From positions 1-32,418 of the forward strand of contig JALVIB010000006.1 of NCBI GenBank assembly GCA_027028725.1: DNA of 32,418 bases, written 5' to 3'. The position numbers and the translations under genes were made by a program. This DNA comes from Candidatus Altimarinota bacterium. GTDB taxonomy: Bacteria > Patescibacteriota > Gracilibacteria > UBA4473. The notes beneath the pieces are model-generated. The model was not told the origin of the DNA. It did not search any database and saw only the letters and a program-made list of their open reading frames with translations. Numbering within the stretch: position 1 is the stretch's first letter; the number at the start of each line of letters is the position of its first letter. Below are positions 1 through 32,418 of the stretch, in pieces.

Positions 1-2261
1 TTTTTTGCCATTAAACTTCGTTCTTCGGCGGAAAATTTGTCGCGGGCGAATAAATATCGCGGGGCAGGCGGTATTTCCGCGGGCGGATCTTGGCGGTAAG
101 CAATTTCTTTCAGTTTTTCTAAATCAGTTTGTGCTAAAAAATCCGCGAAAAAGTCGCCAGCGACATTTGTTTCAAAATCAAGTTCTGGTTGCTCATCTGT
201 TTCTTCATCCTTCGCCAAGGCTTCGGATGACGAGTCGCGGGAAATTGTAATTTTCGCCGTGTCAGAAAATCCTGCTTTATCCGTTACGCGCAAGGAAATT
301 TCAAATTCTTCAAAATTCTCAAAATCAAAATACATGTAGCTCGGATTGTATTTTTGCGCCTCTAAATAACAATTTTCATTAACCCAATTCCAGCCATTTT
401 CCGTGAAATTCCCGCAACTTTTTCCATTAATTTTCCACTGAAATTTCACCAAATCATCTAGTCCATCGCCATCGGTTGAGGCAGAATTATCAAGTTCTTT
501 TCCGGTGAAATTAACGCGCGCTTTCCCGCGAAATTCGCCACTTTGCAACTTTATGCGAGCATGTGGACGATGATTTTGCAGGAAATTTGGTGTTCCCGGA
601 CTGCCATGCAAATGGTGGTAAAAATCCCGCGAAATATTGTTGTCCGTTTGCGGTTCGGTGCGCGCAATTGACTCATTTTTATCTAATTTTTGACTAGCAA
701 AACAATCTCCGTGCCAATTTTGCGGGACATTTTTCGCTAATCTCTTGGTTTCGGTTTTATTCAAAGTTTTATCCGCCCAGCAGACGAAATCCGCCGATTT
801 TTTTGCTTGCCCTAAACCCTGTTGAGGGGCTTGCCCTGAACTCTGTTGAAGGGCGGGATTTTCCGGATTATCCGTACTTTTTTCCCAACTTGTCCCACTC
901 CACAAAATTATTTCCAGCGTTCCCGAACTTGCCACAATTCCATTTTTTATTCCTTTCTCCCAAATATATGAATCACCAGTCTCTTGCAAAAAGGTTGTAT
1001 TTCTATATTTTCTGGGCTTTTCGCTAATTTTTTCAGACAAAAGTTGAAATGTTAAAAAATCTCCTTTTTGCACAAGTAGAGAATTTCCCGCGAAAAAAAG
1101 TGTTCGTCCGTTATGGCGAATTTCCATATTTTTCAAATCAATTTGCCCGTCCGCGTCTTTGACAAAAAGCTCCACGAAATCATTGGTCTTATTATTGGGC
1201 GAAATTTCCGAAATTAGAATTTGCAAGTCTTTTGCAAAAACTTTCTCGGCAATTATTTCATCGTTGTTTATGATTTGAAAGTTTTGTAAATCGTCCAAAA
1301 TCAACGGCTCACTTTTTATTCCAAAAATTAGTGGTTCCTCCATTTCATTGGGCATAAAAATCAAACGATTAGCTGGTAAAGTAAAATTTTTCGCGAGATT
1401 TTGCTCTACAATTTTAGCCGATCCCTGCTCGTTTAAATGAACTTCTTGTCCACTAATATTTTCTCCCCCAGAAATCAAAACAAGACTATCAGCCAGTTCA
1501 GAGAGTTTTTGCAGGCCGTTTGTATTTTTAATTTCCCAATTAATTAAATCTACGGCGCTATCGGACTGAATGGAAAATTTTAGCCAAATTTCCCGCGAAT
1601 TTTTGGGAACGGGTTGTATTTCCATAATTTCAACTGAATCAAAATGCGAGACAAATTCTAAATTTGGAGGCAAGGGAAAAATTGGATTTCCCGAATTTTG
1701 TGCTTTGGGTGTGCCGAAAACGGCATTATTTTTTGCATCCAAAAAAGGACTGGAATTATCTTGAAAAGTTTGCCAAGCTTCATTTTGCTCACCGGAAATA
1801 GTGTAATTCAGGCGTTCCATTGATTTTTTCCTACCGTCGCCAAGGCTTTGGTCGGCACGCGCGGGATTTTCGCCCGCCGGCCAAGCGCCCGTTGGCGTTT
1901 TGTCAATGATTTCACCTTCCGCGTTTTGTAAAATAAGTTGTTCGCCGGAGTTTTTTAAACTCCCGTTATAAATCTGATCCGCTTCAACATTATTAATCGT
2001 TGTATCATCTGTTCTTTCCAGTAAAAAGTAAGATTTCGCGGGAATTTCGCCAATTAAATTTATTTGTGGGCTACCATCTGCCGAAAATAAGCTCCAGCCC
2101 GCTAAATTCGCGGGATTTTCAGCAGAATTATAAAGCTCAATCCATTCGTCATAACTGCTCGCCGAAGTTCCCATCCAAGCAACTTCTGAGATCTGCACTT
2201 GCGCAAAAGCAATGTTGAACAAGCAAAGCAGAGCCAAAATCCCGCGAAATTTAGGAAACAT
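1..2261 (-). CDS. Secreted lamin-tail-domain (LTD) protein, 3' end cut by window edge
   Basis: Open frame of 753 codons without a stop from ATG (2261-2259) to the window edge, so the C-terminus is missing. Residues 1-20 form a signal peptide ending in NIAFA before QVQ. Residues about 21-125 match a lamin tail domain: ISEVAWMG, then DEWIELYN, LAGWSL and SGEQLILQNAEGEIID. A second LTD-like stretch begins near residue 353 (LISEISPNNKTNDFVELF). Residues about 565-672 resemble a PKD/Ig-like fold (ASTDGDGLDDLVKFQWKING, then LRVTDKAGFSDTAKI). The protein is probably extracellular or surface bound; LTDs often accompany nucleases or adhesion domains, but none is visible here. Its ATG overlaps the stop of the upstream gene by 11 bp, suggesting coupling. 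Three palindromic elements and eight exact motif octamers lie in frame inside it. Family assignment of the first LTD is firm; the function is unknown. Confidence 0.82.
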   Translation of the reverse strand, partial: MFPKFRGILALLCLFNIAFAQVQISEVAWMGTSASSYDEWIELYNSAENPANLAGWSLFSADGSPQINLIGEIPAKSYFLLERTDDTTINNVEADQIYNGSLKNSGEQLILQNAEGEIIDKTPTGAWPAGENPARADQSLGDGRKKSMERLNYTISGEQNEAWQTFQDNSSPFLDAKNNAVFGTPKAQNSGNPIFPLPPNLEFVSHFDSVEIMEIQPVPKNSREIWLKFSIQSDSAVDLINWEIKNTNGLQKLSELADSLVLISGGENISGQEVHLNEQGSAKIVEQNLAKNFTLPANRLIFMPNEMEEPLIFGIKSEPLILDDLQNFQIINNDEIIAEKVFAKDLQILISEISPNNKTNDFVELFVKDADGQIDLKNMEIRHNGRTLFFAGNSLLVQKGDFLTFQLLSEKISEKPRKYRNTTFLQETGDSYIWEKGIKNGIVASSGTLEIILWSGTSWEKSTDNPENPALQQSSGQAPQQGLGQAKKSADFVCWADKTLNKTETKRLAKNVPQNWHGDCFASQKLDKNESIARTEPQTDNNISRDFYHHLHGSPGTPNFLQNHRPHARIKLQSGEFRGKARVNFTGKELDNSASTDGDGLDDLVKFQWKINGKSCGNFTENGWNWVNENCYLEAQKYNPSYMYFDFENFEEFEISLRVTDKAGFSDTAKITISRDSSSEALAKDEETDEQPELDFETNVAGDFFADFLAQTDLEKLKEIAYRQDPPAEIPPAPRYLFARDKFSAEERSLMAK
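206..235 (-). repeat. Element B1, 30 bp, in frame inside LTD gene
   Basis: A 30-bp palindromic element (minus-strand core CATCCGAAGCCTTGGCGAAG) encoding about ten residues around SSSEALAKDE. Removing it joins TTTCTT to CGCGGGAAATT and leaves an intact motif. It is a multiple of three, so the frame is kept. Confidence 0.7.
806..853 (-). repeat. Element C1, tandem dimer of a 24-bp unit, in frame in LTD gene
   Basis: Two 24-bp units (minus strand: CCCTTCAACAGAGTTCAGGG plus CAAG, then a diverged copy) encode a peptide around LQQSSGQAPQQGLGQA. Deleting all 48 bp rejoins the flanks to TTTTGCGGGATTTT, which is the motif with one C-to-T change. The same dimer occurs at 27348-27395 and a monomer at 6591-6614. 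Confidence 0.7.
1830..1859 (-). repeat. Element B2, 30 bp, in frame inside LTD gene
   Basis: A 30-bp palindromic element (minus strand GTGCCGACCAAAGCCTTGGC and on) encoding ARADQSLGDGRK-like residues. Excision rejoins GATTTTTT and CGCGGGATTTT into a perfect motif. The peptide matches the elements at 28688, 29567 and 30542 in the macroglobulin gene. Confidence 0.75.
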
Positions 2262-2721
2262 TTTTATATTTTTTACTTTTCTTTAAAAATTCCTGAAATC
2301 TTTGTCGGACTACTTTAGTATCATGCTTTTTGAGTGATTCTTGATATTTACTTTTAACTGAATTAATAGCTTTATTTAACAGCGGTTTTTGTTTGTTGGT
2401 TTTAAATTTCTTGAATTCCTTAAATAATCTAACGATTTTTTCCAATTCTTCTTCAGCAATAGACGGAGAAATTGCTTTCTCTATTTTTTTAATATATTCA
2501 TTTGTTACTAAAAGGATCTTTTCGCCTAAAAATTTTTTCTTATCTAATTCTAATTTTTCAATTTTATTCTCACATTGTTCTAAAATAAAAAGTGGGTCAA
2601 CTAGAGTGTTGTTCTCCATAATCATAGTTATTTTAGACATGATTAATTGTGAGAGCTCCTCTATTTTTCTAGCTCTTTTTTTCTCTTTATTTTCGAAAAT
2701 TCGTTTTAATTTATCTAACAT
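2251..2721 (-). CDS. Small Lys/Glu-rich coiled-coil protein, unknown
   Basis: 156 residues, strongly charged (Lys, Glu), with no signal peptide and no membrane segment. Long helical stretches such as NKIEKLELDKKKFLGEK and EEELEKIVRLFKEFKKF suggest coiled coils. I do not recognise a family. Codon use is AT-rich and the gene carries no copy of the window's motif, unlike its downstream neighbour. The promoter is directly upstream (TTGACA, 17 bp, TATTTA, 7 bp, ATG), supporting this start and a leaderless transcript. The stop codon overlaps the start of the LTD gene. An overlapping plus-strand reading frame at 2393-2731 is judged a shadow. Confidence 0.6.
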   Translation of the reverse strand: MLDKLKRIFENKEKKRARKIEELSQLIMSKITMIMENNTLVDPLFILEQCENKIEKLELDKKKFLGEKILLVTNEYIKKIEKAISPSIAEEELEKIVRLFKEFKKFKTNKQKPLLNKAINSVKSKYQESLKKHDTKVVRQRFQEFLKKSKKYKNVS

Positions 2722-2757
2722 CAGTATTTAAATATCAATTTCATGACACTTTGTCAA
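2722..2757 (-). promoter_or_regulatory. Leaderless promoter of the 2251-2721 gene
   Basis: The minus strand reads TTGACA (2757-2752), a 17-bp spacer, TATTTA (2734-2729), then seven bases AATACTG before ATG. The -35 is perfect and the spacing ideal, which places the transcription start at or next to the A of ATG. Confidence 0.6.
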
Positions 2758-2840
2758 AATTATTTTAGAAACATAAAAAATCCCGCGAAATTTGCGAGAT
2801 ATAAAATCAAAAAACTTTGGTTGTTTGTTTATCAAAGCTG

Positions 2841-2871
2841 GCGTGCCGTCAGAAGCTTTAGCGAAGGATGG
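2841..2871 (+). repeat. Element B-like remnant abutting tRNA-Lys
   Basis: The stretch contains TGCCGTCAGAAGCTTTAGCG followed by AAGGATGG, matching the B element. Its last bases overlap the encoded CCA end of tRNA-Lys. The flanks do not clearly rebuild the motif. Confidence 0.55.
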
Positions 2872-2943
2872 TGGGTTGGGAGAGGATCGAACTCTCGGCC
2901 AAAGGCTTAAAAGGCCCTTGCTCTACCACTGAGCTACCAACCC
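2869..2943 (-). tRNA. tRNA-Lys (UUU)
   Basis: The minus strand folds as a cloverleaf: acceptor GGGTTGG/CCAACCC, D arm GCTC-AGTGGTA-GAGC, anticodon stem AGGGC/GCCTT with loop CTTTTAA (anticodon TTT), and T arm GAGAG-TTCGATC-CTCTC. The discriminator is A, and CCA appears encoded at 2871-2869. It lies between tRNA-Ala and the coiled-coil gene, all on the minus strand. Confidence 0.93.
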
Positions 2944-3053
2944 GTGGTTATGATATTCTTAAACAAATGTTAAAATTTCGCGGGATTTTAAATCCTTCTA
3001 TAAACTCAGAACACTCGCTTTAATTTTTTTATAAGTGAATGAAATGAGTCGAA

Positions 3054-3130
3054 TGGTGGAGCTACAGGGACTCGAACCCTGAACCCCCTGCTTGCAAAGC
3101 AGGTGCTCTAGCCAATTGAGCTATAGCCCC
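3054..3130 (-). tRNA. tRNA-Ala (UGC)
   Basis: The minus strand forms a cloverleaf with acceptor GGGGCTA/TAGCTCC, D arm AGCTCAATTGGCTAGAGC, anticodon stem CCTGC/GCAGG with loop TTTGCAA (anticodon TGC), T arm CAGGG-TTCGAGT-CCCTG, discriminator A and an encoded CCA. Only three bases separate its 5' end from the stop of the upstream membrane protein, so co-transcription is likely. Confidence 0.95.
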
Positions 3131-3133
3131 AAA

Positions 3134-3370
3134 TTATTGAGGATTTCCGAAAAATCTACCCAAAGTTCCGTGTAAGAACGCTGGTAAATCTCCTGTTAGC
3201 CACATTATGGAGAAAATCGTAACAGCTAGACCAAATAATTTAATAAAACTATAAGTCCCGCCACTTCCTAGGTATTTTTCCGCGAAATCTATCTCACCGA
3301 TAAAATTTCCGATTTGTGCGGATTTCACGATAATAACGATTCCGGCTGGAATGAGTAACCAAGCTAACAT
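3134..3370 (-). CDS. Small two-helix membrane protein, unknown
   Basis: 78 residues with a hydrophobic N-terminus (LAWLLIPAGIVIIV) and a second membrane segment at about 43-60 (IKLFGLAVTIFSIMWL), with a short charged linker between them. No family is recognised. A promoter with TTGACA, 16 bp and TAGAAT lies about 22 bp upstream and shares its -35 region with the divergent pilin-like gene. The stop is three bases before tRNA-Ala, so it probably heads a unit with both tRNAs. Confidence that it is real is moderate to good. Confidence 0.6.
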   Translation of the reverse strand: MLAWLLIPAGIVIIVKSAQIGNFIGEIDFAEKYLGSGGTYSFIKLFGLAVTIFSIMWLTGDLPAFLHGTLGRFFGNPQ

Positions 3371-3399
3371 TTGTATTTGAAAAGAACAAAACTGCAGAG

Positions 3400-3427
3400 A
3401 TTCTAATTCTCAGAAATATTTTGTCAA
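3400..3427 (-). promoter_or_regulatory. Promoter of the 3134-3370 gene
   Basis: Minus strand TTGACA (3427-3422), 16-bp spacer, TAGAAT (3405-3400). The -35 box overlaps the plus-strand TTGTCA at 3421-3426, so the divergent genes share it. Confidence 0.5.
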
Positions 3428-3433
3428 AATTAT

Positions 3434-3462
3434 TTGGAAAAAGTGTATAATTCAGGTATAAT
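3434..3462 (+). promoter_or_regulatory. Promoter of the 3471 membrane protein gene
   Basis: TTGGAA (3434-3439), 17 bp, TATAAT (3457-3462), then eight bases before ATG at 3471: a near-leaderless arrangement. A second TATAAT lies at 3446-3451 behind TTGTCA (3421-3426) with a longer 19-bp spacer. Confidence 0.55.
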
Positions 3463-3470
3463 TAACAGAA

Positions 3471-4772
3471 ATGAAAAAATTAATTGCGTCTGCGGGAATG
3501 ATCTTAATCGGGGGATTTTTTTTCGCGGGATTTTGGGTAGGAGAGGTTTTTGCGCAAGAAACAGAAGAAGAGTTGCATAGAGGCATAACTTTAAACCAAT
3601 GCGAATCAATCCGTAGAAAAATAGTTTTGTTTGAAGAATTAAAAAGAAAAAAAGATTTCGATTACACTAAGTTTGGAGATGAAAGTGAGGCTTATAAATT
3701 TGAACTAGATGGATATGTTCATCTAGAAAACGCTTTATCTTGTATGACAGAAGAAGATAAAACTCAAAAAGATGGCTGTGTTAAAACCTTTCCAAGTAAA
3801 AAAATTAAGAAAGAAAATTTAGAATGCTCAGAAAAAGAGCCCCTAGACCAATTAAAATTTGCAAAATCGGAATTTTCTAAAGCAGCAAATTTTTTTGATA
3901 AAGCTAAAAAGGCCTATTTTGGATCACGGCGTTTAAAACTAGATGATGCCGTAGTTTATGGTGAAAATGGCAAAAGAATAGACGGCGAAGGATTGGATGA
4001 AATTATGACTGATAATATTGTAATTAGCGCTGGAGACGGGTTTACTTCTTCCACGCAAGACTCCTTACGAAATATTTTTCGCGGAGAACTAATTAAGAAA
4101 GTCAATCGAGCTTTAGGAACAATTGCGATTTTGTACTTATTTATTTTAGGAGTTAAATTTATTATGGCACGCGGAGATAGCGAAAGATTATCTGAATTAA
4201 AAGGTCAATTTGCTTGGATTATTCTGGGATTAGGAGTGATTTCAGTTGCAGAATTTATGGGATATAAAGTGTTTGATAGTTCAAAAGATATTTTAGAGGG
4301 AACTGCAGCTCGAAATTTTGAGGCGAAATTAATTGATGTGGTTCGTTTTGTAGAATATATAGCCGGAGGATTAATGCTAATAAATGCCTTGATATCAGGA
4401 TACACCTTGATTATGGGAGGAGAAGAAGACGAAACAATTTCCCGCGAAAAACAATTCTTGAAATCCTTTTTAATGGGGACGGCTTTTATTCTCATGGCAG
4501 AAGTTATTGTGCGGGCTTTATCTTTCCGAAGTGGGGATATTCACGAATCTTCTCAAATTATTGTTCAAGAAGTTGCGGGATTAGTTAATTTTGCTTTGTC
4601 TTTTATTGGAATTGTTGCTACGGCGATGCTGGTTCTTTCAGGACTTTATTATGTAATTAGTTTTGGTGATGATGACCAAATGGGACGAGCCAAAAAAATG
4701 ATTATGGCTAGCATTGTCGGAATAATCATCGCCTTTTCGGCTTATACAATTGTTACATTTTTAATAACTTAA
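3471..4772 (+). CDS. Pilin/TrbC-VirB2-like membrane protein with three repeat units (paralogue 1)
   Basis: 433 residues. The signal peptide (1-29) ends in GEVFA before QETEE. Residues 30-205 form a hydrophilic domain with five cysteines. The C-terminal half holds three copies of a two-helix unit, at about 212-268, 286-350 and 364-433. Each has a hydrophobic helix, an acidic G-[DE]-rich turn (MARGDSERL, MGGEEDETI, ISFGDDDQM), a basic helix start and a second membrane helix; the last ends in IVGIIIAFSAYTIVTFL, typical of CPR pilin-like/TrbC proteins. It is likely part of a secretion or conjugation-like membrane assembly, which is inferred from fold resemblance only. The next gene starts 3 bp after the stop and has the same design. 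Confidence 0.7.
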   Translation: MKKLIASAGMILIGGFFFAGFWVGEVFAQETEEELHRGITLNQCESIRRKIVLFEELKRKKDFDYTKFGDESEAYKFELDGYVHLENALSCMTEEDKTQKDGCVKTFPSKKIKKENLECSEKEPLDQLKFAKSEFSKAANFFDKAKKAYFGSRRLKLDDAVVYGENGKRIDGEGLDEIMTDNIVISAGDGFTSSTQDSLRNIFRGELIKKVNRALGTIAILYLFILGVKFIMARGDSERLSELKGQFAWIILGLGVISVAEFMGYKVFDSSKDILEGTAARNFEAKLIDVVRFVEYIAGGLMLINALISGYTLIMGGEEDETISREKQFLKSFLMGTAFILMAEVIVRALSFRSGDIHESSQIIVQEVAGLVNFALSFIGIVATAMLVLSGLYYVISFGDDDQMGRAKKMIMASIVGIIIAFSAYTIVTFLIT

Positions 4773-4775
4773 GAA

Positions 4776-5702
4776 ATGAACAAATTTTTTCGCGGGATTT
4801 TCATTGTTATGGTTCTATTAGGGGGAGCTTATTTTACGAGCGTTCAGGCACAGGTTGAAGTTCCAAAGACCTCTGAAATTTTTGATGCAACTAGTGATTC
4901 TTACTTATTAAAAAATAATCATACGCTCAAAGATTATACAGACAACGGAACAGCTTCTGGAGAGATTCAGTTTCGAGAAGCAGTATTAAAATTAACCGGT
5001 TTTCTAAAAAAATTAATGATCCCAATTGCCGTTATCTTATTAGTTTACGCGGGAATTGAACTATATTTAACTCACGGTAGCGAAGATAAATACAAACAAG
5101 CCATTAACCAAATCGCAGGAATTGGAACAGGTTTTTTATTAATGATGGTGACAGTCCATTTAGTTGACTGGGTTTTCTTTGGGAAATCGGGAGAAATTTT
5201 CCGCGAAGGAACCGATGTTTCAGAATTCGCGAGAAAAGGAATGTTAGAGATTTATGGACTTTTTGATTATTTAACGATGTTCGCGGTAGTTTTAGCGGTT
5301 GCTTTTATTGTCTGGAACGCGATTACTTTGATTATTGCTGGTGGAGAAGACGAATCACAAATTTCGGAAATGAAAAAACGAATTATCTATGGAGTAATTG
5401 GATTAATTATTCTAATCTCTGCCAAACCAATGATCAACACAATTACTGGCGGAGACGGGCAACTCGTGATTCCAAGTGTTTTTGGCGGAATTTCTCTAGT
5501 AGCCCGCTGGATTAATTTTATTCTGGGATTAATCGCAATTTTCGCGGTAATTGCCCTTATTTATGCAGGAATTCGCTTGGTGGCACATTTTGGAGATGAA
5601 GATGCTACAGCTCAGGCGAAAAAAATCATTATGGGAGCAGTTATTGGGTTGATAATAACTTTCTCAGCTTGGACAATTGTTCATTACTTTATTGCGCCAT
5701 AA
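4776..5702 (+). CDS. Pilin/TrbC-VirB2-like membrane protein with three repeat units (paralogue 2)
   Basis: 308 residues. The signal peptide (about 1-25) includes FRGIF, encoded by a motif copy at 4790-4797. Three two-helix units follow at about 67-136, 150-222 and 235-307, with acidic turns LTHGSEDKY, IAGGEDESQ and AHFGDEDAT; the final unit ends in VIGLIITFSAWTIVHYF. It lacks the Cys-containing N-terminal domain of its neighbour, so the pair share the membrane part only. The 3-bp gap implies one transcript and probably one complex. The TrbC/VirB2-like assignment rests on the two-helix pattern with an acidic loop. No ATPase or other secretion gene lies nearby. Confidence 0.7.
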   Translation: MNKFFRGIFIVMVLLGGAYFTSVQAQVEVPKTSEIFDATSDSYLLKNNHTLKDYTDNGTASGEIQFREAVLKLTGFLKKLMIPIAVILLVYAGIELYLTHGSEDKYKQAINQIAGIGTGFLLMMVTVHLVDWVFFGKSGEIFREGTDVSEFARKGMLEIYGLFDYLTMFAVVLAVAFIVWNAITLIIAGGEDESQISEMKKRIIYGVIGLIILISAKPMINTITGGDGQLVIPSVFGGISLVARWINFILGLIAIFAVIALIYAGIRLVAHFGDEDATAQAKKIIMGAVIGLIITFSAWTIVHYFIAP

Positions 5703-5745
5703 AATCCCGCGAAATTTCTTAATTTTCTTCCGCTCTACTTGTAAA

Positions 5746-6678
5746 CTAACTAAACAAATCAGGTTTTCCGCGTAAAATATCCGCTATCGGCATTATTTTT
5801 TTGCCGGGAATTTGCGCTTGTGAAATATAAATTTTTGAATTTTTAGCACATTTTAACTCAAATGATTTATCGCCAAAATCCCGTTTCTCGGCTTCGCTCG
5901 AAATAAACTTTATTTCCCCTAATTTCACTTTCCCATATTTTGTACTGATAAAAATTCCTGGCCAAACATCAAAAGCCAAAAATTTTCGCCAAATTTCTTC
6001 GGCCGTTTCTTTTTCTGGAAAAATTTCCCCGTCTTTTTTTTCAAATTTTCCGCAAAAAGTCGCGAGATTTTCGTCTTGCGGAAGTTTTTGCAAGTTTTTT
6101 GTAAAAAGTTTTTCTAGAAATTCCGGAAATTCTTCAGCAGTTTTTTCCGCGAAAAAATTCCATAATTCGGAAGTTTTTTTGTTTTCAATGTTCCAGCTTT
6201 TTTGCCACAAAATATCTCCTGCATCCAATTCTTTAACCATCTGCTGAAAGGTGATTCCGCTCTCTTTTTCACCAGCTAAAATAGCGGATTGCACAGGGGA
6301 AGCTCCGCGAAATTTTGGTAAAAGTGAAAAATGAACATTAATTGTCCCAAATTTGGGAATATCTAAAATTTTCGCGGGAAAAATCACACCAAAAGCGATA
6401 ACAATCGCCAAATCAAAACTCAGTTTTTCATAAATTTCGCGAACTTCTTTTTTGTTGTTCACTTCGTAAACCTTTAAGCCCAAATTTTTCGCGGATTTTT
6501 TAACCGGACAAGCAGTTAAAACTCTTTTCCGTCCAACTTTTTTATCACTTGGACAACCTACACCAACAATCTCAATATTTGAATTTTTCGCTTGTCCTGA
6601 ATTTGCTTGAAGGGCGAGTTTTTCCAATGCCGGCACAGCAATTTCCGGAGTTCCAAAAAAGAAAATTCGTTTTTTCAT
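5746..6678 (-). CDS. fmt: Methionyl-tRNA formyltransferase
   Basis: Transfers formyl from 10-formyl-THF to Met-tRNA(fMet) for initiation. From the ATG it is 310 residues, near the usual 310-315. The N-terminus RIFFFGTPEIAVPALEKL is the formyltransferase fold. Catalytic-region motif INVHFSLLPKFRGASPVQ carries the Asn and His; LDAGDILWQK supplies the Asp. A reading from GTG at 6681 is one codon longer, but ATG at 6678 lies seven bases after a TACAAT box, so I prefer it. Around residues 24-33 an SGQAKNS insertion, encoded by element C2, extends the loop between the first helix and the second strand. FolD in the same window makes precursors of the formyl donor. Confidence 0.93.
   Translation of the reverse strand: MKKRIFFFGTPEIAVPALEKLALQANSGQAKNSNIEIVGVGCPSDKKVGRKRVLTACPVKKSAKNLGLKVYEVNNKKEVREIYEKLSFDLAIVIAFGVIFPAKILDIPKFGTINVHFSLLPKFRGASPVQSAILAGEKESGITFQQMVKELDAGDILWQKSWNIENKKTSELWNFFAEKTAEEFPEFLEKLFTKNLQKLPQDENLATFCGKFEKKDGEIFPEKETAEEIWRKFLAFDVWPGIFISTKYGKVKLGEIKFISSEAEKRDFGDKSFELKCAKNSKIYISQAQIPGKKIMPIADILRGKPDLFS
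6591..6614 (-). repeat. Element C2, 24-bp monomer inside fmt
   Basis: The 24-bp unit (minus strand CCCTTCAAGCAAATTCAGGA plus CAAG) encodes about eight residues around ANSGQAK. Excision joins AATTTTTCG to CGAGTTTTT, a one-mismatch form of the motif. It is the single-unit form of the 48-bp dimers at 806 and 27348. Confidence 0.7.
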
Positions 6679-6685
6679 CACAAGA

Positions 6686-6691
6686 ATTGTA
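6686..6691 (-). promoter_or_regulatory. -10 box of fmt, seven bases before ATG
   Basis: Minus-strand TACAAT, then TCTTGTG and ATG. No clear -35 exists; a motif copy (6707-6714) occupies that place. The spacing implies leaderless initiation. Confidence 0.45.
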
Positions 6692-6719
6692 GCGGTTTTT
6701 CAGAAATCCCGCGAAAAAT

Positions 6720-7253
6720 TTACTCTACATCAGGGAAAACATTCAAAGTGTCGTTGAAGCGATTGATGTAATTAAAAAGCCCGACAACAGCGGTCAATTC
6801 TACAATTTCTTCATCTGAATAAAATTCTTTGATTTTTTCTTTTAACTCCATCGGGATTTGGTAGGCGTGTTCAGTAGAAGCTTCGGCAAATTTCAAAGTA
6901 ATGTCTTCTTTTTCGGAATTTTCTTCGTCAATTTTCGCGATTTCTTCATCAGAAATTCCTAAACTTTTTAACTGAAATTTCGTCACGCTTACACAAAATT
7001 CACATTTGTTAATTTCAGAAATTTTATAAGCCATTTTCCATTTCAAAATGTGATCAACTTTTCCTCCTTTCATGGTTGTCACAAACAGTTTGAAAAAGTG
7101 GACAAAAATTTCCTCAGAATTTCCCATAACTTTCATCCATTTAGGGACTTTCCCGGTGTTTTTTTCCATTTTTTCGAAAATTTTTCGTGCTTCTCCGTCA
7201 ACATCTTCAGTTGAAACAAGGTGCACAAGCGGTCCGTAAGGTAGATCAGACAT
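6720..7253 (-). CDS. AhpD-like / carboxymuconolactone decarboxylase family protein
   Basis: 177 residues, all-helical in appearance. The hallmark CxxC is present as KCEFCVSVTKF near residue 85, preceded by KMAYKISEINKCEFC, as in the CMD/AhpD core. The helix after it (DITLKFAEASTEHAYQIP) and the C-terminal ELTAVVGLFNYINRFNDTL fit the family. In AhpD the CxxC is followed by a His four residues later; here that place is Thr, so classic peroxidase chemistry is uncertain. A thiol-disulphide redox or antioxidant role is likely. A TATAAT-like -10 lies at 7285-7280, about 27 bp upstream of the ATG. It seems a single-gene unit. Confidence 0.8.
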   Translation of the reverse strand: MSDLPYGPLVHLVSTEDVDGEARKIFEKMEKNTGKVPKWMKVMGNSEEIFVHFFKLFVTTMKGGKVDHILKWKMAYKISEINKCEFCVSVTKFQLKSLGISDEEIAKIDEENSEKEDITLKFAEASTEHAYQIPMELKEKIKEFYSDEEIVELTAVVGLFNYINRFNDTLNVFPDVE

Positions 7254-7336
7254 TTGATAATTGGTTATAAAACAACCTAATTATATCAGAGATTGAGATA
7301 TTTTAGAAATTGGCAATTCCTGCGAAATTTTTTTAC

Positions 7337-7408
7337 AAACAACCCCCCCTAACCCCCCCTTGTCAGGGGGGAGATATAAGGAATTATTTGAAAATTTCGC
7401 GGGATTTT
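7337..7408 (+). repeat. Composite repeat: C-rich hairpin followed by a motif copy
   Basis: AACAACCCCCC, then a hairpin around CCCCCCCTTGTCAGGGGGG, then AAGGAATTATTTGAAAATTT leading into the motif. A near copy lies at 10063-10136. Most of the 7254-7499 gap is this unit, followed by several TTGTAAACTCGTAAACT-like short repeats and another motif copy beside the rlmH stop. Confidence 0.7.
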
Positions 7409-7499
7409 GAAAGAACAGGTTTCAAGCTTATCTTTGCTTGTAATCTTGTGAACTTGTTAACTCGTAAACTCGTAAACTATCTTATTTTTTCGCGGGATT

Positions 7500-7955
7500 T
7501 TACGCCTTATGAAAATTGCTTCCTCCAGCAATTTCCAGTGCGCGGTAAATCTGCTCCAACGCCATGTGGCGGACGAGATTGCGCGTCCAAACCATTTTCC
7601 CAAAACTCACTTTCTGGTTAGCGCGGTTCAAAATGCCTTTTCCTAAGCCATGCGCGCCACCGATGACAAAAATTACTTTGCCGTGGTTTTCTAGTTTTTT
7701 TCGTAAATCCCGCGAAAATTTCACCGAATCAAACTCTTGACCATGCTCATCGAGGGCGATGACAAAATCTTTCGAACCAATTTTTTTCAACAACCTTTCC
7801 GCTTCTTCTGATTTCGCCTTTTCAGCGTCTGTAATTCCCGCTTGTGGAAGAGCAATTAGCTCAATTTTGGCGCGAAAGCCAATCCGTTTCGCTAATTCTT
7901 TCTCGCGCTCCGTAATTTCGCGGGATTTTCCAAAAAAATAAAGTTTTATTTTCAT
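7500..7955 (-). CDS. rlmH: 23S rRNA pseudouridine-1915 N3-methyltransferase
   Basis: SPOUT-fold methyltransferase acting on Psi1915 of 23S rRNA in 70S ribosomes. The start is taken at ATG 7955 (MKIKLYFFGKS), giving 151 residues, close to the usual 155; the stop of the upstream gene shares this codon (TAATG overlap), so the longer reading to 7982 is unlikely. The SAM-binding knot is visible: KVIFVIGGAHGLGKGIL, followed by VRHMALEQIYRALEIAGGSNFHK, the family's C-terminal signature. A motif copy encodes FSRDL near residue 78, in a loop before the knot. It is the last gene of the mutT-rbfA-rdgB cluster. Confidence 0.92.
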   Translation of the reverse strand: MKIKLYFFGKSREITEREKELAKRIGFRAKIELIALPQAGITDAEKAKSEEAERLLKKIGSKDFVIALDEHGQEFDSVKFSRDLRKKLENHGKVIFVIGGAHGLGKGILNRANQKVSFGKMVWTRNLVRHMALEQIYRALEIAGGSNFHKA

Positions 7956-8413
7956 TAAAGTTGATTTTTTAAGTACAGCCACAGCGCTTTTCTGGTTAAT
8001 GGCGCGTCTTTTAAGCCCTTGGCTAAAAGTAAACTCGCTCCAAAGTAGGGCAAAGTAGAAAGAATTTTATCAAACCACGAAAACCGCAGCAAAGAAATGT
8101 GCGCGTACCAAATTTTAAACAATCCAGTTATGACTAAAAAAGCAAAAAATGGCCAAAAATTATCTGATTCTTGTACAACATTTACTCCCAAATTCAGTAA
8201 AAAAGTAATCAGATCACCAATCGAAAAAATCCCCGAAAGAACCAGAAAAACAAAGAAAACATGGACAACATCTTTTAAATTTCCTTCTTGAAGATGTCCT
8301 TCAATTCGCTTTTTTTCTGCCTTCGAAAATTTCGCGGAATTTTCCAGTTTGCGCAAAAACTTCTGCTCTTTGGCAGTGATTTTTTTCTGTAACCATTTTC
8401 TGAAATTAAACAT
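7955..8413 (-). CDS. Integral membrane protein, unknown
   Basis: 152 residues. The N-terminal 45 residues are basic and helical (AKEQKFLRKLENSAKFSKAE), followed by hydrophobic stretches at about 49-78, 88-104 and 119-132. No known family is recognised. It is placed between rdgB (40 bp upstream) and rlmH (overlapping by one base), so it is co-expressed with RNA-modification and nucleotide-clean-up genes. No signal peptide is apparent. Confidence 0.65.
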   Translation of the reverse strand: MFNFRKWLQKKITAKEQKFLRKLENSAKFSKAEKKRIEGHLQEGNLKDVVHVFFVFLVLSGIFSIGDLITFLLNLGVNVVQESDNFWPFFAFLVITGLFKIWYAHISLLRFSWFDKILSTLPYFGASLLLAKGLKDAPLTRKALWLYLKNQL

Positions 8414-8453
8414 TTTATTAAAATCCCGCGACTGCCAACTGGCAGATAAAAAG

Positions 8454-9065
8454 TTAAGTTAGAAGGGTTTTAACTAAAAACTCACTCATCATTTTAACCG
8501 CTTTTCCGCGATGAGAAATTTTATTTTTTTCTTCTTTACTCAACGCCGAAAAAACCTTGTTTTCGCCATCAGCTTTGAAAACCGCCGAAACAGGAATTCC
8601 TTTTTCCAATTCAGTTTCCGGATTTTGTGTAATTATTCCCGATGTTTGTCCGACAACGATTTTTTCGCAGGATTTTTCCGGATCAAAGAAAGCAATTGCC
8701 GAGAAAAAAGTCGCTCGGCGGTTGTCTTGGTTTGCCAGCATTTCCAAAAATTTTTCCAGCCACTCGTGGTCATTTTTCGCGGGAATTTCCCGTTTCGTTT
8801 TCAAACCAAATTTGTCCGGAAACGCTTCCAGTTCCAGTCCAGAATCTTCTCCAATGGTCGGTAAACCGGTTTTTTCCGCGAAATATTTAGCTTTAATTAA
8901 GGCGTTTTCCGCGTAATTTCCCCCGCTTTCCTCCGGTTCGCCAAAATCCTGTGAAAAATCATTTAATGACAAAAACTCAATATTTTCTGCCGCTCCGAAC
9001 AAAGAAAATCCTTCAATGAGTTCCTTCAATTTTCCCTGATTACCGGTAGCGATGAGAATTTTCAT
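8454..9065 (-). CDS. rdgB: RdgB/HAM1 XTP/dITP pyrophosphatase
   Basis: Hydrolyses non-canonical purine triphosphates (dITP, XTP) to monophosphates. 203 residues, near the usual 195-200. The N-terminal signature KILIATGNQGKLKEL, the metal-binding EESGGNYAENALIKA, then IGEDSGLELEAF and the C-terminal ISHRGKA are all present. The loop usually reading PGVYSAR is changed to FGLKTKREIPAKND, the last part encoded by a motif copy at 8777-8784. The start overlaps the rbfA stop as ATGA. It follows mutT in the same operon, so both nucleotide-sanitation enzymes are coupled. Confidence 0.9.
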   Translation of the reverse strand: MKILIATGNQGKLKELIEGFSLFGAAENIEFLSLNDFSQDFGEPEESGGNYAENALIKAKYFAEKTGLPTIGEDSGLELEAFPDKFGLKTKREIPAKNDHEWLEKFLEMLANQDNRRATFFSAIAFFDPEKSCEKIVVGQTSGIITQNPETELEKGIPVSAVFKADGENKVFSALSKEEKNKISHRGKAVKMMSEFLVKTLLT

Positions 9066-9394
9066 TTTTTCGCGGGATTTAGTTTATCAATCTGACCAAT
9101 AATTTTTCCAGTCTCGTCGCGTTTCCAATTTAGGACAATTTCTCGGCGAAGTTTGACGATTTTCAAAAGCTCGTAAACAATTTTTCGCGAGATTTTTCGT
9201 AAGTGTTTTTCCGCTTCATTCGCACTTCCGATGGTGGTAAAAAACACATTCGCAATCCCTAAATCGCCGGAAATTTCCACGCCCGTAATTGTCAGAAACC
9301 CAATTTGGTTCGGCGTCAAATATTTTTGAATAATGGTCGGCAAATGTTCATGGACGATGGCAGCGAGTTTGCGGGAGCGAGGAGAAGTTTTCAT
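9062..9394 (-). CDS. rbfA: Ribosome-binding factor A
   Basis: 110-residue KH-like 30S maturation factor. Family features: MKTSPRSRKLAAIVHEHL at the N-terminus, LTITGVEISGDLGIANVFFTT as the central strands, and LRREIVLNWKRDET near the end, where the usual Pro of LR-x-x-P is replaced. The last residues NPAKK are encoded by a motif copy. Both ends overlap neighbours by four bases (ATGA), showing translational coupling and that TGA terminates here. Confidence 0.9.
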   Translation of the reverse strand: MKTSPRSRKLAAIVHEHLPTIIQKYLTPNQIGFLTITGVEISGDLGIANVFFTTIGSANEAEKHLRKISRKIVYELLKIVKLRREIVLNWKRDETGKIIGQIDKLNPAKK

Positions 9395-9822
9395 TTTAGT
9401 TCAGGTAATTCGGCGAGTTTTTTCAAAATTCGGTAATTTGTCGGTAAAAAGTTAATTCCCGCGAAATCTTCTTTTCCAACCCATTTAATTTGTTGGTTTT
9501 CTTGTGGGCTAAATTCCGTGTTTTCCCGCGGGAAACAGCGATAAAATAACAAAACCAAAACAACATTGTCAAAATAATGCGTGTCTTTGAAAAACATGTC
9601 TTCCACATGGATTTCGCCACCGAGTTCTTCGCGGATTTCGCGAGCCACACAATCACGAGCGCGTTCGCCTTCCTCAATTTTTCCGCCGGGAAACTCCCAT
9701 TTTCCGGGAAAAGATTTCCCTTTGGGACGAGTCTGAATCAGCACTTTTCCGTCGCGAAAAATGCAAGCAACTCCAATTTCCAAGCGTTTTTTATCGTTAT
9801 TTTTACTCTTTTTTTCAACCAT
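9391..9822 (-). CDS. mutT: MutT-type Nudix hydrolase
   Basis: Likely 8-oxo-dGTP diphosphatase. The Nudix box is complete: GGKIEEGERARDCVAREIRE followed by ELGGE. The start is set at ATG 9822 (MVEKKSKNND), 143 residues, because a TATAAT box lies nine bases before it inside the longer TTG-initiated frame that reaches 9849. WEFPGGK and the late WVGKEDF also fit MutT. First gene of the cluster with rbfA, rdgB, a membrane protein and rlmH. A palindromic TTTTCCCGCGGGAAA at about 9525 looks like two fused half motifs. Confidence 0.88.
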   Translation of the reverse strand: MVEKKSKNNDKKRLEIGVACIFRDGKVLIQTRPKGKSFPGKWEFPGGKIEEGERARDCVAREIREELGGEIHVEDMFFKDTHYFDNVVLVLLFYRCFPRENTEFSPQENQQIKWVGKEDFAGINFLPTNYRILKKLAELPELK

Positions 9823-9831
9823 ATCGCTCGG

Positions 9832-9837
9832 ATTATA
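9832..9837 (-). promoter_or_regulatory. -10 box of the mutT-rlmH operon
   Basis: Minus-strand TATAAT, nine bases before ATG 9822, with a GC-containing CCGAGCGAT between. No convincing -35. It argues against the longer TTG start. Confidence 0.45.
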
Positions 9838-9910
9838 TTTTTCTCTCAAATAAAAGCGAAAATTTCGTGGGATATTTCTCAGAAGAGAAGAAATTTAGAG
9901 ATCAGAAGAA

Positions 9911-10017
9911 TGTAGGGGCGATTATCAATCGCCCTTTGTTTCTGTAGGGGCGATCCCTTGTGGTCGCCCACTAATTTAAATTCTTTTTTTGGACACCCAT
10001 AAAGGGCGTCTCTACAA
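9911..10017. repeat. Three copies of a GTAGGGGCGA-type palindrome
   Basis: GTAGGGGCGATTATCAATCG at 9912, a second GTAGGGGCGATCCC...GGTCGCCC at 9944-9969 and an inverted diverged copy at 9991-10017 (GGACACCC...GTCTCTAC). A relative lies at 21986-22004. They fill the gene-free stretch 9850-10197 together with the composite repeat at 10063. Confidence 0.65.
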
Positions 10018-10062
10018 ATCCCGCGAAATTTTAAAAAAGGACAGGCTGTCTCGAAGAATTTT

Positions 10063-10136
10063 AAACAACCCCCCTCAGCCCCCCCCTTGTCAGGGGGGAG
10101 GCATAAAGGAATTATTTAAAAATTTCGCGGGATTTT
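10063..10136 (+). repeat. Composite repeat, second copy of 7337-7408
   Basis: AACAACCCCCC, a hairpin CCCCCCCCTTGTCAGGGGGG, then AAGGAATTATTTAAAAATTT and the motif. It differs from the first copy mainly in the length of C runs and a few substitutions, so the hairpin and motif moved or duplicated as one unit. Confidence 0.7.
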
Positions 10137-10197
10137 AGTTGCCTTATTTGAAAAAAATCGCGAAAATTTACACGAATTTTTTTTAACCCCATTTTCA

Positions 10198-11202
10198 ATG
10201 AAAAAACGAGTCGCTATCAACGGATTCGGGCGTATTGGTCGTGCCACAGCTCGAATTATTCTGGAAAATTATTCCGACCAACTAGATTTAGTCGCAATAA
10301 ATGACCCTTCTCCAACTACTACAACAGCCCATTTGCTACAATTTGATTCAAATTTTGGAACTTTTAAGAAAAATATCTCTATTATCAACGAAGGAGGTGA
10401 AGAATATTTGCTTGTTGATGACAAAAAAATTCGCAGTTTCACAACCCGCGAAATTTCTGATTTGCCTTGGGGCGATTTAGATATTGACATTGTTTTGGAA
10501 TGTACTGGTGTTTTCCGCACAATCGATGGTTGCCAAAAACACATTGATCAAGGAGCGAAAAAGGTTTTACTTTCCGCACCGCCAAAATCAGACGGATTTC
10601 GCGTGATTGTTCACGGAGTTAACGATGAAGAATTGAAAAAAGACGATATTTTCGTTTCCAACGCGAGTTGTACAACTAATTGTCTAGCGCCGGTGGTAAA
10701 AGTTTTGCACGAAAATTTCACTATTAAATCCGGATTAATGACGACAATTCACTCTTATACAAACGATCAGAGAATTCTAGATGTCGGACACAAAGACTTA
10801 CGCCGAGCGCGCGCCGGAGCGTTGAACATTATTCCAACTTCGACCGGAGCAGCAAAAGCAGTGGGATTAGTTATTCCGGAAATGGCGGGGAAATTAACCG
10901 GACTTGCGGTTCGTGTGCCAACTCCAACGGTTTCAATCGTTGATTTGACTGTTAAATTGGATAAAAAAGTGACTGCCGAAGAAGTTAACGCGATTTTCAA
11001 AGCCGAAGCCGAGAAAAACCCGCGAATTTTTGGCGTAGAAAGCCGTCCTTGTGTCAGTAAAGACTTCCAAGGCGACAGCCGTTCGACAATTGTAGACCTT
11101 GAACAAACAATGGTTATCGACGACATGCTCAAAGTAATGTCTTGGTACGATAACGAATGGGGATACTCTTGCCGATATGTTGATATCGCGACAATGATGT
11201 AA
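10198..11202 (+). CDS. gap: Glyceraldehyde-3-phosphate dehydrogenase
   Basis: Phosphorylating GAPDH of lower glycolysis, 334 residues as usual. The Rossmann start RVAINGFGRIGRATARI is followed by the active-site motif SNASCTTNCLAP with the catalytic Cys near residue 158. HSYTNDQRILD carries the catalytic His, and the C-terminus SWYDNEWGYSCRYVDI is typical. With enolase nearby it gives two steps of the same pathway. No exact motif copy is present; the closest is ACCCGCGAAATTT at about 10445. A strong hairpin terminator follows. Confidence 0.96.
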   Translation: MKKRVAINGFGRIGRATARIILENYSDQLDLVAINDPSPTTTTAHLLQFDSNFGTFKKNISIINEGGEEYLLVDDKKIRSFTTREISDLPWGDLDIDIVLECTGVFRTIDGCQKHIDQGAKKVLLSAPPKSDGFRVIVHGVNDEELKKDDIFVSNASCTTNCLAPVVKVLHENFTIKSGLMTTIHSYTNDQRILDVGHKDLRRARAGALNIIPTSTGAAKAVGLVIPEMAGKLTGLAVRVPTPTVSIVDLTVKLDKKVTAEEVNAIFKAEAEKNPRIFGVESRPCVSKDFQGDSRSTIVDLEQTMVIDDMLKVMSWYDNEWGYSCRYVDIATMM

Positions 11203-11229
11203 ATGATATAGTTAACGAGTTTATAAGTA

Positions 11230-11258
11230 GGGACAGGTTTAAAACCTGTCCTTTTTAA
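11230..11258 (+). terminator. Rho-independent terminator after gap
   Basis: GGGACAGGTTTAAAACCTGT and CC form a nine-to-ten-base-pair stem followed by TTTTT, 28 bp after the gap stop. A motif copy follows at 11264. Confidence 0.75.
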
Positions 11259-11288
11259 AAATTTCGCGGGATTTTCTTCTATCGAAAA

Positions 11289-11380
11289 CCTCCCCCTTTC
11301 TTTAAAGGGGGAATGAGGGGGATTTTATTTTTTAAAAAATCACCCCCCGCCCTCTTTCCAAAAAGAGGGAGCTAAATAGG
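11289..11380. repeat. Two GC hairpin repeats in the gap-rpsU spacer
   Basis: TCCCCCTTTCTTTAAAGGGG with a GAGGGGGATTTT tail (11291-11325), then CACCCCCCGCCCTCTTTCCA with AAAAGAGGGAGCTAAATAGG (11341-11380). The second type recurs at 20552. Motif copies flank both (11264, 11386). The rest of the 11203-11541 stretch holds TTGTAGACTCGTCAACTTGT-like repeats and the rpsU promoter. Confidence 0.65.
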
Positions 11381-11506
11381 AAAAATCCCGCGAAATTTTT
11401 ACAGAATTACACAAAATGATTCATTCTTTTGAAAAAAGTTTGAAAGATTAATTTCTTATTTCTTGTAGACTCGTCAACTTGTGAACTTGTAAACTTGCAT
11501 TTTTTT

Positions 11507-11541
11507 TTGACAAAACAAATTTCATTACTAATATCGCGCCG
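11507..11541 (+). promoter_or_regulatory. rpsU promoter with GC-rich discriminator, leaderless
   Basis: TTGACA (11507-11512), 16 bp, TAATAT (11529-11534), then CGCGCCG directly before ATG. The rpmA promoter shares the 14-mer CTAATATCGCGCCG. Transcription should start at or beside the initiator A. Confidence 0.7.
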
Positions 11542-11748
11542 ATGATAAAAGTAACAATCAGAGACGGAGAATCAGTAGATCGTTTGATTAAACGATTTTT
11601 GCGACATGTTAAAAATCGCGGATTGCTAAAAGCTTTCCGAGAAGATCGTTATTTCAAGCAAAAACCAACTAAAAAGAAAATTCGCGAAGCGGCTTTATCT
11701 CGCGAAAAATACCGTGCAGAAAATAAGAAAAAACAATATATTAGCTAG
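11542..11748 (+). CDS. rpsU: 30S ribosomal protein S21
   Basis: 68 residues. The S21 signature is clear: VTIRDGESVDRLIKRFLRHV near the N-terminus, then REDRYFKQKPTKKKIREAAL. S21 sits at the 30S platform near the anti-Shine-Dalgarno. It has a strong promoter and a leaderless start. prmC begins 14 bp downstream on the same strand, so the two are probably co-transcribed. No exact motif copy is present. Confidence 0.95.
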   Translation: MIKVTIRDGESVDRLIKRFLRHVKNRGLLKAFREDRYFKQKPTKKKIREAALSREKYRAENKKKQYIS

Positions 11749-11762
11749 TTTTGGCTAAATAA

Positions 11763-12773
11763 ATGTCTAAATCAAATTTTGAAAACATAGGAAATCCTCA
11801 AAGCGTTGAGGATTTTTTAAATTTCGCGGGATTTTTGCTGAAAGAGTTTAAAAATCCCACTCTGGAAGCAGAATTACTTTTATCCTTAGCGTTAGAAAAA
11901 GATCGCGTTTGGCTAAAAACTCATCATGATTACCTTCTAACAGCTGACGAAGCACGAAAATCCCGCGAATTTTTGGAACGCCGCAAAAACCACGAGCCGT
12001 TGGCTTATATCCGTGGTTGGAAAATGTGGTGCGACATGAAAATCAAAGTTTCGCCGGATGTTCTTATTCCGCGCGATGAAACGGAAATTTTGGCGAATTA
12101 TATTTTAGGCAACAAGTCCGAACTTACCCAAGTCCGGACTTGCCCAAGTCCGGACTTAAATTTTTCGCGGGATTTTGAGCCAAAAACTATTTTGGATATT
12201 GGGACGGGAAGTGGTTGTTTGGCTATTTTTTGCGCGAAAAATTTCCCGCAGGCAGAAGTGACCGCAATTGATATTTCCCCCAAAGCTCTACAAATCGCCA
12301 AAGAAAACGCCCAAACTCATAAAGTGGAAATCAATTTTATTGAGTCTGATTTGTTAGAAAATATTCATATTTCTCCCCTCTTTAGACAAAGAGGGGAATT
12401 AAAGGGGTGTTTGAATAAAGATCAAACGCCCCCTAGCCCCCGCTTAATCTTAAGCGGGGGGACAAGCAGGGACCCACAAAATTTCGACATAATCATCGCC
12501 AACCTCCCATATGTTCCGGACGACATTGAAGTCACTGAAGATGTCAGAAAAGAACCGCATAACGCGATTTTCGCAGGAGAAGACGGTTTGGATTTAATTC
12601 GCCGATTGGCAGAGGAATTAAAATCCCGCGAAATTTCGTTTCATGAACTTTGGTTAGAGTTTTGGACTGCTCAAGAGAAAGAAATTAAGAAAATTTTTGC
12701 GGGATTTTCTGTTGAGTTCTTGCCTGATTTAAGTGGAGATACTTATTTCGCGAAGATTACTCTAGAAAAGTAA
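11763..12773 (+). CDS. prmC: Peptide chain release factor N5-glutamine methyltransferase, with repeat-derived insertions
   Basis: Methylates the GGQ glutamine of release factors. Motifs: YIRGWKMWCDMKIKVSPDVL (PrmC N-domain into the hinge), RDETE, SAM motif TILDIGTGSGCLAIFCAKNF, VTAIDIS and catalytic IIANLPYVPDD (N-L-P-Y in place of N-P-P-Y). 336 residues is about 55 longer than usual. Two insertions explain it: residues about 117-140 (SELTQVRTCPSPDLNFSRDF), encoded by AAGTCCGGACTT palindromes plus a motif, and residues about 204-239, encoded by C/G hairpins. Removing them leaves about 278 residues, the normal size. Four exact motif copies are in the gene. Whether it remains active is unknown, but all core residues are kept. 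Confidence 0.9.
   Translation: MSKSNFENIGNPQSVEDFLNFAGFLLKEFKNPTLEAELLLSLALEKDRVWLKTHHDYLLTADEARKSREFLERRKNHEPLAYIRGWKMWCDMKIKVSPDVLIPRDETEILANYILGNKSELTQVRTCPSPDLNFSRDFEPKTILDIGTGSGCLAIFCAKNFPQAEVTAIDISPKALQIAKENAQTHKVEINFIESDLLENIHISPLFRQRGELKGCLNKDQTPPSPRLILSGGTSRDPQNFDIIIANLPYVPDDIEVTEDVRKEPHNAIFAGEDGLDLIRRLAEELKSREISFHELWLEFWTAQEKEIKKIFAGFSVEFLPDLSGDTYFAKITLEK
12114..12176 (+). repeat. AAGTCCGGACTT palindromic repeat plus motif, in frame in prmC
   Basis: Nearly three tandem 16-bp units (AAGTCCGGACTTGCCC type) followed by AAATTTTTCGCGGGATTTT. It is related to the repeats at 21121 and 31311 and encodes about 21 residues before the SAM-binding motif. Confidence 0.75.
12374..12461. repeat. 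Two GC hairpins inserted in frame in prmC
   Basis: Hairpins CCCCTCTTTAGACAAAGAGG/GG (12375-12396) and CCCCCGCTTAATCTTAAGCG/GGGG (12437-12460), with linkers AAAGGGGTGTTTG and CAAACGCCCCCTAG that also pair. This is the intergenic hairpin family found here inside a reading frame, between the helix ending SDLLENI and the strand NFDIIIANLPY. Confidence 0.75.
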
Positions 12774-12789
12774 AAATTTCGCGGGATTT

Positions 12790-14184
12790 TTATATTTCCT
12801 CCTTCTTTTGCGCAGACCAAATTCCCCAGCCCAACAAACCAAAACAAACCAAAAGGAAAACGGGGAATTTCCAAGAAAAATCTTGAACTTCGTCCGCTCC
12901 GGATTTTACCAGAGTAGCGTTTTCGGGGATGTATGGCGGTTCAGATTCTTCGGTTTCTTGATTTTCAAAGCTGTTAGCTTGAGCAGTTTCCGCCAAGGAA
13001 ATTCCCGCGAAAAAATCATCAACTTCTTCTTTTAGCGTTAAGTACTGCGTTTCGGTCTCTTTAGCTTCTTTTTGAACTTTGTACAAATTTGTCTGTAAAT
13101 CCAAGAAAGTTTTTTCCAAATTAGCTTTTTCGTTTTCGTCTTGCGCCCGAGAAATTGCCAACGAAACATTATTTAATTCAGCATTAAGCGTATCTATTTT
13201 TTGCTTTTTGATTGAGGCGTCTTTCAATAATTGCACCAAATCATTATATTTTTTCTCCATTTCGGGGTTCGCCTTTAATTTCGCGGGATTTTCTCTGACT
13301 TTTTTTTCTAACTCTTTTAAAATATCCAACTCGGTTTGAGCTTGAACGCTCGGAATTTCCTCTTCACTAGTTGCTTCAATTAGCGGAGGTTCGCCAGACG
13401 AGTGAAATCTCGCGAAATTTTCGTCTTCGAAATTATTTATCGCAAATTCACCATCTCCTTCCACAGAAAAATCTGCCGTTGAACCAATCTCCCCACTTGC
13501 TGGATTTCCTTCGATTTCATCAGCATATGGTCCAGTATAAGGGCGTTTCGGATAAACTTCATACTCATCAGCAAAATGTTCTGGTTCAGGATCTTCGTCA
13601 AAAATTGTGTAGATTCCCGTTCGACGCAAAACAGAAGTTAAAACCCGCGAATTTTCACCAGATTCCGCTACATTCCCCCCAATTTTTCGCCATCCGTCTT
13701 CTTCGCCTTGCCATTCCCAAAGGTTCGGCAGTTTCACATTTTCATCTTCAATTAGATAAACCAACTTTACCCAAGCTGATTTCTTTAATCCATCAGGATT
13801 GAGCAATTGCTCGCGAAATAAGTTTTTCCGTGTGCGTTTATCAAATTTGTCAATAAACAAAATATCTGCCCCAGAATTTGAAACCATTTCAAAAGTAATC
13901 AATTCGCGCATTAAGCCACGCGGGTTTTTGACATCTTCTAATTCAATTTTGTGCGGAGGCAAAATTTCTCCCGTAAAATTTACTTGTGCTTCAGCATCAA
14001 CAAACTTTGTGTCTTTGGAAAACTCAATAAAAACGCCACCTTCATCACTCGCCAACAAAGTATTTTCCGCGAGATTTCCATCAACCACCTCGACAAAACT
14101 AGCCGGCATTAACGGCTGATATTCCGCGAAAACTAGCGGAAAGAAAGCTGTTATAACGGCAAAAGCGGTTAAAAATTTTTTCAC
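12790..14184 (-). CDS. Membrane-anchored surface protein with coiled coil, unknown
   Basis: 464 residues with GTG start, signal peptide (1-20, ending PLVFA before EYQPL), an N-terminal beta-rich region (about 30-200) that mentions no known catalytic motif, an acidic low-complexity linker (200-275), a long coiled coil (about 280-400, KELEKKVRENPAKLKANPEM onward) and one membrane segment near 441-459 (FPVFLLVCFGLLGWGIW) followed by KKEEI. The design is a type I cell-envelope protein facing outside. No family is recognised. Its 3' end converges on prmC with a 16-bp spacer that is itself the motif. Exact motif copies encode FAGI and NPAK within the coiled-coil part. Confidence 0.75.
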   Translation of the reverse strand: MKKFLTAFAVITAFFPLVFAEYQPLMPASFVEVVDGNLAENTLLASDEGGVFIEFSKDTKFVDAEAQVNFTGEILPPHKIELEDVKNPRGLMRELITFEMVSNSGADILFIDKFDKRTRKNLFREQLLNPDGLKKSAWVKLVYLIEDENVKLPNLWEWQGEEDGWRKIGGNVAESGENSRVLTSVLRRTGIYTIFDEDPEPEHFADEYEVYPKRPYTGPYADEIEGNPASGEIGSTADFSVEGDGEFAINNFEDENFARFHSSGEPPLIEATSEEEIPSVQAQTELDILKELEKKVRENPAKLKANPEMEKKYNDLVQLLKDASIKKQKIDTLNAELNNVSLAISRAQDENEKANLEKTFLDLQTNLYKVQKEAKETETQYLTLKEEVDDFFAGISLAETAQANSFENQETEESEPPYIPENATLVKSGADEVQDFSWKFPVFLLVCFGLLGWGIWSAQKKEEI

Positions 14185-14231
14185 AATGGTATTTTGGCCT
14201 AATTTCGCGGGATTTTCAAATAAAAAAAATT

Positions 14232-14277
14232 AAGTCAGGACTTAGACAACTTTTTGTAAAATATAAAGTCTGGACTT
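14232..14277. repeat. AAGTC-N2-GACTT repeat pair upstream of eno
   Basis: AAGTCAGGACTT (14232-14243) and AAGTCTGGACTT (14266-14277), diverged relatives of the AAGTCCGGACTT family. Motif copies flank them at 14205 and 14334. Confidence 0.5.
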
Positions 14278-14360
14278 GTTTTTTTCTAAAATCTCGTGAA
14301 AATTTCGCATTCTTTTTCAAACAAGAGTAAAATTCCCGCGAAATTTTAATTTTTTCAGAA

Positions 14361-15623
14361 ATGACTACTATCAAATCCGTTTTCGCCCGCGAAATTTTAG
14401 ATTCTCGGGGAAACCCAACCGTCGAAGTAGAGATGTCCGACGGAACTCATACTGTTTTGGCAAAAGTTCCTTCCGGAGCTTCCACCGGAATTCACGAAGC
14501 ACTGGAACTTCGCGATGGCGATAAATCGCGTTACGGCGGGAAAGGTGTTTTGAAAGCGGTGGCGAATGTAAACGAAATTATCGCGGAAAAAGTGGTGGGC
14601 TTGGATTCGGAAAATCAAACAGAAATTGACCAATTAATGTTGGATTTGGACGGAACCAAAAACAAAGGAAAACTCGGAGCAAACGCCATTTTGGGAGTTT
14701 CACTGGCGATTGCGCGACTTTCGGCAAAATCTCGCGGGATTCCGCTTTACGAATATTTGAACGAAATTTTTTCGGAAATCCACGGCGAAAAAGTTCAGAT
14801 GACTTTACCGCGACCGATGATGAATGTGGTGAATGGTGGAAAACACGCGGATTCTGGATTGGCGATTCAGGAGTTTATGATTTTTCCAAAACTCGCGACT
14901 TTCCGCGAAAATTTGCGCGCCGGAGCGGAAACTTTTCATACTTTGAAAAAAATTCTCGCGAAAAAAGGATTTGCCACTTCGGTCGGTGATGAAGGAGGAT
15001 TTGCCCCGCGATTGCCAAAAGTTGCGGACGCCTTGGATACCATTATGGAAGCTATTTCCGTAGCTGGTTATGAAGGAAAAATCGAATTAGCCAGCGATCC
15101 AGCAGCTTCTGAATTTTACGGACCGGAAAATGGTGCGGAAGAAGGAAAATACTTGATTGATGGGAAAAATTTAACTAGCGAGGAATTAGTAGATTTTTAC
15201 GGCGAAATTTTCGCGAAATATCCGTTAGTTTCGCTTGAAGACAGTCACGCCGAAGATGATTTCGCGGGATTTATTGCGATGCAGAAAAAATTTGGCGACA
15301 AATACCAATTAGTCGGAGACGACCTTTTTGTAACAAATAAAGAACGCTTACAGCTGGGAATTGAGGAAAAACAAGCCAACGCGATTTTGATTAAAGTGAA
15401 CCAAATCGGGACTTTGACTGAAACTTTCGAAACGATTTCACTCGCCAAAAATAACAATTTCGCGACCGTTATTTCGCATCGTTCCGGAGAAACTTCCGAC
15501 GATTTTATCGCGGATTTGGCGGTTGGAGCCGGATTAGGACAAATTAAAACCGGTTCGCTTTCACGGTCTGAAAGAATTTGTAAATACAATCAGCTTTTAC
15601 GAATTGAGGAAAAGTTAGGATAA
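14361..15623 (+). CDS. eno: Enolase
   Basis: Converts 2-phosphoglycerate to phosphoenolpyruvate; 420 residues (usual about 430). [17 protein letters not shown] opens the N-domain. The loop [27 protein letters not shown], metal ligands in [11 protein letters not shown] and [21 protein letters not shown] with the catalytic Lys, and [18 protein letters not shown] are all intact. Two exact motif copies (14732, 15262) encode SRGI and FAGF at surface positions. It probably has its own promoter (TAAAAT near 14328). It complements gap. Confidence 0.97.
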
Positions 15624-15638
15624 AATCCCTTTCTAATT

Positions 15639-15720
15639 CCCCCGCAAGGCGGGGGGGCTCAGTCTTCGCTAAAGCTATGACCGACAAGTAGGGGGGTTGT
15701 TTAAAACCCCGCGAAATTTT
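15639..15720. repeat. Nested composite: GC hairpin, 30-bp element B, C-rich arm, motif
   Basis: CCCCCGCAAGGCGGGGGGG is followed by a 30-bp B element (15659-15688, AGTCTTCGCTAAAGCTATGA then CCGACAAG), then TAGGGGGGTTGTTTAAAA and a near motif CCCCGCGAAATTTTT. On the minus strand CAACCCCCCT and GCCCCCCC flank the B element just as they lie close together at 10067-10086, so B seems inserted in the C-rich repeat. Confidence 0.6.
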
Positions 15721-15747
15721 TGACTTTTCTAAAATTTTATGTATAAT
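15720..15747 (+). promoter_or_regulatory. Promoter of the 15777 gene
   Basis: TTGACT (15720-15725), 16 bp, TATAAT (15742-15747), about 29 bp before the ATG. Confidence 0.6.
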
Positions 15748-15776
15748 CAAAAGGTATTTACTAATCAAATTAAAAA

Positions 15777-16016
15777 ATGGTAGGAATAAATAAAAACAAG
15801 AGACATACGGAGTTCGCTGAAAAAATGATGGAAATTTCTCAAACACCAAAATATTTAAAGGCTACTCAGGAAGAACGAGGTATAATTGTAGAAAAAATTA
15901 GAAATACGGTAAATCAAAAGTGGGCAGATCATGTCCAAGGAAGTCGTTTTGATGATCCGCCAAAATCACCTAAACAAGAAGACGGTTTCAAATTCGAAGA
16001 TGGACACCGACTATAA
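15777..16016 (+). CDS. Small hydrophilic protein, unknown
   Basis: 79 residues with no signal peptide or membrane segment. The first 55 residues are helical and charged (HTEFAEKMMEISQTPKYLKA); the tail is Pro/Asp-rich (DDPPKSPKQEDG) and probably disordered. A good promoter precedes it. The only motif copy nearby lies in the 21-bp spacer to the convergent dnaG. No family is recognised. Confidence 0.55.
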   Translation: MVGINKNKRHTEFAEKMMEISQTPKYLKATQEERGIIVEKIRNTVNQKWADHVQGSRFDDPPKSPKQEDGFKFEDGHRL

Positions 16017-16037
16017 GGCTTAAAATCCCGCGAAATT

Positions 16038-17711
16038 TTACTTTTGTAAAGAATAAAATCTCTCCAGTTCCTTTTGAGCGCGAGAGATTTTTTCTTTTTT
16101 GTTTTTAAGTTGTGTAAAGAATTTTTTGAACTCTTTTTTTTGGTTTTCCGCCGAAAACATTTCCCCATACAGATTCTCTTGTTGCATTGTCCAAGCATTG
16201 AAAAGAGTTTTTTCTTCTAAATCCATTTCTGCATCGGTAAAAAATTTTCGTAAAATTTCGCGGGATTTTTCTTCGGTAAAATATTTCAAAAACGCCTCAA
16301 CTTTATTCCCGACAAGTTTCCGCGAAATTTCCGGAAAAGCACCGATAAAGCCCGCAAAACATTCTTCGCGAGACATTTTCTTCTTTTTTTCGCGGGATTT
16401 TCGGATTCGTTCCGGTTTTCGGTTTTTCTTTAAATACCGCTTAAATTCGTCTTCAATAATTTGTCGCGAGCGGTTTAATTTCCGCGAAATTTTACTGATA
16501 AAATCATCAACTTCAATCGGACGATTCACTAGTTTCAAAAAGAAAAAGAAGGTGTCCAGAAACTTCTTTTCCCCTTCAATGCCGTTTTGCAAATTTTTCG
16601 CGGCGAATTTTTCAAACAAGAAATCAAGTGCTTTCTGCGCATTTTTAACCGCATTTTTCGCGAGATTTTCATCTTTTTGCAACATTTCGTCTAAATCTTT
16701 TCCGCCGGAAATTTCCACAATTTTGGGATTCAACTCCATTTTTAAACACATCTCTACAGCCCGCAAAGTCGCTTTTTTCCCCGCGAGATCGGCATCAAAC
16801 GCCAGCACAACATTTTTCGTCATTCGGCGAAGAGTTCGCAAATGGTCTTCCGTCAGCGAAGTTCCGCAAGTCGCCACACAGTTGGTCATGCCCGCCGAAT
16901 GCATTGAAATCACATCAAAATTCCCTTCAACCAAAATTACCGCATTTTTTTCGCGGATTTTTTTCTTCGCTCGATGCAGACCAAAAAGTGTGGAACTTTT
17001 GTGATAAACGGGATTTTCAGGGGAATTCACATATTTCGCGACTTTTTTCTCACCACTCAAATCTCGTCCCGTGAACGCCACAATTTCCCCGTTTTTCGCT
17101 TCAAAAATAGGAATCATCAATCGTTTGCGAAAGCGATCCATCATCGTTTTGTTCCCAAAATCGCGCTCAAACGCCACGCCAGATTCCGCAATTTTTTCTG
17201 GCGAAAATCCTTTATTCAACAAATGTTTCGTCAGACCATCAATTTGATCTCCGCCATACCCCAGTTGCCATTCGTCAATAGTTTTCGCGGAAATCCCGCG
17301 ATTTTTTAGATAATCTTGGGCGGACTGATTTTTTTTCAATTGCTCGGCAAAAAACAGTGCCGCCTGTCGGTGCAAATCATAGATATTCGCCTTTTTTTCG
17401 CGGGAAATTTTCTTTTCGCCAAGTTTTTTCGGCACTTCCATGCCCGCCATATCGGCTAAATGTTCAACCGCTTCGGGAAAGGAAAAGTTTTCAATTTTCT
17501 CCAAAAACGAAATGACATCACCTCCTTCCGAAGTTCCAAAATCGTACCAAAACTGCTTATCCGGACTAACACAAAAACTCGGCGTGCGCTCGTTCCGGAA
17601 AGGCGATCGGCACATATAATTTTTCCCCGATTTCTTTAATTCCGCGTATTTACGCACAACTTCCACAATATCAATGCGGTTTTTTAAGTCTTCCAAAAAT
17701 CTATCGTCCAT
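16038..17711 (-). CDS. dnaG: DNA primase with a ligand-less zinc-finger domain
   Basis: Synthesises RNA primers at the replication fork. 557 residues. Residues 1-100 match the CHC2 domain (YMCRSPFRNERTPSFCVSP, then GGDVISFLEKIENFSF), but the four zinc ligands C-H-C-C are Ser36, Arg39, Asp57 and Thr60, so zinc cannot bind in the usual way; Cys34 and Cys47 are elsewhere. The RNA-polymerase part follows (AFTGRDLSGEKKVAKYVNSP), then TOPRIM with the catalytic Glu in VILVEGNFDVISMHSAGM (about 263) and the metal pair in AFDADLAGKKA (about 305). The basic C-terminal third would bind helicase. Four exact motif copies encode SREK, SRKIRK-like and FSRD-type words outside the core. Confidence 0.93.
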   Translation of the reverse strand: MDDRFLEDLKNRIDIVEVVRKYAELKKSGKNYMCRSPFRNERTPSFCVSPDKQFWYDFGTSEGGDVISFLEKIENFSFPEAVEHLADMAGMEVPKKLGEKKISREKKANIYDLHRQAALFFAEQLKKNQSAQDYLKNRGISAKTIDEWQLGYGGDQIDGLTKHLLNKGFSPEKIAESGVAFERDFGNKTMMDRFRKRLMIPIFEAKNGEIVAFTGRDLSGEKKVAKYVNSPENPVYHKSSTLFGLHRAKKKIREKNAVILVEGNFDVISMHSAGMTNCVATCGTSLTEDHLRTLRRMTKNVVLAFDADLAGKKATLRAVEMCLKMELNPKIVEISGGKDLDEMLQKDENLAKNAVKNAQKALDFLFEKFAAKNLQNGIEGEKKFLDTFFFFLKLVNRPIEVDDFISKISRKLNRSRQIIEDEFKRYLKKNRKPERIRKSREKKKKMSREECFAGFIGAFPEISRKLVGNKVEAFLKYFTEEKSREILRKFFTDAEMDLEEKTLFNAWTMQQENLYGEMFSAENQKKEFKKFFTQLKNKKEKISRAQKELERFYSLQK

Positions 17712-17840
17712 TTTGCAATCAGTTTAGTAATTAAAAGTTAACAATTAACAATTATTTGTCTAGGAAACTCTGATAAATAACGCAAAACAGAAAATTTTAA
17801 GATTTTTGAGCATACAAAAATTTCGCGGGATTTTATGTGT

Positions 17841-17871
17841 TTTCCCCCTGACAAGGGGGCTAGGGGGTTTG
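17841..17871. repeat. GC hairpin repeat upstream of rpmA
   Basis: TTTCCCCCTGACAAGGGGGC and TAGGGGGTTT form the dispersed hairpin family, just after a motif copy (17823-17830). Confidence 0.6.
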
Positions 17872-17884
17872 CATTATAAAAAAT

Positions 17885-17919
17885 TTGACAAGCAATTAAA
17901 AATTTCTAATATCGCGCCG
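17885..17919 (+). promoter_or_regulatory. rpmA promoter with GC-rich discriminator
   Basis: TTGACA (17885-17890), 16 bp, TAATAT (17907-17912), CGCGCCG. It is the same architecture as rpsU, with a short leader of about 16 bases before ATG. Confidence 0.7.
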
Positions 17920-17935
17920 TAATTATTCAAAACAA

Positions 17936-18220
17936 ATGGCACACAAGAAAGCTGGTGGTAGTTCCAAAAACGGTCGAGATTCCAATGCCAAGCGCCGTGG
18001 CGTGAAGCGATTTGGAGGGCAGTCTGTCCACGCTGGGGAAGTTCTAATTCGTCAGAAAGGGACTAAATTCCGTCCAGGATTAAATGTTGGAATGGGAAAA
18101 GACTTTACTTTATATGCAGAAAAGGAAGGAGTTGTGACTTTTTCCAAGAAAGCTGTTGTTCGTTTTGACGGACGCCGCTACGAAAAAGTTTTTGTAAACA
18201 TCGCTGAATTAGCGAAATAA
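17936..18220 (+). CDS. rpmA: 50S ribosomal protein L27
   Basis: 94 residues. It begins [20 protein letters not shown], the L27 signature whose N-terminal tail reaches the peptidyl-transferase centre, and continues with [20 protein letters not shown] and [15 protein letters not shown]. rplU, its usual partner, is not adjacent. It has its own promoter and terminator, so it is a single-gene transcription unit. No motif copy is in the gene. Confidence 0.97.
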
Positions 18221-18243
18221 GAAACCTTTGATTAAGAAAAATT

Positions 18244-18274
18244 AAAATCCCGCGAAATTTCTCGGGATTTTTTT
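18244..18274 (+). terminator. Rho-independent terminator after rpmA built from a motif copy
   Basis: AAAATCCCG (18244-18252) pairs with CGGGATTTT (18263-18271), loop CGAAATTTCT, then further T residues. One arm is an exact motif copy and the other a degenerate inverted one. Confidence 0.75.
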
Positions 18275-18296
18275 GTATTTAAATGTCCTGTGGACT

Positions 18297-18379
18297 TCTC
18301 CCTTCTTTAAAGGGGGATTGGGGGGGGATTTCAAAAAAAAGAGGGACACAAAAGTCTAGATTCCTGCCTCCGCAGGAAT
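18297..18379. repeat. Two dispersed hairpin repeats between rpmA and the 18472 gene
   Basis: CTCCCTTCTTTAAAGGGGGA with TTGGGGGGGATTTC (18298-18332), then ATTCCTGCCTCCGCAGGAAT (18360-18379), a hairpin widespread in bacteria. A motif copy follows at 18398-18405. No other gene is visible in 18221-18471. Confidence 0.6.
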
Positions 18380-18471
18380 GAGGGCGACGGGATAATTTCG
18401 CGGGATTTTAAAAGTTTGACTTTTTTGTTTTTATTTGTTAAAAATATTTTGATTATTTAAATTTATAGAAA

Positions 18472-18876
18472 ATGGGATTAACAAAAGAGCAGATATTGAT
18501 TGATGTACAAAATGACGATACTGTAAAATCAGAAATCGAATACGCAATTAAAAATTGGAACAATCTAAGTGAACAAAATGAAAGTTCTAATGAAAAAATA
18601 AAAGAAATCCTATTGGATTTTGTAGGTAGAGTTGCACAAAAAACCCTAGATTTTATAGAAATACCTATTAAAGATAGAATGGATAGAAAGGAAAATTATA
18701 AATTTTCTACAAATATAAAATTAACAATAAATGCCATAAAAAATCCTATACAAAGAATAGTCCCTGATTTGTTTGGTAATGAGAAAGTAGTTGAAATTAG
18801 TTTAGAGAAACTAGCTGATGTGACAGCTGTTTTTGTAATGTCAAAAGAAGAGTTTCTAATTCCCGCGAAATTATAA
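18472..18876 (+). CDS. Hypothetical soluble protein
   Basis: 134 residues, no signal peptide or membrane helix. Mixed helical content with Asn/Lys-rich AT-biased codons. The C-terminus IPAKL and the TAA stop are supplied by a motif copy at 18861-18868, the only one in the gene, as if the motif had landed on the 3' end. A TTGACT box at 18416-18421 may drive it with a weak -10. No family is recognised. Confidence 0.6.
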   Translation: MGLTKEQILIDVQNDDTVKSEIEYAIKNWNNLSEQNESSNEKIKEILLDFVGRVAQKTLDFIEIPIKDRMDRKENYKFSTNIKLTINAIKNPIQRIVPDLFGNEKVVEISLEKLADVTAVFVMSKEEFLIPAKL

Positions 18877-18879
18877 ATA

Positions 18880-18908
18880 AGTCCCCTGATAAGGGGATTT
18901 AGGGGTTA
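18880..18908. repeat. Repeat AGTCCCCTGATAAGGGGATT overlapping the folD stop
   Basis: On the minus strand the folD TAA is the first codon of TAACCCCTAAATCCCC. The nearly identical repeat at 23391-23418 also supplies the metK stop. Confidence 0.65.
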
Positions 18909-19766
18909 TTTCTCCGCCGCTTCGATAGTATTTTCAATTAAACTGACAACAGTCATTGGTCCAACTCCGCCGGGGACGGGGGAAATTTTCGCGACAACAT
19001 CTTTCGCTGATTCAAAATCCACATCTCCACATAATCGCCAGCCTTTTTCGCGGGATTTGTCTTCCTTGCGGTGAATTCCGACATCAATCACGACACAACC
19101 TTTTGGTAAATCTGCCCCCTTAATCATTTCCGGACGACCGACCGCAACAATGACAATATCGGCATTTTTCAAATGTTCCGCGAGATTTTTGGTTCGTGAA
19201 TGACAAGTTGTCACGGTGGCGTTTTTGTTCAAAGCCAAAGCCGAAACTGGTTTTCCCACGATATTTGACCGACCGATAACCGTCACATTTTTGCCTTCCA
19301 GCGTTTCGCCGCTTTCCTCAATCATCCGAATAATCCCTTTCGGCGTGCAGCATTGCAAACAAGGCTCGCCAAGGAAGAGTTTTCCGATGTTTTCCGCGGT
19401 AAATCCATCGACATCTTTTTGGGGATCAATTTTCGCGAGAATTTTTTCCACTGAAATCCCTTTCGGCAAAGGTAATTGCACAATTACTCCGTGGATTGTG
19501 TCATCGTTGTTGATTTTCTCAATTTCCGCCAAAATTTCGTCTTCTGTAATGGTGTCAGGGAATCGCCAAGTTTCCGCGAGAATCCCCGCTTTTGCCGCGA
19601 ATTTTTCTTTTTGTCGCACATAACTTGCCGAAGCGGGATGATCTCCGACCAAAATCACCACTAATTTAGGGAAAATTTCGCGGGATTTTAGTTTTTCCAC
19701 ACGCGGAATTAAGTCGGTTTCAATGATTTTTTGAGCAATATCGCGACCGGAGATTATTTCTGCCAT
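18906..19766 (-). CDS. folD: Bifunctional methylene-THF dehydrogenase / cyclohydrolase
   Basis: Interconverts 5,10-methylene- and 10-formyl-tetrahydrofolate, the formyl donor for Fmt. 286 residues. Active-site Lys lies in SASYVRQKEKFAAKAGI; then VQLPLPKGI, DPQKDVDGFTAENIGKL, NADP-site GRSNIVGKPVSALALNK and the C-terminal SPVPGGVGPMTVVSLIENT. Two exact motif copies: one encodes SREIF near residue 27, another KSREKGW near residue 240. The gene is otherwise typical. The stop codon lies in a dispersed repeat. Confidence 0.96.
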   Translation of the reverse strand: MAEIISGRDIAQKIIETDLIPRVEKLKSREIFPKLVVILVGDHPASASYVRQKEKFAAKAGILAETWRFPDTITEDEILAEIEKINNDDTIHGVIVQLPLPKGISVEKILAKIDPQKDVDGFTAENIGKLFLGEPCLQCCTPKGIIRMIEESGETLEGKNVTVIGRSNIVGKPVSALALNKNATVTTCHSRTKNLAEHLKNADIVIVAVGRPEMIKGADLPKGCVVIDVGIHRKEDKSREKGWRLCGDVDFESAKDVVAKISPVPGGVGPMTVVSLIENTIEAAEK

Positions 19767-19827
19767 TTCTTTATATTAAAAAATTTCATCCGAATATTAA
19801 TTATTAAAAAGAAAAACAAAAGACAAA

Positions 19828-19942
19828 TCACCCTAAATCCCTCTTTATCAAGAGGGACTTCCGTTTGATGATTTTCTAAAATCCCGCGAAAAAATAAAAA
19901 CAATGTAAATTCCCCCTTGATAAAGGGGGCGAGGGGGATTTG
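19828..19942. repeat. Two GC hairpins around a motif upstream of rpmE
   Basis: CACCCTAAATCCCTCTTTAT with CAAGAGGGACTT (19829-19860), a motif copy at 19882-19889, then TTCCCCCTTGATAAAGGGGG with CGAGGGGGATTT (19910-19942). They fill most of 19767-20019. Confidence 0.65.
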
Positions 19943-19961
19943 ATTTTCCACATTTAAAAAA

Positions 19962-19996
19962 TTGACAAACTAGTTTAAAATCATACAATCCGCCCG
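19962..19996 (+). promoter_or_regulatory. rpmE-rpmF promoter with GC-rich discriminator
   Basis: TTGACA (19962-19967), 16 bp, TACAAT (19984-19989), CCGCCCG. It has the same spacer length and a similar discriminator to rpsU and rpmA; the leader is about 24 bases. Confidence 0.7.
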
Positions 19997-20019
19997 AATT
20001 TGAGTAAAATTTATTTAAA

Positions 20020-20280
20020 ATGCCAAAGAAAGATATCCATCCACAAATGCATCCGGTCATTTTCCGAGATGCGTCAGCCGGAGTTGAGTTTAAAGCTATG
20101 TCCACAGCAACTTCTAAAGAAAAAGAAACTGTTGATGGCGTTGAATACTATGTTATACAGCTAGATGTTTCTAGTGCTAGTCATCCGTTCTTTACCGGAA
20201 AACAAAAACTTGTCGATACTTCTGGACGAGTTGAACGATTCAAAAAACAAATGGAAAAAGCTAAAGCTAAAGCTGCTTAA
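20020..20280 (+). CDS. rpmE: 50S ribosomal protein L31 (type B-like)
   Basis: 86 residues. [20 protein letters not shown] and the diagnostic [20 protein letters not shown] with VERFKKQ identify L31. It lacks the CxxC zinc ligands of type A. The Lys/Ala tail KAKAKAA is ordinary. rpmF begins 18 bp later on the same transcript. No motif copy is present. Confidence 0.96.
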
Positions 20281-20298
20281 TCTTAAAAACTTTACAAA

Positions 20299-20544
20299 AT
20301 GTCTAAAAAACCAGTACCTTCGAAAAAACAAGCGCCTTCCTCAACCGGATCGCGACATGGAGCATATGTTCGTACCGCTAGAAAAAAGCTAGCTAACAAA
20401 TTAGCTTTGAGCAAATGTCCTGATTGTGGAGCAACTAAATTAGCACACTTTGTTTGTGAAGAATGTGGTAAATATAATGGAAAACAAGTTATTGAACCGC
20501 GAAAATTCAAAACTGCTGAACCAGTTCAAGAAATTGCTGCGTAA
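20299..20544 (+). CDS. rpmF: 50S ribosomal protein L32
   Basis: 81 residues. [20 protein letters not shown] is the basic N-terminal part and the zinc ribbon reads [20 protein letters not shown]. It follows rpmE in one unit. A GC hairpin repeat separates it from nusB. No motif copy is present. Confidence 0.95.
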
Positions 20545-20551
20545 TTTCGTA

Positions 20552-20593
20552 CCTCACCCCCCGCCCTCTCCTAGAAGGAGAGGGAGCTAAAAG
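20552..20593. repeat. GC hairpin repeat between rpmF and nusB
   Basis: CTCACCCCCCGCCCTCTCCT then AGAAGGAGAGGGAGCTAAAAG. Same family as 11341-11380. It may act as a weak stem between cistrons; its purine run lies too far from the nusB ATG for a normal ribosome-binding site. Confidence 0.6.
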
Positions 20594-20600
20594 AATAAAA

Positions 20601-21032
20601 ATGAATAAAAAAGAAGCGCGTCGGGCTAGCAGAATAGTTGCAGTTGAAGCGCTTTTTGCTTATTTGGAGCGTGGTGGAAGCGTGTCAGCAGACGATTGTT
20701 TGGATCATGTGATTGCTTATGTTGAAGAAAAAGAAAAAGACGAATTTGCTCGTGAAATCGTGCGAGCAGCGGTGGAAAATTCCGCGAAATTAAAGATTGT
20801 CATTAAGGCGTTTGCGCCGGAGTTTCCGTTTCATAAAATTGCCCCGATTAACCGAGCGCTACTTTTACTTGGTTTGGCGGAAATGAAATATGTTGGAACA
20901 CCGCCAATAGTTGTTATTAACGAATACATTGAGCTGGCAAAAATGTTTGGGGAAAAGAAATCAGCCGGTTTTGTGAATGCGGTTTTGGATTCGTTTCGGC
21001 AGAGCGCGAAGTTGGATATAGTTAATAGTTAA
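20601..21032 (+). CDS. nusB: Transcription antitermination factor NusB
   Basis: 143 residues, all helical. KKEARRASRIVAVEALFAYL is the N-terminal helix of the family and FPFHKIAPINRALLLLGLAE with PPIVVINEYIELAKMFGEKK and AGFVNAVLDSF the conserved C-terminal core. NusB binds boxA RNA with S10 during rRNA transcription. It is probably co-transcribed with rpmE-rpmF. Only a near motif (TTCCGCGAAATT, about 20780) is present. Confidence 0.94.
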   Translation: MNKKEARRASRIVAVEALFAYLERGGSVSADDCLDHVIAYVEEKEKDEFAREIVRAAVENSAKLKIVIKAFAPEFPFHKIAPINRALLLLGLAEMKYVGTPPIVVINEYIELAKMFGEKKSAGFVNAVLDSFRQSAKLDIVNS

Positions 21033-21120
21033 GAGTTAAAAGTTAATAATTATTTTTTGTAGGTGCGAATTTGAATTTGTACTTTTTAATTAAATTAAAA
21101 ATCCCGCGAAATTTTAACTA

Positions 21121-21206
21121 CTAGAAAAACAAGTCCGGACTTGGCACAGAAAAAAAGCTTTTTAAGTCCGGACTTAAGTTTTTCTGCGAAAATTTCGCGG
21201 GATTTT
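21121..21206 (+). repeat. 86-bp repeat with two AAGTCCGGACTT palindromes and a motif
   Basis: CTAGAAAAACAAGTCCGGAC opens the repeat and it ends in CTGCGAAAATTTCGCGGG plus ATTTT. It matches 31311-31397 except for one inserted G. The CAGAAAAA and TTTTTCTG arms pair around the second palindrome. The region before it (21033-21120) has GTTAATAGTTAAGAGTTAAA-like short repeats and a motif at 21102. Confidence 0.8.
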
Positions 21207-21217
21207 CATTTTTCCGC

Positions 21218-21223
21218 TAAAAT
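21218..21223 (+). promoter_or_regulatory. -10 box of rnc, eight bases before ATG
   Basis: TAAAAT followed by GTGTCCGC and ATG. At 17-bp spacing the -35 place is occupied by the motif copy 21195-21202 and not by a TTGACA-like box. Confidence 0.4.
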
Positions 21224-21231
21224 GTGTCCGC

Positions 21232-21927
21232 ATGAAAGATTTATTGAAAAAATTAGGTATAGAAATCACTTCTGAGGAGGAAGAACAGGTTTTTATTGAA
21301 GCTTTTACGCATCGTTCGGCGGTGAATGAAAAAACAAAATACAATGTTCACAACGAGCGATTAGAGTTTTTGGGCGACGCGGTTTTGGAAATGATTACGA
21401 CCGAGTTTCTTTATTATAAATTCCGCGAAAAAAAGGAGGGGGAAATGACGAATTTGCGCGCGGCGCTTGTTTGCGGGGAACATTTAGCGGAAGTCGCGCG
21501 AAAATTAGGACTGGGAGAGTTTTTGATTATGTCTCACGGAGAAGCGAAATCGGGAGGCGCGAAAAAATCGTATTTGCTGGCAAATTTGGTGGAAGCGATC
21601 ATTGGAGCAATTTATGTTAATTACGGAATCAAAAAAGCCCGCGAATTTATCACCAAATACATTTTGTGCGATCTCGAAGAGATTATGGAATCGGCTAAAC
21701 ATATCGATGCCAAGTCCGAGTTTCAGGAAATTTCGCAGGGAGAATTAAGCATTACTCCGCATTATGAAGTTTTATCAGAAACCGGGAAAGATCACGAAAA
21801 AAGTTTTGAAGTCGCCGCCTTCATTAAAGATAAAATGGTTGGGAAAGGAGTTGGTGGTTCAAAAAAAGAAGCACAAGCGGACGCCGCGCGGGACGCTTTG
21901 GCGCATCAGGATACTTGGCGGAAGTAA
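21232..21927 (+). CDS. rnc: Ribonuclease III
   Basis: Cuts double-stranded RNA in rRNA maturation. 231 residues. The catalytic signature NERLEFLGDAVLEMITTEFL is intact and LVEAIIGAIYVNYG carries the second acidic site. The double-stranded RNA-binding domain spans about 160-228 (DAKSEFQEISQGELSITPHY, then GVGGSKKEAQADAARDALA). A motif copy begins 4 bp after the stop. Near-leaderless start. Confidence 0.96.
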   Translation: MKDLLKKLGIEITSEEEEQVFIEAFTHRSAVNEKTKYNVHNERLEFLGDAVLEMITTEFLYYKFREKKEGEMTNLRAALVCGEHLAEVARKLGLGEFLIMSHGEAKSGGAKKSYLLANLVEAIIGAIYVNYGIKKAREFITKYILCDLEEIMESAKHIDAKSEFQEISQGELSITPHYEVLSETGKDHEKSFEVAAFIKDKMVGKGVGGSKKEAQADAARDALAHQDTWRK

Positions 21928-21950
21928 AATTTCGCGGGAAATTTTTAGGA

Positions 21951-22004
21951 ATTAATAGTTAAAAGTTAATAGTTAATAGTAAAAAAGGGCGATTAATAAT
22001 CGCC
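21951..22004. repeat. Short A/T repeats and GGGCGATT palindrome downstream of rnc
   Basis: ATTAATAGTTAAAAGTTAAT-like tandem runs (21951-21979) followed by GGGCGATTAATAATCGCCC, a hairpin related to the 9911 repeats. It could terminate rnc, but no T-run follows. Confidence 0.55.
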
Positions 22005-22057
22005 CATACGTTCTTCCGACCTCTAATTTTCTTCTTTTTTTCAGCAAAAATCCCGCG

Positions 22058-22078
22058 CTGTGCCCCGCAAGGCGGTGG
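22058..22078 (+). repeat. Element D1, 21 bp, splitting a motif
   Basis: The element contains GCCCCGCAAGGCGGTGG. The flanks are AAAAATCCCGCG and AAATTTT; removing 21 bp gives a perfect AAAATCCCGCGAAATTTT. The same element occurs in the macroglobulin gene at 30814-30834, inside an inverted motif. Confidence 0.75.
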
Positions 22079-22083
22079 AAATT

Positions 22084-22386
22084 TTACAGATTTTCTAATT
22101 CAATTTCGATTTCTGCGTCTTCTGGAGCGTCTTCTTTGATTCCGGAAACGCAAGTTAAAACTTCGCCTTCTTCAAGTGGGACTTGAGCGTCACCAAATGC
22201 ACTGTCATCAATAAATTCGCGACCTTTTTTTACTTTACATTTGCAAGCTCCACAAACTCCAACTCCGCAAGCCACCGGTACTTCGGCGCCGTTTTCTTGA
22301 GCTTGAGTAGAAATCGGATCGTCTGAATTTCCCGCGAAATTTGCGAGCTCGTCTCCAGAATTATCTTTTACGATTACTTTTGCCAT
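22084..22386 (-). CDS. [2Fe-2S] ferredoxin, plant type
   Basis: 100 residues. Cluster ligands C40-x4-C45-x2-C48 (VACGVGVCGACKCKV) and C79 (EVLTCVSG) give the plant/vertebrate-type binding pattern. The acidic C-terminus EDAEIEIELENL is typical. It should carry electrons to an unknown partner, as no redox enzyme lies nearby. A motif copy (22330-22337) encodes FAGNS near residue 17. Element D1 and its split motif follow the stop directly. Confidence 0.92.
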   Translation of the reverse strand: MAKVIVKDNSGDELANFAGNSDDPISTQAQENGAEVPVACGVGVCGACKCKVKKGREFIDDSAFGDAQVPLEEGEVLTCVSGIKEDAPEDAEIEIELENL

Positions 22387-22433
22387 TTTTTTAGTAGGTT
22401 AAAATCGCTCTGATATTATATTTCCAAAAGAAT

Positions 22434-22463
22434 TTGGCAAATTTTCGCGGGATTTGTCATAAT
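22434..22463 (+). promoter_or_regulatory. Leaderless promoter of the 22471 gene
   Basis: TTGGCA (22434-22439), 18 bp, CATAAT (22458-22463), then TACGACG and ATG. A motif copy lies in the spacer (22445-22452). Confidence 0.5.
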
Positions 22464-22470
22464 TACGACG

Positions 22471-22812
22471 ATGGAAAACGATATTGAAAAACAAGGCGGT
22501 CTTTCGGCAAATCATTTACGCGAATTAGAGTCAGTTATCAGTCAAATTTTAACAAATCAAGAGATAATTATTAATCAGCAAAAAGAACTCTTGGATTCTA
22601 AAAAAATGGATCGAATTTGGGGAATAATAAAAGCCGTTCTTATTTGGATTGTTTTACCGATGATTTTAATGGCATATATGCCACAACTTATTGAAAAAAT
22701 GACTGGACAAATTAATGGTGTAATGCAGAAACAAATACAAAATGTAACCCAGGGAAGTGGGAGCTTGGATGTGGAAAAAGCGACTGAATTAATAAATCTG
22801 ATTAACCAATAA
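22471..22812 (+). CDS. Small single-pass membrane protein, unknown
   Basis: 113 residues. Residues 1-45 form an amphipathic, Gln/Glu-rich helix (LESVISQILTNQEIIINQQK), one membrane helix spans about 50-70 (IIKAVLIWIVLPMILMAYM) and the tail is polar. No family is recognised. The stop TAA is directly followed by a motif copy. mscL is 73 bp downstream, so joint expression is possible. Confidence 0.65.
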   Translation: MENDIEKQGGLSANHLRELESVISQILTNQEIIINQQKELLDSKKMDRIWGIIKAVLIWIVLPMILMAYMPQLIEKMTGQINGVMQKQIQNVTQGSGSLDVEKATELINLINQ

Positions 22813-22885
22813 TTTCGCGGGATTTTGACAACGACGGATATTTAATTCATAATTTTTCTGCATTTTATTTTTTAACCCATTCAAA

Positions 22886-23272
22886 ATGTTAAACGATTTC
22901 AAAAAATTCTTAATCAAAGGAAATGCGGTTGATATGGCGGTTGGTTTTATCTTCGGAGTGGCTTTTGCAACCGTTGTTAAATCTCTTATCACCAATGTAG
23001 TAATGCCACCAATTGGAATGGCTTTTGGAAAAGTTGATTTTTCAAATCTAAAATATGTTCTTTCAGCAGCGACAGAGGGGAAAGAAGAAGTCGCAATTAA
23101 TTACGGAGTTTTTATTAACGATGTTGTTAGTTTCGTAATTTTAGGATTTATTGTCTTTATGTTGGTAAAGATGATTTCTAATTTACAGAAAAAAGAAGAA
23201 GCAAAACCAGCTCCAACACCAGCAAACGAAGTTCTTTTGGCAGAAATCCGCGATATTTTGAAGAAGAAATAA
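22886..23272 (+). CDS. mscL: Large-conductance mechanosensitive channel
   Basis: Pentameric emergency-release channel in the cell membrane, 128 residues. The N-terminus DFKKFLIKGNAVDMAVGFIF with GVAFATVVKSL is the TM1 pore signature, followed by an extracellular loop and TM2 (FINDVVSFVILGFIVFMLVK). The cytoplasmic bundle ends AEIRDILKKK after a Pro-rich hinge (KPAPTPAN). No motif copy is inside. Confidence 0.95.
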   Translation: MLNDFKKFLIKGNAVDMAVGFIFGVAFATVVKSLITNVVMPPIGMAFGKVDFSNLKYVLSAATEGKEEVAINYGVFINDVVSFVILGFIVFMLVKMISNLQKKEEAKPAPTPANEVLLAEIRDILKKK

Positions 23273-23278
23273 AACCCT

Positions 23279-23418
23279 CTAACTCCCTTATCAGGGAGAA
23301 TAGACATTGTGTTTGTAAAATCCCGCGAAATTTTAAATAATTCCTTTAACTTCCCCCTTGAGAAAGGGGGATTGAGGGGGATTTTTTGAAAGTCCCCTGA
23401 TAAGGGGATTAGGGGTTA
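23279..23418. repeat. Three hairpin repeats and a motif between mscL and metK
   Basis: TAACTCCCTTATCAGGGAGA (23280-23299), a motif (23320-23327), TTCCCCCTTGAGAAAGGGGG with TTGAGGGGG (23351-23380), and AGTCCCCTGATAAGGGGATT with AGGGGTTA (23391-23418). The last provides the metK stop codon. Confidence 0.65.
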
Positions 23419-24543
23419 CTTAATTTCAATCACCTTCTCCCACGGCAAATCCAAATCCTCGCGTCCCATGTGTCCGTAAGTCGCCGTTTGCGCATAAATT
23501 GGGCGCTGTAAATCTAATTTTGTGATAATCCCGTAAGGCGTTAAATCAAAATTTTCGCGGACAATTTGCTCTAATTCCTCGGAAGTTTTGGCACTCGTCC
23601 CAAAAGTATTGACGAAAATTGAAACCGGCTCGGCTACTCCGATAGCATAGGCAATTTGCACTTCGCATTTTCCCGCGAAATTATTCGCTACCAAATTTTT
23701 CGCTACCCAACGCGCGGCATAAGCTCCAGAACGGTCGGTTTTGCTCGGATCTTTTCCGCTGAAAGCTCCGCCTCCATGACGACCGATTCCACCATAAGTA
23801 TCAACAATTATTTTCCGACCGGTCATCCCGCAATCTCCTTGCGGTCCGCCGATGACAAAACGGCCTGTCGGATTAACATAAAAAATACTTTTTTCATCAA
23901 GCCACTCGTCGCAAGTCGGCTGAATAATCTCGCGAATTATTGCTTCACGAAGTTCTGCCTGCGAAACATTTTCATCATGTTGCGAAGATACTACAACCGA
24001 ATCAATCCGAACTGGTTTCCCGTCTTCATATTCAAAAGTCACTTGTGTTTTCCCATCTGGTCGCAAAAAAGGTAGCGTCCCGTCTTTCCGTTTTTTCGCG
24101 AGATTTTTCGCCAATTTATGCGCGAGCGAAATCGGCAACGGCATAAATTCCGGTGTTTCGTTGGTGGCGTAGCCAAAAACAATTCCCTGATCTCCAGCTC
24201 CTTGTTTTTCCGGATTTTCGCGGAAAACTCCCCGCGCAATATCGGGCGACTGCTCTTCAATCGCGTTTATCACCGCACAAGAATGTCCATCAAAAGACAT
24301 TCCCGCGGAATTGTAGCCAATTTCCAAAATTTTTTGGCGCGCGATTTTTTGCACATCAATGTAGCAATCAGTGGTAATTTCCCCCGCGACCAAAACCAGT
24401 CCGGTATTGACCAAAGTCTCGCAAGCCACACGCGCATCAGGATCTTGGGCGAGAATGGCGTCAAGAATGGAGTCGGAAATTTGGTCAGCAATTTTGTCTG
24501 GATGACCTTCGGTGACGGATTCGGAAGTGAAATAAGTACGCAT
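23416..24543 (-). CDS. metK: S-adenosylmethionine synthase
   Basis: Makes SAM from methionine and ATP. 375 residues. [20 protein letters not shown] (methionine and ATP binding), [15 protein letters not shown], and [20 protein letters not shown] for metal and phosphate binding are all present. It supplies SAM to PrmC and RlmH in this window. A SAM riboswitch precedes it, so it is feedback-regulated. One exact motif copy (23671) encodes NFAGK. Confidence 0.97.
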
Positions 24544-24547
24544 TTTA

Positions 24548-24574
24548 ATAAGGATTAAGAAAGTGTATCCTTAT
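24548..24574 (-). promoter_or_regulatory. Hairpin just before the metK start
   Basis: ATAAGGAT and ATCCTTAT form an 8-bp stem with an 11-base loop ending four bases before ATG. With a second small hairpin GTCTA-AATCC-TAGAC (24626-24612), whose loop could pair with the GGAT arm, it is a candidate expression platform acting on translation. The pairing is inferred. Confidence 0.4.
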
Positions 24575-24626
24575 CGAGTTTTTGCGGAAATCCCGCGAAA
24601 TTTTGCAGATCGTCTAGGATTTAGAC

Positions 24627-24714
24627 TTTATCTCTTTTGGTTGGAGCACCTTACTTCTGAGGAAGCGGTTGCTGATGGGTCACAGAGCCAAACCTCTCGC
24701 CATCTCTCGATAAA
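24627..24714 (-). promoter_or_regulatory. SAM-I (S-box) riboswitch upstream of metK
   Basis: The minus strand begins TTTATCGAGAGATGGCGAGA and ends AAGAGATAAA, pairing as P1 (TTTATC/GATAAA). Conserved core pieces are present: GAGAGGTTTGGCTCTGTGAC, CAGCAACC, a small P3 (GCTTC/GAAGT) and AAGGTGCTCCAACC, matching the S-box AAGGTGC...TCC. It is compact at 88 bases. Its place 83 bp before metK fits SAM feedback. Confidence 0.82.
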
Positions 24715-24835
24715 TTTACGACGAAAGTCTATTTTTTCGCGGGATTTTGTCAAAATTTCCTTTGGCTACTTCTCCTTCTAGTCCCGAGTTCTCGGGATGG
24801 CGGGGAGTGAGGTAGTTTAAAATTTCAAATTCCTC

Positions 24836-24841
24836 TAAAAT
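24836..24841 (+). promoter_or_regulatory. -10 box of the 24849 gene, seven bases before ATG
   Basis: TAAAAT followed by AACCACG and ATG. Weak -35. A TCCCGAGTTCTCGGGA hairpin lies upstream at 24782-24797. Confidence 0.4.
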
Positions 24842-24848
24842 AACCACG

Positions 24849-25397
24849 ATGAATATAGATTTGATTTTTTATCTCGGAGTTTTGGGCGGAATTGTTTTGG
24901 TTTTGGGCGCGATGTGGCCGGCGAAGAAGATTAAAATCCCGCGAAATTCTATCAAAAATTGGCTCTTGGCGGGCGGGGCGTTAATTTTATTTGTTTATGC
25001 TTTGCTTAACTATTTATACGGAAACGGCACCTTGTTTTTCGCAGTTTTGGAAATTCTCGCCATCGTTTCGAGTGGATTAATGCTGGGCGGAATTCCCGCG
25101 AAAATTTCCACCAAAATTATCTCCGCGTTAGGAATTGGTTTAGTCGGCTGGTCAATTTTTATTGCCAAAGATTATTTCGCAGCGATTTTTATTCTCGGTT
25201 TAATAACTGTGTCGTGGGGCTATGTTTTGCCATCTGGAACAGCCAAAAGGAATTTTTTACTAGCCATTGGAAGTCTGTTGATTGCTTTGTTTAGCTATTT
25301 GGGAAGTGCGTGGATTTTCTTTTGGCTTAACATTTTTTTCGCGGGATTTTCGTTTTATCATGTTTGGGAAATACAAAAAAGAAAATTTATTAATTAG
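24849..25397 (+). CDS. Polytopic membrane protein, unknown
   Basis: 182 residues, with about six hydrophobic helices (for example FYLGVLGGIVLVLGAMW, WLLAGGALILFVYALL, AVLEILAIVSSGLMLGG, IFILGLITVSWGYVL). No charged catalytic motif and no family recognised. Three exact motif copies in 549 bp encode KIPRNS, GIPAKIS and FFAGFSF, lying in loops and one helix. 56 bp before the macroglobulin gene on the same strand, so it may be co-transcribed. Confidence 0.65.
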   Translation: MNIDLIFYLGVLGGIVLVLGAMWPAKKIKIPRNSIKNWLLAGGALILFVYALLNYLYGNGTLFFAVLEILAIVSSGLMLGGIPAKISTKIISALGIGLVGWSIFIAKDYFAAIFILGLITVSWGYVLPSGTAKRNFLLAIGSLLIALFSYLGSAWIFFWLNIFFAGFSFYHVWEIQKRKFIN

Positions 25398-25453
25398 GAG
25401 TTTCGTAAAATTTTCGTTTTGTAATTTTTAGACAAAAAGCTTATAAAAAAACT

Positions 25454-28400
25454 ATGAAAAAATTACTTCTCGGATTCGCGGTGCTTCTTTTGGCAGGGTG
25501 CCAGATTGGGAATGTTTCAGACTTGGTGGAAGATGCGCAGGATGTGGTTTCTTTTACAGAGAATTTGGAAATTGAAAAACTCGCGGAAATTGTCTTTGTG
25601 TCCCCAGAAAATGGGGCGACAGAAATTCGCGGGAAAGTCCCACTGACTTTTTTGTGGAAAGAGCCAATTTTTTCACTACAAAATCATCAAGGAGCGCAGA
25701 AATTTCTCGCGAAAAATATCACTTTGACTCCCGAACATGAAGGAGAATGGAAAATTTTGGGGACAACCGGAATTTCTTTTGAACCAAAAGAAGATTGGAC
25801 ACCTTCGACTCATTATGAAGTAAAATTTTCGCGGGATTTGGTCAAAGATTTCTCATACAGCTTTGAAACCGAACGCGTCAAAATCTTGAATATAAATAAT
25901 TTTGAACTAGTTAATCGCAATCCAGTAAAAATTTCGTTTAATCAAGAAGTAAAACTCCGCGAAATTTCTCTTAACACAAAACTTTTAGATGCAGACGAAC
26001 AAGAAGTTCCGTTTGATTTGTGGTATGACGAAGATCAGGACGGAAATTTATTGAAAAATCAGTTAAAACTAATTCCCCGCGAAAAATGGGCGGAAGAGGC
26101 GACCTACAAAATTACTATTTATCCGGGAGATTTTTCACTTGGCGGAAATTTGCTGATGGAAAAAGGATTTGAGCAAAAATTTACGACTGCGCCAAAGTTT
26201 CAAATAGATGAAATCAATGTTCCTCAATATGACGGGGATTCGGCTAATATTCGTTTTTCTGCGAGTGTTTCAAGTAAAAAATTCGCGGAATTTTTGGAAA
26301 TTTCACCAGAATTTTCCGCGGAAGAATGGGATAAATACATCAAAGAATGGCGCGAAAATGAATATGATTCGCAATATTTTTATCTCAATCCACCAAACGG
26401 ATCATGGGATCCGCAACAAAAATTTACTATCAAAATCAAAAAAGGGTTAACAGATAAATACGGACGAATTTTGACCGAAGACGCTGAAAAAAGTTTTCAA
26501 ACAATTTTGGACACCTTTTTCCGTTCAGTGTATATGCCAAAACCTTTTTCAACTTTTTCACGGGACACGGAGATTCGTCCGTCCTTTATTTTTGGAGGAA
26601 AAGTTGAATCGGTGAAAGTGACTTTAAACGAAAAATCGCGGGATTCAATGACTTCCCGCGAGGGACGAGCGGTTGAAGGAATTAATCCCGCCACCGTAAA
26701 AGTTCCAAATTTTTCGCGGGAATTTTCGCTGGATTCGTCTTTAACCGAGAAAAAAGCTTGGAAAATTAACTTAAAGGAAGAATTTCCAGAAATCCTGAAA
26801 GACGAAAATGGAGAAACTTTACCGGGGAAATACAAGTTGGTTATTGAGCCAGATTTTCCCGATCAGAAATGGAATCCGAAGTTTGAATCAACTTTTTTTA
26901 TCTCGGATTTTTCGGTGGAAATGAAAAAATTTGCTAATGAAAAATACCAAATTTTCGCGAGCAATTATCCAAACGACAAAATTTCGCGGGATTTTGATAA
27001 CCTTAATGTAGAAATCTGGGTTGGTGGTTGGCAAAAAGAGCATTTGTATAAATCTTTTAAAAATGTGAAAAACGGCTTTACCTTTGACATAAACGATAGT
27101 TCCGAGCCGTTAAGAACTGTCGTGGTTTATACCGAAAACAGCACCGGATATGTCAGCCCTGATTTTCAAGACGGAATTAGTCCATGGGACGCGCATATTG
27201 ATTTTGGAGCGTGGGAATATAGTAGAAATTTCGCGGGAACTATGTTTACCGATCGCCCTCTTTATAAACCAGGACAAAAGCTTTATCTGAAAGGATATTT
27301 GAGAGAAATGCAACTCTTTGGTAAAAACTTTCCGCTAAAAAATCCCGCCCTTCAACATAGTTCAGGGCAGGCCATTCGGCGAAGCTCAGGGCAGGCGAAA
27401 AATTTGAATAAAAAATACACCATCACGGTTTATGATCCGCAGTATAATGAAATTGGAAAAATTACGGGGACAACGCAGGACGGCAGTTTTGATAATGAAT
27501 TTGAAATTCCCGAATCGGCAAAATTGGGGAATTACAACTTAGAATTTAATTTGGAAGACGGCGATTTGAATTTATCTACGCCGTTTTGGATTCAAGAATA
27601 TCGTAAACCAAATTTCTTGATTTCCGCTAAATTTGATCACGAACGCGCCATTCTTGATGACGAAATTTTCGCGGGAATTTCGGCGCAATACGCTTTTGGT
27701 GGGAAAATTGCTAATCGTCCTGTGAAATATACCGTTTCGCTTTTCGGATACGAGCCGTGCCGCTGGTGGTGCTGGGATTTAGCGAAAAAGGACAAAGTGA
27801 TCACTTCCGGTGAAGGTATGCTGGACGAGAACGGCGAACTGGAAATTCCAATTGATTTACGCGATCTCGAATTGGGCGATTTTGACTGGAATCTTTTGAC
27901 TTTGAACGCGACAATTAAAGTCAGTCCAGCTGAAGAAAGTTCAGTTGAAAAATCGTTACCGTTTTTCCGCGCGAACAAAATTTTGACGATAAAAGATGCG
28001 CCTTATTTCTTTCAAGCAGAAAATCCCGCGAAAATTTCCGGAGAAGTGCGTGATTTAGACGAAAAATTGCTAGCCGGTGAAGAGGTTGAATTAGTTTTAT
28101 ACAAAACTAAATGGGTGCGGAGTGATCGTAAAAATGCTGATGGAAATTTTTACGGAGAATGGGAGTCTGTGAACGAAAAAGTTTGGGATAAAGAGGTGGA
28201 AACAGACGATAACGGACAATTTGTTTTTGATTTCACTACGCCAGAAGAAGGTGGAGAATACTTTTTCCGTATTTCTACGGAAGACGAAAAATCTCGCGAG
28301 ATTTTTGAAAAAATGTTTTTCTGGATTGCTGACAATGATGTTTCCGAAGTTCATAAAAATGAAACTAATAAGATTCTGTGGATGTTCCCAAATAAAGATA

Positions 28401-31243
28401 AATACGAAATTGGTGAAGAAGTAGAAATTTTCGCGCCAAATCCGGAATTCAAAATAACTCGAGCGCACGCCACTTTGGAACGCGGAGAAATTTTGGAAGA
28501 ACTAGATTTTGATTACGATACTAATACAGTGAAATTTCCCGCGAAAAAATGGATGGCGCCGAATGTTCATGTTTCTATTTTGCTGGAAGGAGTTGACGAA
28601 AAAGGAAATCTCAAAATGAAGTGGGGATCGCATAAAATTCAAATTCACGATCCTGCTCACGAGTTACAAATTTCTGTAATCCCCGCGCCTGCCGACCGGA
28701 GCTTTAGCGAAGGTTGGAAAAAAGTTTACAAACCGGGCGAAGAAGCGGAGTTCAAAATTACCACCAAAGTAAATGGCAAAGCGCATCCTGCCGAAGTGGC
28801 GGTGGCGGTTGTGGACGAAACTTTATTGGCGCTAAAATCGCGGGTTAAAGTTGATTTGATTCATGATTTAATCGGCGAACTACCTTTGGGCGTGGAAACT
28901 TTCCACACTTTGGCAAACTTTATGTCCAAACAAGAAATGCAAGAAGTTCTCGCTGAAGCTGACCAACTAATGGCCAAAATGGCGGTTGGATTTGGTGGTG
29001 GAGGAGGAAAAGGAGACGACTTCAAACCGCGCGGAGATTTCCGTGATACGGCGGAATTTTTCGCGAAAATTCAGACCGATGAAAACGGTGAAGCAGTCGT
29101 TAAATTCAAACTTCCCGACAATTTGACCACTTGGAATATTTTCGCGGCGGGAGCGACCAAAGATAACGCTTTTGGGACGACGGAAAACAATTTCCAAGTG
29201 ACTTTACCGCTGTTGATTTCGGAGATTGTCCCTAATTTTTTCCAAGCCGGAGATGAATTGAAAATCGGTTTATTAATCCACCGAAATTCTGCGAAAATTC
29301 CCGAAGAAAATATCAAGGTTACGCTAAATTTACCGCCGGAATTGGAAGCTGTGGACAGGACCGAAAAGACTGTTTCCGTTAAAGATGAGGTACGCGTTTA
29401 TTTCCCAGTGAAAGTAAAAAGTCTTGATTCAGCGAAAAAAATAGAATTCGGATTCCAAATTTTCGCGGAAAAATCAGATGTCCAAGACGCTGTTTCACTC
29501 AAACGGGAAATTTTACCGCCAAGTCAGGTTTTATCCGCCGCGGAACTTTTACGCGTTGAGCCAGCGTCCGCCGACCAAAACGAAGAAAAATCCCGCGAAA
29601 ATCCTAGCGAAGGTTGGAAATTTTCGGTTTTGCCGGATAAAAATGCCATCAAATCTTTCTTCAAAGTGAAAATTTTTGCTTCACTGGTAAATTATCTAGA
29701 AAATCTCGTGGAAATTTCGCAAAAAAATGATTACGGCTGTGCCGAACAAAGATTTTCGCGGGATTCCGGAATGATGTATCAAGCGGAATTAAACAAGATT
29801 TTAGACAAAAATTCCGCCAAACTTGATTTAGAACAAATTAAAAAAGACCGCGACTACATTGAAAAAGCGTTTGTAGATGGCGGATTTGGATACTGGGAAG
29901 ATTCAAGCTCACCGAGTTTCTGGGTGACTACACAAATTCTAGAACACAGTGATTTATGGGAAAAATTTGAGGTAGGAATTTCCCGCGAAAAAATTTCCCA
30001 AGCCAGCGATTGGCTTCGTCGCGAAATGTTACGAGTTTGTAAAGACGGCGATTGGACTTGTCCGGACGATACTTCGCGGGAAAATGCCGCTTACGCACTC
30101 GCCAAACATGGAAAACTTTCGGTTAATGATTTAGAATTTTTGGACGAATTTACCACAACTTTGGAAGCCAAAGTGTGGTGGCTAAAATCCGCGAAATTAG
30201 TCGGAAATCTTTCTCCAAAACTGGAAAAAAGTTTTGCAAAACACTTGGAAAAACTCAAAGAAGCATTTGTAATTCGCGATCGTTATGGATTCTGGAAAGA
30301 AACAGGCGGACGCAGTTTCTATTCACAAGACGAAAGGTTAACCGCCATTATTTTGGATTTCTTGCTCAAAAATAAAGAAATGACCGACCAGTTAGCTAAA
30401 ATTTCGCGGTATTTAGCGGAAAGTAAAAAAGACTTTTTATCCGGAAATTCGGCAATGCAGATTTTGAAATCTCTGGCGGAATATGTTCGCACGCAAGAAA
30501 AAGCAAGCGTGGGAGCGGAGTTTGTCGTGGAAAATCCCGCGCCTGCCGATCGAAGCCAAAATTCTCGCGAAAATTCTGGCGAAGATTGGAAAAATGAGGT
30601 TCTACTCAAAGGGTCGCTACAAAATTTGGCGCAAGTTCAGGAATATCAGACAGACGATTTGGGACACGAAAAACAGACGATTGAAGTCAAAACAAATAAA
30701 CCGGTTTTCGCGGAAATTGAGCTCAAAGACAATTTGCCAGCCAAGTTTGTCCGCGAAAATTCGCGGGGATTTTGGATTGAGCGAGAAGTTTTCCCGCTGG
30801 AAGGAAAAAATCCCCACCGCCTTGCGGGGCGCAGCGCGAAAAATTCCGTTGAAAATTTAGAATTAGGGAAAAATTATTTAGTTAAAATAAAGATTGTGAC
30901 AAATTCCGCGCACCGCCAAGTCTTGATTGAAGATCCTATTCCGAGTGGAGCGGAAATCGTAAATTTTGATCTGGATAATTCTGACCAAACAATGTCCGAA
31001 ATTATTGACGGACAGGAAAAATGCGTTTGGGGATGGTGTCAGCCGTTATTTCAACACAAAGAATACCGCTACGACCGCGCGCGATTTTTCGTTGATTATC
31101 TCGGCGCCGGAACACACGAAATTTCCTATGTGCTAAAAACTCGCCTGCCGGGAGAATTTGACTGGCTTCCGGCGCAAGTTAAGGAAATGTATTATCCGGA
31201 AATTTTCGCGAACACCGCAGGAAAACGGATTGAGATTGAGTAA
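25454..31243 (+). CDS. Alpha-2-macroglobulin-like lipoprotein with thioester
   Basis: 1929 residues. A lipobox LLAG-C16 ends the signal peptide (MKKLLLGFAVLLLAGC), so it is lipid-anchored at the membrane. N-terminal Ig-like domains (VSPENGATEIRGKVPLTFLW) are followed by MG2-like DRPLYKPGQKLYLKGYLRE near 600, a bait/MG region, the central A2M domain near 1190-1240 (KLPDNLTTWNIFAAGATKDN), and the thioester motif GCAEQ at 1428-1432 with its alpha-alpha barrel to about 1700. The C-terminal receptor-like domain has FFVDYLGAGTHEISYVLKTR. Such proteins trap proteases by covalent thioester linkage. The usual partner PBP1C is absent here. It has 14 exact motif copies and five palindromic elements in frame. 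Confidence 0.93.
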   Translation: MKKLLLGFAVLLLAGCQIGNVSDLVEDAQDVVSFTENLEIEKLAEIVFVSPENGATEIRGKVPLTFLWKEPIFSLQNHQGAQKFLAKNITLTPEHEGEWKILGTTGISFEPKEDWTPSTHYEVKFSRDLVKDFSYSFETERVKILNINNFELVNRNPVKISFNQEVKLREISLNTKLLDADEQEVPFDLWYDEDQDGNLLKNQLKLIPREKWAEEATYKITIYPGDFSLGGNLLMEKGFEQKFTTAPKFQIDEINVPQYDGDSANIRFSASVSSKKFAEFLEISPEFSAEEWDKYIKEWRENEYDSQYFYLNPPNGSWDPQQKFTIKIKKGLTDKYGRILTEDAEKSFQTILDTFFRSVYMPKPFSTFSRDTEIRPSFIFGGKVESVKVTLNEKSRDSMTSREGRAVEGINPATVKVPNFSREFSLDSSLTEKKAWKINLKEEFPEILKDENGETLPGKYKLVIEPDFPDQKWNPKFESTFFISDFSVEMKKFANEKYQIFASNYPNDKISRDFDNLNVEIWVGGWQKEHLYKSFKNVKNGFTFDINDSSEPLRTVVVYTENSTGYVSPDFQDGISPWDAHIDFGAWEYSRNFAGTMFTDRPLYKPGQKLYLKGYLREMQLFGKNFPLKNPALQHSSGQAIRRSSGQAKNLNKKYTITVYDPQYNEIGKITGTTQDGSFDNEFEIPESAKLGNYNLEFNLEDGDLNLSTPFWIQEYRKPNFLISAKFDHERAILDDEIFAGISAQYAFGGKIANRPVKYTVSLFGYEPCRWWCWDLAKKDKVITSGEGMLDENGELEIPIDLRDLELGDFDWNLLTLNATIKVSPAEESSVEKSLPFFRANKILTIKDAPYFFQAENPAKISGEVRDLDEKLLAGEEVELVLYKTKWVRSDRKNADGNFYGEWESVNEKVWDKEVETDDNGQFVFDFTTPEEGGEYFFRISTEDEKSREIFEKMFFWIADNDVSEVHKNETNKILWMFPNKDKYEIGEEVEIFAPNPEFKITRAHATLERGEILEELDFDYDTNTVKFPAKKWMAPNVHVSILLEGVDEKGNLKMKWGSHKIQIHDPAHELQISVIPAPADRSFSEGWKKVYKPGEEAEFKITTKVNGKAHPAEVAVAVVDETLLALKSRVKVDLIHDLIGELPLGVETFHTLANFMSKQEMQEVLAEADQLMAKMAVGFGGGGGKGDDFKPRGDFRDTAEFFAKIQTDENGEAVVKFKLPDNLTTWNIFAAGATKDNAFGTTENNFQVTLPLLISEIVPNFFQAGDELKIGLLIHRNSAKIPEENIKVTLNLPPELEAVDRTEKTVSVKDEVRVYFPVKVKSLDSAKKIEFGFQIFAEKSDVQDAVSLKREILPPSQVLSAAELLRVEPASADQNEEKSRENPSEGWKFSVLPDKNAIKSFFKVKIFASLVNYLENLVEISQKNDYGCAEQRFSRDSGMMYQAELNKILDKNSAKLDLEQIKKDRDYIEKAFVDGGFGYWEDSSSPSFWVTTQILEHSDLWEKFEVGISREKISQASDWLRREMLRVCKDGDWTCPDDTSRENAAYALAKHGKLSVNDLEFLDEFTTTLEAKVWWLKSAKLVGNLSPKLEKSFAKHLEKLKEAFVIRDRYGFWKETGGRSFYSQDERLTAIILDFLLKNKEMTDQLAKISRYLAESKKDFLSGNSAMQILKSLAEYVRTQEKASVGAEFVVENPAPADRSQNSRENSGEDWKNEVLLKGSLQNLAQVQEYQTDDLGHEKQTIEVKTNKPVFAEIELKDNLPAKFVRENSRGFWIEREVFPLEGKNPHRLAGRSAKNSVENLELGKNYLVKIKIVTNSAHRQVLIEDPIPSGAEIVNFDLDNSDQTMSEIIDGQEKCVWGWCQPLFQHKEYRYDRARFFVDYLGAGTHEISYVLKTRLPGEFDWLPAQVKEMYYPEIFANTAGKRIEIE
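27348..27395 (+). repeat. Element C3, 48-bp dimer in the macroglobulin gene
   Basis: Two 24-bp units starting CCCTTCAACATAGTTCAGGG and CCATTCGGCGAAGCTCAGGG encode SSGQA twice. Excision joins AAAAAATCCCG to CGAAAAATTT, a perfect motif. Confidence 0.75.
28688..28717 (+). repeat. Element B3, 30 bp, in the macroglobulin gene
   Basis: CCTGCCGACCGGAGCTTTAG then CGAAGGTTGG, encoding PADRSFSEGWK. Excision gives AATCCCCGCGAAAAAA, the motif with one extra C. Confidence 0.7.
29567..29617 (+). repeat. Element B4 with a motif copy nested in its loop
   Basis: The 51-bp copy has B arms CCGCCGACC and AGCGAAGGTTGG, but its loop is 21 bp longer than in B3 and holds AAAAATCCCGCGAAAAT. Outer flanks CCAGCG and AAATTTTC resemble a diverged motif. 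It encodes PASADQNEEKSRENPSEGWK. Confidence 0.7.
30542..30589 (+). repeat. Element B5 with a near-motif nested in its loop
   Basis: The 48-bp copy (B arms CCTGCCGATCGAAG and GGCGAAGATTGG) is 18 bp longer than B3 because the loop contains AAAATTCTCGCGAAAATTC. Outer flanks AAAATCCCGCG and AAAAATGA rejoin as a perfect motif. It encodes PADRSQNSRENSGEDWK. Confidence 0.72.
30814..30834 (-). repeat. Element D2, 21 bp, in the macroglobulin gene
   Basis: The minus strand carries GCCCCGCAAGGCGGTGG as at 22058. Flanks AAAAAATCC and CGCGAAAAATT rejoin as a perfect motif. It encodes HRLAGRS-like residues in frame. Confidence 0.75.
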
Positions 31244-31248
31244 GATAA

Positions 31249-31278
31249 AAAAATCCCGCGAAATTTCGCGGGATTTTT
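31249..31278. terminator. Perfect 30-bp palindrome of two motif copies, likely terminator
   Basis: AAAAATCCCGCGAAA is followed directly by its reverse complement TTTCGCGGGATTTTT, 5 bp after the macroglobulin stop. A stem with A- and T-rich ends can end transcription in both directions, like paired uptake sequences in Neisseria. Confidence 0.75.
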
Positions 31279-31288
31279 GAAAAAAGAA

Positions 31289-31397
31289 AAACAAGTTCGA
31301 ACTTGGCATACTAGAAAAACAAGTCCGGACTTGGCACAGGAAAAAAAGCTTTTTAAGTCCGGACTTAAGTTTTTCTGCGAAAATTTCGCGGGATTTT
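31289..31397 (+). repeat. Second copy of the 86-bp AAGTCCGGACTT-motif repeat
   Basis: 31311-31397 matches 21121-21206 apart from one inserted G. An extra diverged unit CAAGTTCGAACTTGGCATA precedes it (31289-31308). Its motif (31386-31393) ends just before the stop of the minus-strand secreted protein. Confidence 0.8.
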
Positions 31398-31990
31398 TAC
31401 TGCAATGGATTGAAAATAAAGGCCGTTATTTTGTCTGCAAATCTTTTAAATTCCCGCGCAAAACTAACTATGTTAGGGATTAGATACTGACTAGAACGAA
31501 CTTCAATCGCGCGGAATTTTTCGCGGAAAGTAGAGCGTGTTTTGCGTCGTTGGTTTTCCAGAACTGCCGTTTTAATTTTTAATTTTTCTATCTCAAAAAT
31601 ATTATCAATTGTTTTATCACACCAAGCATTTTGCGCATTGTCTTCCTTGAAATTCTTCCCCGTATCACACTCATTGATCATAGTATGACAAGCTTTTTCC
31701 AGACAAAGTCTATGAATTCGCAGTTCCTGAATTCCTTTTTGCGTAAGCCAATTTGGATTCGAAACATTGTCCTTCATTATTTTTTGGACGATTTCTTTGT
31801 CAAAATAATTTAATTCAACTTCAAAAGTATTTTTCGCGGATAATTCCGTAAACTGGTTAGCCGAACAATTTGGATCAGCTTTAATGGCTTCAATTATCTC
31901 ATCTTCACGCGGACACTCCAGCATCTCGTTTTCCGCGAAAACTTGACCAACAAGTACGAAAGAAATCAGCAGTAAGAAAGTTTTTTTCAT
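31397..31990 (-). CDS. Secreted Cys-containing protein, unknown
   Basis: 197 residues. The signal peptide (1-19) ends GQVFA before ENEML. The mature part has six Cys (CPREDE, NCSANQ, LCLEKACHT, NECDTG, WCDKT), enough for three disulphides, in a helical region. The C-terminal third is basic (KTRSTFREKFRAIEVRSSQY) and ends in a weakly hydrophobic stretch. No family is recognised. It lies downstream of tRNA-Trp on the same strand and has a terminator-like hairpin between them. Confidence 0.7.
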   Translation of the reverse strand: MKKTFLLLISFVLVGQVFAENEMLECPREDEIIEAIKADPNCSANQFTELSAKNTFEVELNYFDKEIVQKIMKDNVSNPNWLTQKGIQELRIHRLCLEKACHTMINECDTGKNFKEDNAQNAWCDKTIDNIFEIEKLKIKTAVLENQRRKTRSTFREKFRAIEVRSSQYLIPNIVSFAREFKRFADKITAFIFNPLQ

Positions 31991-32034
31991 TTCAAGATTA
32001 TTCTAGCAGGTTTTTAGAAATCCCGCGAAAATTT

Positions 32035-32056
32035 TTATGGCAGGCGCGGTAGGAAT
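32035..32056. repeat. Duplicate of the tRNA-Trp 3' end
   Basis: TTATGGCAGGCGCGGTAGGA and AT repeat exactly at 32175-32196, where they form the CCA, acceptor and T-arm end of tRNA-Trp. The copies are 140 bp apart. Confidence 0.75.
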
Positions 32057-32100
32057 ACTTCTCAATTTTTATCTAACTTTAGTCGTTACATCGTCGAACA

Positions 32101-32134
32101 AAAAGAAAATGCCCTAGCGGGCGCTTTCTTTTTT
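32101..32134. terminator. Hairpin terminator downstream of tRNA-Trp
   Basis: AAAGAAAAT-GCCC, loop TAGC, GGGC-GCTTTCTTT with T-run on the plus strand and A-run giving T-run on the minus strand. It lies between the tRNA and the secreted protein. Confidence 0.65.
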
Positions 32135-32177
32135 TATCTCCTCGTATCGAACCCCACACATGTGCGGGTTCTCGTTA

Positions 32178-32251
32178 TGGCAGGCGCGGTAGGAATCGAA
32201 CCCACACCAAGGGCTTTGGAGACCCTTGTACTACCATTATACTACGCGCCT
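32178..32251 (-). tRNA. tRNA-Trp (CCA)
   Basis: Minus-strand cloverleaf: acceptor AGGCGCG/CGCGCCT, short D arm GTATAATGGTAGTAC, anticodon stem AGGGT/GCCCT with loop CTCCAAA (anticodon CCA), T arm TAGGA-type pairing with TGGGTTCGATTCCTA, discriminator G and encoded CCA. The anticodon reads UGG, which fits a standard code. From 32252 to the window end I see one motif copy and no gene. Confidence 0.93.
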
Positions 32252-32418
32252 GAAAAGAAGCTGACTGACTTTACAAAATCCCGCGAAAAAATCAATTTTT
32301 CTTTATAGATTTAATAAAAAAAGGGAAGCGACTTGGGATTAAATAAAATAAAAAATATAGTATATTAAAATTATTTCAGATTTTTTTTTAATAAATTCGA
32401 CTTTTATTAGAATTTTGT

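Follow-up and report, generated by a model that had tools for sequence, protein, structure and literature searches.

Two dispersed palindromic repeats lie in frame within the prmC gene of a Patescibacteriota genome

How does the gene for a translation enzyme come to encode a protein with two extra stretches, and what becomes of the enzyme? The question is raised by prmC in a stretch of 32,418 nucleotides (the window) from a Candidatus Altimarinota bacterium (Patescibacteriota, class Gracilibacteria; assembly GCA_027028725.1, contig JALVIB010000006.1, positions 1 to 32,418). The source genome is one MAG of 1.04 Mb in 94 contigs, 99.6% complete. PrmC is known from other bacteria to be important for growth. 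The ORF at this locus scored 201.7 bits against TIGR03534 (cut-off 199.1), with the match split over two stretches, and a PrmC_N domain was detected in its product. It is prmC, and by family its product would methylate the glutamine of the release-factor GGQ. With a probability of about 0.86, this gene received two independent in-frame dispersed palindromic repeats, which are tolerated as flexible loops. The features discussed are listed in Table 1.

Table 1. Features of the prmC locus and related repeat copies in the window (strand "." where none is assigned)
Feature	Position	Strand	Basis
prmC, release factor glutamine methyltransferase, 336 aa	11763..12773	+	profile matches; predicted fold closest to E. 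coli PrmC 2b3t
Insert 1 relative to relatives, ~51 nt = 17 codons, residues 118-134	12114..12164	+	linker 37 vs 18-28 aa; low-confidence loop
A element, 44 nt; AAGTCCGGACTT palindromes at 12114 (one mismatch), 12130, 12146	12114..12157	+	outer pair spacing 32 nt
SAM-binding motif DIGTGSG, residues 145-151, intact	12195..12215	+	residue conservation in alignments A1, A2
Insert 2 relative to relatives, ~102 nt = 34 codons, residues ~204-237	12372..12473	+	linker 95 vs usually 61 aa; pLDDT 49-59
Double-hairpin repeat, ~97 bp: two C/G hairpins, G-run and C-run between	12369..12465	+	genome copies; folding
Catalytic NLPY motif, residues 247-250, intact	12501..12512	+	invariant in alignments A1 and A2
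B motif in prmC, read as FAG	11822..11833	-	ungapped vs relatives
B motif AATCCCGCGAAA, read as SRD, on pre-existing residues	12163..12174	-	alignment without gap
B motif in prmC, read as SRE	12622..12633	+	ungapped vs relatives
B motif directly past prmC stop codon	12777..12788	-	motif position
A element, intergenic copy	21131..21175	.	window
A element palindromes, copies outside ORFs of at least 120 aa	31293..31366	.	window

The first-pass annotation had put the excess at about 55 residues, and the comparison bears this out, as family orthologues mostly have 272-289 aa against 336 aa here. Compared with the family, the stretch ahead of the SAM motif is 17 aa longer and the one ahead of NLPY 34 aa longer, each gain being a multiple of three nucleotides. 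Linker 1 (PRDET to DIGTGSG) is 37 aa long here and 18-28 aa in all 14 anchorable family members; three of the 17 family loci were not anchorable, and L027 (13 aa, with an in-frame stop) and the partial L028 were uninformative. Linker 2 (GTGSG to NLPY) measures 95 aa, against 61-64 aa in 13 of the 14; in the remaining member, G012, it has 77 aa, with the extra residues sitting elsewhere. In a wider set from many phyla, in which 61 of 80 loci could be anchored (6 of the 80 being from genomes already among the family members), linker 1 had 16-28 aa in 57 and linker 2 had 58-63 aa in 56. Conserved unrelated sequence at the insert positions, which the first-pass annotation had named as evidence against its reading, was seen in no orthologue set, neither in the family nor at the 61 anchorable loci. 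Within the family, a C/G hairpin occupies the insert 1 site in the prmC of G006, and C/G-rich hairpin-like inserts were recognised by eye in one Doudnabacteria and one Chloroflexi PrmC. Polarised by family-level comparison only, the extra segments would be insertions in this lineage, not ancestral sequence lost from the relatives. No target-site duplication was identified at the prmC inserts.

As had been proposed, each extra segment is a copy of a dispersed repeat. Insert 1 contains an A element, a 44-nt unit in which the palindromes are offset by 0, 16 and 32 nt. The 1.04-Mb genome has 126 exact copies of the 12-mer AAGTCCGGACTT (reversed control, 0), and 19 family relatives have 0-20 copies each. 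Single-strand DNA folding of the prmC copy gave z = -6.8. The GpmI encoded by this genome contains KSGLTQVRTTPSPDL, a counterpart of the insert 1 peptide KSELTQVRTCPSPDL, as an addition to the sequence of solved GpmI, and an A element in ArgS is likewise additional. Residues 117-140 had been attributed to palindromes plus a motif. The palindromes stand, but the insert ends at about residue 134 and the FSRDF motif is not part of it: in the alignment SRDF (135-138) is matched, with no gap, by SRDF, PRSF or PRKF in the relatives. As a separate observation, the 32-nt spacing of A pairs was found in five of seven pairs inside ORFs of at least 200 aa and in one of 17 elsewhere (Fisher 0.0027; hand counts), the spacing outside large ORFs being mostly 33-35 nt. 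Inverted flanks specific to the A element were considered and dropped: own pairs scored 19.5 and cross pairs 16.7, 0.44% of permutations were as high, and the signal came partly from shared B motifs.

The repeat in insert 2 has three other copies in the genome (94-100 bp, 87-92% identity). All three are intergenic: one 3′ of a glyA-like ORF, one between two ORFs on contig C43 and one between purL- and purQ-like ORFs, the gene names being assigned by reading except for PurL. The earlier statement that these hairpins occur elsewhere only between genes thus holds for the full copies, but not for related hairpins, which are found inside many genes. Folding of the repeat as single-strand DNA gave z = -9.1, with three hairpins. 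One of the six frames is open in the prmC copy and none of the six in each of the intergenic copies.

Strong hairpins could also mean that the inserts are never translated, the ribosome bypassing them or the RNA being removed. Mobile bypassing elements are known elsewhere and lend this some plausibility. However, bypassing would not need expansions that are both multiples of three and free of stops, nor an open frame in the prmC copy alone out of four, and we regard it as highly improbable. Insertion followed by translation is the better reading. The 44-nt AAGTCCGGACTT element (+17 aa) and the double hairpin of about 97 bp (+34 aa) would have entered prmC independently, each in a linker that leads directly into one of the core strands of the methyltransferase sheet, and would be translated as extra flexible loops of PrmC. 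They would be tolerated because the frame is kept and no stop is introduced, and their effect was presumably near neutral.

The SAM motif and NLPY were said to be intact, and this is confirmed. D145 and G147-S150 are invariant in alignment A1; in alignment A2, G149 and G151 are invariant and D145, G147, T148 and S150 nearly so. In an AlphaFold2 model built on 52 sequences, the core blocks mostly reached pLDDT of about 94-98, and both inserts were low-confidence loops (pLDDT about 49-59), which is the usual outcome for any unaligned insert, so that the model is no proof of tolerance. Foldseek placed the E. coli PrmC-RF1 complex 2b3t at the top of its matches (TM-score 0.91 over the target). Residues 118-134 precede core strand 142-146 in the model and residues 204-237 precede strand 240-246. 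From general Rossmann topology we infer that both loops exit on the face opposite the catalytic pocket. PrmC is thus probably an intact enzyme to which two floppy loops have been added. The unusual length might instead mark a decaying pseudogene that tolerates junk. This is hardly tenable for an unbroken frame of 336 aa with invariant catalytic residues and about 42-53% identity, on either side of insert 2, to many family relatives. Nor was a second full PrmC found in the genome, the other matches being short stretches over the repeats. The prmC product probably retains its activity, and the repeats may be selfish, that is, mobile.

The earlier account implied that prmC was an oddity, and here it does not hold, since the AAGTCCGGACTT element and related hairpins are present in many genes. 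Of the 152 ORFs of at least 200 aa in a 310-kb sample, which covers 30% of the genome, 26 contain at least one of the tested repeats in frame, the gene set being a greedy ORF list and not an annotation. They include ValRS, PheT, IleRS, a MurG-like protein, RuvB, MutL, a PBP and transketolase, as well as GpmI, ArgS, PheA and PurL. Known domains were recognised by Pfam in 14 of 19 repeat-bearing ORFs and no match was obtained for the other five; two of the 26 (3844 and 1929 aa) were outside the scan. Three different repeats are present in GpmI; comparison with solved structures reveals two of them as additions, and the remaining one is in an unaligned stretch. Some repeats lie near protein ends, as at the N-terminus of RuvB, where the start codon may be misplaced. 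ORFs of at least 200 aa make up 74% of the sample and contain only 13 of 45 A elements and 20 of 63 C/G motifs. Such a depletion is expected if most insertions are purged. Across the genome, repeats would be removed at the majority of coding positions and persist where they are free of stops, in frame and in permissive loops.

The recurrence of the insert 1 peptide in several proteins could be taken to mean that the inserts are adaptive, as selected functional loops (binding, for example, a modified release factor or the ribosome) that resemble repeats by chance. In a few PrmC from other phyla the corresponding linkers are indeed long (33, 51, 56 and 72 aa for linker 1; 87 and 138 aa for linker 2). 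However, these peptides are shared with unrelated enzymes, spacers contain the same DNA, and the inserts of the other lineages have, by eye, no obvious sequence in common with those of prmC. Selection for loop function is accordingly very unlikely, and we retain insertion of tolerated repeats.

A further set of observations concerns the B motif, the 12-mer AATCCCGCGAAA (extended form AAAATCCCGCGAAAWTTT). It is present in 673 + 665 copies in the 1.04 Mb (reversed control, 0). None of 287 other genomes of the class has more than three copies. Exact copies in the sample (416) exceed those with one mismatch (280), and half of the sampled copies are inside ORFs. From its copy number, the excess of exact copies, the share in ORFs and the ungapped columns in prmC, the B motif resembles a DNA uptake sequence. 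The same genome encodes a ComEC homologue. Other much-repeated perfect palindromes in the own-genome sample (L031-L050 plus the window) were GACGGCGCCGTC, CAGGTCGCGACCTG and GGTCACGTGACC, with 0, 2 and 0 sites, respectively, in ORFs of at least 200 aa.

What could have moved the double hairpin? ValRS of the same genome (L032 4501-7794) contains a whole in-frame DUF559 nuclease domain (Vsr-like) with adjoining hairpins and B motifs. Hairpins were scored within 200 bp, with C/T-only (or A/G-only) arms of at least 7 containing at least 4 C (or G). All three DUF559 copies in the genome have hairpins nearby, on both sides in two; in ValRS the scored hairpin is on the right side only and a degenerate one is visible on the left. 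In the class set, which comprised 43 loci (the three own copies and 40 of 51 matches in relatives, 11 being excluded as weak, partial or unfetched), a C/T-rich hairpin lay within 200 bp of the domain at 35 and on both sides at 16. Random stretches of the same loci gave 27 of 529 (both sides, 0 of 529), PrmC matches 0 of 24 and gene boundaries 0 of 26. The criterion was tuned on this class set; an earlier version (runs of four C/G, arms of at least 7, 160 bp) scored 27 of 43 and missed the own copies L148 and L197. Applied unchanged to the phylum set outside the class, from which five weak partial matches and matches without a fetched locus were excluded, the final criterion scored hairpins at 20 of 20 DUF559 loci, on both sides at 14. 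The corresponding controls were 18 of 294 random stretches (both sides, 0 of 294) and 0 of 5 gene boundaries. Overall, the random-stretch rate was 5-6% and the gene boundaries gave 0 of 31.

DUF559 lies within an ORF of at least 300 aa at 10 of the 43 class loci, with a scored hairpin at eight of the ten. The hosts are ValRS, UvrC (two genomes, different sites), Elp3 (two genomes), IleRS, RibE, an AroA-Nudix fusion, a lamin-tail-like protein and the N-terminus of MiaA, all named by reading except ValRS. UvrC site 1 was readable in 8 of 17 genomes, the other nine showing an 11-aa misaligned stretch. It spans 29-38 aa in six relatives, 50 aa, including a short hairpin peptide, in the genome studied here, and 176 aa in G015, where the order is hairpin, DUF559, hairpin. 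UvrC site 2 holds a GNAT-like domain in five genomes and a nucleotidyltransferase-like domain in another (domain names by reading). One UvrC site in the family genomes (L198-L214) is an insertion hot spot, with nothing, DUF559, a nucleotidyltransferase-like or a GNAT-like domain depending on the genome. At L226, outside the class, an in-frame fusion places DUF559 ahead of a Dxr-like enzyme (name by reading), with hairpins on both sides. A different domain, the histidine phosphatase PF00300, was observed inserted at residues 712-856 of IleRS in the genome studied here (L047 4128-7907); this domain is apparently also present in the IleRS of G008, which contains DUF559 as well.

Insert 2 of prmC has no nuclease inside, and by eye its hairpins are of the same class as the DUF559 flanks. 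Insert 2 may be related to hairpin-DUF559 elements as a form without the nuclease. We tentatively propose, as a possibility somewhat short of even odds, that Patescibacteria carry a mobile element made of a DUF559 (Vsr-like) nuclease ORF with C/T-rich hairpins at its ends, which would enter genes in frame without splicing, and that the prmC double hairpin is its MITE-like form. Clean terminal inverted repeats, judged from the orientation of the third G/C run, were rejected at the DUF559 loci for inconsistent polarity. Against the proposal, a fixed inverted polarity of the hairpin ends was not found at these loci (left, 17 inward and 11 outward; right, 12 inward and 10 outward; the rest none or both), other domains occupy UvrC site 2, and the single Y1_Tnp gene in the genome could act instead. 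Mobilisation by RAYT proteins has been proposed for REPs, and that gene might move the hairpins with no role for DUF559, which would change the mover and not the insertions. We consider this unlikely, as by eye insert 2 lacks a GTAG or CGTC tag and C/T-rich hairpins flank DUF559 instead. The A element is without a candidate mover.

Several known systems are comparable. Rickettsia palindromic elements (RPEs) are short dispersed palindromic repeats that are tolerated in frame in conserved genes, with several families per genome; the hosts include tRNA synthetases and DNA repair genes and the repeat peptides map on structures as added stretches (PMC3767692, PMC2229807), and the effect on activity was tested for gmk (PMC2229807). 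The prmC repeats work like RPEs, being in-frame palindromic repeats in conserved ORFs and spacers of one genome, which is not to say that they are RPEs. They differ in the phylum, in a much shorter A element, in the presence of two families in one gene and in a hairpin class linked to a nuclease ORF. Intragenic GTAG/CGTC REPs are similar in that singles and dimers lie in frame, encode 20-30 aa and are often found in repair genes (uvrA, uvrB) and tRNA synthetases (PMC3733652); unlike them, insert 2 has no tag and the coding partner near its hairpin class is DUF559. The intrastrand triplex motif (TM, TMECO) is also an abundant, highly repeated C-run hairpin followed by a further G-run, with inverted pairs, and TMECO is reported to be always intergenic in E. 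coli K-12 (PMC4666352). Insert 2 shows, by eye, a C-tract, a G-tract and a mirrored third G-tract, but it is intragenic, does not match the E. coli consensus letter for letter and is a candidate for triplex formation. Stand-alone VsrA, a DUF559 or Vsr-like PD-(D/E)XK nuclease, belongs to the same domain family as the ORFs between hairpins (PMC12907096), whereas DUF559 here is flanked by hairpins and sometimes lies inside other genes. In the literature searched, limited to open PMC papers, no account of hairpin-flanked DUF559 was found. RPEs and intragenic REPs are the precedent, and the prmC case is a variant in another phylum.

In-frame palindromic repeats in proteins have been a classic Rickettsia curiosity. 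That about one in six large sampled ORFs is hit in a reduced candidate-phylum bacterium suggests that this outcome is more general among small genomes, and prmC raises the question of how proteins absorb random peptides. What moves such hairpins is a question posed by many repeat families, and the recurrent pairing of C/T-rich hairpins with DUF559 offers a testable candidate. Domain architectures in such genomes, as where a tRNA synthetase contains a nuclease, can arise through insertion. If the proposed element exists, essential enzymes such as ValRS, IleRS, UvrC and Elp3 would carry a nuclease domain derived from a mobile element.

Follow-up and report, generated by a model that had tools for sequence, protein, structure and literature searches.

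The question raised by this locus is why a perfect palindrome, composed of two inverted copies of a motif repeated throughout the genome, stands just behind a gene for an alpha-2-macroglobulin-like protein, and whether it ends transcription there. The window, meaning the entire stretch of 32,418 nucleotides analyzed, comprises bases 1-32418 of contig C6 from a genome of 1.04 Mb in 94 contigs that is 99.6% complete. Its gene content and small size, a size in keeping with most of the relatives searched, suggest a member of the Patescibacteria (CPR). The macroglobulin gene (25454..31243, + strand) encodes 1,929 amino acids, with bMG10, MG2, A2M, and bait-region domains identified in its open reading frame (ORF) by Pfam matches. 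After its stop codon come five nucleotides and then AAAAATCCCGCGAAATTTCGCGGGATTTTT (window 31249-31278), a palindrome of exactly 30 bp that reads the same on both strands, just as the original prediction described; the two abutting inverted motif copies within it have a central AAATTT in common. Beyond it, on the - strand, a convergent ORF of 197 amino acids without a match in Pfam (31397..31990) has its stop toward the palindrome.

For the macroglobulin-side hairpin, the predicted folding energy is -19.8 kcal/mol (+ strand) and -19.3 kcal/mol (- strand); both strands have T-tracts, and the element is also found in a scan for terminator-like sequences. These results support its description as a predicted bidirectional intrinsic terminator, with a 13-bp stem and an AATT loop. 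The A- and T-tracts would come from the AAAT/ATTT edges of the motif and the GC stem from its CGCGGGA core; judging from fold and position, RNA would end at the T-tracts, so that the palindrome would terminate transcription of the macroglobulin gene and, less surely, that of the convergent gene. Counting against this, the + strand T-tract has just five T residues, followed by G. The 30-base palindrome is nevertheless, by its modeled structure, very probably a transcription stop signal. We regard as likely the fuller description, that it is a bidirectional Rho-independent terminator formed by two overlapping inverted copies of a lineage-specific, probable uptake motif. A second hairpin from the terminator-like scan, TTCTGCGAAAATTTCGCGGGA followed by TTTTT at 31373..31393 (+ strand), has a single motif copy, an imperfect 5' arm, and a fold of -10.3 kcal/mol, and is possibly a backup + strand terminator.

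The gene for 50S ribosomal protein L27, rpmA (17936..18220, + strand, TIGR00062), is followed by a degenerate motif pair at 18244..18274, which the original prediction had also pointed out. Its core, CCCGCGAAATTTCTCGGG, found by motif scan, carries one mismatch, and the structure, with one stem mismatch, a T7 tail, and a fold of -12.5 kcal/mol, supports its assignment as the predicted + strand terminator of rpmA. A motif pair sits at both gene ends, rpmA and macroglobulin, in this genome. Of 25 relatives, 11 have an unrelated terminator-like hairpin in the corresponding place behind rpmA, as compared to 3 of 80 other stops of the same loci (P 4e-6). The nearest full-length ortholog of the macroglobulin, at 50% identity, has an unrelated terminator, GAAACTCTGAATCTT...AGATTCAGAGTTTTTT, about 34 nt after the stop, and in a congener of the species that encodes it, a strong hairpin whose tail is weaker on that strand lies about 25 nt past the stop; on the negative side, the majority of macroglobulin orthologs, at 38-42% identity, show no terminator in this position. 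From these hairpins in relatives, the rpmA end appears to be a terminator site in the wider group, and the macroglobulin end in the nearest relatives. The two gene ends are thus named sites at which relatives still show an unrelated terminator.

A model that finds Rho matches in 12 of 14 control genomes detected no gene for Rho in this 99.6%-complete one. Of 117 convergent stops, 21 have a strong hairpin with a T-tail behind them, as do 20 of the 106 co-directional stops whose gap is at least 40 nt; together these are 41 of 223, whereas none of 57 co-directional stops closely followed by another gene has one. Such counts vary with the thresholds chosen; from this difference, intrinsic termination appears to be in use. 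Three characteristics of an intrinsic terminator were found here: a hairpin with a T-tract, a location downstream of a stop or between convergent genes, and a position conserved despite changed sequence. The proposal that the pairs terminate transcription accordingly holds up as a prediction at both sites, on structure, position, failure to find Rho, and non-homologous terminators in relatives. It does not hold as a general rule, since pairs are one minor source of terminators.

Several additional elements were observed. Near-identical terminator-like hairpins, GGACAGGTTT..AAACCTGTCC, GGGCGATTATCAATCGCCC, and CCACCGCCTTGCGGGGCACAGCGCGGG, recur after different genes, as if copied around the genome. 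A second repeat, the palindrome AAGTCCGGACTT (in the window, for example, at 31299-31370 and 12130-12157), occurs 50 times in a sample of 403 kb of genome stretches (383 kb without N), far above expectation; its copies often are closely paired, and some form terminator-like hairpins. An ordinary SAM riboswitch (24625-24716, - strand) lies upstream of the S-adenosylmethionine synthetase gene.

The 1.04-Mb genome contains 1,273 exact copies of the 13-mer TTTCGCGGGATTT, 631 forward and 642 reverse, and none of its reversed control. Copies of TTCGCGGGATTT with no more than one mismatch number 82 in the window by motif scan, dispersed over both strands from 621 to 32291, where 0.9 would be expected. 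Alignment of 931 core copies from the sample yields a compact consensus of 18 bp, AAAATTTCGCGGGATTTT, with nearly no conservation beyond it, and scaling up from the sample gives about 2,500 core copies genome-wide, or about 2.3-2.4 per kb. Roughly half of exact copies fall between ORFs, although noncoding sequence is just 14% of the sample, with the rest within ORFs in either orientation and copies also found upstream of gene starts; genes in the sampled contigs were called by a simple ORF procedure, so these and other gene-context counts are approximate. Copies avoid one another, as only 17 neighbors no more than 50 bp apart were seen versus about 90 expected. The longest motif-free stretch of the sample, 4.9 kb (96-5001 of L013, contig C30), is not an rRNA operon; it contains a gene of 1,427 amino acids with an S-layer domain.

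The best-documented uptake sequences are those of two families of proteobacteria, the Neisseriaceae and the Pasteurellaceae. Because its abundance, asymmetry, occurrence in both orientations, even spacing, and gene-end bias match the uptake sequences of these groups, the motif is, by analogy, most likely the DNA uptake sequence of this bacterium. The host encodes ComEC, DprA, and 25 pilin-like proteins, recognized by a type IV (N-methyl) N-terminus, and the motif would drive uptake of DNA by a type IV pilus/ComEC route. ComEC and DprA also occur in nearly all sampled relatives, which do not have the motif, so both genes are permissive rather than diagnostic for an uptake motif. Three attributes of a DNA uptake sequence are present together, namely a high core count on both strands, spaced copies in coding and noncoding DNA with intergenic enrichment, and genes for competence and pili. 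No uptake sequence was found described for Patescibacteria in the literature searched, and an oral lineage of this mostly uncultivated group was demonstrated to undergo natural transformation (PMC11665869). A private motif at such density would suggest self-selective DNA exchange in the group.

High abundance and fairly even spacing would also suit a binding site for a chromosome-organizing or repair system (Chi-, KOPS-, or HIP1-like), with the pairs as protein-binding palindromes, and the 18-bp consensus, flanked by AAAAT/ATTTT, is partly palindromic. Along contigs, however, the motif favors neither strand (chi-square P 0.56), so Chi/KOPS-like polarity is rejected, and it was seen in one lineage only among the genomes searched. 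We consider such a binding site improbable relative to an uptake sequence.

In each of 405 distinct other genomes from the family, class, and phylum, mostly of about 0.4-2 Mb, the 13-mer TTTCGCGGGATTT is found zero times or once, a result that describes other genera, as the relatives searched included no second species of the host genus. No comparable motif or dialect of their own was seen in relatives, as judged from small family and class samples, most of 5-40 kb. Outside the lineage, the matches listed from public genomes and viral contigs are scattered single ones. One of these, from Crocinitomicaceae (Bacteroidota), is an identical 28-bp palindrome, present once (71-98 of L105) on a 4-kb contig with no other exact motif copies; it is an independent terminator-like case.

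Inverted pairs, as opposed to single copies, are few. Exact head-to-head cores no more than 30 bp apart number six genome-wide, every one with a 2-bp gap, while the opposite arrangement of exact cores occurs once; both motif copies intact around a 4-nt loop is the sole geometry found for exact pairs over gaps of 0-30. Uniform placement would predict about 48 pairs over those gaps, so pairs as such are depleted, and about 1.5 at any one exact gap, so the six represent a modest excess at their spacing (P 0.005 before correction for 31 gaps). A genome-wide count of inverted pairs, with their positions relative to stop codons, was the check put forward with the original prediction. It returned seven near-perfect pairs (at most one mismatch, full AATC/GATT flanks), and five of these begin no more than about 31 nt past a stop, those of macroglobulin, rpmA, and murJ among them. 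This contrasts with 14% of all motif copies lying within 40 nt of a stop (binomial P 0.0009). The total, seven or eight pairs, is less than 1% of the approximately 2,500 copies, and pairs account for just 3 of 43 detectable terminators in the 383 kb of sample without N; pairs as a general terminator system are therefore rejected.

With so many copies concentrated between genes, some might come to lie head-to-head by luck, the pair having no role of its own, and uniform placement predicts about 1.5 pairs at any exact spacing, against a total of just seven or eight. Against such chance adjacency, which we think unlikely, close neighbors are depleted, yet all six exact pairs have equal spacing, and five of seven pairs occur just after stops, with terminators at the same gene ends in relatives. 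Termination at the pairs remains the better account.

Most motif copies are single, and many abut stop codons. Of 292 stops, about 100 have a copy no more than 12 nt away, for the most part in fixed registers with TAA overlapping or touching the A-rich motif edge; motif copies that begin with TAA in the window include those at 13276-13292, 14200-14216, and 22810-22826. A copy is found at 43% of convergent stops but 23% of closely followed co-directional stops (P 0.012). These observations could be taken to mean that the motif is mainly a signal for transcription or RNA 3' ends rather than an uptake sequence, with the pairs as its strongest form. A terminator hairpin, however, occurs at none of 38 stops with a single sense copy, versus 33 of 188 motif-free stops, so single sense copies are rejected as terminators. 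Further, ORFs contain about half of the exact copies, in either orientation, other copies precede gene starts, and the uptake sequences of Pasteurellaceae are likewise biased to gene termini (PMC2346458). A primary role as a 3'-end signal therefore has a low probability in our estimation. Single copies at stops may have some role at RNA 3' ends, although a simple account would be that a motif that must be frequent is kept at least cost at the ends of genes.

How this system relates to known ones may be seen by comparison. HIP1 of cyanobacteria is a short palindrome, very abundant, limited to some lineages, and found also within genes. The motif described here is similarly abundant, short, lineage-restricted, and present in genes, but it is asymmetric and 18 bp in length. 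With ordinary Rho-independent terminators, the pairs share a GC stem, a 4-nt loop, a T-tract, and placement after stops or between convergent genes; the difference is that the stem here is drawn from a repeated genomic motif, whereas theirs is unique. The uptake signal sequences of Pasteurellaceae (AAGTGCGGT and variants) likewise have about 1,000 or more copies, on both strands, with AT-rich flanks, gene-end bias, and some terminator pairs. Their sequence is unrelated, the conserved block here is a compact 18 bp without a long downstream AT pattern, and pairs here are rarer than in Pasteurellaceae with a known motif, where uptake sequences occur in 17-29% of terminators (PMC1852404).

The closest comparison, and the one drawn in the original prediction, is to Neisseria. 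There, too, inverted copies of an abundant motif form hairpins after genes, and the A/T edges of the motif provide the tails, so the analogy is sound as to the kind of reuse and its mechanism. It fails as to extent. In Neisseria, about 55% of high-confidence terminators contain an uptake sequence (Kingsford 2007, PMC1852404), and N. meningitidis Z2491 has 231 close pairs by the sum of Table 4 in that work; the corresponding figures here are about 7% of detectable terminators, rather than the large share typical of Neisseria, and seven or eight pairs, with close pairs otherwise depleted. The sequences are unrelated, no Rho gene was found here, and the copies here overlap in AAATTT, where paired neisserial copies are non-overlapping (Frye 2013, PMC3630211). 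The few pairs resemble the beginnings of a conversion of uptake tags to terminators. The evidence leaves evenly balanced, in our view, the broader proposal: that in an ultrasmall lineage, probably of Patescibacteria, a private DNA uptake sequence arose independently, at a higher density than in Neisseria or Haemophilus, and that this lineage, with its Rho-less genome, is starting to recruit inverted copies as terminators in place of the unrelated ones that previously stood at these gene ends.
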